Assembly: GCA_020831625.1 (NCBI GenBank)
Contig: JAFIGD010000026.1
Coordinates: 1 to 64,000 of the forward strand
Length of the DNA stretch: 64,000 nt
Source of the DNA: Verrucomicrobiota bacterium
Lineage (GTDB): Bacteria; Verrucomicrobiota; Kiritimatiellia; SS1-B-03-39; UBA6053
Reading direction: 5' to 3'
In this document: piece after piece, positions 1 through 64,000 of the stretch
How the letters are laid out: each line of letters starts with the position of its first letter
How positions within the stretch are numbered: position 1 is the first letter of the stretch
The notes under the pieces: model-generated
Seen by the model: only the letters and a program-made list of their open reading frames with translations
Told to the model about the DNA's origin: nothing
The model's database searches: none
Position numbers and translations under genes: made by a program

Positions 1-146
1 AAAAGGGCCGAGAATATGCTGATAATGACACCGTGTCATCTTTTCGTCCGGTGTCCTTAGAATCTCGGCGAGCATGTCCTCAGTGAAGTCGTTAAACGGA
101 TCACTAAGTGACGTAGGACGTTGATATTTTAGATCGAGAGCAGGCA
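1..146 (-). CDS. Partial hypothetical protein, runs off left edge
   Basis: An uninterrupted reverse reading frame starts at ATG 144-146 and leaves the window after 48 codons, beginning MPALDLKYQRPTSLSDPF. I do not recognise the family. The region is clearly less GC-rich than the rest of the window. It is read away from the broken recombinase at 302, with an inverted repeat between them, the arrangement of an integron cassette next to its integrase. That link is inference. Whether the frame is a real gene cannot be decided from 48 codons. Confidence 0.35.
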
Positions 147-255
147 TTTTAAAGGCAGAACAAGTTATTGAGCGTTTTTCGGGTATCTTGCACCGGAGCT
201 TTATTTTGATCAAGCATTTTCTACATTTTGTGGTTGAAAAGGATTTTGACTAATC

Positions 256-286
256 GTATAACTACTCAAACGAACATGTTATACGT
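256..286. repeat. Perfect 8-bp inverted repeat, possible recombination core site
   Basis: CGTATAAC and GTTATACG form a perfect 8-base inverted repeat separated by 15 bases. The inner heptamers, GTATAAC and GTTATAC, sit in opposite orientation, as in the simple sites used by integron integrases (GTTRRRY/RYYYAAC), although the middle bases fit that consensus only partly. It lies between the reverse partial gene and the recombinase remnant. It could equally be an operator or a short hairpin. Confidence 0.35.
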
Positions 287-301
287 TATTTATATAAGTC
301 C

Positions 302-423
302 ATGAACGCTCCACCCGCTGATGTATTTTCGAGTTTTTCTGACGCTCTGAAGAAGATGGGCGTGTCAGGTCAGGGTCATGGGGAGGCGTTGAAATGGCTT
401 CGGTTTTAGTGGGATTTTTGCGC
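302..423 (+). pseudogene. Broken N-terminus of a tyrosine recombinase (integrase)
   Basis: From ATG 302 the frame reads MNAPPADVFSSFSDALKKMG, continues to KWLRF and then meets TAG at 407. The codons after the stop still encode W-D-F-C in the same frame, matching the motif WLRFYLDFC that I recall from the N-terminal SAM-like domain of integron-type recombinases. This looks like a Tyr codon turned into a stop, followed by a frameshift at about 420. No catalytic domain (R..H-x-x-R..Y) follows. The region to 600 carries no convincing gene. The family assignment rests on recalled motif similarity. Confidence 0.4.
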
Positions 424-590
424 ATGTATCGTCATGTCTTTTCCTTGAATCACCGTCAAGGCCCCTTTGGATTTGAGCGTGGACAGCCACATCTGATCCG
501 CCCCGGTTCCGACGGTCGGAAAACCGCAGTCTGTTTTTCCGAGTCTCGGAAAAGGACCTCGCGTAAATTTCATCCGCAACAGAAGAGGGG

Positions 591-727
591 AACCACGGAT
601 GGACACGGATTTTTACGGATAAGAAAACTTCGAACGTTGAGAATCGAAAATTGAATGTCGAACTTTGAACAACAGGCCATGGGGCAGAGAAGAAATTGAA
701 CCACTGATTACACTGATTTTCACTGAT
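591..727. repeat. Degenerate 10-bp periodic repeats
   Basis: Three 10-base units ending in CGGAT lie at 591-620 (AACCACGGAT, GGACACGGAT, TTTTACGGAT). A second cluster at about 698-727 has CACTGAT recurring every 10 bases. The first family recurs at 46443-46482. I see no gene here; frames read through this stretch are composed of the repeats themselves. Confidence 0.6.
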
Positions 728-807
728 CTTTGAGGCAATGTGCTTAGAGGCAGGGGAGAGTTTTGAACAGAAGGACGCGAAGAAAGCGAAGGGAAGAGCG
801 GCTTCGC

Positions 808-848
808 CGCGGATACAGGATACGGGATACAGGATACGGGATACGGGA
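808..848. repeat. GGATAC(A/G) tandem array
   Basis: A run of about six degenerate units built on GGATACA and GGATACGG lies just before the heptamer array at 859. It has no coding potential of its own and sits in the same gene-free stretch downstream of the efflux pump operon. Confidence 0.6.
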
Positions 849-858
849 GAAGTTTGAA

Positions 859-935
859 ATCGAACATCGAACATCGAACGTTGAACATCGAACATCGAAC
901 ATTGAACATCGAACGTTGAACGTCGAACTTTGAAC
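859..935. repeat. Eleven tandem heptamers, consensus ATCGAAC
   Basis: Eleven consecutive 7-base units fit NTYGAAC without a break: ATCGAAC, GTTGAAC, ATTGAAC, GTCGAAC and TTTGAAC variants. Related looser copies lie at 631-668 and again at 24761-24777. The array ends about 30 bases from the stop codon of the RND pump gene, on the 3' side of that operon. Confidence 0.75.
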
Positions 936-966
936 AACGTCGAACGGTCGAACGTTGAGGGCAGGC

Positions 967-3900
967 TCAATAATTCTTTTTACGGACCTGGAAAAAGAGG
1001 CTGTAGAGGACGGGGACGACGAGGAGGGTGAGGACGGTGGCGAAGCCGAGGCCGAACATGATGACGACGGTCATGCTGCGGAAGAAGGGGTCGGCGAGCA
1101 GGGGCAGCACGCCGAGGATGGTGGTGAGCGCGCCCATGGCCACGGGGAGGATGCGGCTGACGGCTGAATCGACAATGGCTTCGGTGAGTTCTTTGCCTTC
1201 GCGGCGTTCGATGTCGATTTGATCCACGAGCACAATGGCGTTTTTGACCAGCATGCCGATGAGGCTGAGGAAGCCGAGGATGGCCATGAATTCGAAGGGG
1301 GCTTGGAACAGCAACAATCCGACGGTGACGCCAATGAGGGCGAGGGGAGCGGTGAGCCAGATGACCAGGGGCTGTTTGACGGCGTTGAACATGATGACCA
1401 CGGCGAGAATCATGGCGGTGAAGCCGTAGGGTGCGGTGATGGCGAGGCCTTCGTTGGCTTCGCGGGAGGCTTCGAGTTCTCCGTCCCAGACGAGGGAGTA
1501 GCCGGGAGGGAGTTCGATGGCTTCGATTTGCGGGCGGAGGCGGTCGAGCAGCCGTCCGGCGGGTTCGCCGGCGGGGGGATCGGCCTGCACTTTGATGGCG
1601 GGGAAGCGGTTCTGCCGCCGGATGAGGGTGTCTTCGAAGACGGTGTCGATGCCGTCGATGAACTGGGAGAGGGGAATGGAGCGGTTGGCGGCGGGGCTGT
1701 AGACGAGGACGGTGCTTAGCCGGTCGAGGTTGACGCGCTCCTCGAGCGGGGCGCGGGCGATGATGGGAATCATTAGGTCATGATCGCGGAAGACGCCGAC
1801 GGGGGTGCCGCCGTAGACGGTCTGGAGGGCGGCGTGGAGATCGGGGCGGGAGAGTCCGGCGCGGCGGGCGGCGGTGTCGTTGATGCGGGGGCGGACGACG
1901 GGGACGGGTTCGCGCCAGTCGTCTTTGACGGCGGTGGCGTCGGGATCGGCATTGAAGATCTCTTTGGCTTCGGCGGCGAGTCTTCGCAGCACGCGGGGAT
2001 CGGGGCCTTTGAAGACGGCCTCGATTTTGGCGGGGAGGGGGCTGCCGAGCATGAATTTCCAGACGCGGATCTGGGCCTGGGGGAAGGCTTCGGTGAGTTC
2101 GTCCTGCAGGGTGGCGACGAGGTCGGGGATTTTGCGGAAGTCATCGGCGTCGATGAGCAGTTGTCCGTAGGCGCTGTTGGCGGGTTCGGAGCTGTAGGTG
2201 AGCATGAAGCGGGGGCCGCCGGAGCCGATGAAGGCGGTGATGTTGCCGAGGTCGTGGTGCTCGCGGACATAGGCTTCGACGTCGGCGAGTTCTTCGGCGG
2301 TGCGGGAGATGTCGGTGCCCTGCGGGAGCCAGTAGTCGATGACGAACTGGGGGCGGGTGGAGTCGGGCATGAAGCCGGGGGGGACAAAGCGGAAGCCGAA
2401 GAGGGCGAGGAAGAGGGCGGCGGCGAGGAGGCCGAGGGTGAGGACTCGGTGGCGGAGGAGGCGGCGCAGGGTGGCGGCGTAGCCGCGGTAGAAGCGGTTG
2501 GGGCCTTTGTTTTCTTTGCCGGGGGGATTGGGTTTGAAGAGTTTGACGCAGAGGAGGGGCACAAGGGTGACCGCGAGCACCCAACTGAGGAAGAGGGAGT
2601 AGCCGATGACCCAGAAGAGGGAGCCGGCGTATTCGCCCATGTTGGTGGGGGAGAAACCGATGGCGCTGAAGGCGAGAATGCCGACGGCGGTGCCGCCGAG
2701 CAGGGGCCAGATGGTGGTGCGGACGGTGTCGGTTGCGGCGGTTTCGGGATCCTCGCCGGCGCCGATGCGCAGGCGGAGGGCGTCGGTGATGACGATGGCG
2801 TTGTCGACGAGCATGCCGAGGGCGATGATGAGGGCGCCGAGGGAGACGCGGTGCATGTCGATGCCGTCGAGGAGCATGGCGATGAGGGTGCCGCAGACGA
2901 TGAGCAGGAGGGTGAAGCCGATGATGACCCCGCTGCGGAAGCCCATGAACACGAAGAGCACGATGACGACGATAACGATGGCGGTGACGAGGTTGACGAT
3001 GAAGTCGTTGATGGAGGTGTTGACGCTGTCGCCCTGGTCGGAGACGGTGGTGAGGGTCATGCCGAGGGGGCGGTCGCCTTCGAGTTCGCTCAGGCGGGTG
3101 CGGACGCGTTCGCCAAGGGTGACGATGTTGCCACCGCTGACGTTGGAGATGCCGATGCCGATGGCGGGTTCGCCGTTGATGCGCATGAGGGCGCGGGCGG
3201 GTTCGCGGATTTCGCGGCTGAGGGTGGCGACATCGCCGAGGGCGATGAGGCGGCCGCCGGGGCCGGCGCCGATGCGGAGTTCGCGGAGGGACTGCAGGCT
3301 GGTGGCGGGTTCGTTGGGGGAAATGCGGAGCCGGAGTCCGTCGAGGTCGAGGCTGCCGGCGGGGGTGACGAGGTTCTGTTGACGGAGGCTGTTGAAAATG
3401 AGTGCGGGGGGAATGCCCATGGCGGAGGCGCGGCTGGAGCTGATTTCCACAAAAATCGCCTCCTGTGGCGCGCCGTGCATGGAGACTTTGGCCACGCCGT
3501 CCACGAGCAGCAGTTCTTTGCGGAGGTCGGAGGCGTAGTCGTTGAGTTCGGAGAGGGAATAGTCGGGGCCGCTGAGGGCGTAGAAGAGGCCGTAGACATC
3601 GCCAAAGTCGTCGTTCACCAGCGAGGGGCCGGCTCCGGGGGGGAGGGCGCGCTGGGCGTCGAGCACTTTGCGGCGGAGTTTATCCCAGATTTGCTGGAGT
3701 TCGTTGGGGGTTTTGGCGAAGCGCATGTGCATCTCGACCTGCACCTCGGATTCGCCGGGGCGGGAGATGGAGGTGATTTTTTTGACTTCCTGCAACTGCT
3801 GGATGGCGGCTTCGACGGGGTCGGTGACCTCATTGGCCACGGTTTCGGCGGAGGCACCGGGGTAGGAGGTGAAGATGACGGCGGTGCGGATGATGAATTC

Positions 3901-4014
3901 CGGGTCCTCATAGCGGCCGAGGTTCTGAAAGGCGATAATGCCTCCCGCCAGAAGGAGGATGACCGAGAGGAAGCTGAGGGTTTGTTTTTTGAGGCAGAGG
4001 GCGGCGGGGTTCAC
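967..4014 (-). CDS. RND-family efflux pump inner-membrane subunit
   Basis: A proton-driven inner-membrane transporter of the AcrB/HAE1 type that would export drugs or other small molecules through a tripartite complex. It has the RND plan: TM1 near the N-terminus, a large periplasmic loop with the pattern YPGASAETVANEV, the TM4 proton-relay motif GMLVDNAIVI (Asp about residue 404, with Asn where AcrB has a second Asp), a second loop and a matching C-terminal half with LVKNAIVLVD. I chose GTG 4012-4014 because GGGAGGG precedes it and its GTGA overlaps the stop of the adaptor gene; an in-frame ATG at 4041 would add nine residues. About 1,015 residues is the normal family length. No outer-membrane TolC gene is adjacent. 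Confidence 0.93.
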   Translation of the reverse strand: MNPAALCLKKQTLSFLSVILLLAGGIIAFQNLGRYEDPEFIIRTAVIFTSYPGASAETVANEVTDPVEAAIQQLQEVKKITSISRPGESEVQVEMHMRFAKTPNELQQIWDKLRRKVLDAQRALPPGAGPSLVNDDFGDVYGLFYALSGPDYSLSELNDYASDLRKELLLVDGVAKVSMHGAPQEAIFVEISSSRASAMGIPPALIFNSLRQQNLVTPAGSLDLDGLRLRISPNEPATSLQSLRELRIGAGPGGRLIALGDVATLSREIREPARALMRINGEPAIGIGISNVSGGNIVTLGERVRTRLSELEGDRPLGMTLTTVSDQGDSVNTSINDFIVNLVTAIVIVVIVLFVFMGFRSGVIIGFTLLLIVCGTLIAMLLDGIDMHRVSLGALIIALGMLVDNAIVITDALRLRIGAGEDPETAATDTVRTTIWPLLGGTAVGILAFSAIGFSPTNMGEYAGSLFWVIGYSLFLSWVLAVTLVPLLCVKLFKPNPPGKENKGPNRFYRGYAATLRRLLRHRVLTLGLLAAALFLALFGFRFVPPGFMPDSTRPQFVIDYWLPQGTDISRTAEELADVEAYVREHHDLGNITAFIGSGGPRFMLTYSSEPANSAYGQLLIDADDFRKIPDLVATLQDELTEAFPQAQIRVWKFMLGSPLPAKIEAVFKGPDPRVLRRLAAEAKEIFNADPDATAVKDDWREPVPVVRPRINDTAARRAGLSRPDLHAALQTVYGGTPVGVFRDHDLMIPIIARAPLEERVNLDRLSTVLVYSPAANRSIPLSQFIDGIDTVFEDTLIRRQNRFPAIKVQADPPAGEPAGRLLDRLRPQIEAIELPPGYSLVWDGELEASREANEGLAITAPYGFTAMILAVVIMFNAVKQPLVIWLTAPLALIGVTVGLLLFQAPFEFMAILGFLSLIGMLVKNAIVLVDQIDIERREGKELTEAIVDSAVSRILPVAMGALTTILGVLPLLADPFFRSMTVVIMFGLGFATVLTLLVVPVLYSLFFQVRKKNY

Positions 4015-5075
4015 AGTCCCTCCCGGTCCCGGGGTGTCCATTCACGCACGGAAAGGCCTTCGCGGAGCTGGGCGAGGCCGGTGGTGACGATTTGTTCGCC
4101 GTCGGAAAGCCCGGAGAGGATCTGAACGCCTTCGGTGCCGGGGGGGCCGACTTGCACCTCGCGGGCGTGAACCGTTTGGGTGTCGGGGTTGAAGACCCAG
4201 ACCTTCGCGGTGCCGTCGGGGCGTGATTGAACCGCGCGCAGCGGAACGAGGTGAACGGCTTGACCGCCTTCGAGGATGCCCTCGACGTCAAGGGTGGCGG
4301 ACATGCCGGGGAGCACGGTGCGGTTTTCGGGACGGTCGAGGGTGAAGACGACGGCATAGGTGAGGGTGACGGGATCGGCGACGGTGGCGATTTCGCGGAA
4401 GGTGACCGGGAAGCGCTGACCGGGAAGGCTTTCGAAGCGGAGGGAGGCGTCGACCGCCTCGCCGGTGCCGGGTTTTACGCGGAGAATCAGCGGTTCGGGG
4501 ACGTCAATGACGACATCGAGGGGGCTGAGGGCCTGAAAGAGGAGAATGGGCTGTTTGGCCTGAATGGTGCTGAAATTCTGGACGAGCCGCCGGGAGACGA
4601 CGCCGTCGAAGGGCGCGTGGATTTCGGTTTTCTCGAGGGCGCTCAGGGCGGTGTTCAGGTCCTCGGCGGCGGTGGCGGCGGCGGCGCGTTTGCGGTCGAT
4701 TTCGGCATCGGAGACGGAGCCGACGAGTTGCTCGAAGCGGGCGCGTTCGGAGGCGGCCAGTTCGGCGGCGGTGCGGGCGGAGGCGGCGCGGCTTTCGAAA
4801 TCGCGTTTGTTGAGGGCGGCCAGGAGGGTGCCTTTTTCGACGGCGCGGCCTTCGGTGACGTTCAGGTGTTCCAGCACGCCGGGGACGTCAAAGGCGAGTT
4901 CGACGCTTTCGCGGGCGCGGAGAACGGCGGGGAAGCTCATGCGCTCGGTGTCGTCGGCGGCGCGGACGGTATGGAGGCGGACCGGACGGGCCGGAGTTTC
5001 GGGAGCGGGCGGCTCGGTGCGTTTGCCGCAGGCGGTCAGGAGCAAGAGAAAGAGGAGAAAGGAGGATTTATACAT
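4011..5075 (-). CDS. RND efflux periplasmic adaptor (membrane fusion lipoprotein)
   Basis: Periplasmic adaptor of the HlyD/AcrA family that joins the RND pump to an outer-membrane channel. The N-terminus is a lipoprotein signal with lipobox LTAC, Cys16, so the protein is probably anchored by lipid. An N-terminal barrel-sandwich strand (RARESVELAFDVPGVLEHL) is followed by an Ala/Glu-rich alpha hairpin (residues about 80-140), the second lipoyl half (IHAPFDGVVSRR) and C-terminal beta-barrel strands. It is the first gene of a two-gene operon with the pump, overlapping it by four bases. A promoter-like sequence lies 33 bases upstream. Confidence 0.92.
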   Translation of the reverse strand: MYKSSFLLFLLLLTACGKRTEPPAPETPARPVRLHTVRAADDTERMSFPAVLRARESVELAFDVPGVLEHLNVTEGRAVEKGTLLAALNKRDFESRAASARTAAELAASERARFEQLVGSVSDAEIDRKRAAAATAAEDLNTALSALEKTEIHAPFDGVVSRRLVQNFSTIQAKQPILLFQALSPLDVVIDVPEPLILRVKPGTGEAVDASLRFESLPGQRFPVTFREIATVADPVTLTYAVVFTLDRPENRTVLPGMSATLDVEGILEGGQAVHLVPLRAVQSRPDGTAKVWVFNPDTQTVHAREVQVGPPGTEGVQILSGLSDGEQIVTTGLAQLREGLSVREWTPRDREGL

Positions 5076-5107
5076 AATGGGAACTTCTTTGTTAGGATAT
5101 TGCTATT

Positions 5108-5135
5108 TCTATAATTAGTGATGATCCTTGGTCAA
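5108..5135 (-). promoter_or_regulatory. Candidate sigma-70 promoter of the efflux operon
   Basis: Read on the reverse strand, TTGACC and TATAGA are separated by 16 bases, about 33 bases before the adaptor start codon. The same -10 hexamer and spacing occur in the rpmH promoter of this window. The rest of the 5076-5474 gap holds the 37-bp repeats and no gene. Confidence 0.5.
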
Positions 5136-5360
5136 GGAAAAGCGGGGTGAAAGGGGCGGTTGGAATGGGTTCGTTGTTATTCCGGTTCGGAGAAGAGGAC
5201 ATAACCAGTAATTTCGCTGACTGCGGAAAAACCTTACAAATCCGGAGGTTGGTTTTGACCAATAGTCTCCATGTCCCAGGCCCTTTGTTAGCTTCCTTGC
5301 CTTCTGTAAAAACGTGCGGGTTTGAAAGGGAGGTGCTGCAGGTGAATGACTGTGTGGGGA

Positions 5361-5459
5361 AGCCGGGGCAGGATGCCCCGCGTCCTGTGGTGGTGGGAGC
5401 CGGGGCAGGATGCCCCGCGTCCTGTGGTGGTGGGAGCCGGGGCAGGATGCCCCGCGTCC
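5361..5459. repeat. 37-bp direct repeats, each with a GGGGCA/TGCCCC hairpin
   Basis: Two complete 37-base copies (5361-5397, 5398-5434) and a third truncated after 25 bases (5435-5459) lie head to tail. Each contains the perfect palindrome GGGGCAGGATGCCCC, so up to three identical hairpins could form just beyond the 3' end of the TIM-barrel gene. They may terminate or protect that transcript; there is no U-tract. Confidence 0.75.
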
Positions 5460-5474
5460 GGCGAGGAAAAGCCC

Positions 5475-6341
5475 TCAAAAACAGTGTTTGGCGAGTTTTT
5501 GATAGAGGAGGGCCTGGGCGTAGCGGTCGGTTTCTTCGCGCAGGGTTCCGTCCGCATCCGGGAAGACGCGGGCGTAGTAGAACTTATTGGTGAGCAGTTC
5601 GGGGGCGAAGATGAGCACATCGCCGGGCCCGGCATGGGTTTTGAATCCCCGCATGGCGAGGGTCCACAGGGTTTTGAAATCGGCAAGATAGTCGCCGCCG
5701 GTGGCCATGCGGGGTTTGTCGTTCACGGTTTCGACCGGGGCCTGCATGAAGCCGGGGGCGGCGATGCGTCCGTGCATGAAGCCGGTGCGGTCGAACACGG
5801 GTTGCATAAACGTCAGCTTTTGCGCGAAGTCTCCGTACACCATTTCCTGCCCGCAATAGTAGTGGCTGTAGTCGGCGTTGAGCAGGAGGTCCGGGTGACG
5901 TTTGAGCAAGTGCACCGTGCGCCACATGTCCTGGGTGACGGTGGCGCGATGGGTTTCGACAAAGGCGGGGAGACTGTGGCGGTCAGAGGCCTCCAGCACC
6001 GCATGCACCAGGGCGTCCACCTCCGCGTCGTCCTCAATGCCCCAGGCGAGGTGCAGGGTGATGCAACTGTCGCCAAGATCCTTGTGGCGTTTGAAGATGT
6101 CCTCCACCTCGGCGGGGGTGTTGATGCGGTCGAGGCCGCAAAAGGGCAGGATGTCGGAGCGGGGCGAGAGATCGGTGACCTGCACGCCCTCAAAGCCGTC
6201 CTCTTTCAGTTTGTGCAGCGCCTCGTCTCCCTGAAGACCGGGCCAGTCGCTGTCCGGCGGCAGATCGAAGAGATTGTCGAGGTTGAGGTAGATTCGGAGT
6301 TTGGGTTGATCCCGGGTTCCGTCATTCAGATATTGGGGCAT
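5475..6341 (-). CDS. TIM-barrel sugar isomerase/epimerase-like enzyme
   Basis: A 288-residue protein of the xylose-isomerase-like (AP endonuclease 2) TIM-barrel superfamily, which contains sugar and inositol isomerases and dehydratases. Likely metal ligands are Glu129 (FVETH), Asp157 (NADYSH), His190 (FMHGR) and Glu248 (APELL), in the order and spacing typical of the fold. I start at ATG 6341 because AAGGAG lies just upstream; an ATG seven codons earlier overlaps the previous gene. It follows the oxygenase/Rieske/reductase fusion by 10 bases, so they are surely one operon. The pairing recalls the rhizopine moc genes, where MocC is a related TIM barrel beside MocD/E/F. The substrate is unknown. 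Confidence 0.8.
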   Translation of the reverse strand: MPQYLNDGTRDQPKLRIYLNLDNLFDLPPDSDWPGLQGDEALHKLKEDGFEGVQVTDLSPRSDILPFCGLDRINTPAEVEDIFKRHKDLGDSCITLHLAWGIEDDAEVDALVHAVLEASDRHSLPAFVETHRATVTQDMWRTVHLLKRHPDLLLNADYSHYYCGQEMVYGDFAQKLTFMQPVFDRTGFMHGRIAAPGFMQAPVETVNDKPRMATGGDYLADFKTLWTLAMRGFKTHAGPGDVLIFAPELLTNKFYYARVFPDADGTLREETDRYAQALLYQKLAKHCF

Positions 6342-6351
6342 GGTTGTCTCC

Positions 6352-8643
6352 TTAAAACTCATCGTACGCGATCTGGTCGGCGGTCACGCCGTGCTCCATC
6401 AGCATTTTGGTGCAGGCTTTGATCATCATGGGCGGACCGCAGAGATAGAATTCGAGGGCGGCGGGGTGGGGGTGGTCTTTGAGGAACTGTTCCTCGACGA
6501 CGTGGTGGATGAAGCCCGCGTGACCGGTCCATTCATCCTCTGGCAGCGGTTCGGACAGGGCCAGCTCAAAGCGGAAGTTCTCGTTATTTGCGGCCAGATC
6601 CTCAAAGTATTCCTGATAGTAGATTTCCTGCCGGGAGCGGGCACCGTACCAGAAGCTGACCTGCCGGGCGGTGTTTTGGTCCTCGAAGAGATGTTCGAGG
6701 TGGGCGCGAAGGGGGCCCATGCCCGCGCCGCCGCCGATGTAGACCATTTCTTTTTGGGTGGGTTTGATGTGGAAGTCGCCGAAGGGGCCGATGGCGGTGA
6801 CACTGTCGCCGGGTTTGAGGCTGAAGACGCAGGCGGAGCCGACACCGGGCGGGCAGTCCTGTCCCGGCGGCGGGGTTGCCAGACGCACGTTGAAGACGAG
6901 TTTGCCCTCCCCGTGCACGCGCCCCGCGAGGGAGTAGTTGTTGCGCTTGGGATTGGGATTGCTGACCTCGAGGTCGAAGACGTGCTGGTTGGCCCAAACC
7001 GTTCGGTAGGGTTCGGGGATGTCGAAGTCTTTGAACTGCAGAAGCACGTATTCGGGGATGTCGAGCTGCATGTAGTCGCCGGGGGTGAAGTCTGGAAGGG
7101 TTTCGCCCTCATCGGCTTCAAGGGTCAGTTCCCGGATGAAGGTGGAGACGTTGCGGGTGGCGGCGACGCGGAGATTGAGCCGTCGCTCGTCGCGGGCACC
7201 GGCGCCGCCGGGCTGGAGGAGGTTGAGCCAAATGCGTCCGGCGCGCTCCTCGATGGGATAGGTGGCCAGGCCGCGGCAAATGGGCGCGCGGGCGGGGGAG
7301 CCGTCCTCCAGCTTGAAGCGTCCGTTGTGCTTGGGGCATTCGATCATGTCGCCCACGATGAGGCCGTCGGACAGATGGGTGTTGCCGTGGGTGCACATGC
7401 CGTCGGTTGCGAACAGCTTTCCGTTCGCGTCGCGGTAGAGGGCGAAGGTTTTCTTGCCGTGATCGAAGCGGATCACATCCTGGTTGCCCAGATCGGCGGC
7501 GGCGCAGATTTCCAGCCATCCGTCGGTGTCGGGCTCGGCGTCGGAGGTGAAGCTTCCCTCCTCGACGCGGGCTTTGGGCGGGGGCAGTTTGCGTTTCACG
7601 TGCCAGGCGGGATCTTTGACCTGCTTGAGAATGGCCGGAAAAATTTCTTTCCAGGCCACATACAGGCCCGGATAGGGTTCCGGGCAGTCGTCTTTGACGG
7701 CGGCGTGCAGTTCCGGAAGGCGGTGGTAGGGAACCAGCGGGAACATGTGATGCTCCACGTGATAGTTCATGTTCCAATACAGGAAGCGGTGCAGGCGGCA
7801 CATATAGACGGTGCGGCAATTGAGGCGGTGATCCAGGACGTTTTCGGCGAGGCCCGCATGTTGAGTGAGGCCGTAGATCAGCATCAGCCAGGTGCCGAAG
7901 AGGTGGGGCATGAGGATGAGAAACAGAGGCAGCCAGGTCTGGAGGATCAGCGCCGAGGCGATGACCGCCAGATAGATACCCAGATAAATCCGGGCCCGGA
8001 AAATGACCCTGCCGAACTCGGTTTCGGGAATGAAGGTTTTCTCTTCGGGGGTCATGCGGCCCAGACTGTGGGTCGCGATATGTTTGAAGTAGTTTTTGTA
8101 CACCGGCAGGTTGAAGACGCTCAGAAACAGAGCTTTCAGATCGGGCGGGCGCGGCACCGCGATTTCCGGGTCGCGGCCCACGATGATGGTGTCGCTGTGA
8201 TGGCGGGTGTGGCTCCAGCGCCAGACGGTCGATTCGCGCATAACCATAAAGGACGCGATTTCGTAGAGGGCGTTGTTCATCCAGTCGGTTTTGAAGGCGG
8301 TGCCGTGGCTGGACTCGTGCCAGCGCGAATCCGAGGTGGAGGCGTAGAGCACCGCGTAGCAGAGATAGGGCAGGGCGGCCCAGGCCGAACCCCACAGCAT
8401 CGCGGTCGCGATCCCGAAACCGAGGATCAGTGCGAACCAGATCAGGGTGTCCCGAATGGCGGGGCCGTCTTTGCGTTCCAGGAGGGAGCGCATGACCGCG
8501 CGGGGGACCGGGCACTGATACCAGTCCGCCTCCGCCAGACCCCGTTCGATTGCCTTGCGCGAATTCTCGCCCACCAGACTGTAGTCCAGGGTCTTCAGGG
8601 GCGGCAGCACCGCGTGGGATTCGTGTTCCATGATTTCAGCCAT
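6352..8643 (-). CDS. Desaturase-like oxygenase / Rieske / NqrF-like reductase fusion
   Basis: A 763-residue three-part redox enzyme. Residues about 60-340 are a membrane di-iron desaturase/hydroxylase domain with histidine boxes HESSH (109-113), HTRHH (145-149) and HVEHH (295-299). Residues about 370-475 are a Rieske [2Fe-2S] domain with C417-T-H419 and C436-P-K-H439. Residues about 485-763 match the FAD/NADH half of NqrF, with YIGGGAGMGPLRAH, SFWYGARS and YLCGPPMM, but without NqrF's own ferredoxin domain. NADH electrons could thus pass through FAD and the Rieske cluster to the di-iron site in one chain. The same three activities are separate proteins in MocD/MocE/MocF-type systems. The FAD motif reads RNNYS, one residue longer than the usual RxYS. 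First gene of a two-gene operon. Confidence 0.85.
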   Translation of the reverse strand: MAEIMEHESHAVLPPLKTLDYSLVGENSRKAIERGLAEADWYQCPVPRAVMRSLLERKDGPAIRDTLIWFALILGFGIATAMLWGSAWAALPYLCYAVLYASTSDSRWHESSHGTAFKTDWMNNALYEIASFMVMRESTVWRWSHTRHHSDTIIVGRDPEIAVPRPPDLKALFLSVFNLPVYKNYFKHIATHSLGRMTPEEKTFIPETEFGRVIFRARIYLGIYLAVIASALILQTWLPLFLILMPHLFGTWLMLIYGLTQHAGLAENVLDHRLNCRTVYMCRLHRFLYWNMNYHVEHHMFPLVPYHRLPELHAAVKDDCPEPYPGLYVAWKEIFPAILKQVKDPAWHVKRKLPPPKARVEEGSFTSDAEPDTDGWLEICAAADLGNQDVIRFDHGKKTFALYRDANGKLFATDGMCTHGNTHLSDGLIVGDMIECPKHNGRFKLEDGSPARAPICRGLATYPIEERAGRIWLNLLQPGGAGARDERRLNLRVAATRNVSTFIRELTLEADEGETLPDFTPGDYMQLDIPEYVLLQFKDFDIPEPYRTVWANQHVFDLEVSNPNPKRNNYSLAGRVHGEGKLVFNVRLATPPPGQDCPPGVGSACVFSLKPGDSVTAIGPFGDFHIKPTQKEMVYIGGGAGMGPLRAHLEHLFEDQNTARQVSFWYGARSRQEIYYQEYFEDLAANNENFRFELALSEPLPEDEWTGHAGFIHHVVEEQFLKDHPHPAALEFYLCGPPMMIKACTKMLMEHGVTADQIAYDEF

Positions 8644-8782
8644 AGCAAACTCCTTGATGGATTGTTTCAGCGTATACTACACGCAAAGTCTGTCTGAAAT
8701 CTTCTCGCATTCGCTCAGAAACATCTCATTTTTTGTGGATGTGTGCTGCCGCCGAACTCTGAGCGGCCGATTGTGACCGAGG

Positions 8783-10741
8783 TCAGGGAGGGTCTTCGCG
8801 GGTGAGGAGCATAAAGCGGACGGGCTGGGGGAAGTCGGCGGGTGTGAGGGGCGGAAGCTCCCGGAACAGATAAAAGCGGATGAACTTGCGGCGGACGCGG
8901 GGGCGGGTTGCGAGTTTGCTGACATTATCAACGGTGAGGGCGTGCCAGTGTTGGCGGGGCCAGTGGATGAGTTCGAATTCCCCGCGCGGGGTCCAGCCCT
9001 GTTCACGGTAGAGCGCTTCCCGGTCGGGTCCGGTGATGCGGACGGCGGCTTCGGGCACGGGCAGGGGGCTGAAGTGAACGGGATAGCCGCGGAGATACCA
9101 GGCGAGCGGCCAGGTGTAGTCGGGATCGATATGCACGGGGGCATCCGGGGCGTGTTGATGACGGGCGTCGAGGATGCGGAGCGCGGTTTTGATGTGCGGA
9201 CCGGCGTGGGCATAGAACAGGGGTTCATTTGGCGATTCGGCGAGAGGACCGGCGGCGCGGAAACTGTTGAGAATGAGATGAAGGAGCAGCGGGGTGAGGA
9301 GGAGCCGGAGGCGGGTCCGCGCTTCGAACGCGGCGGCAAGGACGGGTCCGGCCAGAAGACAGAGCGGGAGGGTGATGTGAATCAGCAGCCAGGGCATGCG
9401 TTCGCCGGCGAAGGAGTAGATCAGCAGATTTCCGAGCGTGTACAGACAAAGGACGAGGGTTGTCGGTTCCCGAATTCGCCGGAGGCTGAGAAAGAAGGTG
9501 ATCAGGAGCAGCGGGGTGTACAGCAGGAGGAGGGAGATATAGAACAGGGGGTCGGAGGCGCCCCGCTGGACCTCATGCTGGGCGAGCCAGTATCCGAGAC
9601 CGGCGGCAATGCCGCTGGTGAGCCCCTGGGCGGGGTTGCTGAGGAGGGTGGAGTAGAGGAGGATTTGGATCCCCCAGAAAAGGGAAAAGGCTTTGATCCA
9701 GGCGGCGAAGGCGGGGCGGTCCTTAAACCAAAGGGCCGCGATGAGCCAGGAGACGGAGGAGAGGCTGAGGGCGGTGGTGAGGGCGATGCGCTGCAGGGCG
9801 GGATTGCGGGTGGCGAGGGGATCGGCGCCGATGAGCGTGAGCGGCAGCGCGGTGGCGAAAGGGAGGGCGAGGGTGAGGAGGGTGACGGCGATGTCGCCCC
9901 AGCGCATGTCGGCGCAGGCGAGGGTTCGGGATTTCCGGAATCCGATGCCCGCGAACAGCACCGCGACCGCGCCGAGGACGGTGCCGTGGATAAACGCGAC
10001 CTCTTTACAGGCGAAGCTCAAGGCCAGGCCCAGCGAAAGCCGGATCAGGTATTTCGGGGTTCCGGTTTCGCGGTAGCGGAGGGCGGCCCAAAGCAGGATC
10101 AGTGAAAAAAGGCTGATGTAGATATCGTTGCGCAGATAGCGGCTGTAGTAGAGCAGTCCGGGAGAGACGGCGATGAGGGCGGCGGCGGTCAGGGCACCGC
10201 TTTTGCCGAGCCAGCGGCGGAAGCCGACCGCGGCGAAGGGGACGCAGGCGGTGCCGGCCAGAGCGGGAGCGAGGCGGGCGGTGAAGTCGGTGGCCCCGAA
10301 AAGCGCATAGACCAGCGCGTTGAGGTGAAACAGCAGCGGCCCGTGCATCATGGGGTCGTGTTCGTAATGAAAGGCGCTGGCAAGATACCAGGAATACAGG
10401 GCGTGGAGCGATTCGTCATGGCTCATGGCGCGGTGACCCAAACCCGCCAGTCGGAGAAGAAGCGCCAATATGGAGAGAAGAGTGACGAGTGACGAGTGAC
10501 GAGTGACGAGTGGGGAGTGAGGAGTGACGAGTGGGGAGTGACGAGAGAAGAGTGACGAGAGAGGAGTGACGAGTGGGGAGTGACGGGTGACGAAGGAGGA
10601 AAGGCGGGTGAGGAGGGCGGAAAGGCGGGTGGGGGGACGAGGGATGGAGGACGGCGGAGAGGGATGAGCCGGCTGCTCGGCGGGCCCGTCCTCGGCTGAG
10701 GGCGTTTGCGGGTGATTCTGGGAGGGTAAACGGATGTTCAT
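8783..10741 (-). CDS. Membrane glycosyltransferase, GT39-like (TIGR03663-type)
   Basis: A polytopic membrane protein resembling dolichyl-phosphate-mannose protein mannosyltransferases. The first loop has the expected acidic motif (MSHDESLHALYSW) and conserved MHGPLLFHLNALVYALFG, followed by about ten hydrophobic segments and a C-terminal soluble part. It probably moves a sugar from a lipid carrier to a protein or lipid on the periplasmic side. The first 90 residues are odd: they are a translation of the GACGAGT tandem array (repeating SSLVTRH). ATG 10741 lacks a clear ribosome site, so the true start may lie closer to the first membrane segment, for example TTG near 10466. It stands alone between oppositely organised neighbours. 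Confidence 0.75.
   Translation of the reverse strand: MNIRLPSQNHPQTPSAEDGPAEQPAHPSPPSSIPRPPTRLSALLTRLSSFVTRHSPLVTPLSSLFSRHSPLVTPHSPLVTRHSSLVTLLSILALLLRLAGLGHRAMSHDESLHALYSWYLASAFHYEHDPMMHGPLLFHLNALVYALFGATDFTARLAPALAGTACVPFAAVGFRRWLGKSGALTAAALIAVSPGLLYYSRYLRNDIYISLFSLILLWAALRYRETGTPKYLIRLSLGLALSFACKEVAFIHGTVLGAVAVLFAGIGFRKSRTLACADMRWGDIAVTLLTLALPFATALPLTLIGADPLATRNPALQRIALTTALSLSSVSWLIAALWFKDRPAFAAWIKAFSLFWGIQILLYSTLLSNPAQGLTSGIAAGLGYWLAQHEVQRGASDPLFYISLLLLYTPLLLITFFLSLRRIREPTTLVLCLYTLGNLLIYSFAGERMPWLLIHITLPLCLLAGPVLAAAFEARTRLRLLLTPLLLHLILNSFRAAGPLAESPNEPLFYAHAGPHIKTALRILDARHQHAPDAPVHIDPDYTWPLAWYLRGYPVHFSPLPVPEAAVRITGPDREALYREQGWTPRGEFELIHWPRQHWHALTVDNVSKLATRPRVRRKFIRFYLFRELPPLTPADFPQPVRFMLLTREDPP
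10479..10596. repeat. GACGAGT heptamer array inside the glycosyltransferase 5' end
   Basis: About sixteen degenerate 7-base units (GACGAGT, GGGGAGT, GAGGAGT and similar) run through what would be codons about 49-88 of the glycosyltransferase. The family recurs at 33820-33893 in a gene-free stretch. On the coding strand it reads as repeated Val-Thr-Arg-His-Ser-Ser-Leu. Confidence 0.8.
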
Positions 10742-10920
10742 TGGAGAAGTAAAGGCTCGGCATGCAACGCACTGCGGGAAGGCTTGTCAGTTTTCATGCC
10801 CCGGGACAATGAAAATGAAGCGAGAAACGTCCTCCCTTGCGCCAAGGTCCGCCACATCCGCCGTCCTTTGAGCCTGTTCGCTTTTATTTATGCGGTGGAT
10901 CAGGGTCTGATGGGCATAAA

Positions 10921-10973
10921 TTATCCTAAAAGGATAAATTTTGCTTTCCGTTGTACGAAAATGTATCTATAAT
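10921..10973 (+). promoter_or_regulatory. Inverted repeat and candidate promoter before the PEP-CTERM genes
   Basis: The 434-base gap 10742-11175 holds no gene. It contains a perfect 7-base inverted repeat (TTATCCT/AGGATAA, 10921-10937) followed by a TATAAT at 10968-10973, with a weak -35 (TTTCCG) 17 bases upstream. Position and direction suit the PEP-CTERM gene at 11176, leaving a long leader of about 195 bases. The repeat could be an operator. Confidence 0.4.
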
Positions 10974-11175
10974 TTGTGCCAAGCCTTTTTTTAAAGAAAA
11001 AGAATGTGACCTGTGAAGGTTAATGTTTACATTTCGCTTGTAGGGGATTCTCCCTGATCCGGGAACGAATCTCCTCACAAACAACTAACCGTAATTCTCC
11101 TGCATTTTTCAAAACCATCTCCTAAAGAACAGATCCTGTAATCCATCAATCCTCAAAACACAAAGGCACGAAAAC

Positions 11176-11853
11176 ATGAAAACAAAAGCACTTCTTCTCA
11201 CAGCGGCCCTCGGGCTGACCAGCGCGATTGCGTTGGCTTCTCCTTTCACTGTAAATTTTGATTTCGCTGGTGAACCCGGCGATCAACTTTCAACAGCCGG
11301 TGACTCTAATTCATTGCTTGTGACAGACGCAATCATTGACAGAGGCCCAGGCATCTCCGCTGGAGCCGCCGGGAATTCCATAAGCTCCTCCGCTTGGAAT
11401 GAACTGGATCCGAGCGAAGACTATTTTTCCTTCAGGTTTGATGTTGATCCCGGTTACTTTGCCTCGATCAATAATTTAAAGATAGGCACCCGTTCCTCCA
11501 ATACTGGTCCCGGTGACCTCGGGCTCGTTTACAGTGGAGACAATTTCAGTTCCACGCTTTTTACCTTTTCCCAGTCGGGTACAGCCTTCCTGAATTCCGA
11601 TATCACCCTCAACCTGACAAATTTGACCGGTGAAGTTGAATTCAGAATTATTGCTCTTTCCGATACGCGCGCTGACGGATCGACTGGCATAACTTCCGGA
11701 GGCACGTTTCGAGTCACTAATTTCTTTGATGGAGGCGATACCGGAGGAACTACTTTCTCTGGCACTCTGGAAGTCATCCCCGAGCCCGGCACCCTCGCCC
11801 TCATCGGCATGTCCGCTTTGATCCTCTACTTTCGCCGCCGCCTGAAGGCCTGA
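11176..11853 (+). CDS. PEP-CTERM surface/exported protein
   Basis: A 225-residue exported protein. It has an N-terminal signal peptide (MKTKALLLTAALGLTSAIALA), a beta-rich body with no family I recognise, and a C-terminal PEP-CTERM sorting tail: IPEPGTLAL, a hydrophobic segment and the basic end RRRLKA. In other bacteria such tails are cut by an exosortase (EpsH/XrtA type) and the protein is exposed in or released to the extracellular matrix. No exosortase gene is present in this window. The signal-peptide region is nearly identical to that of the next gene, 53 bases downstream, so the two probably arose by duplication. Confidence 0.85.
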   Translation: MKTKALLLTAALGLTSAIALASPFTVNFDFAGEPGDQLSTAGDSNSLLVTDAIIDRGPGISAGAAGNSISSSAWNELDPSEDYFSFRFDVDPGYFASINNLKIGTRSSNTGPGDLGLVYSGDNFSSTLFTFSQSGTAFLNSDITLNLTNLTGEVEFRIIALSDTRADGSTGITSGGTFRVTNFFDGGDTGGTTFSGTLEVIPEPGTLALIGMSALILYFRRRLKA

Positions 11854-11906
11854 CCGTTCTCCTGTATCTCACGACCAAAAAACTCAACAAAAGAAAGAAA
11901 ATAGAC

Positions 11907-12737
11907 ATGAAAACAAAAGCCTTTCTCCTTACAGCAGCCCTCGGGCTGACCGGCGCGTTGGCGTTGGGGGATTCAATTTGGAACTACGACTTTGGTGATG
12001 ATGGTGCGTTTACAACTAACAATACTGTTTCAACAACGTTTCTTCCTGTTCCCCCATCCGGTGGTGGTACTGCAAGGGTTCGCGTCGGTAACAACGCAGG
12101 GGGCGGATTCGAAGTCTCGGATGGTGCATTGACGATTACCTCTGCATCTGGTGGATCTCATAATAAATTTTCTATATATGATTACACTCCAGGAAAAGCT
12201 TTTACTTTTAATTTTGATATTTCATTTAACAACTCTGTTTCTGGGACTTGGATTATGGTTATCGGTGACGGTGCAAATTTTTCAAACAACTCTGGTTTCG
12301 CCGGTAACCAGACATTTACTGGTCTTCAGTGGGTAATGGGAGAAGAGAGTATTACTTCCTCCGTGCGAGAGGGGGGGGCTTGGAATCAATCATCTACTAC
12401 CCGATTCGCTAAAGAAACCCAATATTCTATACAAATTTTTGGAAACAACTCTACTTCATCTATTCAGTATGGCGAAAATATTTTGGCAGCTAATACCGTG
12501 GATATTTGGGTTAATGATTCAAAAATTCTCACTGGAATAGGAAAAGCTTTGCTTTTGGATGATTCCTTCATTGATTCTTTTATGTTTTATGGGGAAAATT
12601 CTATAAGCAATAGTTCAGAACTAACTATTAGTAATCTGTCGTATGCTAATTACGCCATCCCCGAACCCGGTTCCCTGATTCTGATGGGGATTATGGGGGT
12701 TGCGGCGTTCGTGGTGCTCCGCCGCAAGCGGGCGTAA
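11907..12737 (+). CDS. PEP-CTERM surface/exported protein, mosaic base composition
   Basis: A 276-residue protein with signal peptide MKTKAFLLTAALGLTGALAL, a beta-rich, Asn/Ser/Thr-rich body and the sorting tail IPEPGSLIL plus hydrophobic stretch and RRKRA. The body from about 12120 to 12650 is strikingly AT-rich, with codons such as AAT, TTT and ATA, while the signal-peptide and tail coding ends are GC-rich like the neighbours. The body has lectin-like features (FTFNFDISFNNSVSGTW, WVNDSKIL) but I cannot name a family. Only the ends resemble the upstream gene, which suggests a replaced passenger domain between conserved export and anchor modules. Confidence 0.82.
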   Translation: MKTKAFLLTAALGLTGALALGDSIWNYDFGDDGAFTTNNTVSTTFLPVPPSGGGTARVRVGNNAGGGFEVSDGALTITSASGGSHNKFSIYDYTPGKAFTFNFDISFNNSVSGTWIMVIGDGANFSNNSGFAGNQTFTGLQWVMGEESITSSVREGGAWNQSSTTRFAKETQYSIQIFGNNSTSSIQYGENILAANTVDIWVNDSKILTGIGKALLLDDSFIDSFMFYGENSISNSSELTISNLSYANYAIPEPGSLILMGIMGVAAFVVLRRKRA

Positions 12738-12758
12738 TGGGTCTAATCAGCTTCAACC

Positions 12759-12793
12759 TCAAAACCGCGTCCGGGAATCCGGGCGCGGTTTTT
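12759..12793. terminator. Bidirectional rho-independent terminator
   Basis: A GC-rich hairpin (AAAACCGCG paired with CGCGGTTTT, with CCGG/CCGG inside) flanked by A and T runs on both sides sits between the converging PEP-CTERM gene and the monooxygenase-methyltransferase gene. Confidence 0.8.
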
Positions 12794-12798
12794 TGTTT

Positions 12799-14553
12799 TC
12801 AGATGGTGTGAAAGCAGCCGCCGAGGAGTTGGATGCGTCCGGGAAGGCGGGTGCGGACGGTGAAGCGGGGAGATGGGGGGAAATCGTGCGGTTGGAAGCC
12901 TTTGCGGATGGAGAGGAGTCCGTCGGCGCGGGCGAAACTGTGGCGGTAGACGCGGGCGAAGAGGGAGAATCCCCGATAGCTCCAGCGGCTGCGGCGCAGG
13001 TCGCTGAAAACAAAGCCGCGTCGGCAGTGGCGGGCGGCGTCATTTATAAGTTTTTCGACCGCCGCGTCGGGGAGGTGATGCAGAAAATGATTGGCGAAGA
13101 GGTAGTCGAAGGGCTCAAGGGCGGTGAGATTCAGGGCGTCGGCCTGAAGAATGGTGAGTCCGGAAACATCGCCGTGGCGCGTTCGGGCGTAGTGAACGGC
13201 GCGGGGATCGGCATCGACGGCGGTGATGTGCAGATCGAGGTTTTTGCGTTTGGCGGCCCGGAGCAGCCAAACGGGTAGATCGCAGGCCCCGGCTCCGAGG
13301 TCGACAAGGTGAAACGCGCGTCCGGGCTGCATGTCGGCGAGCACGGTTTCAGTGAGCAGGCCGCGGGCCCGGCTGAAGAGTCGGTTGATCTGATGAAACT
13401 GATCCAGGGTGCGGTTGAGTTGGGCGGGATCGCAGTCCGGGGAATCCATGCGTTCCGCTTCGGTGGCGCGCCGGCTGAAATCGGGGGGCGGATTGCGCAT
13501 GGCGAAGGTGCGGGCGAGGGTTTGGTGTGTCGGGGGGTGGCGGAGGGCGCAGCGGAGGACGGCGGCGCGCATTCGGCTTGCGGGTGCGCCGGTGCGGGTG
13601 CCGAGGAACATGCCGGCGGCGGCGCGGCGGGAGGCGGACCGGAAGGCGCGCCGGCGGATGCGGGTGTATTCGGTCAGGGCTTGGGCGGTCGGTGCGGGCA
13701 GGATGCGGGCCAGGTGGGCGGCGTCGGCGAATCCGGTGTTCATGCCCTGGCCGCCGATGGGACTCAGGGTGTGGGCGGCGTCGCCGCAGAGAATGACATT
13801 GTTTTTGTGAAACGTCCGGGCCAGGGCGCGGCGGGGGGTGAAGGCGCAGGGGGGACTGTGGGGGCGGTCGGTGAGGTTGATGTTGGCGGCGTCCTGAACG
13901 CGTTGCCGGAGGGTGGACAGGTCGGGCGGCGCGCCGTTCACGCACTGGGCGACCCAGCGGCGCTGTCGGTTCGGGAGCGGAAAGGACTCCACGGCGCCGC
14001 GCGGGGAGAAAAAGAGGCGGGCGTCGGGGCCGAGGTCTTCGATGTCGGGAAAATCGGCCATGACAAAGGTCACGGGATAGGTTTTTTGATCAACGGGGAT
14101 GTTGAAATATGTGCGGAGAGGGCTGTGCGCGCCGTCGCAGGCGATGATGTGACCGTCATGGCGGTCGGCCTCGGCTGGCTCCCGGTCGGTGCCTTCGAGA
14201 AAAGTGACGGTTGGGAAGGATTGAAGGCGTTGCCGAAGCAGATCGAGGGTTCCGAACTGCGGAAGCGAGAGGATTTGATTTTCCGAAGGTCGGAAATCAA
14301 GGATGCCGACCGGGCGGCCCTGTTCGTAGACGCGGGCGCGGGGGATGAGGACTCCGCGTTCGAGAAAGGCGTTTTTGAGATCGAGGGTGTCGAGGATATC
14401 GAGGGAGGGCGGGGTGATGCCGATGGCCATGGACGCCTGGGGGAGTCCGGTTCGTTTTTCGTAGAGGATCACGTCCTGATTTTGTCGGCCCAGCAGGCAG
14501 GCGAGGAGGAGGCCGACGGGGCCGGCGCCGACGATAACGATCGGTTGGGTCAT
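12799..14553 (-). CDS. FAD monooxygenase fused to SAM methyltransferase
   Basis: A 584-residue two-domain tailoring enzyme. Residues 1-350 are a flavoprotein monooxygenase of the p-hydroxybenzoate hydroxylase class: FAD motif GAGPVG (9-14), CDGAHS (139-144) and the ribityl-binding GDAAHTLSPIGGQGMN (257-272). Residues about 375-584 are a class I methyltransferase with SAM motif VDLGAGACDLP (417-427) and a UbiE-like lead-in (QINRLFSRARGLL). It overlaps the type III polyketide synthase by ATGA, so translation is coupled. In Streptomyces griseus srs-type pathways a type III synthase is followed by separate methylation and flavin hydroxylation, giving methylated phenolic lipid quinones; here both tailoring steps are on one chain. 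The product is inferred. Confidence 0.85.
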   Translation of the reverse strand: MTQPIVIVGAGPVGLLLACLLGRQNQDVILYEKRTGLPQASMAIGITPPSLDILDTLDLKNAFLERGVLIPRARVYEQGRPVGILDFRPSENQILSLPQFGTLDLLRQRLQSFPTVTFLEGTDREPAEADRHDGHIIACDGAHSPLRTYFNIPVDQKTYPVTFVMADFPDIEDLGPDARLFFSPRGAVESFPLPNRQRRWVAQCVNGAPPDLSTLRQRVQDAANINLTDRPHSPPCAFTPRRALARTFHKNNVILCGDAAHTLSPIGGQGMNTGFADAAHLARILPAPTAQALTEYTRIRRRAFRSASRRAAAGMFLGTRTGAPASRMRAAVLRCALRHPPTHQTLARTFAMRNPPPDFSRRATEAERMDSPDCDPAQLNRTLDQFHQINRLFSRARGLLTETVLADMQPGRAFHLVDLGAGACDLPVWLLRAAKRKNLDLHITAVDADPRAVHYARTRHGDVSGLTILQADALNLTALEPFDYLFANHFLHHLPDAAVEKLINDAARHCRRGFVFSDLRRSRWSYRGFSLFARVYRHSFARADGLLSIRKGFQPHDFPPSPRFTVRTRLPGRIQLLGGCFHTI

Positions 14554-15647
14554 GGGGTAATCCGTTGCATGAGGGCGGTTTCGACGGTGAGTCCGGGGCC
14601 GAACGCCATGGCGGCGGTGCGGGTGCCGGGGGGGTGTTGGCTGAGGCCCTGTTTGAGCAGAAAGAAGAGGGTGGCGCTGCTCATGTTGCCGTGGGTGCGG
14701 AGAACACCGCGGGCGATGTCGAGCGCGGAGGCCGGGAGGCGGAAGGCGTCGGAGATACGGTCAAGAATCGCTTTGCCGCCGGGATGAACGGCCCAGAAGC
14801 CGATGTCATGCACCGGCCATTCCAGTGTGTCGAGGTGTGGCAGGACGGCCTGGCGGATGTTTTCGCCGAGGATGTGGGGGACATAGGCGGAGAGGACGAT
14901 GTCGAAGCCGTGATTTCCGATGTTCCAGGCCATGTCGTGTTCGCCGGCGGGCACAAGCGTGGTGGCGAGGTGCTGCAGTTGGTAGCCGGGGTGTCCGGTG
15001 GCGGGGGGACGGGTGCTGACCAGGGCGCAGCCGCCGCCGTCGGCGAAGAGGGAGGAGGCGACGAGCGCCTCCGGGTTGTCGGTTTGCAGTTGCACATGCA
15101 GACTGCACAGTTCGAGGCATTGAATGAGCACGACCGCGTCGGGATGGGCGCGGCAGATGGTGTTGGCCATGCGCAGGGCGGGGAAGGCGGCATAACAGCC
15201 CATGAATCCGAGGTGAAAGCGTTCGACGGTTTGGGCGAGGCCCAGGGCCTGAACGATGTGGTGGTCGGGACCGGGGGTGTAAAAACCGGTGCAGGAGGCG
15301 GTGATGACGTGGGTGATGTCCGCGGGGGAGATGCCGGGGGCGGCTTGGAGCGTTTGGCGGGCGAGTTGGATGGACGCGGGCTTGGAGATGCGAATGTAGT
15401 GTTGGTTCCGGTCGCCGGTGAGTTCGTTTCGCCATTGCCCGTGGGCATCGGGGGCGAAGAGTTCGCGGGGGCCGTCAAAGGGGATGCAGGTGTGACGGGT
15501 GTCGATCGCGGATTGTTTATAGATGTGGCGGACGATCCGCCGGGCCCGTTTGTCGGGCAGCTGGGTGGCGAGTTGTTCGGCGGCATCGGATTGAGACAGG
15601 CGTGCGGGCGGGGTCCAGGTTTCGACAGCATGAAGATAAACGGGCAT
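14550..15647 (-). CDS. Type III polyketide synthase
   Basis: A 365-residue chalcone/stilbene-synthase-family enzyme that would extend an acyl-CoA starter with malonyl-CoA to an alkylpyrone, alkylresorcinol or similar ring. The catalytic triad is visible: Cys151 in GFMGCYAA, His288 in WAVHPGGKAIL and Asn321 in THGNMSSAT; ITASCTGFYTPG and the closing GFGPGL-like FGPGLTVE are also family marks. Length is normal. It is the first gene of a two-gene operon with the fused monooxygenase-methyltransferase, overlapping four bases. Compare with bacterial synthases such as SrsA and BpsA; starter preference cannot be read from sequence alone. Confidence 0.92.
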   Translation of the reverse strand: MPVYLHAVETWTPPARLSQSDAAEQLATQLPDKRARRIVRHIYKQSAIDTRHTCIPFDGPRELFAPDAHGQWRNELTGDRNQHYIRISKPASIQLARQTLQAAPGISPADITHVITASCTGFYTPGPDHHIVQALGLAQTVERFHLGFMGCYAAFPALRMANTICRAHPDAVVLIQCLELCSLHVQLQTDNPEALVASSLFADGGGCALVSTRPPATGHPGYQLQHLATTLVPAGEHDMAWNIGNHGFDIVLSAYVPHILGENIRQAVLPHLDTLEWPVHDIGFWAVHPGGKAILDRISDAFRLPASALDIARGVLRTHGNMSSATLFFLLKQGLSQHPPGTRTAAMAFGPGLTVETALMQRITP

Positions 15648-15852
15648 AAGAGATCATCGGACAGGATCAAGGTTTTGCAATGGGGGGGGGGCTCATGCGG
15701 CGGCCACGGCGGTCTGTGGCGGGCAGAATCGAACTAAAGCGTTGTCCTGTCGTTGACCTTATGCCCCGATCCCGGCCGGGAGGTGAGCGGACAGAGAGAG
15801 ACAGGCCGAAAAGCCAACATTGGGAAAAAGGGAATGTTTACAGGGTTTTAGA

Positions 15853-15886
15853 CAATAAAAAGCCCGGTTCTGGCGGGAACCGGGCT
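15853..15886 (-). terminator. Rho-independent terminator after tRNA-Gln
   Basis: On the reverse strand a 10-base stem (AGCCCGGTTC with GAACCGGGCT) is followed by a run of five T, ten bases beyond the 3' end of the tRNA. Confidence 0.8.
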
Positions 15887-15895
15887 ACGGGAAAA

Positions 15896-15969
15896 TGGTT
15901 GCCGAACTAGGATTCGAACCTAGACAAACGGAGTCAGAGTCCGTTGTGCTACCGTTACACCATTCGGCA
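15896..15969 (-). tRNA. tRNA-Gln (anticodon CTG)
   Basis: A 74-base cloverleaf on the reverse strand. The acceptor stem TGCCGAA pairs with TTCGGCA, the T arm is CTAGG-TTCGAAT-CCTAG, and the anticodon stem ACGGA/TCCGT encloses CTCTGAC, giving CTG for Gln CAG codons. The 3' CCA is encoded. Confidence 0.93.
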
Positions 15970-16020
15970 AGAGGTGATTTCTTTTCCTATATCCGAATGT
16001 CGGAGCAGGTCAAGTGTGTT

Positions 16021-16815
16021 TCAGTCTTTGTAGGTGTGTTCGGGAGCGGGGAAGGCGCGGGTGCGCACGTCCTGGGCGTATTGCTCGAAGGCCTGCCGCA
16101 TTTGTTCGCCGAGACGGGCGTAGACTTTGACGAATTTGGGGGTGAATTCGGTGAAAATGCCGAGCATGTCGTTCAGCACGAGAATCTGGCCGTCGCAGCC
16201 GGCGCCGGCGCCGATGCCGATGGTGGGAACGGGCACGCTTTCGGTAATGGCCTGCGCGAGGGGGGCGGGGCAGGCTTCGAGGACGATGGCGAAGGCCCCG
16301 GCCTCGGCAAGGGCTTTGGCGTCGTTTTTCATTTTTTCGGCGGCGGCGTCGCCCCGGCCCTGTACTTTGTAGCCGAGTTCTTTGACGGACTGGGGGGTGA
16401 GTCCGATGTGGGCCATGACGGGAATGCCATTCTGCACGAGGCGTTTCACGAGTCCGGCGCGCTCGGCACCGCCTTCGAGCTTGACCGCGTCGGCGCCGGC
16501 CTCCTGTAGAAACCGTCCGGCATTGCGGACCGCCTCGTCGTCGTTGACCTGATAGGTCATGAAGGGCATGTCGGCGACGACGAGGGCGTTTTTCACGCCG
16601 CGCGCGACGGCGGCGGTGTGGTGGAGCATGTGGTCGAGGGTGACGGAGAGGGTGGAGTCAAAGCCGAGAACGGTCATGCCGAGGCTGTCGCCGACGAGGA
16701 TGAGGGGGATGCCGGCGGCATCGACGAGGCGGGCGGTGGGGGTGTCGCTCGCGGTGAGGGTGGGAATGGGCTCTTTGCCTTTGAGGGCGCGGAAGGCGGC
16801 GGGGGTCATTTTCAT
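16021..16815 (-). CDS. panB: 3-methyl-2-oxobutanoate hydroxymethyltransferase
   Basis: First committed step to pantothenate: transfers a hydroxymethyl group from methylene-tetrahydrofolate to alpha-ketoisovalerate, giving ketopantoate for coenzyme A synthesis. At 264 residues it is the normal length, with the metal-binding signature ILVGDSLGMTVLGFDSTL, the conserved TLDHMLHHT and VKLEGG segments, and GIGAGAGCDGQILV near the end. It stands alone on the reverse strand between the tRNA and a GATTAC array. CoaX, another coenzyme A step, is encoded at 26438. Confidence 0.96.
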   Translation of the reverse strand: MKMTPAAFRALKGKEPIPTLTASDTPTARLVDAAGIPLILVGDSLGMTVLGFDSTLSVTLDHMLHHTAAVARGVKNALVVADMPFMTYQVNDDEAVRNAGRFLQEAGADAVKLEGGAERAGLVKRLVQNGIPVMAHIGLTPQSVKELGYKVQGRGDAAAEKMKNDAKALAEAGAFAIVLEACPAPLAQAITESVPVPTIGIGAGAGCDGQILVLNDMLGIFTEFTPKFVKVYARLGEQMRQAFEQYAQDVRTRAFPAPEHTYKD

Positions 16816-16850
16816 GGGATCATTTTCAGAGGGTCGGTGTTTTCTTTTTA

Positions 16851-16984
16851 CGAATCGTAATCGTGCTCGTGCTCGTAATCGTAATCGATGCTTAGATTTT
16901 ATGTGGGATTAGGATTAAGATTAGGATTAAGATTAGGATTACGATTAAGATTACGATTAAGATTAAGATTACGATTAGGATTTA
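16851..16984. repeat. Head-to-head GTAATC / GATTAC hexamer array
   Basis: A left arm of about five hexamers reading CGTAAT or CGTGCT and a right arm of about twelve reading GATTAC, GATTAA or GATTAG face each other, so the transcript or single strand could fold into a long imperfect hairpin. The array lies between the start of panB and the antitoxin gene. It is one of five loci of this family in the window. Confidence 0.8.
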
Positions 16985-17071
16985 AGGGGAGAGTATCAGT
17001 TGAGAAGGCGTTAGGCTAGGAGATTTCGTGGGAGATGATATACCCTCTTTATTCTTGCCTTTTCAGAAAAA

Positions 17072-17088
17072 GTATATACTGTACATAC
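17072..17088 (+). promoter_or_regulatory. Palindromic operator and -10 abutting vapB
   Basis: GTATATACTGTACATAC is a near-perfect 17-base palindrome (14 of 16 arm bases symmetric) ending one base before the vapB start codon. It contains TATACT (17075-17080), a good -10, which would start transcription at or next to the ATG and leave no room for a ribosome site. Binding by the VapBC complex here would give the usual autorepression. Confidence 0.5.
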
Positions 17089-17313
17089 ATGATTGCAAAA
17101 GTGTTTAAGTCTGGAAATTCCCTTGCCTTGCGGCTTCCGAGAGAACTGTGCCCGGTTGAAGGCGAAATGAACATTGAGCCGCAGGGAGAGCGCTGGATTG
17201 TCACGCCCGCCAAGCCGCAGGCCTGGCCAGCGGATTTTTTTAAGGAGATTCAGATTGAATCGGATTCGTTTCGCCGGCCGGATCAGGGGGATCACCGGGA
17301 GTTCACGTTTTGA
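17089..17313 (+). CDS. vapB: VapB-type antitoxin (AbrB/MazE fold)
   Basis: A 74-residue antitoxin with the swapped-hairpin AbrB motif at its start (IAKVFKSGNSLALRLPREL) and a C-terminal tail rich in Asp and Glu that would wrap the toxin. The start is ATG 17089, where the domain begins; an upstream ATG at 17035 would add a segment unlike the family. Its stop overlaps the TTG start of the toxin by four bases. No Shine-Dalgarno sequence is visible; a palindrome with a -10 box touches the start codon, so the message may be leaderless. Confidence 0.88.
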   Translation: MIAKVFKSGNSLALRLPRELCPVEGEMNIEPQGERWIVTPAKPQAWPADFFKEIQIESDSFRRPDQGDHREFTF

Positions 17314-17711
17314 AAAAGCTTTTAGACACCGACACGTGCATTTCGATTCTTCGGGGAGATTCAGCCGTTGTGGAAAGGGCCTCGCTGAATGTTCCGGATG
17401 ATTTGGCGTATTCATCCGTCACCCGGTATGAACTTTACCATGGCGCCGCACGTTGTCCGGAACCCCGCCGCGAAGCGGAAGCCGCCAAGGTGAAGCGGTT
17501 TCTTGGCGTGCTTCATGAGGTTCCTTTTGATTCTGAGGCGGCGGATCGCGCGGCAGAGATCCGTGCCGGGCTTGAGGCGAAAGGAACTCCCATCGGTCCG
17601 ATGGACCTGTTGATTGCCGCGACCGCCCTGGCCAACGATATGACGTTGATCACCGGAAATCTTCGTGAGTTCAAGCGGGTCGAGACTCTGACGGTTGAAT
17701 CGTGGATGTAG
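17310..17711 (+). CDS. vapC: VapC-type PIN-domain toxin ribonuclease
   Basis: A 133-residue PIN-domain nuclease that would cleave RNA, typically initiator tRNA or rRNA, when the antitoxin is lost. Acidic active-site residues are in place: Asp6 of LLDTDTCI, Glu in SSVTRYEL, Asp in GPMDLLIAA and the late NLREFKRV. Start is TTG 17310, overlapping vapB by TTGA; TTG would keep toxin translation low and coupled. The gene ends three bases before the stop of the P-type ATPase on the other strand, with no terminator between them. Confidence 0.92.
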   Translation: MKKLLDTDTCISILRGDSAVVERASLNVPDDLAYSSVTRYELYHGAARCPEPRREAEAAKVKRFLGVLHEVPFDSEAADRAAEIRAGLEAKGTPIGPMDLLIAATALANDMTLITGNLREFKRVETLTVESWM

Positions 17712-17714
17712 ATT

Positions 17715-20405
<2,691 letters not shown>

Positions 20406-20484
20406 GGTATGTTGTTGCTGTGGGGGATGGGGGTCGGTTGAGCTTCAGAATCTTCCAAAGGAAGAGGATAAAAAATAAGCGTTT

Positions 20485-20567
20485 ATCTTGATCGTAATCT
20501 TGATCGTATTCGTAATCGAAACGGGTGTTTTTTCGATTAGGATTACGATTACGATAAGGATTACGAA
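20485..20567. repeat. Head-to-head GTAATC / GATTAC array
   Basis: Left-arm units (TTGATCGTAATC, CGTAATCG) and right-arm units (GATTAG, GATTAC, GATAAG) flank a loop of about 18 bases, forming a large imperfect hairpin. It lies in the 310-base gap between the ATPase start and the second antitoxin, which otherwise holds only the small inverted repeat at 20658. Confidence 0.75.
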
Positions 20568-20657
20568 AAAAACCGGCTTGGTTGCGGGCGGAAGTCTGCT
20601 TCAGACTACACAGGGACCTTTGAATTTCAACGAAATACGGGTGGATTTGATTAAATG

Positions 20658-20679
20658 AGTCTCAAAATGAGACTTTTTT
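20658..20679 (+). promoter_or_regulatory. AGTCTCA/TGAGACT inverted repeat with T run
   Basis: A perfect 7-base inverted repeat with a 3-base loop, followed by six T, ends 37 bases before the antitoxin gene. It resembles a small terminator, but nothing is read into it on the forward strand, so an operator for the toxin-antitoxin pair is as likely. Confidence 0.4.
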
Positions 20680-20715
20680 GTTGATTATAAAAAGGAAAGG
20701 TTCTATTTTTTCAGT

Positions 20716-20946
20716 ATGAAAACAATGTCAGTGAGAGAAGTGAAAGCAGGATGGCCGCTGGTTGAGCGTTCTGTTCTGCAGGGTGAGGAGGTTCTTGTTT
20801 TAAATCATGGCCGTCCGGCGGCGCAGATCGGTCCTCCCGTCCGAAAACGGGTGGAGGTTTGGGAAAATCATTTGGACACCGCCATTCCCAATCGAGGCGC
20901 CTCCATAAAGGAAGTTGTCGATGCGGACCGCGGGGGGTGCTGGTGA
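20716..20946 (+). CDS. Phd/YefM-type antitoxin
   Basis: A 76-residue antitoxin. The N-terminus MKTMSVREVKAGWPLVERSV and the following VLVLNHGRPAAQI match the DNA-binding fold of Phd/YefM proteins, which bind their own promoter and cover a partner toxin with the C-terminal tail. The stop is one base before the ATG of the PIN-domain gene, so the pair is co-translated. The nearest purine-rich tract (AGGAAAGG) is 15 bases from the ATG, further than usual. Confidence 0.85.
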   Translation: MKTMSVREVKAGWPLVERSVLQGEEVLVLNHGRPAAQIGPPVRKRVEVWENHLDTAIPNRGASIKEVVDADRGGCW

Positions 20947-20947
20947 A

Positions 20948-21379
20948 ATGCTGTATCTGGATACCAGCGCGTTTTTAAAACTCTATTTTCTGGAAGAGGA
21001 TTCGAAAGCGGTCAATGATCGGGTGATGTCCCAGTCTGAACCGCTGCCCCTTTGGGATTTTCAGGAAGCGGAGTTTTACAATGCACTCCGGTTGAAGGTC
21101 TTTTGGGGCGACCACACAGAGGAGGAGATAAATCATTTGCTTCAGCACTTTCAGCGCCGGAAGCGAAAGGGGGTGTATTTTGTTCCTCAAATTGACAGGT
21201 TGGATTTGATGGAAACCTTTCGGGATCTTTCCCGTCATACTCCGGAATTGGGGTGTCGGACGTTGGACATTTTTCATGTCGCCTGCGCTCTGGTCATTGG
21301 GGCGGACACGTTTATGAGTTTTGACCAGCGCCAGAAGCAGTTGGCGAAGCGGGCGGGATTATCGGTTCCGCAAGGATGA
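20948..21379 (+). CDS. PIN-domain toxin ribonuclease (VapC-like)
   Basis: A 143-residue PIN-domain protein beginning MLYLDTSAFLKLY, with active-site Asp5, an acidic FQEAEF segment, and late Asp residues in TLDIFHVACAL and TFMSFDQRQ. Starting at ATG 20948 gives the canonical PIN N-terminus; a longer frame from 20915 would only add antisense-like residues from within the antitoxin gene. The Phd antitoxin upstream makes this a Phd/VapC-type pair, distinct in antitoxin class from the AbrB-type pair at 17089. Confidence 0.9.
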   Translation: MLYLDTSAFLKLYFLEEDSKAVNDRVMSQSEPLPLWDFQEAEFYNALRLKVFWGDHTEEEINHLLQHFQRRKRKGVYFVPQIDRLDLMETFRDLSRHTPELGCRTLDIFHVACALVIGADTFMSFDQRQKQLAKRAGLSVPQG

Positions 21380-21418
21380 TCTATTGACTTTTCCGGGTTG
21401 TCTGGTCATGTTTGCGGT

Positions 21419-22186
21419 ATGAAGCGATATGGTTTTTCGTTGGTACCTTTGGTGATGGTGTTTTTCGCGGTGATGGCGGAGGCGTCGGAGGATGTGCGGG
21501 CGCGTTTGGCGCGGGCGGAGGAGGATGTGGCGCTGGCGGCGGCGACGGAGGCGCGGATCGCGGAGCGGCTGGCGGCACTGGAGGCGGAACCGGAGGCTTC
21601 GGAGGAGGCGCTGGCGGCGATGGGGGTTTATTTAGAGGAGGTGACGCGGATGCGGGAGGGGTTTGAGGAGACGTTGCGGGCGTTGGAAACGCTGGCGGCC
21701 GAATCGCCGGATCCGGCGGTGGCGGAGGGCATGCGGTCGTTTTCGGATGCGCTGGCGGTGCTGCCGGAGGTGGAGGAGGACGATGAGCTGGCGCGGATGA
21801 TTGCGGAGTTTGATGAATCGCTTTCGGCGTTCGACGGGGTGATTCATGATCATTTGGCGTCGCTGCGGACGCGGATGGACCGTCGGCTGGACGCGGGATC
21901 GGCGGCGGCGGGGCCGCGGGCGCGGGCGGCGGCGGAGGCGGCTGAGCTGTTGCGGAGCATGGGGGTGGATCCGGGGATCGAATCGGACGGGGAGGCGGGG
22001 GAACGGCCGCGGGCGTCCGCCGGGGTTGGGGAAGGGACCGGCGCTTCAGGGAACGGACGGGCCGCCGGGCGGCATGAGGATATTGTGGCCCGTCAGCTTC
22101 GCGAAGCGGCGGAAAAAGAAACCGATCCTGAACTGAGGGAAAAACTATGGGCGGAATACGAAGCCTATCTCGACGGGCGTTCCTGA
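21419..22186 (+). CDS. Exported coiled-coil protein of unknown function
   Basis: A 255-residue protein with a signal peptide (MKRYGFSLVPLVMVFFAVMAEA, likely cut after EAS) and an almost entirely helical, Glu/Ala/Arg-rich body that should form coiled coils (residues about 25-160). A Gly/Arg-rich linker precedes a last helix rich in charged residues. Start ATG 21419 places the signal sequence at the N-terminus. Its end overlaps the next gene by 40 bases, so the two are co-translated. I do not recognise the family; with the next two genes it suggests a periplasmic or envelope complex. Confidence 0.7.
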   Translation: MKRYGFSLVPLVMVFFAVMAEASEDVRARLARAEEDVALAAATEARIAERLAALEAEPEASEEALAAMGVYLEEVTRMREGFEETLRALETLAAESPDPAVAEGMRSFSDALAVLPEVEEDDELARMIAEFDESLSAFDGVIHDHLASLRTRMDRRLDAGSAAAGPRARAAAEAAELLRSMGVDPGIESDGEAGERPRASAGVGEGTGASGNGRAAGRHEDIVARQLREAAEKETDPELREKLWAEYEAYLDGRS

Positions 22187-23355
22187 TTCTCGGGCTGCCC
22201 GCGGTGCTGCTGGTGCAGACCGGCTGTCCCTCCCGCGGGCCGCGGGGGATGCGGCCGACTTCGCTGCATGAGGCGATGCAGCCGTTCTCGCCGGAGGAGC
22301 GGCTGAATGTGGGGATCGAAATTTTTGATCCGGGGGACACGTCGCCGTCGGCGATGGAGTCGCAGACGACGAACGAGCAGATCCGCAAGGCGGAGACGCA
22401 TTATATTCCGATGCACTTGAAGAACACCATGGACGCCTCGAATTACTGGGGGGAGATCCGGGTGGTGCCGCCGGGGGCTCGGGGGGTGGATTTGATTGTG
22501 CGGGGAACAATTCTGCGGTCGAGCGGGCAGGAACTGAGGGTGCATATCGACGCGGAGGATTCGCAGGGATACTCGTGGCTGTCGCGCACCTATACCGAGG
22601 CGGGCCGCACGCGGGCGTTTCAGGAGACGCAGACGGGGTCGCTGGATCCGTTTCAGAATTTGTACAACGCGGTCGCGAACGATTTGGCGGCGGTGCGGCG
22701 GCGGATGGACGGGTTTGAGGTGAAGACGCTGCGGCGGTCCACGGAGATGGCGTTCGCGGCGGAGATTGTGCCGGAGGCTTTCGGGCAATATCTGCGGCAA
22801 ACGCCGGACGGCAAAGTGGAGGTGATCCGACTGCCGGCGGAGGATGATCCTACCTGGCGGCGGGTGGAGCAGATCTCGGTGCGGAACGAGATGTTTTTTG
22901 ACGCGCTGCACATGTCGTTTGAGCCTTTTTACCTGAGCGTCTGGCCGTCGTATCTGGAGTGGCGGAGTTTCAATCTGGTGGAGCAGACGGCGATTCGGGA
23001 CGCGAACCGTCAGGGGATTCAGCAGGCGGCGGCGGGCATAGTGATGATCGCGACCGCGATTTTGCTGGAGGTGAATGATGCGCGGGGGTCGAGCACGCTG
23101 CGGGATGTGCTGATCCTGGGCGGGACGCAGGTGATCATTAACGGGGTGAATGTGTCGCAGCGCACGGAGTTTCACGAGGCGGCGCTGCAGGAACTGGCGG
23201 AGTCGTTCGGGTCGGAGGCGCGGATGACGGTGGTGGAGCTGGAGGGTCAGACGGTGGAGTTGACCGGCACGGCGGAGCAGCAGATGGAGCAGTGGCGGGA
23301 GATGCTTCGGCGTCTGCACGAGGCGGAAAACGCGGTGCCCGGGGACACGCGGTAA
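22147..23355 (+). CDS. Putative lipoprotein, possible Tat signal, unknown function
   Basis: A 402-residue exported protein. The N-terminus has LSRRAFLIL, close to the twin-arginine motif SRRxFLK, followed by a hydrophobic stretch and TGC, so it may be a Tat-exported lipoprotein with Cys27; the lipobox (QTGC) is imperfect. The middle (WGEIRVVPPGARGVDLIVRG to LYNAVANDLAAVRRRMD) resembles a conserved, uncharacterised lipoprotein type I recall from Proteobacteria, which is inference. The C-terminal half is specific, with a hydrophobic segment IQQAAAGIVMIATAILL. The stop TAA touches the ATG of the next gene. Confidence 0.7.
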   Translation: MGGIRSLSRRAFLILGLPAVLLVQTGCPSRGPRGMRPTSLHEAMQPFSPEERLNVGIEIFDPGDTSPSAMESQTTNEQIRKAETHYIPMHLKNTMDASNYWGEIRVVPPGARGVDLIVRGTILRSSGQELRVHIDAEDSQGYSWLSRTYTEAGRTRAFQETQTGSLDPFQNLYNAVANDLAAVRRRMDGFEVKTLRRSTEMAFAAEIVPEAFGQYLRQTPDGKVEVIRLPAEDDPTWRRVEQISVRNEMFFDALHMSFEPFYLSVWPSYLEWRSFNLVEQTAIRDANRQGIQQAAAGIVMIATAILLEVNDARGSSTLRDVLILGGTQVIINGVNVSQRTEFHEAALQELAESFGSEARMTVVELEGQTVELTGTAEQQMEQWREMLRRLHEAENAVPGDTR

Positions 23356-24654
23356 ATGGATGATGATGTTCTGATTCCCGCGGATTTGAACGCCCCGGAC
23401 GGTCCGTCTTCGGGCGGAGGCGGGCCTTCGCGCGGTCCCTTGTGGGCGGCGCTGGTGGTGGTGCTGGCGGGCATCGGGCTGATTTTTTGGCTGAGCCGCA
23501 GGCTGCCGGACACGCCGCCGCCCCGGCCGACACCGGTGCCGGTGACACCGACGCCCACGCCGGATCCGGCCCTGCGTTTGGAGGCGGAGGCGCTGAGCGG
23601 GCGTCTGATTGCCGCGCTGCAGCCCCTGCGGTCGGCCGCCCCGGAACTGTGGGCGGCGGCGGAATGGGAGGCGCTGATGAAGAGACAGCGGGAGGGAAAT
23701 CAGGCGATGGCGGGCCGGGATTACGCGGCGGCGGTCGGGGCATACGGGGATGCGGTGTCGCTTGCGGAGGATTTGGCGGAACAGCTTCCCGAGGCGCCGC
23801 AGCTTCTGTTTGTTCTGGCGAGGGCCGCTGTGGAGTCGGGTCAACGGGATGAGGCGTTGGCGGCGCTGGATGCTTTACAGACGCTGGAGCCGGGCCATGC
23901 GGCGGCCCGGGCGCTTCGGCCGCGTGCGGAGGTGTCGGATCAGACCTTCGCGGCCCGGGAGCGGGCGCTCGACGCGATGGAGCGGGAGGACTGGCCGATG
24001 GCGTTTTTGGCGGTGAACCGGGCGGCGGAATTGGATGAGGACTTTCCGAATGTGCGGGACATGCGGGCGGCGGTTCGGGAGCAGTTGGCGGATGAGGTTC
24101 TGGACCGGGACGCGCTGCGGGAGCGGGAACGCGCGGAGTTGGTTGAGCGGGCTGAGGCCCTGGAGGCGGAGGAGAACTGGAGGGGGGCGCACCGGGCCTG
24201 GCTGGAGGCGGCGCGGGTGGCGGGTGAAGACGCGGTGTCGGCGGGGCTGGAGCGCACGCGCCGGTTTCAGGTGCTGGAGGAGCGGATCGTCCGGGCATCG
24301 GCCTCGCTGCGAAGCGGATTGGCGAATGATTTGGCGGAGGAGTTGCAGGCGTTGGAGGAGACGGCGTTTCCGGAGGGGCTGGGCGGCAGGGTGGCGGATT
24401 TTCTGACGCAGTGGCGGCTGGAGCGGACGCCGGTGCCGGTGCGGTTCACTTCGGACGCGGAAACGGAGGTGCGTGTCCTGAGGATGGCGGCGGGATGGGA
24501 GCCTTTTGTGGAGCGGACGGTGGAGTTTTTGCCGGGTGACTATATCGCGGTGGGTTCGCGGCTGGGGCACCGCGATGTGCGGGTCCCGTTCACGGTGCCG
24601 CCGGGGAGCGAAGGGGTTGAGGTGGATGTGCGGGTGGAGGAGGGATTGTTTTAA
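23356..24654 (+). CDS. Single-span membrane protein with TPR-like periplasmic domain
   Basis: A 432-residue protein with a short cytoplasmic tail, one membrane span (LWAALVVVLAGIGLIFWL, about 29-46), a Pro/Thr linker and a long helical periplasmic region with tetratricopeptide-like pairs (for example GRDYAAAVGAYGDAVSLAEDLAEQ, split here as a description of residues about 115-140). The last 80 residues are beta-rich and resemble a PEGA-type domain (FVERTVEFLPGDYIAVG). It begins directly at the stop of the lipoprotein gene, so the three genes 21419-24654 form one operon. No function is recognised; protein-protein scaffolding in the envelope fits. Confidence 0.7.
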   Translation: MDDDVLIPADLNAPDGPSSGGGGPSRGPLWAALVVVLAGIGLIFWLSRRLPDTPPPRPTPVPVTPTPTPDPALRLEAEALSGRLIAALQPLRSAAPELWAAAEWEALMKRQREGNQAMAGRDYAAAVGAYGDAVSLAEDLAEQLPEAPQLLFVLARAAVESGQRDEALAALDALQTLEPGHAAARALRPRAEVSDQTFAARERALDAMEREDWPMAFLAVNRAAELDEDFPNVRDMRAAVREQLADEVLDRDALRERERAELVERAEALEAEENWRGAHRAWLEAARVAGEDAVSAGLERTRRFQVLEERIVRASASLRSGLANDLAEELQALEETAFPEGLGGRVADFLTQWRLERTPVPVRFTSDAETEVRVLRMAAGWEPFVERTVEFLPGDYIAVGSRLGHRDVRVPFTVPPGSEGVEVDVRVEEGLF

Positions 24655-24677
24655 GAGGTGAGAGGTGAAACTTCGAT

Positions 24678-24777
24678 GCGTAATCGTAATCGTGCTCGTA
24701 ATCGTAATCGGGATCGGGATCGATTACGATTAAGATTAAGATTACGATTAAGATTAAGACGTTGAACTTCGAACATC
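24678..24777. repeat. GTAATC / GATTAC array followed by ATCGAAC-type heptamers
   Basis: Left arm of CGTAAT units, GGGATC at the turn, then right-arm GATTAC and GATTAA units to about 24760, followed directly by GTTGAAC and TTCGAAC heptamers. Two repeat families thus lie side by side in the 174-base gap before the LutA-like gene. Confidence 0.78.
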
Positions 24778-24828
24778 TTTCAATATCGGACTGGACAAAT
24801 TGGGGGGGGAGGGGGTAAGGGGACAGAT

Positions 24829-25554
24829 ATGCACGTTTCTTTGTTTATTCCCTGTTATGTGGATCAGTTGAAGCCGGAAATCGGGTTCGCGGTGGCGGAG
24901 GTTATTGAAGGGCTCGGGCACGGGGTGGATGTGCCGGGGGATCAGACCTGTTGCGGTCAGCCGGCCTTGAACACGGGCTATGATGACGAGGCGCGTCAGG
25001 TGGCGGCGCATTTTCTGAAGGTGTTTGCGGATTGCGAGGTTGTGGTGACGCCGTCGGGTTCCTGCGCGGCGATGGTGAAGCATTTTTATCCGGAACTGTT
25101 CAAAGGGCGTCCGGAAGAGGCGGCGGCGCGGGCGATGGCCGCGAAAACATGGGAGTTTTCGGAGTTTTTGGTGGATGTGCTCAAGGTCAAGGATGTGGGG
25201 GCGCGGTTTCCGCACAAGATCACGTTTCATGACGGTTGTCACGGGTTGCGGGAGCTGAAGATCAATCATCAGCCGCGCGCGCTGCTGCGGGCGGTTGAGG
25301 GCCTTGAGCTGGTGGAAATGCGGGAGGCGCGGAGCTGCTGCGGATTCGGGGGCACCTTCGCGGTCAAATTCCCCAAAATTTCCACGTCGATGGCTCAGGT
25401 GAAGTGCGCGTCGGCGAAAGAGACGGGCGCGAAGTTTATTGTGAGCAACGATCCGAGCTGCATGTTGCAGATTCAGGGCTATCTGGATCATGAAAAGATT
25501 CCGATGACCTGCCTGCATTTGGCGGAAGTGTTGGTGAAACGCGAAGGGGCATGA
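24829..25554 (+). CDS. LutA/LldE-like (Fe-S)-binding subunit, CCG-domain protein
   Basis: A 241-residue member of the CCG-domain family that includes LutA/YkgE of lactate oxidation and heterodisulfide-reductase subunits. Both cysteine-rich motifs are intact: Cys41-Cys42 in TCCGQPALN and SCCGFGGTFAVKFP near the C-terminus, with a middle PSGSCAAMVKHFYP. In lactate operons it works with LutB and LutC, but neither is beside it here. It overlaps nadC by ATGA and so is translated with NAD synthesis. Its electron partner in this organism is unknown. Confidence 0.88.
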   Translation: MHVSLFIPCYVDQLKPEIGFAVAEVIEGLGHGVDVPGDQTCCGQPALNTGYDDEARQVAAHFLKVFADCEVVVTPSGSCAAMVKHFYPELFKGRPEEAAARAMAAKTWEFSEFLVDVLKVKDVGARFPHKITFHDGCHGLRELKINHQPRALLRAVEGLELVEMREARSCCGFGGTFAVKFPKISTSMAQVKCASAKETGAKFIVSNDPSCMLQIQGYLDHEKIPMTCLHLAEVLVKREGA

Positions 25555-26441
25555 TGGAGATGACGCGTCAGCGAACGAGAATTGAATTTGATTTGGACGG
25601 GGACCCTGGGGTGAAGGCCCTGGTGCGCATGGCGCTGGAGGAGGATTTGGGGTCGGCGGGGGATGTGACCAGCCGGGCGCTGATGCCGGAGGCCCGCACG
25701 TCGGTGAGCATGGTGGCGCGGGAGGCCTGTGTTCCGGCGGGGCTGCGGGTGGCGATGATGGTGTTCAAGGCGGTGGACCCCTCGCTTTCGGTTGAACCGC
25801 TGGTGGACGACGGCGCGCCGGTGGAGGCGGGCACCGAGGTGATGTGGATTTCGGGTTCGGCGCTGAGTGTGTTGAGCGCGGAGCGGACGGCGCTGAATTT
25901 TGTGCAGCGGCTGAGCGGGATCGCCACGCGTACGCGGGAGTATGTGGATGCGGTGCGGGATTTGGGGACGCAGATTCTGGACACGCGCAAAACCACGCCG
26001 GGCTGGCGGCTGCTGGAGAAATACGCGGTGCATTGCGGGGGCGGGGTGAATCACCGCGCGGGGCTGTATGATCAGATTTTGATCAAGGATAATCATCTGG
26101 CGCATTGGCGGCGGAGCACGGGGAAATCGATTGCCGAGGCGGTGGCGGCGGCGCGGGCGGCGGCTCCGGGGCTGCTGGTCGAGGTGGAGGCGGACACGCT
26201 GCCGCAGGTGAAGACGCTGCTGGAGGCGCGGCCGGACTGGATGCTGCTGGATAATATGGCGTTTTTTGAGATGGAGTCGGCGGTGGCGCTGTGCCGGGGG
26301 ATTTGCAAAACCGAGGCCTCCGGGGGCATTACAATGGATACCCTGCGCGGGGTGGCGGAGACGGGGGTGGACGCGATTTCGGTGGGGGCACTGACCCATT
26401 CGGTTCGGAGTGTGGATTTCGCATTGGACACGACAGGATGA
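25551..26441 (+). CDS. nadC: Quinolinate phosphoribosyltransferase (nicotinate-nucleotide pyrophosphorylase)
   Basis: Converts quinolinate and PRPP to nicotinate mononucleotide in de novo NAD synthesis. The 296-residue chain carries the family core: EEDLGSAGDVTSRA near the N-terminus, SAERTALNFVQRLSGIAT, ILDTRKTTPGWRLLEKYAV, and GGGVNHRAGLYDQILIKDNH. Length and motifs are normal. It overlaps the upstream LutA-like gene and the downstream coaX gene by four bases each, so three proteins are translationally coupled. nadA and nadB are not in the window. Confidence 0.96.
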   Translation: MMEMTRQRTRIEFDLDGDPGVKALVRMALEEDLGSAGDVTSRALMPEARTSVSMVAREACVPAGLRVAMMVFKAVDPSLSVEPLVDDGAPVEAGTEVMWISGSALSVLSAERTALNFVQRLSGIATRTREYVDAVRDLGTQILDTRKTTPGWRLLEKYAVHCGGGVNHRAGLYDQILIKDNHLAHWRRSTGKSIAEAVAAARAAAPGLLVEVEADTLPQVKTLLEARPDWMLLDNMAFFEMESAVALCRGICKTEASGGITMDTLRGVAETGVDAISVGALTHSVRSVDFALDTTG

Positions 26442-27205
26442 AAGATCCGGTGCTCGTGATTGATATCGGCAACACCAGCACCACGATGGCGCTGGTGGAC
26501 GCGTCCGGGGTGCGGGAGCTGCGGCGGTTTCTGCGAAAGGACGGAGTGGCGGTGAATCTGCCCAGAGCGGTTGAGGTGTACGGGCGCACGGCCCTGCGGG
26601 GAATCGCGGTGGGATCGGTGGTGCCGGATCTGACCCCGGCCTGGCGGGACGTGTTCGCCCGGGCGCTGGGGGTGGAGGCCTGGGAACTGGTCCCCGGGGA
26701 TCCGCTGGAGATTCCGGTGACCTATCCGGCTCCGCGCACGATCGGCGCCGACCGGCTGGCCAACGCGGTGGCGGCGGTCCGCACCGTGGGGGCTCCGGTG
26801 GTGGTGGCGGATTTCGGAACCGCGCTGACCTTTGATATTGTGCTGGAGGATCAGGGCTATGTCGGCGGGGTGATCGCGCCGGGCATTGAGATGATGTACA
26901 GTTATTTCGGAGAGAAGACGGCGCTGCTGCCGAAGCTGACCCCGGCGCCAACGGATAAAATCATCGGAAAGTCCACGGCGGAGGCGATGCACGCGGGTGC
27001 GCATTACGGGTACCGCGGCATGGTGCGGGAAATTTTCCATGAAATCCGTTCGAGAACCGGGTTGGACGATATAAAGTTGGTGGCGACGGGAGGTTTTGCA
27101 TCTCAGGTCTTGCATGATTTCGATGAACCCGTCATTCTGTCACCAAGCTTGACGCTGGAAGGTCTGGCGTTCGCACGGGCGTATGCCTGCAATGAATCAC
27201 TTTGA
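26438..27205 (+). CDS. coaX: Type III pantothenate kinase
   Basis: Phosphorylates pantothenate, the first step from pantothenate to coenzyme A. The 255-residue ASKHA-fold protein has the P-loop-like DIGNTSTTMALVD at the start, TIGADRLANAVAA, VVVADFGTALTFD and a GGVIAPGI segment, as in CoaX rather than CoaA. Start ATG 26438 overlaps the nadC stop; a longer reading from 26291 is antisense-like and ignored. PanB at 16021 supplies an earlier step of the same pathway. Confidence 0.93.
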   Translation: MKDPVLVIDIGNTSTTMALVDASGVRELRRFLRKDGVAVNLPRAVEVYGRTALRGIAVGSVVPDLTPAWRDVFARALGVEAWELVPGDPLEIPVTYPAPRTIGADRLANAVAAVRTVGAPVVVADFGTALTFDIVLEDQGYVGGVIAPGIEMMYSYFGEKTALLPKLTPAPTDKIIGKSTAEAMHAGAHYGYRGMVREIFHEIRSRTGLDDIKLVATGGFASQVLHDFDEPVILSPSLTLEGLAFARAYACNESL

Positions 27206-27215
27206 AGGAAGAATC

Positions 27216-28025
27216 ATGTCGAGAATTGATCAACGATTTGCCGGGTTGCGCGCCCGCAACGAAAAAGGTTTTGTCGCCTACATCACCGCCGGGGATCCGG
27301 ATATTGAGGCCACGGTGGAGCGGGTGAGGCTGCTGGAGGCGGCGGGGGCGGATGTGATTGAGCTGGGGATTCCGTTTTCGGATCCGCTGGCGGACGGCAC
27401 CGCGAATCAGCGGGCGGCGGAGCGGGCGCTGCGGGCGGGCACGAAGCTTGACCATGTGATTGAGGCGGTGCGGACGATTCGCAAGACCAGCGAGATTCCG
27501 CTGATTTTTTTCAGCTACCTGAATCCGCTGTTTGCCAGGGGGTTTGAGAAGACCGCCCGGCAGGCGGCGGAGGCGGGCGTGGACGGCATGTTGCTGGTGG
27601 ATATGTGCCTGGAGGAATCGGAGCCGTTTTGCGACACGTTGAAAAACGAGGGCCTGGATTATGTGGTGCTGGTGACCCCGACGACGCCGGAGGCGCGGGT
27701 GGAGCAGTTGGTGAAGCGGGGTTCCGGCTTTGTGTATTGCGTGAGCCGCGCGGGGGTGACCGGGGAGCAGTCGGAACTGCAGAAGGACGCGCAGTCGGTG
27801 CTGGAGCGGACGGCGCGGCATTCGGCGTTGCCGCGGGCGCTGGGGTTCGGGGTGTCCACTCCGGATCAGGCCCGGCAATACGCGGCGATGTCGGAGGCGG
27901 TGGTGGTGGGCAGTTTTCTGGTGAACACCTTCCACGAGGCCGGAAACACGCCGGAGGGCCGGGCGGCGGCGATGGCGAAAATTTCTCCCCTGATTGACGC
28001 GGTGAAAGGAGTTTCCCATGAATGA
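27216..28025 (+). CDS. trpA: Tryptophan synthase alpha chain
   Basis: Cleaves indole-3-glycerol phosphate to indole and glyceraldehyde 3-phosphate, passing indole to the beta chain. The 269-residue TIM barrel shows AYITAGDPD, the catalytic stretch IELGIPFSDPLADG (Glu and Asp), and CVSRAGVTG. I start at ATG 27216, preceded by GAAGGAAGA; an ATG at 27183 would overlap coaX. trpB is not adjacent, so the gene has left the usual trp operon. Its end overlaps the manC start by eight bases. Confidence 0.95.
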   Translation: MSRIDQRFAGLRARNEKGFVAYITAGDPDIEATVERVRLLEAAGADVIELGIPFSDPLADGTANQRAAERALRAGTKLDHVIEAVRTIRKTSEIPLIFFSYLNPLFARGFEKTARQAAEAGVDGMLLVDMCLEESEPFCDTLKNEGLDYVVLVTPTTPEARVEQLVKRGSGFVYCVSRAGVTGEQSELQKDAQSVLERTARHSALPRALGFGVSTPDQARQYAAMSEAVVVGSFLVNTFHEAGNTPEGRAAAMAKISPLIDAVKGVSHE

Positions 28026-29106
28026 TGCGCCCTATTATGCGGTGATTTTAGCCGGCGGCAAAGGCGAGCGCTTTTGGCCGCTGAGCACGTCCAGGCGGCC
28101 GAAGCAGCTTCTGGATCTGGTCGGCGACAAGGCCTTGATCGCGCAGGCGGTGGACCGGATTTCGGCTTTGATTCCGGCGGATCATGTGTTTGTGGTCACC
28201 AATGCGGAACTGGTGGAGGCGACGCGGGCGGTGCTGCCGGGGGTGCCGATGGAGAACATCATCGGTGAGCCGATGGGACGGGACACGGCGGCGGCGGTGG
28301 CGCTGGGCTGCGCGCTGGTCGAGCACCGCGATCCGGAGGCGGCGTTCTGTATTTTGACCGCGGATCAGGTGATGGGCGATCTGCCGGTGTTCCGGCAGAC
28401 GCTGAAGGATGCGCTGGCCCTGGCGCTTCGGGAGCCGGTGTTGATCACCATGGGGATTCGTCCGGCGCATCCGGATACGGGTTTCGGGTATATTCACGCG
28501 GGGGAAACGCATGTTTCGGAGGGGAAAACGGAATTCTCCAAGGTGGTGAAGTTTGAGGAAAAACCGAATCTGGCGCGGGCGCGGAAATTTGTGGCGGACG
28601 GGCATTATTTTTGGAACTCGGGCATGTTTATTTGGTCGGTGCCCACGCTGAAACACGAACTGGAGCGTTTTTGCGCGCCGCTGGTGTGCATGATGGACGC
28701 GGTTCGTCCGCACATTGGCAGGGAATCCTTTGCGGAGGTGCTGAAAAAGCGGTTTCAGGAACTGTCCAAAATCAGTATCGATTACGCGCTGATGGAAAAG
28801 GCGGACAACATTCTCATGGCGGAGGGGGCGTTTGCATGGGATGATGTGGGCTCCTGGCCGGCGCTGGAAAAGCATTTTGAGTCGGATGAGGACGGCAACA
28901 CCTGCATCGGCAATACGGAGTTGATGGATTCGGGCGGGAATATTCTGGTGTCGCGGGACCGGCTGACCGCCTGCATCGGGGTGAACAATCTGGTGGTGGT
29001 TCAGGCGGACGGGGTGACCCTGGTGTGTCCGAAAGACCGGGCACAGGATATCAAACAACTGGTTAAAGCGCTGCACGAGCGCGGGGATTGCGAAGCATGG
29101 CTTTAG
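28018..29106 (+). CDS. manC: Mannose-1-phosphate guanylyltransferase
   Basis: Makes GDP-mannose from mannose 1-phosphate and GTP for polysaccharides and glycoproteins. The nucleotidyltransferase signature ILAGGKGERFWPLS opens the chain, followed by EPMGRDTAAAVALG, KFEEKPNLA, WNSGMFIW and the metal-binding end AFAWDDVGSWPAL. At 362 residues it lacks the phosphomannose isomerase domain of bifunctional ManC/AlgA proteins. The GT39-like glycosyltransferase at 8783 is a possible distant user through a lipid-linked mannose. Confidence 0.93.
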   Translation: MNDAPYYAVILAGGKGERFWPLSTSRRPKQLLDLVGDKALIAQAVDRISALIPADHVFVVTNAELVEATRAVLPGVPMENIIGEPMGRDTAAAVALGCALVEHRDPEAAFCILTADQVMGDLPVFRQTLKDALALALREPVLITMGIRPAHPDTGFGYIHAGETHVSEGKTEFSKVVKFEEKPNLARARKFVADGHYFWNSGMFIWSVPTLKHELERFCAPLVCMMDAVRPHIGRESFAEVLKKRFQELSKISIDYALMEKADNILMAEGAFAWDDVGSWPALEKHFESDEDGNTCIGNTELMDSGGNILVSRDRLTACIGVNNLVVVQADGVTLVCPKDRAQDIKQLVKALHERGDCEAWL

Positions 29107-29543
29107 GCGGCGCGGGGCGGGTGATGGGGATCGATTACGGATCGCGCCGGGTGGGGGTGGCGATGTCGGACAGTTTGCGGACCGTGGCGACTCCCCTGGA
29201 AACGATTGAAGTCGCGACGTCCAAACTGCTGTTCCGGCGTTTGCGGGAGCTGGTGGAGGCGCATCAGGTGACGGCGGTGGTGGTGGGACTGCCGCTGCAC
29301 ATGGACGGCGGCAGGGGGGAACTGGCGGTGGCGGCGGAGGCCTTCGCGGAAAAGATCCGGCGTCAGGTGCCGAAGGTCGGGGTTCATTTATGGGACGAGC
29401 GGCTGAGTTCGGCGGAGGCGGAGCGGATGCTGCGGCACGGCGAGGCGAAAGCGGAGCGCCGCAAAGCGATGCGCGATCAGCTTGCCGCGCAGTTGATTCT
29501 GCAGTCCTGGCTGGATGCGGGAGACCTTGCCGGCAATTCATAA
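29097..29543 (+). CDS. ruvX: Putative pre-16S rRNA nuclease / RuvX (YqgF)
   Basis: A 148-residue RNase H-fold nuclease that in E. coli matures the 5' end of 16S rRNA and is also described as a Holliday-junction resolvase-like protein. Marks are GIDYGSRRVGVAMSD with the catalytic Asp, VVGLPLHMDG and HLWDERLSSAEAERML. The start is uncertain: ATG 29097 overlaps the end of manC by 10 bases, while ATG 29124 follows a G-rich ribosome site and begins right at the domain. Confidence 0.9.
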   Translation: MALGGAGRVMGIDYGSRRVGVAMSDSLRTVATPLETIEVATSKLLFRRLRELVEAHQVTAVVVGLPLHMDGGRGELAVAAEAFAEKIRRQVPKVGVHLWDERLSSAEAERMLRHGEAKAERRKAMRDQLAAQLILQSWLDAGDLAGNS

Positions 29544-29594
29544 CCTGCAGAAAACAAGCTTTACATCCGGTTGGTTTCATTTACCTTTCGCGTT

Positions 29595-29981
29595 ATGATC
29601 ACATTCAAGAATTTCATGTTCCCGTTGTTTTTGTTGAGTCTAATGCCTGTTGTCAGACTGTCTGCGGAGATCCCGGTTCTGCCGGCCCCGGATTTGGCGG
29701 GCATAACGCGCCGCATGGGCGAGGTCACCACCGTTGAGGGCGTGGTTCACAATATTTTCTGGGTGCGTGAACAAACCTTGATGATTACCTTTCAAGAAGA
29801 ACGGGGCGGATTTGTGGCGGTCAGTTTTGCCCGGCACCGGGATGAACTCAATGAAGCTTTCGGGGGAGATGTGGTTCAGCACCTTCGCGGCCGGGCGGTG
29901 CGGATCACCGGTGAAATATCAGAACATGAATACCGGGCGCAAATTATCGTCCGCTCCCCGGATCAGATTCAACTTCCATAA
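29595..29981 (+). CDS. Small exported OB-fold-like protein
   Basis: A 128-residue protein with a signal peptide (MITFKNFMFPLFLLSLMPVVRLSA) and a single beta-barrel domain. The pattern VTTVEGVVHNIFWVREQTL to RGRAVRITGEISEHEYRAQI recalls periplasmic OB-fold proteins that bind nucleic acid or ligands, ending in IIVRSPDQIQL. I start at ATG 29595; an upstream in-frame ATG would spoil the signal sequence. It lies 51 bases after ruvX and 9 bases before the Nramp-like gene, probably in the same operon. Confidence 0.65.
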   Translation: MITFKNFMFPLFLLSLMPVVRLSAEIPVLPAPDLAGITRRMGEVTTVEGVVHNIFWVREQTLMITFQEERGGFVAVSFARHRDELNEAFGGDVVQHLRGRAVRITGEISEHEYRAQIIVRSPDQIQLP

Positions 29982-29990
29982 TCTTTAACA

Positions 29991-31265
29991 ATGTCGAATT
30001 CAGCCGTTTCCCCGTCCTCCCCCCGATCCAATTTATGGAAAGCGCTTGGCCCCGGCATTCTTGTGGCCTGCGCCGCGGTCGGCGGGTCGCATTTGGTCTG
30101 GTCCACCCGCGCGGGGGCCGAGTTCGGATGGTCGCTGCTGTGGCTGATCCTGCTGGCGAATGTGCTCAAGTTCCCCTTTTTTCTTTATGGTCAGCGATAC
30201 ACCGCCGCCACCGGGGAAAGTCTGCTGGCGGGCTATCGGCGTCACGGGGTGGTGTATGTGTGGATCTTTCTGGGGATTAACATCCTGACGGGGACGATCA
30301 ATATCGCCGGGGTGGGGATGGTCAGCGGCGCGCTGTTGACGGGGTACGGCATTACCGGGCTTTCGGTGCAAATGCTCAGCATTTTGTTGATGGTGTTGTG
30401 CGCGGCCCTGCTGTTGCTGGGGCATTATACCTTGCTGGACGGGTTGGCGAAAGTGATTATCTCCGTGCTGGCGGTGGGAACCCTGCTTGCGGTGATCTTC
30501 GCGATTCCGAACCGTCCCGATGTGGCCGCTGATTTTGTCCCGCCCAGTCCTTACCGCTGGACCTCTTTCGCGTTTTTGATTTCGTTGCTGGGCTGGATGC
30601 CGGCGCCGATTGACCTGTCGGCGTGGTCCTCGCTCTGGATGTTCAGCCGTGAGAAGCAAACGGGTCATTTCGCCACCGTCAAAGAAAGCAGTATCGATTT
30701 TTATATCGGGTACGGCGCGGCCACGGTGCTGGCGGCGCTGTTTTTGGCTCTGGGGGCGCTGGTGATGTACGGCACGGGGGAACAGTTTTCCGAAGGGGGG
30801 ATCGGGTTTTCGCAGCAATTGGTGAATCTCTATACCGCCACGATCGGCGGCTGGGCGCACTGGCTGATTCTCACCGCCGCGTTTGTGACGATGTTCAGCA
30901 CCACGCTGACCTGTGTGGACGGGTATCCCCGCTCCCTGGCGGCCTGTTGCACCCTGATCAAAGAGCTGCCCGCCAAGCGGTTCTCGCAAATTCACAAGAT
31001 CTGGATCCTGGTTTCGGTGGTGCTGGCGGCGCTGGTGATTCATTATCAGGTGAAAAACCTGTTGCAACTGCTCAGCTTCGCCGCCGTGATCTCGTTCCTG
31101 ACCTCCCCGGTGATCGCGTACATCAACTACAAAGTGATGAACGGGCCCAATGTTCCCGAATCGCAGCGGCCGGGGCCCTTTCTGAAGGTGATCAGCGGGT
31201 TGGGGATGGCGTTTTTCATCCTGATGACCCTCGGGTACATGTTCGTGACGTTTTTTTATGAATAG
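29991..31265 (+). CDS. Nramp-family-like membrane transporter without the DPGN motif
   Basis: A 424-residue, 11-segment LeuT-fold transporter of the Nramp superfamily. Canonical members bind Mn2+/Fe2+ with DPGN in TM1 and MPH in TM6. Here TM1 reads LVACAAVGGSHLVWSTRAGA and TM6 reads LLGWMPAPIDLSAW, so the Asp and Asn of TM1 are absent and the TM6 His is replaced, although the MP pair is kept. It may carry another cation or an organic substrate. It ends the run of forward genes that began at 24829. No metalloregulatory site was recognised upstream. Confidence 0.78.
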   Translation: MSNSAVSPSSPRSNLWKALGPGILVACAAVGGSHLVWSTRAGAEFGWSLLWLILLANVLKFPFFLYGQRYTAATGESLLAGYRRHGVVYVWIFLGINILTGTINIAGVGMVSGALLTGYGITGLSVQMLSILLMVLCAALLLLGHYTLLDGLAKVIISVLAVGTLLAVIFAIPNRPDVAADFVPPSPYRWTSFAFLISLLGWMPAPIDLSAWSSLWMFSREKQTGHFATVKESSIDFYIGYGAATVLAALFLALGALVMYGTGEQFSEGGIGFSQQLVNLYTATIGGWAHWLILTAAFVTMFSTTLTCVDGYPRSLAACCTLIKELPAKRFSQIHKIWILVSVVLAALVIHYQVKNLLQLLSFAAVISFLTSPVIAYINYKVMNGPNVPESQRPGPFLKVISGLGMAFFILMTLGYMFVTFFYE

Positions 31266-31301
31266 TCGAACAAACCCCGCACAATTTGTCATAATGCTTC
31301 G

Positions 31302-31329
31302 TTGACAAAAGGGGAGAAATCCATATAGA
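31302..31329 (+). promoter_or_regulatory. Strong sigma-70 promoter of rpmH-rnpA-yidC
   Basis: Consensus -35 TTGACA (31302-31307) and TATAGA (31324-31329) are separated by 16 bases, giving a leader of about 38 bases before rpmH. Confidence 0.75.
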
Positions 31330-31373
31330 CTTCACCTTCCTGATTTTAACGATTTCAATTTGAGGATCAACTT

Positions 31374-31520
31374 ATGCAACCCACTTACCGTCCCTCCCGC
31401 ATCAAGCGCGCCCGCAAGCACGGCTTCCGTTCCCGCATGGCCACGAAAAAAGGCCGTCAGGTTCTGGCCCGCCGCCGTCAAAAAGGCCGTAAACAGCTTA
31501 CGGTTTCCGACGAAGCGTGA
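31374..31520 (+). CDS. rpmH: 50S ribosomal protein L34
   Basis: A 48-residue, very basic protein of the large ribosomal subunit. It has the L34 pattern [20 protein letters not shown], written here only in part, then a lysine/arginine-rich helix with [23 protein letters not shown] precedes the start. The stop overlaps the GTG start of rnpA by four bases. This is the conserved rpmH-rnpA order often found near oriC, although no dnaA or DnaA-box cluster was recognised in the window. Confidence 0.95.
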
Positions 31521-31978
31521 GCCTTTCCAGTGCTGACACCGCGGTGGAACAGGGCGCTTCGCCCCCTCCGGCGCGGTTCACGTTGCCCGCTCGACTTCGT
31601 GTCAAGCGGGCCGCTTTGTTTCAGGAGGGCTTTCGCCAAAACCGGAAACAGGTGGGCCGCTATGTCATCCTTTGGTCGCGGTCCGGGGAGGACGCCGATG
31701 TGCGGGTGGGGGTGGTGGCCAGCAAAAAAGTGGGCAATTCCGTGGCCCGCAGCCGGGCGAAACGGCGGATGCGGGAATGGTTTCGGCTGAACCGTCACCG
31801 TCTGACCCGTCCGGAGGATGTGATTTTGGTGGCGCGCCGTTCGATTCTGGACGCGCCCATTGAGGATCTCAACCGCGATTTTGAACAGGTATTTTCCCGC
31901 GCGGGACGGTTGCAAAGCCGGTCAAATTGTCCTATGACTCCCGCCCAGTCTTCTTCAGAACCTATTTCGAACTCATGA
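31517..31978 (+). CDS. rnpA: Ribonuclease P protein component
   Basis: Protein subunit that helps the RNase P RNA cut tRNA 5' leaders. The 153-residue chain contains [27 protein letters not shown], summarised here by its key core SRAKRRMRE, which matches the RNR-box basic helix that contacts RNA. A loosely conserved N-terminal extension of about 20 residues and a short C-terminal tail surround it. Start is GTG 31517 inside the rpmH stop. The end overlaps yidC by ATGA; the small yidD gene that usually lies here is absent. Confidence 0.92.
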
Positions 31979-33810
31979 ACAAAAAAGAACTCGCCACTGT
32001 TGTACTCCTTATTCTCCTCATCCCGGTGGTGCTGGAGATTGACCGTCGATTCATCCAGCCCATGATCCCGCAGACGGCACCGGCCGCGGCGCCGGAACAA
32101 ATGGATGAGCCTTCGCCCGGCGCTCCCGCGCGCCGCGTGGCGGCGGAGGACGACGGGGACGATGAACCGGCGGTGGAAGTCGTTCGTGAGGCGGACGCGG
32201 TGCTGGAGGAACGGTCCGGAGAGGATGCTGCGATCCGCGAAGAACAATTTGAGCTTCGCAATGAGGTGCTTTCTCTGACCTTCACCAACCGCGGCGCGGC
32301 GGTGTTGAACGCGAGCCTTCTGGATTTTGAAGCGACAATCGATGACCGCACCCGCCGCCGGGCGGGTGAGGACTGGAACACGGTGGATTTTGATTTTTCC
32401 GATCATCCGGCCCTTTCCTACAGCGGCCGCGGCATCGGCCGCCGGAATGTCTTTGAGACCGAGTGGATTGAAGAGGGGCGCACCCTGGCGTTCCGCCGGA
32501 GACTTTCGGAGGGCGTTTCGTTCTGGCGGGTGGTGACGTTGGGAGACGAATACACCCTGGAGGTGACTGACCGCTGGATCAATGAATCCGGGGAGACGAT
32601 TCAGGTTCCCTCGGTGGACCTTTCGCTGGGACCGATGTTCCCGCTGGAGGACGTGTCGCAGCGCTTCGGTCCGTTTTTGGGCGTGGACGCCCGGCACAAT
32701 CAGCGGGGCGAGGGCCTGAAGCATTATGTGAAAGACATCACCAAGTGGGTGAAAAACGCGGAGGGGGTGCATGAGGAGGTTATTCCGCTGGGGATGGACT
32801 GGTTCACGGCCAAGAATAAATTTTTCACCCAGGTGCTGACCCTTCATCCGGGGGATGCGCTGGGTTCGGAGGCGTTGATTATCCGCGCCCGGGCGGGCAC
32901 GGGTGACGCGCGGATCGGCATGGTTCAGCCCTCGGCCCGCATGGCCGCGGTGGGGGGGATTGAAGGCGACGGCGGGGTGCTGGAACGCCGCTACACCTAT
33001 TACGCGGGACCGATGAAGCTGGAGAATCTCCGGGCGCTGGGTCAGGGGCAGGAGGGGATGATCGATGTGCGTTTGTGGCGGATCTTTGTGCCGCTGGGCC
33101 GTCTGATGATGAACGGCCTGAACGGTCTGCACAACATGACCCGAAGCTGGGGGCTGTCGATTATTCTGCTGACGGTGGTGGTGCGGATGCTGTTCTGGCC
33201 GCTGACGCAAAAGGGCGCGGAGAACATGAAGAAGATGTCGGAGCTGTCTCCGCAGATCAAGGAGATCCGCGAGAAGCATAAAAACAATCCGCAGAAGATG
33301 CAGCAAATGACGGCGGCGCTCTACAAAGAGAACCGGGTGAATCCGATGGCGGGCTGTTTGCCGATGGTGGTGCAGATTCCGGTGTTTTTCTCGCTGTACG
33401 GCGTGTTGCGGGTGGCGGTGGAGCTGCGCTTCGCCGAATTCCTCTGGATCCGCGACTTGAGCGAGCAGGAGGCGATCGCGTTTCTGTTCGGCTATCCGCT
33501 GAACATTCTGCCGCTGACGATGGGGGCGACGATGGTGCTGCAGCAGCAGATGACGCCCAGCACCATGGATCCGCAGCAGAAAAAGATCATGATGATGATG
33601 CCGATCGTGTTTCTGTTCGTGACCTATCAGATGCCCTCCGGGCTTCTGTTGTACTGGACCACCAGCAACCTGATTTCGATTTATCAGTCATGGCACACCC
33701 GTCGCAAGCAGGCCAAAACCGCCGCCTCGGCTCCGGCGGATGCGCCGAAAATCGCGCCGACCCAAACCCTCCAGAAGCGGAAGCCCGGAAGCGGGAAGAA
33801 GAAGAAGTGA
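31975..33810 (+). CDS. yidC: Membrane protein insertase YidC
   Basis: Inserts proteins into the inner membrane, alone or with Sec. The 611-residue chain has an N-terminal anchor (LATVVLLILLIPVVLEI), a large beta-sandwich periplasmic domain (about 60-360) typical of Gram-negative YidC, and the conserved insertase core starting at NGLHNMTRSWGLSIILL with the hydrophilic-groove helices and MAGCLPMVVQIPVFFSLY. The tail is basic (KPGSGKKKK), which may aid ribosome docking. Start ATG 31975 overlaps rnpA by four bases; an ATG at 31927 would only add residues out of the family. Confidence 0.95.
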   Translation: MNKKELATVVLLILLIPVVLEIDRRFIQPMIPQTAPAAAPEQMDEPSPGAPARRVAAEDDGDDEPAVEVVREADAVLEERSGEDAAIREEQFELRNEVLSLTFTNRGAAVLNASLLDFEATIDDRTRRRAGEDWNTVDFDFSDHPALSYSGRGIGRRNVFETEWIEEGRTLAFRRRLSEGVSFWRVVTLGDEYTLEVTDRWINESGETIQVPSVDLSLGPMFPLEDVSQRFGPFLGVDARHNQRGEGLKHYVKDITKWVKNAEGVHEEVIPLGMDWFTAKNKFFTQVLTLHPGDALGSEALIIRARAGTGDARIGMVQPSARMAAVGGIEGDGGVLERRYTYYAGPMKLENLRALGQGQEGMIDVRLWRIFVPLGRLMMNGLNGLHNMTRSWGLSIILLTVVVRMLFWPLTQKGAENMKKMSELSPQIKEIREKHKNNPQKMQQMTAALYKENRVNPMAGCLPMVVQIPVFFSLYGVLRVAVELRFAEFLWIRDLSEQEAIAFLFGYPLNILPLTMGATMVLQQQMTPSTMDPQQKKIMMMMPIVFLFVTYQMPSGLLLYWTTSNLISIYQSWHTRRKQAKTAASAPADAPKIAPTQTLQKRKPGSGKKKK

Positions 33811-33819
33811 GGGGGGGGC

Positions 33820-33893
33820 GAATGACGAATGACGAATGTTGAGTGACGAATGACGAGTGACGAGTGACGAATGACGAATGACGAATGATGAGT
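33820..33893. repeat. GACGAAT/GACGAGT heptamer array
   Basis: About ten tandem 7-base units directly follow the yidC stop codon. It is the same family as the array within the glycosyltransferase gene at 10479. The 540-base gap 33811-34350 contains this array, two further arrays and no gene that I can support. Confidence 0.8.
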
Positions 33894-34147
33894 AGGGGAA
33901 TGAGGGGGTTGCCCCCCAGGTCCGTGAACCTTCACTACGCGACGGAAATCCGCCGGCAGATTTTCGCCGCGCAGCGTCGCCTGACGGGCCAGAGGATTTC
34001 AAGCCCCGCATTTTTGCGAATGGGGGAATGGGGAACGGTAAGCGAACGTCGAACCCTCCTACGCTCTGCGAGCTACGGCGGGCAGGGTGCCGAACATCGA
34101 AAAAGAGGTGGGGTGGGGGCAACGCGGCGAAGAAGACCCCTTGTGCC

Positions 34148-34245
34148 CGTAATCGTAATCGGGTTCGTAATCGGGTGCGGGATCGATTACGATTAAGATT
34201 ACGATTACGATTACGATTAAGATTACGATTAAGATTAAGATACGG
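34148..34245. repeat. Head-to-head GTAATC / GATTAC array
   Basis: Left arm of CGTAATC units, a GATCGATTAC turn, then about eleven GATTAC or GATTAA hexamers. It can form a long hairpin between the converging ends of yidC and rsmA. Confidence 0.8.
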
Positions 34246-34264
34246 TCGAGGTGACGGTGTTTAA

Positions 34265-34320
34265 CATCACCCCATCACCCCATCACCCCATCACCCCATC
34301 ACCCCATCACCCCATCACCC
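34265..34320. repeat. Seven perfect CATCACCC octamers
   Basis: Seven identical 8-base units without a mismatch, followed by a partial copy. The purity contrasts with the degenerate arrays nearby and suggests recent slippage, so copy number may vary between strains. Confidence 0.9.
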
Positions 34321-34350
34321 CATCAAAACAGGACCCCATCACACCGGGTC

Positions 34351-35175
34351 TCATACAAGATGATTTGTGAGCCGGGCCCATTCCTCGGGGGCGAGGGTTT
34401 CGGGGCGGCGGGTGAGGTCGAGGCCGGAGCCGGTGTCTTCGGCCTTGAAGTCGCGGAGAATTTTGGCGAGCTGTTTGCGGCGGCGGGTGAAGGCGAATTT
34501 GATGAGGGCGGCGAAGCGGTCGGGATCGTCGAGGGCGCAGAGGGGGTTTTCGCGGCGCTGGAAATGGACGACGGTGCTGCCGACGCGGGGGGGCGGCAGG
34601 AAACAGGCGCCGGGGACGTTGCGGACGCGTTTGATGTCGTAGGCCCAGCTCATGCGGACGGTGAGGAGGCCGTAGGCGTCGCTGCCGGGGGCGGCGAGGA
34701 GGCGTTCGGCGACATCGCTCTGCACCATGACGGTGATGGAGAGGGGGCGGGTGTCGGGGGCGGCGAGGTCGTAGAGGATGCGGCTGCCGACGGAGTAGGG
34801 GAGGTTGGAGACGACGCGGACGTTGGGGGCGCGGAGTTCGCGGACCCAGTCGGTGCGGGTGGCGTCCTGATTGCGGAGTTCGAGTTTGGGGTGATCGCCG
34901 AGGTGGGTCCGCAAATGTTGGACGAGGCGGGCGTCGAGTTCGATGGCGAGCACGGAGGCGGCGCGGTCGAGCAGGCCCTCGGTCATGACCCCGAGGCCGG
35001 GGCCGACTTCGATGACGGGATCGGCGGGACCGACTTCGGAGGCGTCGAGAATGAGGTCGCGCATGTGGGCGTCGATGAGAAAGTTCTGTCCCATGCTTTT
35101 GCTGGGAGAGAATCCGATGTCGCGGAGGTGGGCGCGAACTTCGACGGGGCGGGTCAGGTTCAGGCGCGGGTCCAT
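34351..35175 (-). CDS. rsmA: 16S rRNA dimethyladenosine transferase
   Basis: Methylates two adjacent adenosines in the 3' terminal hairpin of 16S rRNA (KsgA family), a late check in small-subunit assembly. The 274-residue chain has SKSMGQNFLID, the SAM motif VIEVGPGLGVMTEGLL, the catalytic VVSNLPYSVGSRIL (NLPY) and PPRVGSTVVHF. Start ATG 35175 overlaps the end of pdxA by 16 bases; pairing of pdxA with rsmA is widespread, as in the E. coli surA-pdxA-rsmA order. Confidence 0.95.
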   Translation of the reverse strand: MDPRLNLTRPVEVRAHLRDIGFSPSKSMGQNFLIDAHMRDLILDASEVGPADPVIEVGPGLGVMTEGLLDRAASVLAIELDARLVQHLRTHLGDHPKLELRNQDATRTDWVRELRAPNVRVVSNLPYSVGSRILYDLAAPDTRPLSITVMVQSDVAERLLAAPGSDAYGLLTVRMSWAYDIKRVRNVPGACFLPPPRVGSTVVHFQRRENPLCALDDPDRFAALIKFAFTRRRKQLAKILRDFKAEDTGSGLDLTRRPETLAPEEWARLTNHLV

Positions 35176-36113
35176 GCGGCGGGGAGTCCGGTGGTGGCGA
35201 GGGTTTCGGCGGTCCGGAGGGCGGCGAGGGTGCTGTCGGGCCGGGCGAGGTTTTGTCCGGCGATGGCGAAGGCGGTGCCGTGGTCGGGCGAGGTGCGGAT
35301 GATGGGGAGGCCGAGGGTGATGTTGACGCCCTCGTCGAAGGCCCAGAGCTTGAGCGGGGCGAGTCCCTGGTCGTGATAGAGGGCGACGATGGCGTCGTGG
35401 GCGCCGTGGACGGCCTGATGAAACACGGTGTCGGCGGGGTGGGGGCCGGTGACGGGGAAGCCTTCGGCGGCGAGGCGGGTGATGAGGGGGGCGATCCAGT
35501 CGATTTCCTCGCGTCCGAGGGTGCCGCCGTCGCCGGCGTGGGGGTTGAGACCGCAGACGGCGATGCGGGGGTTGGGAACGCCGAGGGCGGGGAGGGCTTC
35601 GAAGAGGAGGGCGACGGCCATGCGGATTTCGGCCTCGCCGAGGCGGGCGGCGACATCTTTGAGGGGGATGTGGCGGGTGGCGAGCATGACCCGCAGACCT
35701 TTTCCGGCGAGGAGCATGCCGAAGCGGCCGGTTCCGCAGAGGTCGGCAAGCATTTCGGTATGGCCGGGATAAGGGATCCCGGCGAGGTGCCAGGATTCTT
35801 TGCAGATGGGGGCGGTGACGAGGGCATCGAGTTCGCGGTTCAGGCATGCGCGGATGCCGGTGCGGACCCAGTCGGCGGAGGCGGCCCCGGCTTCGGCGGT
35901 GACCGCTCCATAATCGGCGCGCGGGAATGAGGCGTCACCGGGGAGAATATGCTTTGGATAGGGCAGGTTGAGCGCGGCGGCCTGCGCGCGGAGGAGATCG
36001 GGATCCCCGACGGGAATGAGTTCGGCATTGCCGGTATAGGCGGCAAAGGTTTTCAGCACGACTTCCGGGCCGATGCCGTTGGGGTCGCCGATGGAGAGAC
36101 CGATGCGGGGCAC
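35160..36113 (-). CDS. pdxA: 4-hydroxythreonine-4-phosphate dehydrogenase
   Basis: Oxidises 4-phosphohydroxy-threonine in pyridoxal phosphate synthesis. The 317-residue chain opens with IGLSIGDPNGIGPEVVLK and has the metal-binding PYPGHTEMLADL and VALYHDQGLAPLK, plus GLNPHAGDGGTLGREE. Normal length. It follows the surA-like gene by three bases and overlaps rsmA, so surA-like/pdxA/rsmA form one reverse operon with the E. coli order. Confidence 0.95.
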   Translation of the reverse strand: MPRIGLSIGDPNGIGPEVVLKTFAAYTGNAELIPVGDPDLLRAQAAALNLPYPKHILPGDASFPRADYGAVTAEAGAASADWVRTGIRACLNRELDALVTAPICKESWHLAGIPYPGHTEMLADLCGTGRFGMLLAGKGLRVMLATRHIPLKDVAARLGEAEIRMAVALLFEALPALGVPNPRIAVCGLNPHAGDGGTLGREEIDWIAPLITRLAAEGFPVTGPHPADTVFHQAVHGAHDAIVALYHDQGLAPLKLWAFDEGVNITLGLPIIRTSPDHGTAFAIAGQNLARPDSTLAALRTAETLATTGLPAAWTRA

Positions 36114-36116
36114 GGG

Positions 36117-37097
36117 TCAATTGCTCCGCTGAATGGTGGATTCCTGGGGCGTGAAGTAGGTGACGGGGAATTGACGGCGCAGGCTGGCGATCCATTCGGC
36201 GTAGACGGTGTCAAACTGTTCCCGGCGGAGTTCGGCCTCGAGGGTGGGCTGCGCCTGGGCCAGGGTCTGGCGTTCGCCGCCGCGGCGGTCGGTGAGTTTG
36301 ATGATAAAATGCTGGGTGGGGGTGAAGAGGGGTTCGCTGATCCGGCCGGGTTCGAGTTCGGCGACGGCCTCGCGCAGGGCGGAGGGGAGGGCCTCGACGC
36401 GCATCCATCCCTGATCGCCGCCGCGTTGGGCGTTGGGGCCCTGGGAGTGTTCGATGATGATTTCGCTGAAATCGGCGCCGTCTTTGAGTTCGCGGTGCAG
36501 GCGGGAGAGGAATTCGATGCGTTCGTCGAGCTGCTCATCGGACACGGGGCGGAGCGCCAGGACCTGCAGGCGGACTTCGACGGGGGTTTTGAAACGGCCG
36601 GGGTCGGCCTCGAAGCGGGCTTTGACCATGCTGGGGGTGACCTGAATGCGGCGGGTGACAAACTGCTGGGTGAGCTGCTGAACGATGACCTGGTCGCGGA
36701 GTTCGTTGCGCCATTCGCGTTCGGTGGTGCCGGCGGCGCGCAGGGCGGCGAGAAGCTGGTTGCGGTCGTTGTTGAAGCGTTCGCGCAGAATGGTGTCGGT
36801 GCGTTCGCGCACGGCGCCTTCGGGCAATTGTGCGCCGAGAGCCTTGTAGGATTCGAGAATCAGGCGGTTTTCGACCAGGCGGTCGAGGCCCTCGTCGAAA
36901 ATGCGGGCCTGTTCTTCGGTGAGTTGGCGGCCGGAATAGCGGCGGCGGGCCTCGCGCCGCTGGGCAGCGGTGAATTCAAGGACATCGCCGGCGGTGATGA
37001 TGACACCGTTGACCATGGCGGCAAAGCCGTCGATGGCGATGGTTTGCGCCTTGAGGTGAAACGGCGTGAGCAAAAGAAGGATGAGCAGAAATTTCAT
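36117..37097 (-). CDS. SurA-like periplasmic peptidyl-prolyl isomerase
   Basis: A 326-residue exported chaperone. Signal peptide MKFLLILLLLTPFHLKAQT is followed by the SurA N-domain (VNGVIITAGDVLEF, VENRLILESYKAL) and one parvulin (PpiC) domain at about 175-275 with ADFSEIIIEHSQGPNAQ and GGDQGWM. E. coli SurA has two parvulin domains, so this is the shorter form. Its place before pdxA and rsmA mirrors the E. coli surA operon and supports the assignment. Start is ATG 37097; an upstream ATG would add 44 residues lacking export features. Confidence 0.9.
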   Translation of the reverse strand: MKFLLILLLLTPFHLKAQTIAIDGFAAMVNGVIITAGDVLEFTAAQRREARRRYSGRQLTEEQARIFDEGLDRLVENRLILESYKALGAQLPEGAVRERTDTILRERFNNDRNQLLAALRAAGTTEREWRNELRDQVIVQQLTQQFVTRRIQVTPSMVKARFEADPGRFKTPVEVRLQVLALRPVSDEQLDERIEFLSRLHRELKDGADFSEIIIEHSQGPNAQRGGDQGWMRVEALPSALREAVAELEPGRISEPLFTPTQHFIIKLTDRRGGERQTLAQAQPTLEAELRREQFDTVYAEWIASLRRQFPVTYFTPQESTIQRSN

Positions 37098-37175
37098 TGG
37101 ACATCCCTTATCGGAGTCAATGGCATCTGTGAAGCAGGAATTGACGGGAGTTGATTCAGCGATTAGTACGGGGAC

Positions 37176-37604
37176 ATGATTTGGATTCAAAAACAACACA
37201 CGCTTTCTCCGCGTTCGCGCGGATTTCATCTGATTACCCGGGAGGTTGTCGGGGCGCTGCCGGAACTGAAGTCGCTTTCGGCGGGGCTTTTACAGGTTTT
37301 TATTCAGCACACATCCGCGTCACTGACCTTGAATGAGAACGCGAGTCCGGAGGTGTTGCTGGATTTTGAGACGGTGCTGGACCGGATGGTTCCGGAGAAT
37401 ATGCCGGATTTGCTGCACACGCTGGAGGGGCCGGATGATATGCCGGCGCATATAAAAGCGAGCCTGATGGGGCCGTCGCTGATGCTTCCGGTTCAGAACG
37501 GCCGTCTGGCACTGGGGACCTGGCAGGGGATCTATCTGTGTGAGCACCGGAATCACGGCGGGGCCCGGAAGCTGCTCCTGACGCTTCAGGGAGTAGAGGC
37601 GTGA
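37176..37604 (+). CDS. yjbQ: YjbQ/UPF0047 family protein
   Basis: A 142-residue member of the UPF0047 family; E. coli YjbQ has a secondary thiamine-phosphate synthase activity but its main role is unclear. Family marks are VFIQHTSASLTLNENASPEV, here abbreviated as HTSASLTLNEN, DDMPAHIKASLMG and GTWQGIYLCEHR. It starts after CGGGGAC and its end overlaps clpS by GTGA. Confidence 0.93.
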   Translation: MIWIQKQHTLSPRSRGFHLITREVVGALPELKSLSAGLLQVFIQHTSASLTLNENASPEVLLDFETVLDRMVPENMPDLLHTLEGPDDMPAHIKASLMGPSLMLPVQNGRLALGTWQGIYLCEHRNHGGARKLLLTLQGVEA

Positions 37605-37885
37605 AGCCCGGAATTGAGGTCTTTCCGGAAACCGACACGCAACTGGATTTGGACAAGGTCTGGAATGTGGTGGTGTGGGATGACCCGGTGAATTTGATGC
37701 GGTATGTGGTGTATGTGCTTCAGAAGGTGTTCGGGTATCCGAAGGGACTGTGCGAGAAACTGATGCTGGAGGTGCACAATCAGGGGAAATCGCTGGTGGC
37801 CTCGGAGGACCGGGAGCACGCGGAGTTGCATGTGCAGCAATTGCATCAGTACGGGCTTCGGGCCACGCTGCAGCGTTCGGAGTAA
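37601..37885 (+). CDS. clpS: ATP-dependent Clp protease adaptor ClpS
   Basis: A 94-residue adaptor that delivers N-degron substrates to the Clp protease. The core WNVVVWDDPVNLMRYVVYVL and the following helix VFGYPKG, then VHNQGKSLVASEDREHAELH, match the ClpS fold, with the Asp-Asp-Pro-Val-Asn specificity region intact. This form (VWNVVVWDDPVN) looks more like actinobacterial ClpS than that of E. coli. It starts at GTG, overlapping yjbQ. clpA or clpC is not in the window. Confidence 0.93.
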   Translation: MKPGIEVFPETDTQLDLDKVWNVVVWDDPVNLMRYVVYVLQKVFGYPKGLCEKLMLEVHNQGKSLVASEDREHAELHVQQLHQYGLRATLQRSE

Positions 37886-37891
37886 TGCGGT

Positions 37892-39379
37892 TTACTGTTG
37901 GCCGCCGCGGCCGTTGATGATTTTGAAGAATCCGTTGGTCTCCCCGTTGCGGGCGGGCTGGAGCGGATAGTGGTGGAGGATATATTCCCCGGAGGAGGCG
38001 CGGAGCGGGGGGGAGACGCCGCCGAAAACGACCACGGGATTCGGATTGCCGTCGAGGATTCGGGCGGAGACGGTGTGCATGCGTCCGGCACCGGTGTAAA
38101 TGCCGTATTCCATCGTGCCCAGATCGGTGCTCATGGTGTGGAGGGTGGCTCCGCCGATGTATCCGGGGGCGGTCGCGGGGGCGAAGGTATAGGGGACGCC
38201 GGCGGCGGAATTTCCAGCAAACCAGACGTGGCCGTTTTCGGAAACCGTAATGCCGCCCCCGGTCATCCGCCAGGCGTTGCCCCGGTTATTGATCCGGGCG
38301 GTGAATTGCTGACCGGTGATGAAAGCGCCGTCGGCGGGATCATGCACACCGATGAAGGTTTTGTGTTCGGACCGGGTATTGTGGAACTGGTGGTAATGAT
38401 CCGGGGCCCGGGCGAAGCGGTTGGTGACGCGGTCGGTGATGCTGAAGGGGGAATAGCGGAAAATATGGTTTCCGCCCGCGACTTCGTATGCGACGTACAG
38501 TTTTCCGTCGGGCCCCAGAGTGATGCGGTAGCCGCGGGTGTCGGCCATGTTGTTGTCGCCGTTGTTGATAAAATTCGGGTCGCTGCGGTCGGTGGGCCAG
38601 TCGTAGCCGGTCCAGCGGATTTCGCCGTCGAACCCGACAGACCGGATGTAGGCGATTTGGACGGGGAGGGTCCGCTGATCGCCGTCGGGCTGCCAGGAGC
38701 GGGCCTGCCGCCAGCCGGTGAAATGAACGGCGCGGGTGGTTTCATCGATGGCGATATCCAGGGTGTTGCGGTGTCCTCCGAATTGTTGGATCTGTTCTCC
38801 CATGGGATTAAACACCCGGATTTGTCCGCTGCCGCCGTTGGTTTCACGGCGTTCGATGTTTGAGGGCGATAAAACCGCATGATATCCGCCGGGGCCGGCA
38901 TCGACGCGGTAGGCGAAACCGATGTCTTTGTGATGGAACACCTGGCGGTCGAGACGCGGCGTGAAGGCGAACATGCCGCTTTCGCCGGCGGCGATGTAAA
39001 CGCCTTCGCGTCCGTCGACGGCGATATCCGAGATGGTGTTCGGAAAACGAAGGGCTCCGAGGACGCGGCGTCCGTCACCGGTCAGGCGGAGAACCAGCCA
39101 GGGGTCGGAAGCTTTGGCCCCGTTGACCAGGGTGGCGTTGCGCGCGAAGGGCACGTCCCCGAAATGACCGCCGATTATGACGGAGCCGTCAGCGAGGACG
39201 GCGGCGGCCTTGACATGGTTTCCTTCGGAGCCGTCTCCGATCAGGCTGGAGGAGGTGATGTTGAAGGGAGGATCGCCCGTCGGATGCGGGGAGGCTCCGG
39301 GTTGCGGCGCTCCGAACTGAGCGCGGGCGGTGAACACAAGGAGGGATACGACAGAGAGAGCAAATCTGAGTTTCATCAT
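37892..39379 (-). CDS. Secreted beta-propeller-like protein of unknown function
   Basis: A 495-residue exported protein with signal peptide MKLRFALSVVSLLVFTARA (a second Met follows the first). The body has repeated short beta segments such as VLADGSVIIGGHFG, ITLGPDGKLYVAYE and ITVSENGHVWFAG, a spacing typical of beta-propeller blades (SBP/NHL-like). No catalytic motif and no PEP-CTERM tail is visible, so it may be released or periplasmic. It converges with clpS, six bases apart. Confidence 0.7.
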   Translation of the reverse strand: MMKLRFALSVVSLLVFTARAQFGAPQPGASPHPTGDPPFNITSSSLIGDGSEGNHVKAAAVLADGSVIIGGHFGDVPFARNATLVNGAKASDPWLVLRLTGDGRRVLGALRFPNTISDIAVDGREGVYIAAGESGMFAFTPRLDRQVFHHKDIGFAYRVDAGPGGYHAVLSPSNIERRETNGGSGQIRVFNPMGEQIQQFGGHRNTLDIAIDETTRAVHFTGWRQARSWQPDGDQRTLPVQIAYIRSVGFDGEIRWTGYDWPTDRSDPNFINNGDNNMADTRGYRITLGPDGKLYVAYEVAGGNHIFRYSPFSITDRVTNRFARAPDHYHQFHNTRSEHKTFIGVHDPADGAFITGQQFTARINNRGNAWRMTGGGITVSENGHVWFAGNSAAGVPYTFAPATAPGYIGGATLHTMSTDLGTMEYGIYTGAGRMHTVSARILDGNPNPVVVFGGVSPPLRASSGEYILHHYPLQPARNGETNGFFKIINGRGGQQ

Positions 39380-39489
39380 GACCCTGTGAATATTCGGACA
39401 AATGAAATGTTCAAGTGTATTTTACCTGACCGCCGGACTTGACAAACAGGTCTTCGGGGTTGTTGTCTACGGTAGAGGTTTAAACATTC

Positions 39490-40299
39490 ATGGAGAACGG
39501 TTTGAAAGAATCCGGTGTGACGTTGGAGGATTGGCGGGCCTGGCATGAGGCCTGCGCGCTGGACTTGGCGCCCGAAGGAGTCCGGTGCGCATTGACGGGG
39601 TTTCTGGGGCGGCGGTTTGCGGGGGCGGTTCGCCGGCTGGGGCAGGGCGGACTGGCGCACCGCACGCCGGGGGACAAAGACTGCGCGCATCTGTTTGAGA
39701 CCTGGTGCTGCCTGCATCAGCGGCGGGAGGGCAAGCGGTACAAGGACTGGCTGATGACCCGGGGGGACCGGAGTCAGGGGGCGGTCGAGAGCGGGGTGTC
39801 GCTGCTGTTGCGCAAAGTGGTGCTGGAATGGGTGCGGATGGAGTTTAACCGACAGCCCGTTTTGTCGCTGGACGCGTCCCTGACGGCGGAGACCGGCGGA
39901 CTCACGCTGGAGGATCTGTTGCCCGATCCGGATGAAAAGGAGCTTTCGTTTGAGGAGCGGCGGTGGGTGAACGAGCGGGTGGAAGGCTGGGTGGCGGCGA
40001 TGACGCGGGTGGAGCGGGTCGCGGTCGCGGCCCGGCGGGAGGACCGGAGTTTTGTGGAGCCCGGGGTGCTCCGCGCCGCCGGGGTCGGGAAAAGCGCGCT
40101 GCACAATCATTTCAGGGCGTGGATCCGGTCGAGAGCGGAAGACGTGAAGGCGCGTTTCCCGGATTTACCGCCTTCTGAATCCACAGCTCTGGCGCTGTTG
40201 ATTCTTGAGGAATGCGCCCGAAAGATTTTTTTGACGTTTTCGGTGGAAGTGCCGGAGGCCCCGGGGTGTAGGGTGATGGAGAACCAAGATGAACACTGA
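39490..40299 (+). CDS. Diverged sigma-70/ECF-like transcription factor
   Basis: A 269-residue protein that I read as a distant RNA polymerase sigma factor. Residues about 60-120 (HLFETWCCLHQRREGKRY, LLLRKVVLEWVRMEF) fit region 2 helices, an acidic linker follows (SLDASLTAETGGLTLEDLLP) and residues about 170-220 form a helix-turn-helix like region 4 (VERVAVAARREDRSFVEPGV, KSALHNHFRAW). Similar proteins seem frequent in Kiritimatiellota, which is recall rather than a search. TTGACA lies at 39439. It overlaps the next gene by 11 bases and heads an operon ending in a surface protein. Confidence 0.55.
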   Translation: MENGLKESGVTLEDWRAWHEACALDLAPEGVRCALTGFLGRRFAGAVRRLGQGGLAHRTPGDKDCAHLFETWCCLHQRREGKRYKDWLMTRGDRSQGAVESGVSLLLRKVVLEWVRMEFNRQPVLSLDASLTAETGGLTLEDLLPDPDEKELSFEERRWVNERVEGWVAAMTRVERVAVAARREDRSFVEPGVLRAAGVGKSALHNHFRAWIRSRAEDVKARFPDLPPSESTALALLILEECARKIFLTFSVEVPEAPGCRVMENQDEH

Positions 40300-40924
40300 T
40301 CAAAAACGAAAACAATTAGAAGGTTGGCTGCGTGACTACACAGTCTGGCGCAGGCTGGGAGCGGAATCCGGCGAGGTGGCGGAAGAAAAAGATGCCGATA
40401 GGTCGGACGCCCCGGATTTTTCCGGGGAGCCCGCGCCGGAGACGGGTCAGATCCGGCTCTGGCCGTCGACGGATTTTCGTGATCCGCCGTTGTACGGACT
40501 GCTGGCGGCCCCGGAATACGGAAGCTGGGGCGTGCTGCCGTTTTCGCCGCTGGCGCTTCCGGCAACGCCGAAAGAGCTGAAGGTGATGGAGGCTCCTCCG
40601 CTTCAGGTGGTGCAGGGGTGGAATCTGCGCCGCATATCAGCGGTTCAAGCACGGAATTCCTGGTGTGCGGGACGGCTGCCTGAATCCGAGTCGTTTAAAC
40701 TGGAGATGTTTTTGGCCTGGATGAATTCCGGTGAGGCCGTTCCGGCCCTGCTGGCGGATCACGCGGGGCCGCCGCTGGCGCATCCGCTGGATCCGCGCCA
40801 TGAATATTTGGAGGATGAGCGGGAGCGGACAGACCGGACGCTTGGCGCGTCCACCGCTTCAGGAGGTCAACAAAGCGCCCCTTTTTCTAAAGCGGCCGAA
40901 CCGGAGAATGATTATGAGGTCTAG
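40289..40924 (+). CDS. Unknown soluble protein between sigma factor and surface protein
   Basis: A 211-residue protein beginning MNTDQKRKQLEGWLRDYTVW with no membrane span and a low-complexity acidic C-terminus. I do not recognise it. GGAG sits at good spacing before ATG 40289. Its overlap with the sigma-like gene upstream and with the surface protein gene downstream shows co-translation of all three. A regulator of the sigma-like protein is the obvious guess from position only. Confidence 0.6.
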   Translation: MNTDQKRKQLEGWLRDYTVWRRLGAESGEVAEEKDADRSDAPDFSGEPAPETGQIRLWPSTDFRDPPLYGLLAAPEYGSWGVLPFSPLALPATPKELKVMEAPPLQVVQGWNLRRISAVQARNSWCAGRLPESESFKLEMFLAWMNSGEAVPALLADHAGPPLAHPLDPRHEYLEDERERTDRTLGASTASGGQQSAPFSKAAEPENDYEV

Positions 40925-42443
40925 CATTCAAATGAGGGTGTATCCTTTCAGTTTATTCGTAGTCGCCGCGGCCGGATTTGCCGGTGCGGAGAACATCTTG
41001 CGTCAACATCTCGGGAACGGTGATCTGTTGGTGATTGAGTCGCGGGATCCGGTGCCGGATGTGGTGATTCAGGAAACGCCGCGCTTTCGTCCGTATCCGG
41101 ACAATTTAATGGAGACGGGGCTTCATTTCCGCACCGGATCGGAAATCGATGTGCCCATGGACATCCGCATGGTGAATTTGAACACCTCGCATGTGATCGG
41201 CGCGCACGGGGAGGGAACGGTGGTCCGCTATCGCGGCCGCTGGCAGGCGGACGGGGGGAACGCCCTGCCGCATTTGGTCCTGACCGAAGGTGCGCGCTTT
41301 GTGTTTACAGAAGAAAGTTCAATGAACCTGGTGATGGAGGGAAGTTATTTCACCCGACAGCTTTGGGTTTGGGGGGACGGCACCGGGGTGCTGGAGCTGG
41401 AGGAGGGGTTCGTCGCGGATTCGACCCGAAAGGATCCTTTGCCGGAGGCGATGGGGACGATTCGTTTGGGCGGCGCGACACTGATCACCCACCACACCCG
41501 GAATTTGCCCGCCAACACCCGCCCGGACGGACGCGGCGGACATTATCAGAACGGGCATATTGTCTTTGAGCGCATTCCCGGGAACCGCTGGATTGTGGAT
41601 TCCACGAATCAGATGTACGGGGCGCAACTGGATTTCGCCACCGACGCGGTGGTGGAAACCCGCGCGTCCCTGACGCATGTCGGTCATCGCCGGGTGGTGC
41701 TCCCGGTGGGTCCGGGCGGGCCCTTCCGCTCCTCCGGCGCGTTCCGGACGACCTCACCGGATGTGACAATCACCAAAACCGGCCCCGGGATGCTGGCGCT
41801 GGAGGGCGAGCAGAGTTATCATCCCGGCAGCCGCCTGGTGGTGGAGGAGGGGCTGCTCCGCATGGCCACCGATCCCGGATTGGGGCGTGATCCCGACGCG
41901 CGCGGCAACGCCGGTGTGTCTTTACAAATGGAGGTCAAAAACGACGCGGGCGCGCACTTCATTGGTCCGCTGCACCGCCTCCGGTCGCTGAGTCTTGAGG
42001 ATCAGGCGGAGATGTGGGTGGATGATCATCTGGTGCTGGAGGTGACCGAAGGGATCAGCGCCGGGCCGGAGACCGCGCTGACGGTTGCCGGGGATGTCCA
42101 CGGGCCGCTTCGCGCGGCGGGGATGTTGACGATTTCCGGCACGCCCCGGTTTGCGGCCTTGCATCATGCGGGCGAACTTTACGCCGGATTCGGGCAGGAT
42201 GCACCTGACAACCCGGCGCTGTACGCTTCGGAGTCTTTGACGCTGGAGGGAACGCCGCGCATTCGCTTTCAGGACCGCCGCGGCCGGGTGCCGGACGCGG
42301 TTCTTTTCGCAGAATCTCCGCAAATGACCCTCTCGGAAGCGTTCAGCGGGGAGGGGCGCTGTCTCGACGACACGTTCCAGTTTGACTGGGCGCGTGAAGG
42401 GAATCAGCTCTGGATGCGCAATATCCGCGCCCTTGAGGACTGA
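40914..42443 (+). CDS. Secreted protein with autotransporter-type beta-strand repeat
   Basis: A 509-residue exported protein with a signal peptide (MRVYPFSLFVVAAAGFAGAE within the first 26 residues). The central stretch TITKTGPGMLALEGEQSYHP and VVEEGLLRMATD matches the autotransporter-associated beta-strand repeat (about 30 residues). The surrounding sequence is beta-rich and probably a right-handed helix. No outer-membrane barrel domain and no PEP-CTERM tail follow. Start ATG 40914 is preceded by GGAGA; an ATG two codons earlier is possible. It is the likely end product of the sigma-headed operon. Confidence 0.7.
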   Translation: MRSSIQMRVYPFSLFVVAAAGFAGAENILRQHLGNGDLLVIESRDPVPDVVIQETPRFRPYPDNLMETGLHFRTGSEIDVPMDIRMVNLNTSHVIGAHGEGTVVRYRGRWQADGGNALPHLVLTEGARFVFTEESSMNLVMEGSYFTRQLWVWGDGTGVLELEEGFVADSTRKDPLPEAMGTIRLGGATLITHHTRNLPANTRPDGRGGHYQNGHIVFERIPGNRWIVDSTNQMYGAQLDFATDAVVETRASLTHVGHRRVVLPVGPGGPFRSSGAFRTTSPDVTITKTGPGMLALEGEQSYHPGSRLVVEEGLLRMATDPGLGRDPDARGNAGVSLQMEVKNDAGAHFIGPLHRLRSLSLEDQAEMWVDDHLVLEVTEGISAGPETALTVAGDVHGPLRAAGMLTISGTPRFAALHHAGELYAGFGQDAPDNPALYASESLTLEGTPRIRFQDRRGRVPDAVLFAESPQMTLSEAFSGEGRCLDDTFQFDWAREGNQLWMRNIRALED

Positions 42444-42455
42444 GATGGCTGAGGT

Positions 42456-46340
<3,885 letters not shown>

Positions 46341-46442
46341 AAGCTGGATTTCGGTTGGGCGTTCCCCTTACCAACCGGAGCCCGCCGGGACAATCGGAAA
46401 GTTCGTCAAGACTCTGCACAATTCAGAAGGGAAAAAGAATCA

Positions 46443-46482
46443 AACCACGGATGAACACGGATGAACACGGATGGACACGGAT
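46443..46482. repeat. Four tandem 10-bp CACGGAT units
   Basis: AACCACGGAT, two GAACACGGAT and GGACACGGAT lie head to tail upstream of purL, with another half unit at 46543. Same family as 591-620. No gene lies between 46341 and 46566. Confidence 0.8.
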
Positions 46483-46566
46483 AGGGCTGTGAGGCAAGGA
46501 GGGGAGATGATGGAGAGAGGCTGTGAGGCAGGGGGGGTAAACCACGGATGGCCGGCATTTCATTCC

Positions 46567-48387
46567 TCAGCCGAAGCGCCAGAGGATCAGGGGCACGGCG
46601 GCGGCGGTGACCACGATTGTGAGCGGGAGGCCCATGCGCCAGTAGTCGCCGAAGCGGTAGCCGCCGGGCTCCATGACCAGGGTGTTGGACTGGTGGCCGA
46701 TCGGGGTGAGGAACGCGCAGGAGGCTCCGACCGCCACCGCCATGAGAAACGGATCCGGATTGGAGCCCGCGGCCTGCGCGAGATCCACGGCGACGGGGGC
46801 GGCCAGAATGGCGGCGGCGGCATTGTTCACCACATTGGAGAGCAGGGCGGTGGTGAGCAGGAGCAGGGCGATCATGACGCCGAGGGGCGCTTCAGCGGCG
46901 TGGCCGGCCATTTGCTCGGCGATGAGTTTGGCGCCGCCGGTGGTTTCGAGGGCCCGGCCCACGGGGATCATCGCCGCCAACAAAATAAGTACCGGCAAAT
47001 CCACGCTTTTGCAGGCTTCGGCCGGGCTGAGAATACCGACCAGGACCATGACAAACGCGGCAAGCACCAGAGCGGTGGCGGCCGGGAGAAGGTTGACGGC
47101 GGTGAGGGCCAGCGCGGTTCCGAAAATCGCCACGGCCGGAATCAGGCGTTTGGCGGCCCCGAGCCGGAGGGAGCGCTGGGCAAGGGGGAGACAGCCCAGG
47201 CGGGCGAGGGCGGGGGCGTAGTCCTCTTCCGAGGCCTGTACCAGCAGAATGTCACCCACCTGAAAGCGGATGTCGGCGATGCGCTGGCGGAGGCGGTGTC
47301 CGCGCCGGGCCACGCCCAGGATGTTCAAACCGTGACGTTCCCTCACCTCCAGAATGCGCGAACTTTTGCCGAGCAGCGGAGATTCGTGGGTGACAATCAC
47401 TTCGCTGAGGCGCAGGTCTTTGCGGGAGGGTTTTTTGGAGACGGACTCCTCGTCCGCCCCGTTCTCCCGGTCTTCTGTTTCCGCGGCTTTTTCGCTTTCG
47501 GCGAGCGCGAGTCCGCTCCGGTCGAGCAGGGCCTTCAAACTTTCCTGGGAGGCGCTGATTAACAGGATGTCCCCGGGTTTGAGCACCTGGTACATCGAGG
47601 GGGTGATCTGCCGTTTGCCGTCGCGGAAGCGGCTTGTGACGGCCACATCCGCCTCGCCCTCCAGATCGCTGAGCAGTTCGTGCAGGGTTTTTCCCGCGTA
47701 TTTCGCGTCTTCGGTGACCAGAACCTCGGTGAGGTAGTCACTCACTTCGAAGAGTTCACCGCCGGCGGCCGTTTTGTTGCGGCGGGGGGTGAGACGCCAG
47801 CCGATGAGCAGGATGAAACCCACGCCGGCAAGGGTGAGGCCCGCGCCCGCCGGGAAAAAATCGAACATGCCGAATGGCTCGCCGGTGATTCGGCCGCGGT
47901 AGCTGGCGATGATGATGTTGGGCGGAGTGCCGATCATGGTCATGGTGCCTCCGAGCAGGGATCCGAAGGCCAGCGGCATGAGGAGGAGACCGGGGGAGAT
48001 GCGGGCGCGGCGGGACATGATGACCGCCACGGGCATGAGCAGGGCGAGGGCTCCGACGTTGTTCATAAAGCCCGAGCAGACCGCCACCAGCACCGTCAGG
48101 GCCGCGATCTGGGCGATGGGGCGGTCGCCGACGCGGGTGAGGAGGCGGGCCAGGGTGTCCACCACTCCCGCGTGGAGCAGTCCGCGGCTGATGATGAGGA
48201 CGGCGGCAACGGTGATCACCGCCGGGTGGCCGAAGCCCAGAAAGAGGTCGTCCGCGGGCACCAGCCCCGTCAATCCCGCCGCCAAAAGCGCTCCGACCGC
48301 CACCACATCGTAGCGCCACCGGTTCCAGACGAACAGGCAAAGGGTAATGATGAGCAGGGCGAAAATCAGAATCTGGTCGCTGGTCAT
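46567..48387 (-). CDS. SLC13-type transporter with TrkA-C domains
   Basis: A 606-residue membrane transporter of the divalent anion:Na+ symporter group, common for sulfate or dicarboxylates. The N-terminal membrane half has GFMNNVGALALLMPV and GGTMTMIGTPPNIIIASY, the two inverted-repeat signature loops. Two cytoplasmic TrkA-C (RCK_C) regulatory domains lie at about 215-300 and 325-420 (LKPGDILLISASQESL; FQVGDILLVQASEEDY), followed by the second membrane half. Substrate cannot be assigned. Single gene; promoter region not evident. Confidence 0.9.
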   Translation of the reverse strand: MTSDQILIFALLIITLCLFVWNRWRYDVVAVGALLAAGLTGLVPADDLFLGFGHPAVITVAAVLIISRGLLHAGVVDTLARLLTRVGDRPIAQIAALTVLVAVCSGFMNNVGALALLMPVAVIMSRRARISPGLLLMPLAFGSLLGGTMTMIGTPPNIIIASYRGRITGEPFGMFDFFPAGAGLTLAGVGFILLIGWRLTPRRNKTAAGGELFEVSDYLTEVLVTEDAKYAGKTLHELLSDLEGEADVAVTSRFRDGKRQITPSMYQVLKPGDILLISASQESLKALLDRSGLALAESEKAAETEDRENGADEESVSKKPSRKDLRLSEVIVTHESPLLGKSSRILEVRERHGLNILGVARRGHRLRQRIADIRFQVGDILLVQASEEDYAPALARLGCLPLAQRSLRLGAAKRLIPAVAIFGTALALTAVNLLPAATALVLAAFVMVLVGILSPAEACKSVDLPVLILLAAMIPVGRALETTGGAKLIAEQMAGHAAEAPLGVMIALLLLTTALLSNVVNNAAAAILAAPVAVDLAQAAGSNPDPFLMAVAVGASCAFLTPIGHQSNTLVMEPGGYRFGDYWRMGLPLTIVVTAAAVPLILWRFG

Positions 48388-48512
48388 GAGAGAAGGGGCA
48401 ACGGGTGAAGTAACAGGACGGACACGATCATCCTTCTAGCGGTGAATGAACCGATTGAAAGGGAAAAGCACCGGGAGGAGAATCTGGCGCGGCGCGGTTG
48501 CCTGCCTGACCC

Positions 48513-48544
48513 AAAAAAACGCCCGGTGTCACCGGGCGTTTTTT
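48513..48544. terminator. Bidirectional rho-independent terminator
   Basis: Perfect 10-base stem AACGCCCGGT/ACCGGGCGTT with a short loop, flanked by A and T runs. It serves the reverse csbD transcript, 28 bases beyond its stop codon. Confidence 0.88.
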
Positions 48545-48571
48545 GAGAGAGACAACAATTGATTCGGGGGT

Positions 48572-48778
48572 TCAGCCGATATCGTGCTCTTTGTTCCAGT
48601 CGTCGATTTGACGTTTGGCGTCTTCTTTGGTCACGCCGTATTTTTCCTGGATGAGTCCGGCGAGACGTTCGGAATCGCCCGCGACCTCGTCCAGCTCGTT
48701 GTCGGTCAGCCGGCCCCATTTGGCCTTGGCGCTGCCGACAAGCTGTTTCCATTTTCCTTTTAGAATATCTGAATTCAT
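48572..48778 (-). CDS. CsbD-family stress protein
   Basis: A 68-residue soluble protein of the CsbD family, general-stress induced in Bacillus and Escherichia, with function unknown. The repeat-like pattern ILKGKWKQLVGSAKAKWGRL then EVAGDSERLAGLIQEKYG and DDWNKEH is typical. It is the last of three small reverse genes (DUF1328 protein, lipoprotein, CsbD), 30 bases after the lipoprotein gene, and ends at a strong terminator. Confidence 0.92.
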   Translation of the reverse strand: MNSDILKGKWKQLVGSAKAKWGRLTDNELDEVAGDSERLAGLIQEKYGVTKEDAKRQIDDWNKEHDIG

Positions 48779-48807
48779 ATGAGTTCTCCTTTCACGGTTG
48801 AGCGGAT

Positions 48808-49305
48808 TCAGTTGGAGGACGCTTCGTCGCGCATGGCCTCATAGGCCTCCACCAGATTCTGCCAGGCTTCCCCGGTTTTTTCTTTGGTGGTGTCCCATGC
48901 GTCCGCGGACGCGTCTCCGACCTTTTCCATTCGTTCATTAAACGCTTCGGAGGCCTTTTCGAAGTTCTCCCTCACGTCATCCGAGACACCGTCGGAATCG
49001 GACCGAAGGTTTTGGGCCCGTTCCTGCATGCCGTCGTAGGCGTTCCGCATCGTCGAAGTGAACCGGTCCCGTTGTTCGGCGGTGAAGTCGGCCACGGTTT
49101 CCCACGCGTCATGCAGGGTGTCCATGGCGCCTTCGGTTGTGTCGGCGGCGCTGTCGCGAGCGTCCGCGGCGGCGTCCCGGGTTTCCTCATAGGTGTCTTC
49201 CGCCTGATCTTCGGTGGACTGGGAGCACCCGGCGGCGATGAGGAAGAGTCCCAGAAGCGGGGCAAGCATCCATCGGGTCAGTGTGTTGGTATTTATAGTT
49301 GTCAT
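48808..49305 (-). CDS. Small helical lipoprotein, stress cluster
   Basis: A 165-residue lipoprotein. Signal peptide and lipobox AAGC with Cys27 are followed by a wholly helical, Asp/Ala/Glu-rich chain with repeated 11-residue-type spacing (DAAADARDSAADTTEGAMD, TKEKTGEAWQNLVEAYEAM), reminiscent of LEA-like or apolipoprotein-like amphipathic helices. Such proteins often go with desiccation or osmotic stress; here that is inference, supported by the neighbouring CsbD and DUF1328 genes. Confidence 0.75.
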   Translation of the reverse strand: MTTINTNTLTRWMLAPLLGLFLIAAGCSQSTEDQAEDTYEETRDAAADARDSAADTTEGAMDTLHDAWETVADFTAEQRDRFTSTMRNAYDGMQERAQNLRSDSDGVSDDVRENFEKASEAFNERMEKVGDASADAWDTTKEKTGEAWQNLVEAYEAMRDEASSN

Positions 49306-49366
49306 TGTGTTTCCTTTTGTTGGGGTTCTGTTCGTTTTTCAGGGGGGGATTGAGACCGCTTCTCGT

Positions 49367-49543
49367 CTACACTCTGGGCGGACGGCCGCGCAGGGCTCCC
49401 GCGACCATCGAGATCAGCAGCAGCACGATAAAGAGGAAGAAGATAATTTGCGCGATTTCCGCCGCGGCGCCGGCAATACCGGTGAAGCCGAGTACGCCCG
49501 CGATGATGGCGATAATGAAGAAGGTGAGTGACCAGCTTAACAT
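49367..49543 (-). CDS. DUF1328 small membrane protein
   Basis: A 58-residue membrane protein with two hydrophobic spans ([20 protein letters not shown] and [17 protein letters not shown]), the exact layout of the YtjA/DUF1328 family, often induced under stress. AAGGAA precedes ATG 49543; a longer reading would add 16 residues of no family likeness. It heads a reverse cluster with the lipoprotein and CsbD. The gap 49544-49733 towards the histidine kinase gene shows no other feature. Confidence 0.9.
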
Positions 49544-49733
49544 GATGAGTTCCTTTGTTGTGTGTTGGGGTGGTGTTGCGTGTTTCGCCAAACGATACGG
49601 TGTCCGGCGCTGACGGTTTCACAGGTTGGTTGTGTGCACCGTCTATCTTTATCATACCCGAATACCCCCGTTCTCCCGAACGGAATACCGTCATCCTTAT
49701 GGAGGATGCCCGGATTCGGCGGGAATTTCCCGG

Positions 49734-50921
49734 TCAATCCCGGTCCGTGGAGCGCTGAATCCGTACGCGCGCCCGGACCCGGTTCCCGCCGCACCGCTGA
49801 AACCAAAGTTCGCCATCCAGTTCCCGAACCAGATTTCTGACCACGCAAATGCCGGTGCCCTCGGAAGCGAAGACCGCGTCCGGCGTCCAGTCTCCGTTCG
49901 CGCCGGCCGGTTGCGGTACTCCGGTCCCCGTCTGATTTTCAATCTCAAACCGGACACTGCCTTCCGGGTCGTTCCAGCACCCGATGCGGATTTCCTGTCC
50001 GGGCGCGCCGTGCTGAATGGCGTTGTCGATCAGATTGGAGAGGATTCGCTCCAGGGCCAGTGCGTCCGCCCGGAGGCGCACCTCGTCTGAGGTCAGCCAT
50101 TGCAGCGGCATCTTCCGGGCCGGACTCCCCGGGAAGGCCAGACGCCGCCAGATATCCCGTGCCAGCTCCGAAAGGTCCAAGTCGGCCGGGTCGGTGTGGA
50201 CAGGATCCCGGGAGAGGGCCTCTAAATCGGCCAGAATCTTATGGTTGTATTGCAAGCCGCAGGCGAGGGAGGAGAGCAGGGCGTCCGCCTCATTGCCGAG
50301 CTTGCCGCGAATGAATTCCGTTAACTGAATCAGGGTGTCGGTGCAGCCTTTCAGGTCGTGCGAATACCCGTCCACCGCCTCGCATGTCCCGGAAATTTCC
50401 TCGGACAGGGCCTGAAGCTTCCGTTTGAAAATCTGTTCCCGGAGGCGTTGATGATTGTTGCGTACCTGGAAGAATGTTTTTACCGACTCTCCGACGAGTT
50501 GTTCGAGCGTTTCGGAGAGCCCCCGGGACAGGGCGAGCACCGTTTCGGTGTCGATTCGGGGATTTCCGGAGATATAGATTCTGAGCTGTTCCCGAAGGAT
50601 TTGTCCGAGGATATGCAAATCAAACACGGATTCATCGGCTGAAAAGCCCTGATGACATCTTTGCAGGGCATGAACCCGGGAGGCGTCCTCATCCGCCTCC
50701 TCCCCGGGTGGGAGTCCCTGAATCACCTCCTCGAGCACATCCGGCAGATGGTCGATCCACACCCGTGACGAGCGGCCGGGTTTAAACGCTTTCCGGTTTG
50801 CCTGCCGCCGACTTCGCAGCCACTCCCGCAACAGGTCTTCCTTCTGGTTCTCCAAAAAGGAGCAGAATTTCAGGAGTTCGGCACGGACAGGTGCTTCGGA
50901 GGTCAGTAGAGATGTATGCAT
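49734..50921 (-). CDS. Soluble sensor histidine kinase
   Basis: A 395-residue kinase without membrane spans. Residues 1-150 are helical, with features like the RsbR/RsbRD-type N-terminal sensor (LREWLRSRR, LPDVLEEVIQGL, LHILGQILREQLR). The phosphorylated His188 lies in GYSHDLKG. The ATPase half has the N box ERILSNLIDNAIQHG and a G box SEGTGICVVRNLVREL. It is transcribed away from a response regulator 55 bases off, with which it probably forms a phosphorelay. Confidence 0.88.
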   Translation of the reverse strand: MHTSLLTSEAPVRAELLKFCSFLENQKEDLLREWLRSRRQANRKAFKPGRSSRVWIDHLPDVLEEVIQGLPPGEEADEDASRVHALQRCHQGFSADESVFDLHILGQILREQLRIYISGNPRIDTETVLALSRGLSETLEQLVGESVKTFFQVRNNHQRLREQIFKRKLQALSEEISGTCEAVDGYSHDLKGCTDTLIQLTEFIRGKLGNEADALLSSLACGLQYNHKILADLEALSRDPVHTDPADLDLSELARDIWRRLAFPGSPARKMPLQWLTSDEVRLRADALALERILSNLIDNAIQHGAPGQEIRIGCWNDPEGSVRFEIENQTGTGVPQPAGANGDWTPDAVFASEGTGICVVRNLVRELDGELWFQRCGGNRVRARVRIQRSTDRD

Positions 50922-50976
50922 GAAACCGCCTGAACATTTGGCTTGGCTTGGTTATTTTGCAAGCTAATAAACACGC

Positions 50977-51630
50977 ATGAACTCTAAAGGACCTATCCAT
51001 GTGGGATTGTTTGATGACCATCCCGCAATTTCCGCCGGACTCTGTGCCTCCTTCGACTGCGTGGAAGGCATGGAGGTTCTCTGGTCAACCGACTCTTTGG
51101 AGACCCTGGAAAAAAAGTACCGTGAACAGCCTCCAGACGTGTTGGTGGCGGACTTCAGAATACACAGCGCTGAAGGGGAGGAGTCCATTCTGCCCTGGAT
51201 TGAGCGGCATCCCGGGGCCTGTGTTGTTATTTACTCCGGATTTTATCTGGAGCATAATGTGCGCGCGGCCTTTGAAAGGGGCATCATGGCCTGGGTGCGG
51301 AAATCCGATGCGATTGAGGATCTGCACGGTGCTGTCCGGAATGCCGCCATCGGCAAAAAAACGATCCGCACCTCCGACGAGGTGTTTTTCCGCATGAACA
51401 ACCTGGTGGATTTGTCGGACCGGGAAATGGACGTGCTTACCGCCATTTACAACGGCCGCTCCAACAAAGAAATCTCCGACGAACTCGGCATCAGTGAAAC
51501 CACGGTGAAAACCCACCTTGCCCATATTTTCGCGAAACTCGATGTCGCCGGCCGCTCCGAGGCCGTTCGACAGGGGATTGAACGGGGTCTTCTCTCCACG
51601 CCGGTTGAATCGCAAAACAGCGGGAGCTGA
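50977..51630 (+). CDS. Response regulator, NarL/FixJ (LuxR-type) family
   Basis: A 217-residue two-domain regulator. The receiver domain carries the acidic pair Asp13-Asp14, phosphoacceptor Asp59 (VLVADFRI) and the conserved Lys (WVRKSDA). The C-terminal helix-turn-helix (SDREMDVLTAIYNGRSNKEI, then LGISETTVKTHLAHIFAKL) is of the LuxR/GerE type. It is divergent from the kinase gene, and three stress-type genes lie beyond the kinase, plausible targets. Confidence 0.93.
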   Translation: MNSKGPIHVGLFDDHPAISAGLCASFDCVEGMEVLWSTDSLETLEKKYREQPPDVLVADFRIHSAEGEESILPWIERHPGACVVIYSGFYLEHNVRAAFERGIMAWVRKSDAIEDLHGAVRNAAIGKKTIRTSDEVFFRMNNLVDLSDREMDVLTAIYNGRSNKEISDELGISETTVKTHLAHIFAKLDVAGRSEAVRQGIERGLLSTPVESQNSGS

Positions 51631-51632
51631 AG

Positions 51633-52502
51633 TTATTGCCGGCGGCGGCGGAAGTGGATCAGTGCTCCCAGTCCAAGGGCGAGCATGGCCAGCGTCCCGG
51701 GCTCGGGGATGGCGGTGATCTCCAGATTTGTCAGGGTGAAATTTTGCCGGGCCGCAAGGGCGATGCCGTTGATGCTGGTGGGCCCGTCCGCAGCCAGGAA
51801 TGTCGCGGTGGTGGTGGCGATGCCGCTGACAACATTCATTGTGTAGGGGATTCCACCCAGCGTGGCCGAATGCGTACCATCCTGACGCCCGGTGGGATAT
51901 ATAGTGGTCAGCATGAGCTGGGTTTCGGAAATCCGGGTCAAGTTCAGAGTTATTTCCGTATTGGTAATCGGATGATTGAATCCAGCCCGAAGACCCGAAG
52001 ACCCCACATTTCCGCCCGCGCCGTTCACTGCGGCGTTAGATGTTCCCCCAGTCCAACTGGTTCTGTCCATTAGCGGCTGCGTTCCTTCACCCTGTCTGTA
52101 TACACCGTATGCACCATTCGGGGTGGCGTTTCCAGTCCGCGCTCCATGTGATGAGAAATATCCTTCCCAGTCATCGGTGACCGAAGTTTGCGCATTCCCC
52201 GTTACCGCATCCCCGCTGAAAAAACCGAAATTGATGTTTTGTCCCGAGTTGTTGCTTGATCCGCCGGACCATGTGAAGGTGGCTTGAACAAAGTCTCCGA
52301 CGTCATTTAAACTGATCGGGGTGAAGTTGGCGACAACTCCTTGAACCTGATCGTCACCGCTTCTGACAAAAGAACCTGTTCCCTGGGTGAAGGATCCGTC
52401 ATTCAGTGTGTATAATGAATCCGAACCTTGAGAGAAAATCGCGGTTTGGGAAACCACCCCGAAAAATGAGAGGGGGATTAAAAGCTGAATGATGTGTTTC
52501 AT
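51633..52502 (-). CDS. PEP-CTERM surface/exported protein
   Basis: A 289-residue exported protein with signal peptide MKHIIQLLIPLSFFGVVSQT and the sorting tail AIPEPGTLAML, hydrophobic stretch and RRRRQ. The body is Gly/Thr/Asn-rich and beta-structured (FTWSGGSSNNSGQNINFGFF, shortened here), similar in style to other PEP-CTERM carriers but of no family I can name. AGGAGACC precedes the start. It converges with the response regulator gene, two bases apart. An imperfect palindrome (TCCCA/TGGGA, 52627-52641) lies in its upstream region. Confidence 0.85.
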   Translation of the reverse strand: MKHIIQLLIPLSFFGVVSQTAIFSQGSDSLYTLNDGSFTQGTGSFVRSGDDQVQGVVANFTPISLNDVGDFVQATFTWSGGSSNNSGQNINFGFFSGDAVTGNAQTSVTDDWEGYFSSHGARTGNATPNGAYGVYRQGEGTQPLMDRTSWTGGTSNAAVNGAGGNVGSSGLRAGFNHPITNTEITLNLTRISETQLMLTTIYPTGRQDGTHSATLGGIPYTMNVVSGIATTTATFLAADGPTSINGIALAARQNFTLTNLEITAIPEPGTLAMLALGLGALIHFRRRRQ

Positions 52503-52705
52503 GGTGGTCTCCTGTTAGATACGAAAGATGGAAATGTTCAACAACCATCTGGTAAGGGTCATGTGAAAGAGTACACGAACTTTGACTGTTTGTTTATGAA
52601 AAAAGAATATAAATTTCTCACAGCCATCCCATAGAGTGGGAAAGTTGATGTAAAGTATGCTTAACTCACTCATGCGTCATCGGGCAGATCGCATATTCAC
52701 AGTTC

Positions 52706-53710
52706 TTAAGGAAGTTCCTCTTCGCGGTGGAAGAGGGTGAAGAGGTTGTTTCCGGTTTGTTCGAAGATGGTCCAGGCGGCGCTGCGGACGCCGCCGGCCT
52801 CGCCGATGGAGGTGACGCGCAGGAAGCGGCGCTCGCCGGTGGTGAACCATTGGGCGGCGTCGGGGGGGAGCCCGGCAAATGCGACGGCCTCCTGCGGGGT
52901 GCGGAAGCCGTCGAGTTCGGTTCCGGCGATGCCGTCGATGCCGAGGCGGCCTTCAAGAATGCGCTCGATTTGCTGTTCGGTGATGCCGGAGATGGTCATG
53001 AGCACCTCGGGCGTGGCGGTGTTGATGTTGATGCGTCCGTCGCCGTAGACGGTGAGCAGGGGGGCGATGCCGCGGACGGTCACGTCGGGCATGTCCCAGA
53101 ATTCGCCGAGGTTGCCGCCGTGGACAATCGCCCGGGTGAAGCCTTTGATCAGGAGGAGTTCCTCCAGGGTTTCGAGGGGGGCGTTTTTGACGGGGTATCC
53201 GCGCTCCTCATAAAAGGGATCGTCGGATTCGGCGCCGTTGAGGCGGGTGAGGTCGTTTCCGTCGGTGAAATCGAGAAAGCAGTCGATGAGGGCGTCGTGA
53301 AGTTGTTCGGGCACGCCGTTGGATTCGAGCATGGCTTCCCAGTCGGCGCGTTCGAGGCGGTTGACATTGCGGCGGCCGGATTCGGGCTGGATGGTGAGAG
53401 TGAAAAAGCCGTCCTCCATCTCGTGGATGTGGTTGGTGAGGGCGAGGCCGCGGTTGAGATTCTGCAGGCGGATGAAAAAGTCCTCGCCGTATTCCTCCTC
53501 GGGTTCAATGCCCGGCCGGAGGGATTTGATGAGCAGGAGTTTCGCGTATTCAGTGCCGGCGCGGGCGAGGGACTGGGCTTTCATGCGGAAGCGGTAACGG
53601 CCGGCCAGTTCGCTTTCGAGGCGGATCTGAAACAGAAAGGACATCACCAGCGCGGAGAGAACGACGATGGTGACCAGGGCCAAAACCAGCGCGGAGCCGT
53701 TTTTTTTCAT
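52706..53710 (-). CDS. gspK: Type II secretion minor pseudopilin GspK-like
   Basis: A 334-residue GspK-like protein, which would cap the pseudopilus of a type II secretion system. The N-terminus GSALVLALVTIVVLSALVMSF is the membrane-spanning pilin-like helix, without the prepilin Glu5, as is usual in GspK. Later regions include FLDFTDGNDLTRLNGAESD and INTATPEVLMTISGI, the family's SAM-like helices. It overlaps gspJ by ATGA. The other gsp genes are not nearby in this window. Confidence 0.9.
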   Translation of the reverse strand: MKKNGSALVLALVTIVVLSALVMSFLFQIRLESELAGRYRFRMKAQSLARAGTEYAKLLLIKSLRPGIEPEEEYGEDFFIRLQNLNRGLALTNHIHEMEDGFFTLTIQPESGRRNVNRLERADWEAMLESNGVPEQLHDALIDCFLDFTDGNDLTRLNGAESDDPFYEERGYPVKNAPLETLEELLLIKGFTRAIVHGGNLGEFWDMPDVTVRGIAPLLTVYGDGRININTATPEVLMTISGITEQQIERILEGRLGIDGIAGTELDGFRTPQEAVAFAGLPPDAAQWFTTGERRFLRVTSIGEAGGVRSAAWTIFEQTGNNLFTLFHREEELP

Positions 53711-54486
53711 CGCGGATCTCCGGGGGGGCGGCTTGGCCCGCGGGGCTGCTGCGGAGGGCGGTTGGACGGCTCCCCCCTTGTGGCGCCCGCACCGTCTTCT
53801 GCACCGGCCGTGGATTCGCCGACCGCGCGGCGGCCGCGGCGGACCTCGCGGCTGAGGCGGGCCACGGGGATGTCGATGCGGCGGACGATTTCCCGCAGCG
53901 GGCCGCGCTCTTCGAGGGGCTCCATAAAGAGCGTGATCTCCAGAATTTGCGGGATTTGGCGCTCATCCTCCCATTCGTCCACCCACTCTTCCGTGCGCAT
54001 GTCGTAGAACCGGGCGCGGAGGCCTTTGACGCGGGGGCTGATCATCCAGGGTTCGATTTCCTCGACCTGGTCGTCCTCGGGATTGAGGAGGTGCGGATAG
54101 GCGCTGACGGCGAGGCCGCGCTGTCCGTCGATATCCTCGATACTGAGAAAGATGCGGTTTAAGCCCTGACGCGTGGGGTAGCGCGGGGGCAGAAAGGCCA
54201 TGGTGCCGGTGACCCAGCTCAGCATGTCGTCGGGTGGATTGCCGAGGCCGGGTTCGTGCAGAAAGGTGAAGGCTTCGGGGTTGCTGTCGAAATACGCGGC
54301 GGAGCGCATGGAGCTGACAAGCTGCTCGAAAACGATTTCGCCGTGGTGCAGGGATTCCATGGCCTCTTCGGTGGCGGTGACGGACTCGACGATGCTGCGG
54401 AAGCTTCCGAAAATCATCACGCTGATGATGGAGAGAATACTCAGGGCGAGCAGGATTTCGAGGAGCGTGAATCCGCGGCGGCGCAT
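53707..54486 (-). CDS. gspJ: Type II secretion minor pseudopilin GspJ-like
   Basis: A 259-residue pseudopilin. It begins RRRGFTLLEILLALSILSII, the prepilin peptidase site (Gly-Phe) followed by the hydrophobic helix with Glu5. The C-terminal part ends with a Pro/Gly-rich, disordered tail. Located three bases after murA and overlapping gspK by four bases. The assignment to GspJ rather than another minor pseudopilin rests on position before gspK and on length. Confidence 0.85.
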   Translation of the reverse strand: MRRRGFTLLEILLALSILSIISVMIFGSFRSIVESVTATEEAMESLHHGEIVFEQLVSSMRSAAYFDSNPEAFTFLHEPGLGNPPDDMLSWVTGTMAFLPPRYPTRQGLNRIFLSIEDIDGQRGLAVSAYPHLLNPEDDQVEEIEPWMISPRVKGLRARFYDMRTEEWVDEWEDERQIPQILEITLFMEPLEERGPLREIVRRIDIPVARLSREVRRGRRAVGESTAGAEDGAGATRGEPSNRPPQQPRGPSRPPGDPR

Positions 54487-54489
54487 GGG

Positions 54490-55770
54490 TCAGTCCTCCC
54501 GGATGATGTCGGCTCCGAGGGCGCGGAGGCGGGTGTCGACGCGCTCGTATCCGCGGTCGATCATCTGCGCGTTTTCGATGATGCTTTCGCCTTCGGCGCC
54601 GAGGGCGGCGAGGATGAGAGCCATGCCGGCGCGGATGTCGGGGCTGGTTTGATGGGAGCCGGTGAGCGGGCAGGGCCCGGTGATGAGCACGCGGTGCGGA
54701 TCGCACTGCACGATGCGGGCGCCCATGCTGATGAGGCGGTCGACCCAGACCATGCGGCTTTCGAAGAGTTTTTCGAAGAAGAGCACGCTGCCTTCGGCCT
54801 GGGTGGCGAGGACAAGCAGGATGCTCATGAGGTCGGAGGGGATGGCGGGCCAGATCCCGTCTTCGATTTTAGGGATGGCCCCGCCCAGGTCGTCGGCCAC
54901 CCGCATGGGGCGCGCGGGTTTGAGGACCCAGTCGCGGTCCTCCACGGTCCATCCGGAGCCGAGGCGGGCGAAGGCGCGGTGAATGACGCGGTGGATTTCG
55001 GTGTCGTGCACGCGGGTGACGCGGAGGGTGCCGCCGGTGATGGCGGAGGCGGCGAGATAGCTGGCGGCCTCGATGTAGTCGGGGCCGATTTCGATTTCGG
55101 CGCCGCCGAGGCGTTCGCGGCCCTCGATGATGAGGCGGTTGGTGCCGATGCCGTCGATGGCGGCGCCCATGGCAACGAGGAGGCGGCAGACATCCTGGAC
55201 GTGGGGTTCGCAGGCGGCGTTGTGGAGAACGGTTTGTCCGGGCGTGGCGGCGGCGGCCATGACCAGGTTTTCGGTGGCGGTGACGCTGGCCTCGTCGAGC
55301 AGCAGATCGGCGGGGGTCAGCCGGTCGCAGCGGAGGGAAAGTCCGGCGGCATCGATTTCGAGGGCGGCACCCATATCGGTGAGGCCGTGCAGATGGGTGT
55401 CGAGGCGGCGTCGGCCGATGACATCCCCGCCGGGCGGGGCGAGGCGGATGCGGCCGCAGCGGGCGAGCAGGGGGCCGGCGAGGAGGATGCTGCCGCGGAT
55501 CTGCCTGCAGTGCTCCGCGGAAAGCGCGTCCGGATCCGGGTCATGCGCTTGCAAGGTCAGGCTGCTGCCGTTCCGGGAGATGGCCACGCCCAAATCCGTG
55601 AGCAGCGCGCACATGACGCGCACATCGGCGATGTCGGGAACCCGGCGGAGGATGACCGGCTGATCGGTGAGCAGGGCGGCGGCGAGCATGGGCAGGGCCG
55701 CGTTTTTGTTGCCCACGGGTTCGAAGGTTCCGGAAAGCGGCGTGCCGCCGCGAATGATAAATCGGGACAT
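54490..55770 (-). CDS. murA: UDP-N-acetylglucosamine 1-carboxyvinyltransferase, Asp-type
   Basis: First committed enzyme of peptidoglycan synthesis; adds enolpyruvate from PEP to UDP-GlcNAc. The 426-residue chain has Lys22 (GNKNAALPML), the active-site loop and the second domain with the usual IGPDYIEAASYLAASAI. Where E. coli has the fosfomycin-binding Cys115 in PGGCTIG, this protein reads PPGGDVIG, Asp116. The same Cys-to-Asp change makes MurA of Mycobacterium and Chlamydia resistant to fosfomycin. It lies nine bases after glmS and three before gspJ in a reverse operon. Confidence 0.95.
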   Translation of the reverse strand: MSRFIIRGGTPLSGTFEPVGNKNAALPMLAAALLTDQPVILRRVPDIADVRVMCALLTDLGVAISRNGSSLTLQAHDPDPDALSAEHCRQIRGSILLAGPLLARCGRIRLAPPGGDVIGRRRLDTHLHGLTDMGAALEIDAAGLSLRCDRLTPADLLLDEASVTATENLVMAAAATPGQTVLHNAACEPHVQDVCRLLVAMGAAIDGIGTNRLIIEGRERLGGAEIEIGPDYIEAASYLAASAITGGTLRVTRVHDTEIHRVIHRAFARLGSGWTVEDRDWVLKPARPMRVADDLGGAIPKIEDGIWPAIPSDLMSILLVLATQAEGSVLFFEKLFESRMVWVDRLISMGARIVQCDPHRVLITGPCPLTGSHQTSPDIRAGMALILAALGAEGESIIENAQMIDRGYERVDTRLRALGADIIRED

Positions 55771-55779
55771 GGATGGAGT

Positions 55780-57615
<1,836 letters not shown>

Positions 57616-58012
57616 AGAATCTGTACTCCTTGAGATTTCGGAAACGCGTAGCAGAGCCGGACAGGGCCTGCAATGTAATTTTCGGAGGGACTTTCCCCCT
57701 TTTGACGGAACGAAGCAAGGCAAGTGTCTGTTTATTTTTGGACAGGTTAACAGAATCCTCCGGATGTTATGTCGATCATATAGTTCTACATTTTTGATGG
57801 TCTTGAGAGTAATTTTTACAATTCTGTACTTTTTATTATTTTGAATCTAACTCTGAACGTTTTCCTATAGACGCGGTCTCACGCTACATGCTAAGCCTAT
57901 AGTCGTTCTTTTCAGAAAATTCTGAAAAAAATATAAAAACCAAAAAACATTTGTAAGCAGATCCATTATCGTTCGTTCCATATATGTAACGCATCTCAAC
58001 AACGAGGACATC
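57616..58012. promoter_or_regulatory. Divergent control region between glmS and the sigma factor
   Basis: An AT-rich 397-base gap without a gene. It has a candidate forward promoter (TTGAGA 57803-57808, TGTACT 57825-57830, spacing 16) and a perfect 9-base inverted repeat TTTTCAGAA-AA-TTCTGAAAA at 57909-57928, about 85 bases before the sigma factor start. The repeat is followed by A, not T, so an operator is more likely than a forward terminator. Confidence 0.45.
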
Positions 58013-58873
58013 ATGATTGAAAACGACAGTACATTTCGAGCCTATTTGCGGAGTATTTCCAGCGAGCCTCTTTTGACCCGCGAGGAAGAGAATGAGCTGG
58101 CCGTCCGGATTCAACAGGGCGATCAGGCCGCGATTGATAAAATGGTCAGGGCAAATCTCCGGCTGGTGGTTAAGATTGCCAGAAATTACGCGGGACTGGG
58201 TGTGCCGCTGATGGATTTGATTGCCGAGGGCAACACGGGTCTGATGAAAGCGGTGGAGCGGTTTGACCCGAACAAAGGTGCCAAGATGAGCACCTACGGG
58301 GCCTGGTGGATCAAACAGGCGATCAAACGCGCCTTGACCAATCAGAGCAAAACCATCCGTCTGCCGTCGCATTTGCTTGAGAAACTGACCCGGATGCGGG
58401 CGTTCATGCATGATTATCAGCAACAGCACGGGCGCGAACCGAGCAATTCGGTCATCGCGGAACACATGGGCGTGAAGCCCGGAAACATTGCCCACTGGAA
58501 AGCGATGTCTGTGAACCCCGCCTCGTTGGACGCACCGATTGGTGATGACGGCGACGGGGGCAGTTTTTCGGATTTGATTTCTGACAGTGCCAGTCGGAAC
58601 GGCTATGAAATTCTGGATGCCGTTCAGGTTCGAACCAACATGCGCGGACTTTTGGACCATTTGGATGACCGCGAACTGAAGATCCTCAATTATCGGTACG
58701 GGCTGGACGGCGGCGAGCCGGAAACGCTCGAGCGGGTGGGGGAACGGTTCTCGATCACCCGGGAGCGGGTGCGTCAAATTCAGAAAAGCGCGTTGGAAAA
58801 ACTGAAAACGCTTTTTGATGATTTCAACGAACCCCGCTTGAAGGAACGCGCGCCGAATGCTATGGCGATGTGA
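58013..58873 (+). CDS. RNA polymerase sigma-70 family factor (SigA/RpoS-like)
   Basis: A 286-residue group 1/2 type sigma factor. Region 1.2 (FRAYLRSISSEPLLTREEEN), region 2 (NLRLVVKIARNYAGLGVPLM then MSTYGAWWIKQAIKRAL), region 3 and region 4 (ERFSITRERVRQIQKSALEKL) are all complete, so it should recognise ordinary -35/-10 promoters. It is shorter than RpoD, lacking region 1.1, and may be an alternative or starvation sigma. It heads an operon with apt and two further genes. Confidence 0.93.
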   Translation: MIENDSTFRAYLRSISSEPLLTREEENELAVRIQQGDQAAIDKMVRANLRLVVKIARNYAGLGVPLMDLIAEGNTGLMKAVERFDPNKGAKMSTYGAWWIKQAIKRALTNQSKTIRLPSHLLEKLTRMRAFMHDYQQQHGREPSNSVIAEHMGVKPGNIAHWKAMSVNPASLDAPIGDDGDGGSFSDLISDSASRNGYEILDAVQVRTNMRGLLDHLDDRELKILNYRYGLDGGEPETLERVGERFSITRERVRQIQKSALEKLKTLFDDFNEPRLKERAPNAMAM

Positions 58874-59395
58874 GTGAACGCTCAAATTCTTCAAGACGCA
58901 ATACGTGACATCCCGGACTTCCCCAAGCCCGGGATTGTCTTCAAGGACATCACTCCGATTCTGCACGACCCGGTGGCCTATCGGGCCTTTATCGATCTGT
59001 TGATCGCCGAGTACAAGGACCGGAATTTGGATGCGATTGTCGCCGTGGACGCCCGCGGCTTTCTTTTTGGCGGGGCGTTGGCCTACGCCCTCGGCGTCAG
59101 TCTGGTCCCTGTCCGTAAAAAAGGTAAATTGCCTTTCAACACCCACGAAATTTCCTACGAACTTGAATACGGTACTGCCACCCTCGAGATTCATGATGAC
59201 GCCCTCTCCCCCGGAGACCGGGTGCTCATTCTCGACGACCTGCTTGCCACCGGCGGGACGGTTGAGGCCACCATCAGTCTCTGCAAGGGCCTGGGAGCAG
59301 AGGTTGTCGGATGCGCCTTTCTGCTGGAGCTCTCCTTCCTGGGCGGGCGTGAGCGGCTTGGCGGGGTACCCGTTTTTGTACCCGTGGTGGTTTGA
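58874..59395 (+). CDS. apt: Adenine phosphoribosyltransferase
   Basis: Salvages adenine to AMP using PRPP. The 173-residue chain has IPDFPKPGIVFKDITPIL, the PRPP loop RVLILDDLLATGGTVEA and the aromatic base-binding region of the family. It starts at GTG directly after the sigma factor stop codon, so the two are translated together. Confidence 0.95.
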   Translation: MNAQILQDAIRDIPDFPKPGIVFKDITPILHDPVAYRAFIDLLIAEYKDRNLDAIVAVDARGFLFGGALAYALGVSLVPVRKKGKLPFNTHEISYELEYGTATLEIHDDALSPGDRVLILDDLLATGGTVEATISLCKGLGAEVVGCAFLLELSFLGGRERLGGVPVFVPVVV

Positions 59396-59477
59396 AGTCC
59401 CGGAAAATTCTTGCGCCGCTTGCGATCCCGGCATATATCCCTTCGACACCTTTCACCGATTATCCGGAGATTCTCTT

Positions 59478-60176
59478 ATGCTCAAAAAACATCTTGCTGT
59501 CTTTCTTTCGTTCGCCGCCATTTCAAGCCTTTCCGTGACCCGCGCGGTGGAGGCGAATACACACGCCCCGGGAATGCTTGGCGTGGCCCTGCACGAAGTG
59601 TTTGCCGATGAGGTCGGTCGGTTTCAACTGCCCGGAGAATACGGTGCGCTGGTGGAGGCGGTCCAGCCCGGAAGTCCGGCTGAAGCGGCGGGCATACAGG
59701 TGGACGATGTGATTGTTGGTTTCAACAGCACAAAGGTCGAAAGTGCCCGTGCGCTGCGTCGGCTGGTGCAGGAAAGCCCCGCCGGCCGCACGGTTGAACT
59801 TCGGTTGATTCGCGGCGGCGCCCCCGCGCTGGTGCGCGTGACGCTGGGGGAAGGTCGGGAAACGGTGCTTGCTCCCGCTGCTTCGGCCCCCCGCGCGCCC
59901 CGGGTTCTGGGGGTGGGGGTCGAACCGATTTCCCTTCAGTTGACGGATTTATTTGGCCTCGACGATGGCGTCGGTCTTTTTGTCGCGCAGGTTCAGAAAG
60001 GGTCCGCCGCTGATCGCGCGGGTATCCAGGCCCGCGATTTGCTGATCGCGGTGGGCGACCAGGCGGTCACCACCGGTGAGGGTCTTAGTGAGATTCTGAA
60101 CGGACTTCCCGGCTCTGAAGCGGTTTTCACGTTGATTCGGAACGGTGTCCGTGAAAATGTGACCGTGCGGTTCTGA
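59478..60176 (+). CDS. Exported protein with two PDZ domains
   Basis: A 232-residue protein with a signal peptide ([20 protein letters not shown]) and two PDZ domains: about 30-125 ([28 protein letters not shown]) and about 145-232 ([28 protein letters not shown]). It resembles the PDZ part of HtrA/DegP, without the protease. It may help recognise misfolded or C-terminal peptides. Start ATG 59478 sets the signal sequence at the N-terminus. Its stop TGA overlaps the ATG of the next gene by one base. Confidence 0.85.
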
Positions 60177-61027
60177 TGAGCGGGCGCGCGAGCGGGTACG
60201 AGCTTCTGGACAGCGGGGAGGGTCGGAAACTGGAGCGTTTCGGCTCCTGTATTCTCGAGCGTCCCTCTGCCCAGGCGGTTTGGAAACCGGAAAAACCCGA
60301 GTCGGTCTGGGCCAAAGCTGACGCCCGCTTTGACCGGGTGGAAGGCAACCGCTGGCACGGCCGGACCCGTTTGCCGGAGGAATGGGAGGCGGACATTGAG
60401 GGCATCCGCTTTCGGCTTTCCTCCACGGATTTCGGTCATCTTGGCGTGTTTCCCGAGCAGCGCCCCATGTGGAACTGGATTCGCGAGACCTGCGCGAAGC
60501 GCCGGAATGCCTCGGTGTTGAATTTGTTCGCCTATTCCGGAGGATCGACCCTGGCTCCGGCACAGGGCGGGGCGTCGGTATGCCATGTGGACGCGTCCAA
60601 GGGGATGACGGAATGGGCCCGGGAAAACGCCCGCCGGAACGGATTAAAAGACGCCCCCATCCGCTGGATTGTGGATGATGTGCCTCAGTTTTTGGCCCGG
60701 GAAATCAAGCGGGGGCGTTCCTATGACGGGATTATTCTGGATCCGCCGAGTTTTGGACGGGGAGCGAAAGGGGAACTGTTTAAAATCGAGGAGCGGATCA
60801 ACCCGCTGCTGGAACAGGTCCGGGCTCTGCTAAGTTCCCGGCCTTTGTTTGTGTTGTTGAGTTGTCACACCCCGGGATTTTCGGCTCAGGTGCTGGAGAA
60901 TCTGCTGCGGCAGCATTTGCGGGGACTGAGCGGAGATGTGGATTCCGGCGAGATGCTCTTAACCGGGGCGGAGGCTGTGAACCCGCTGCCCAGCGGATCC
61001 TACGCCCGCTGGATGGCTCATCACTGA
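60176..61027 (+). CDS. SAM-dependent methyltransferase, RlmI/RlmK-like
   Basis: A 283-residue methyltransferase with the core of 23S rRNA cytosine methyltransferases (PF10672 group): [20 protein letters not shown]-binding [18 protein letters not shown] and [17 protein letters not shown], and the catalytic [15 protein letters not shown]. The PUA domain that precedes this core in RlmI is missing. Likely acts on rRNA, but the exact base is unknown. It ends the sigma-apt-PDZ operon. Confidence 0.85.
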
Positions 61028-61056
61028 TCTCCCCGCCGGACCACCCATAATTCCCC

Positions 61057-61099
61057 TTAATCCTAATCGTAATCGTAATCGTAATCGTAATCGTAATCC
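61057..61099. repeat. GTAATC hexamer array, single arm
   Basis: Seven TAATC/GTAATC hexamers in one direction, nearly perfect, then a C run. Unlike the other four loci of this family it has no opposite arm. It lies between converging genes, just after the methyltransferase. Confidence 0.8.
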
Positions 61100-61161
61100 C
61101 CCCCCCACCCATCACCTCCCACACACGCGATCCGCGTGGCAAGCGCCCACCTTTTCCCAGG

Positions 61162-62808
61162 CTACAGCTCACTCAGCTCGGAGATGCCGGGGGGAACGGG
61201 TGAGGTGGTCGCGAGAATCTGGGCGTGACGGGCCAGCCGTTCAAAGATTTCCAGATAAGAGGACAGGTAGAACATGGCTTTCGGGGGGATCCGGTTTTCG
61301 GTGAGACGTTTGGTGAGCAGTTCCCGGGCATCCATACAGGCTTCGAGCAGATCGACACGCTTGCGGAGGATGTCGTCCACGCGGGCGTAGAAATCCTCGC
61401 TTTCCGCGAGAAACAGGGACTCAAGTTCCTCGAGAATGTTCCGGGTATCCGCGAATTGCTGATTCAGGCGGTGGGTGAGTTCCCGTCCAAAGAGAATGTG
61501 CCCGGGTTCGTTCTGGCGTTCGCTTGAAAGCTTGCGGAGGATGTTGAGGTGGTCCCCGATGCGCTCCACCTCAATCATGCAGCGGGTCCACTGATCAATT
61601 TCCGGCAGATGGCTTCGGTCGATATCCTCATGGACCAAATCCCGCAGGGCGCGGATCATGGTGACTTTGATGGAGTCGATGGCGTCTTCGATCAGACGGA
61701 TTTCGCGCTCGGCCTCCGGACTCTTGGCTTCGAGGAGTTGGCGGTTTTTTTCCAGACTCCGGCTGGTCATCCGCAGGAGGCGGGCGATTTCGAGGCGGAC
61801 GGCCGGGAGGGCGGTTTCGATGTCGCTCATGGCCTCGGCACTGAGAAAGGAGGGTTCCGGCTCCGGTTTTTTGCTGGGGGTGAGTTTGAGAATCAGCCGG
61901 GTGAAGGGCCTCAGCAGCGGCAGCAGAATCACGGTGGCGCCGGCCATGGCGACGGTGTGGAGGTTGGCGGTTTGCCGGACCACATCGGGGGTCATGCTCT
62001 CCAGCAGCCGGATCAGCGGCGCGCGGAGGAGAATGCAGAGGGTGACGTTGAAGATGTTGAAGAGCAAATGGGAGAGCGCGGCCCGGCGGGCGGCGCTCTG
62101 GGTGCCGATGCTGGCGAGCATGGCGGTGGCGCAGGTGCCGATGTGCGCGCCGAGGATGATGGGCATGGTTTGACTGAGGGAGGAGAACACGCCGGCGTTC
62201 ACCAGGGCGAAGGCCATGCCGATGGTGGCGCCGCTGCTCTGGATGACGGCGGTGACCAGGGTGGCGAGGAGGACCCCGGCGAGCATGCCGGTGAGTTCGG
62301 TGCCGTCGATGCGCTGCAGGACCGGCCGCAGAGCCTCGCGGTAGGGGAAGACCCCCTGGCTCATGATTTCCATGCCGAGAAACAGCAGACCAAAACCGAA
62401 GAGGCTGCGGCCGAGCGCCCGGGCTTTGCTGTGTTTGGTGAAGGTGGCTCCGAGACCGACGGCGATGGCAATGTAGCTGAAATTGCTCAGTTTAAAGGAT
62501 ACCGCCTGCATGCTCAGGGTGGTGCCGATGTTGGCCCCGAAAATGACCGGGATCGCCTGGGGGAGAGTGATGAGACCCGCGTTCAGGAAGCCCACCAGCA
62601 GCACGGAGGCGCCGCTGCTGTGCAGAAAGAAGCCAAGGGTGGTGCCAAGGCCGAGTCCCCGGAGCCGGGAGCGGGTGGCGCTTTGCAGCAGAGAGCGGAG
62701 TTGTTTGCCGGCGGTTTCCTGGAGACCGCGGGACATCTCCTTCATGCCGAAAATGAAGAGCGCAAGTCCCCCGAAGACCTGGGAAACGGCTAAGAGTTGG
62801 GAAAACAC
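61162..62808 (-). CDS. Na/Pi cotransporter family protein with PhoU-like domain
   Basis: A 548-residue protein with two inverted Na/Pi cotransporter repeats (GTTLGFFLHSSGASVLLVGF and TAVIQSSGATIGMAFALV, with the paired QSS motifs) and a C-terminal helical PhoU-like region (about 340-548). This group moves phosphate or signals phosphate supply. It follows parB by 26 bases on the same strand and may share its transcript. Confidence 0.92.
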   Translation of the reverse strand: MFSQLLAVSQVFGGLALFIFGMKEMSRGLQETAGKQLRSLLQSATRSRLRGLGLGTTLGFFLHSSGASVLLVGFLNAGLITLPQAIPVIFGANIGTTLSMQAVSFKLSNFSYIAIAVGLGATFTKHSKARALGRSLFGFGLLFLGMEIMSQGVFPYREALRPVLQRIDGTELTGMLAGVLLATLVTAVIQSSGATIGMAFALVNAGVFSSLSQTMPIILGAHIGTCATAMLASIGTQSAARRAALSHLLFNIFNVTLCILLRAPLIRLLESMTPDVVRQTANLHTVAMAGATVILLPLLRPFTRLILKLTPSKKPEPEPSFLSAEAMSDIETALPAVRLEIARLLRMTSRSLEKNRQLLEAKSPEAEREIRLIEDAIDSIKVTMIRALRDLVHEDIDRSHLPEIDQWTRCMIEVERIGDHLNILRKLSSERQNEPGHILFGRELTHRLNQQFADTRNILEELESLFLAESEDFYARVDDILRKRVDLLEACMDARELLTKRLTENRIPPKAMFYLSSYLEIFERLARHAQILATTSPVPPGISELSEL

Positions 62809-62834
62809 CTCGGTAAAGCTCCTGTATCCGCCGG

Positions 62835-63827
62835 TTACAGATCGCCGGTCAGGCCGAGCAGATCGAGCACGCGGTCGAGATCGTCGTTGGAGTAGAAATC
62901 AATTTCCACTTTGCCGCGCTGTTTTTTTCCGTTGGGCAGGGTGCGGGTGGGGGAAATGCGGACACTGGTGCCGAGACGCTGGTGCAGTCGGTCGGTGAGA
63001 TACTGTAGATGGTCGGCGGGGATATCGAGTTTGGCTTTGGCGCCGGGTTTGGGTTGTTTGGGGGCCGCGAGGCGGGTCTTGACCTGGCGCTCCAGTTCGC
63101 GGACACTCCAGCGCTCCCGTTCGCACTGGGCGGCGAGCAGGGTTTGCTCCTCCGGAATCTCCAGGGCCAGGAGCACTTTGGCGTGTCCGGCGCTGAGGCG
63201 GTTTTCCGAGACCATGGCGCGGACTTTGGGATCGAGCGACAGCAGGCGCATGGCGTTTGCCACCGTGGCCCGGCCTTTGCCGACCCGTTTGGCGATGGCC
63301 TCCTGCGTGAGCCCGAAATCCTCCGCCAGACGCTGATAGCCCTCGGCCTCCTCGATGATGTTCAGGTCGCGGCGCTGAAGGTTTTCCACCAGAGCAATTT
63401 CCAGGGCCTCCTGATCTGTGAGATCGCGCAGCAGAATGGGCACGGTTTTCAGCCCGGCACGCTGCGCGGCGCGGAAGCGGCGCTCCCCGGCGATCAACTG
63501 ATATCCGGAGCCGTCCTCTTTGCGCTGACGGACGAGGAGCGGGGAGAGCACGCCCATTTCGCGGATGGAGGCGGCCAGTTCCTCCAGGCCTTCCTCGTCG
63601 AAATACTCGCGCGGCTGCCAGGGATTGGCGACGATGAGGTGGACCGGCACTTCGCGGGGGGATTCTGAAGCCTGCGAACCGTCTTCCGCGGGTTTTGATC
63701 CGGCTTTGGCGGATTTAGGCGGCGGGTTCGCCTGCGCCTGTTTGCGGGCGGTGCCGGTGGAGGTGGGGGTTCCCTGCGAAATCAGGGCGTTGAGTCCGCG
63801 TCCGAGTCCAGTTTTTTTTGTGGCCAT
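62835..63827 (-). CDS. parB: Chromosome-partitioning protein ParB (Spo0J)
   Basis: A 330-residue DNA-binding CTPase that loads on parS sites and helps segregate the chromosome. The N-terminal ParB/Srx domain (NPWQPREYFDEEGLEELAAS), the CTP-binding motif GERRFRAAQRAGL, a helix-turn-helix (LTQEAIAKRVGKGRATVANA) and a C-terminal dimerisation end are all present. The first 50 residues are a Pro/Lys/Ala-rich tail. parA usually precedes parB, but here only about 170 bases remain on that side, and they start a forward gene. Confidence 0.95.
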   Translation of the reverse strand: MATKKTGLGRGLNALISQGTPTSTGTARKQAQANPPPKSAKAGSKPAEDGSQASESPREVPVHLIVANPWQPREYFDEEGLEELAASIREMGVLSPLLVRQRKEDGSGYQLIAGERRFRAAQRAGLKTVPILLRDLTDQEALEIALVENLQRRDLNIIEEAEGYQRLAEDFGLTQEAIAKRVGKGRATVANAMRLLSLDPKVRAMVSENRLSAGHAKVLLALEIPEEQTLLAAQCERERWSVRELERQVKTRLAAPKQPKPGAKAKLDIPADHLQYLTDRLHQRLGTSVRISPTRTLPNGKKQRGKVEIDFYSNDDLDRVLDLLGLTGDL

Positions 63828-63974
63828 AAAAGGGTCCTTTGGAGGGTGTCACATTGATTTGTTCCTCATCCTTAGCAGGTTACAGTCAAAAGATCATGCA
63901 TATTCAGGGTTATGACTTGATTTTTTGCAGGGTTGGTTCACGGAGGGATCAATGGCTTTAAAGGAAACTACCCT

Positions 63975-64000
63975 ATGAAAACTGCTTTTTTTGTTTTGCT
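63975..64000 (+). CDS. Start of a truncated gene at the window edge
   Basis: ATG 63975 follows AAGGAAAC at a good distance and encodes MKTAFFVL before the sequence ends, a plausible signal-peptide start. A short frame MALKETTL from ATG 63951, itself preceded by GGAGGG, ends in TGA overlapping this ATG and could be a leader peptide or the true ribosome entry. Too little is visible for a product. Confidence 0.4.

Follow-up and report, generated by a model that had tools for sequence, protein, structure and literature searches.

The question raised by this locus is what reaction would be served by a desaturase-type oxygenase that carries its electron supply within a single chain, and why the gene should adjoin one for a TIM barrel. 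In the window (the whole 64,000-nucleotide stretch of DNA that was analyzed) the relevant features are as follows.

5358–5468, no strand assigned: a G+C-rich 37-nt palindrome in three tandem copies, located between the TIM-barrel gene and RND efflux genes.
5475–6341, minus strand: xylose-isomerase-like TIM barrel of 288 amino acids, start corrected (family alignment, AlphaFold2, Foldseek, adjacent homologues).
6348–6353, minus strand: Shine-Dalgarno AAGGAG of the TIM-barrel gene, which overlaps the fusion gene's stop codon (TAAGGAG; sequence).
6352–8643, minus strand: three-domain fusion protein, a single chain of 763 amino acids (ORF list, domain matches, 92-row alignment, AlphaFold2 with pLDDT 82.8).
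6358–7173, minus strand: its NqrF-type FAD/NADH reductase domain, residues 491–762 (TIGR01941, Foldseek).
7225–7521, minus strand: its MocE-like Rieske [2Fe-2S] domain, residues 375–473 (Pfam-type and NCBIfam matches, alignment).
7669–8388, minus strand: its FA_desaturase/MocD-like di-iron domain, residues 86–325 (FA_desaturase, E = 8.5e-33).
8650–8655, minus strand: Shine-Dalgarno AAGGAG of the fusion gene (sequence).

The anatomy of the fusion protein is certain. Its domains run from the FA_desaturase-type di-iron domain through the MocE-like Rieske domain to the NqrF-type FAD/NADH reductase, and Pfam and NCBIfam profiles match all three, as a preliminary description had claimed for the 763 residues; the same description had called the architecture self-sufficient, and oxygenase, Rieske carrier, and NADH reductase are indeed all in one chain. 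Conservation was read from an alignment of 92 full or nearly full homologues. The di-iron domain retains the histidine motifs HExxH, HTRHH, and HxEHH, with H109, H113, H145, H148, H149, H262, H295, H298, and H299 being either invariant or at least 90% conserved, and the Rieske ligands C417, H419, C436, and H439 (CTH...CPKH) are invariant. The Rieske match covers residues 375–462 (E = 1.1e-17), while the NCBIfam MocE model TIGR02377 gave 114.5 bits over residues 375–473 (E = 1.8e-33), a score below its cut-off of 136.15. For the reductase, NAD_binding_1 matched residues 635–744 (E = 3.2e-18), and TIGR01941 (NqrF) matched residues 491–762 with 322 bits (5e-96, model positions 133–403 of 405), which is above the equivalog cut-off of 295, so automatic annotation may call the whole protein NqrF. 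Foldseek likewise led from the C-terminal part of the AlphaFold2 model to NqrF FAD-domain structures at 44–47% identity. The FAD/NADH domain is thus common to the fusion and to subunit F of the Na+-translocating NADH:quinone reductase, but the N-terminal membrane helix and plant-type ferredoxin domain of NqrF are absent from the fusion, and the Rieske domain stands in that place. A separate NqrF is encoded on another contig of the same genome (C15), and no nqr gene occurs among the annotated window neighbors of the fusion. A promoter scan gave nothing above chance on the relevant strand.

The closest comparison is with MocD, MocE, and MocF, in which the desaturase-type oxygenase and the MocE-type Rieske protein come in the same order as in the fusion. 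Over residues 20–475, the fusion is 51–54% identical to adjoining MocD-like and MocE-like pairs of rhizobia and Acidiphilium, whose plasmids carry a gene annotated "fatty acid desaturase family protein" next to one annotated "MocE family 2Fe-2S type ferredoxin"; the kinship with MocD and MocE that had been claimed earlier is therefore upheld. Compared domain by domain, most MocD-like proteins are 51–57% identical to the di-iron domain, and annotated MocE proteins are 41–52% identical to the Rieske domain. The third gene of the separate sets, in the MocF position, encodes an FAD-dependent oxidoreductase; a comparison of MocF, so annotated, with the window's NqrF-type domain gave no significant similarity. 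The earlier suggestion of a fused MocD, MocE, and MocF consequently fails for its MocF part. In a maximum-likelihood tree built on the desaturase and Rieske parts, the fusions formed one group (support 100/98, present in all bootstrap trees) beside 10 of the 11 separate pairs; this monophyly and the dissimilarity to MocF show that the fusion has a single origin and that its electron source was exchanged. Two-domain desaturase-Rieske proteins that have no reductase (L141, L142, and L143) are 32–36% identical to the fusion and sit on long branches, so the tree placements of the Aminobacter sequence and L142 are unreliable. Sequence comparison strongly supports a family placement beside MocD and MocE, and on that footing the fusion is best described as a MocDEF-kind oxygenase in variant form: one chain rather than separate proteins, and with an NqrF-type, not detectably MocF-like, reductase replacing MocF.

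That the adjoining gene encodes a TIM barrel, as first described, is borne out by the AlphaFold2 fold (pLDDT 92), by Foldseek, whose best matches are xylose-isomerase-superfamily proteins, and by its family, since Pfam AP_endonuc_2 (PF01261) weakly matches 8 of 23 members (best E = 1.8e-4). The window's copy alone had no Pfam match, and searching Pfam and PDB with the single sequence was unproductive; with the family profile, AsbF alone came up, as a weak match. No NCBIfam model matched at E ≤ 0.01, hence no curated MocC or inosose dehydratase model did. All 23 family sequences, without exception, have the candidate metal ligands E136, D164, H197, and E255. Fold and candidate ligand pattern are common to SCO6571, UlaE, AsbF, and D-xylose isomerase, but identity to the superfamily structures listed is only 10–16%, and on sequence the protein is taken as a distinct subfamily of xylose-isomerase-like barrels. 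The gene had been drawn as 5475–6362; position 6362 is an upstream ATG within the fusion gene, and the true start is 6341 (ATG CCC CAA TAT, MPQYLNDG...), because the family N-terminus aligns there and a Shine-Dalgarno sequence lies at the fusion stop. The start is 10 nt beyond that stop, and the overlap of the Shine-Dalgarno sequence with the stop codon suggests coupled translation of the two genes. The 37-nt palindromic copies beyond the TIM-barrel gene are likely a boundary element, apart from the enzyme pair; their 19-nt core occurs eight times in the genome (the reversed-pattern control, none) and is a small dispersed repeat family.

The search for the same domain order in other genomes, which had been proposed as a check, found it in 21 of 289 genomes of the phylum and in other phyla. 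The phylum set holds 25 near-full-length fusions, one of them split by a frame break (G023). Contigs of a species-level genome collection contained 582 candidate stretches, confirmed as matches, that encode a relative, and the best 80 of the 582 are fusions that match the query over its whole length or the greater part of it. The labels of these 80 include Verrucomicrobia, Acidobacteria, Bacteroidetes, Kiritimatiellae, Planctomycetes, Anaerolineae, and others, labels that are approximate because many records are metagenome bins; the fusion is found in at least four phyla and is widespread. The genome from which the window comes carries the fusion twice; the second copy lies on contig C6 and is 67% identical.

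Genes were predicted and clustered in 95 fusion loci, those less than 1.5 kb from the fusion being compared with those farther away. TIM barrels stood near in 44 loci, about half, and farther in two (p = 2e-20), and in 36 of the 95 the TIM-barrel gene directly follows the fusion gene on its strand. At least four TIM subfamilies fill the slot (20, 13, 8, and 2 loci in the first locus set), and neither the second copy in the window's genome nor the nearest locus (L037) has the partner. The expectation of a conserved TIM-barrel partner thus holds for the slot, but not for its constant presence nor for any one subfamily. The window's subfamily is itself rare in the phylum (nine copies in 8 of 289 genomes), and seven of the nine copies adjoin a fusion.

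The other genes enriched close to the fusion in the 95 loci are those of aldose epimerases (19 near, 4 farther), URO-D/MtaA-like proteins (16 and 7, p = 2.5e-4), AraC regulators (14 and 4), L-rhamnose mutarotase (5 and 0), and aldo/keto reductase. By way of background, aldose epimerases number two and URO-D stretches seven across the 4.9 Mb of the window's genome. Individual fusion operons contain L-rhamnose isomerase, L-fucose isomerase, rhamnosidase, fucosidase, rhamnogalacturonan lyase RGL11, RhaT, or parts of sugar ABC transporters; sulfatase is also among the neighbors. The sugar-catabolic context of the fusion is strong, and rhamnose- and fucose-type settings are the commonest clue to substrate. 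The genome itself carries RhaA and several GH78 enzymes, and the second copy has two URO-D stretches, a GH78 rhamnosidase, and a sulfatase for neighbors. Beside the window copy, the TIM barrel is the only sugar gene, the other neighbors being an RND pump and an Agl23-like glycosyltransferase. The latter, an Agl23/PMT-like membrane protein at 8783–10741 (TIGR03663, 249 bits), is encoded on the same strand as the fusion gene and 139 nt upstream of it.

Genes connected with methyl or one-carbon metabolism form the other recurrent theme. One locus (L124/L164) reads fusion, TIM barrel, MtaA/CmuA-like, URO-D, AraC, corrinoid protein, and MtaB (535 bits), then CobW and RACo, the last being a corrinoid activator; in two Anaerolineae loci, several URO-D genes and a corrinoid protein precede the fusion. 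By itself, the corrinoid-protein cluster was not enriched near the fusion in the 95 loci, so the corrinoid link rests on few of them. No MtaB gene was found in the window's genome, and the idea that the window copy stands beside a full MtaB-type corrinoid route was accordingly rejected. The genome does encode, on contig C79 (L165, 6797–10108), a B12-binding corrinoid protein followed by an MtaA/URO-D-like gene.

Among the unfused relatives, TIM barrels, MocA/IolG-type oxidoreductases, and C1 genes lie nearby, much as TIM barrels and methyl genes do at fusions; the Acidiphilium row reads MocD, MocE, MocF, TIM, TIM, MocA, MocA, TIM, MocA. PurU (formyl-THF deformylase) stands behind MocDEF in Phyllobacterium and Nitratireductor, a PanB-type hydroxymethyltransferase stands beside unfused mocD/mocE in several rhizobia, and inositol genes adjoin the relatives in Marivivens and Nitratireductor. 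PanB-type and/or PurU genes are repeated in the alphaproteobacterial mocD/mocE operons L152–L158, L160, and L161. They could provide a folate route for a released one-carbon unit; homology to PanB and URO-D is of course no proof of C1 chemistry. Near the fusion, no rhizopine genes, moc regulator, or mocABC were seen, and no formaldehyde dehydrogenase gene was seen next to it in the window.

From these observations we infer O-demethylation as the reaction, a methylated sugar as the substrate, and a sugar conversion by the TIM barrel; the fusion is probably an O-demethylase that uses NADH and O2, is self-sufficient, and acts on methylated (deoxy)sugars or cyclitols, and its TIM-barrel partner would process the freed sugar. 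NADH would reduce FAD in the NqrF-type domain, and electrons would pass from FAD by way of the Rieske cluster to the di-iron site in the desaturase domain, which is of membrane type; this order is taken from the domain types. At the di-iron site, O2 would serve to hydroxylate the O-linked methyl carbon of a methylated sugar or cyclitol, and the resulting hemiacetal would break down into formaldehyde and the free sugar. The TIM barrel, probably a metal-dependent isomerase or epimerase, would convert the freed (deoxy)sugar or a near product for catabolism, with other family members employing other TIM barrels in the same slot. The one family member found with a reported role is MocD, a separate protein acting on a methylated cyclitol: it is described as a rhizopine oxygenase converting 3-O-MSI to SI (PMC2593844), and mocDEF is rhizopine-inducible (PMC10107442). 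An inosamine is no likelier as substrate of the fusion than methylated rhamnose or fucose, and as fusion neighborhoods vary, substrates may vary as well, also between clades.

A lipid or carotenoid desaturase or hydroxylase with built-in electron supply and an incidental TIM neighbor would explain the desaturase fold and the histidine motifs of lipid enzymes, and, because no FA_desaturase gene besides the two fusion copies exists in the window's genome, the fusion would be the sole one available. Such a role is disfavored and appears very unlikely: no curated lipid-desaturase model passed (the best, DesB, gave 42.2 bits with a cut-off of 500), the neighbors are sugar and not lipid genes, and the closest relatives are catabolic MocD types. 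The sugar-gene neighbors, together with the inositol genes beside unfused relatives, instead support the sugar- or inositol-like substrate put forward in the preliminary description, and methyl removal accounts for the methyl and C1 neighbors more simply than lipid desaturation.

If the substrate is a sugar or cyclitol, the reaction might still be another one in deoxysugar catabolism, in which the enzyme either hydroxylates a C-H of the ring or a side chain or cleaves a non-methyl ether. The sugar neighborhood is clear whereas methyl release is supported indirectly, and many fusion loci have no methyltransferase or C1 gene; however, the kinship is with MocD, described on 3-O-methyl-scyllo-inosamine, and methyl and C1 neighbors recur in separate lineages, so that this alternative seems doubtful. 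We give little credence to an N-demethylase or an enzyme of methylated nitrogen compounds. Rhizopines are amino-cyclitols, and the L124 corrinoid protein scored best with the glycine-betaine MtgC model, though far below cut-off; yet the methyltransferase beside it is MtaB-like (methanol), no MtgB or MttB match was found there, and the regulators and transporters are of sugar type.

Methyl ethers shield plant, algal, and microbial polysaccharides from digestion, and methyl groups on sugars would otherwise block sugar breakdown. The enzymatic route that we found described for their removal is the P450 system of porphyran degraders, in which 6-O-methyl-D-galactose is oxidatively demethylated with NADH and O2 to formaldehyde and sugar (PMC10033563). 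Its logic is that proposed for the fusion and, as an analogy, shows that oxidative demethylation of sugars is real chemistry, but the P450 uses a separate ferredoxin and reductase, and its fold and metal site are unrelated. If O-demethylation by the fusion is correct, a one-chain NADH-driven non-haem enzyme would be a second general route for sugar methyl ethers, and would account for a possible use of methylated rhamnose- and fucose-rich glycans by many Verrucomicrobia. A literature search returned no paper that deals with a desaturase-Rieske-NqrF fusion or with MocD-type enzymes demethylating sugars, although one may exist. It is further conceivable, but rather unlikely, that a widespread module for glycan methyl-ether removal has the fusion as its aerobic arm and, in some bacteria, a corrinoid arm as well (MtaA/URO-D-like, corrinoid protein, MtaB, and RACo); the same methylated sugar could then be demethylated with or without oxygen.

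Elsewhere in the window, at 12799–15647, an apparent FAD monooxygenase-methyltransferase fusion, recognized by eye, lies beside a type III polyketide synthase-like gene.
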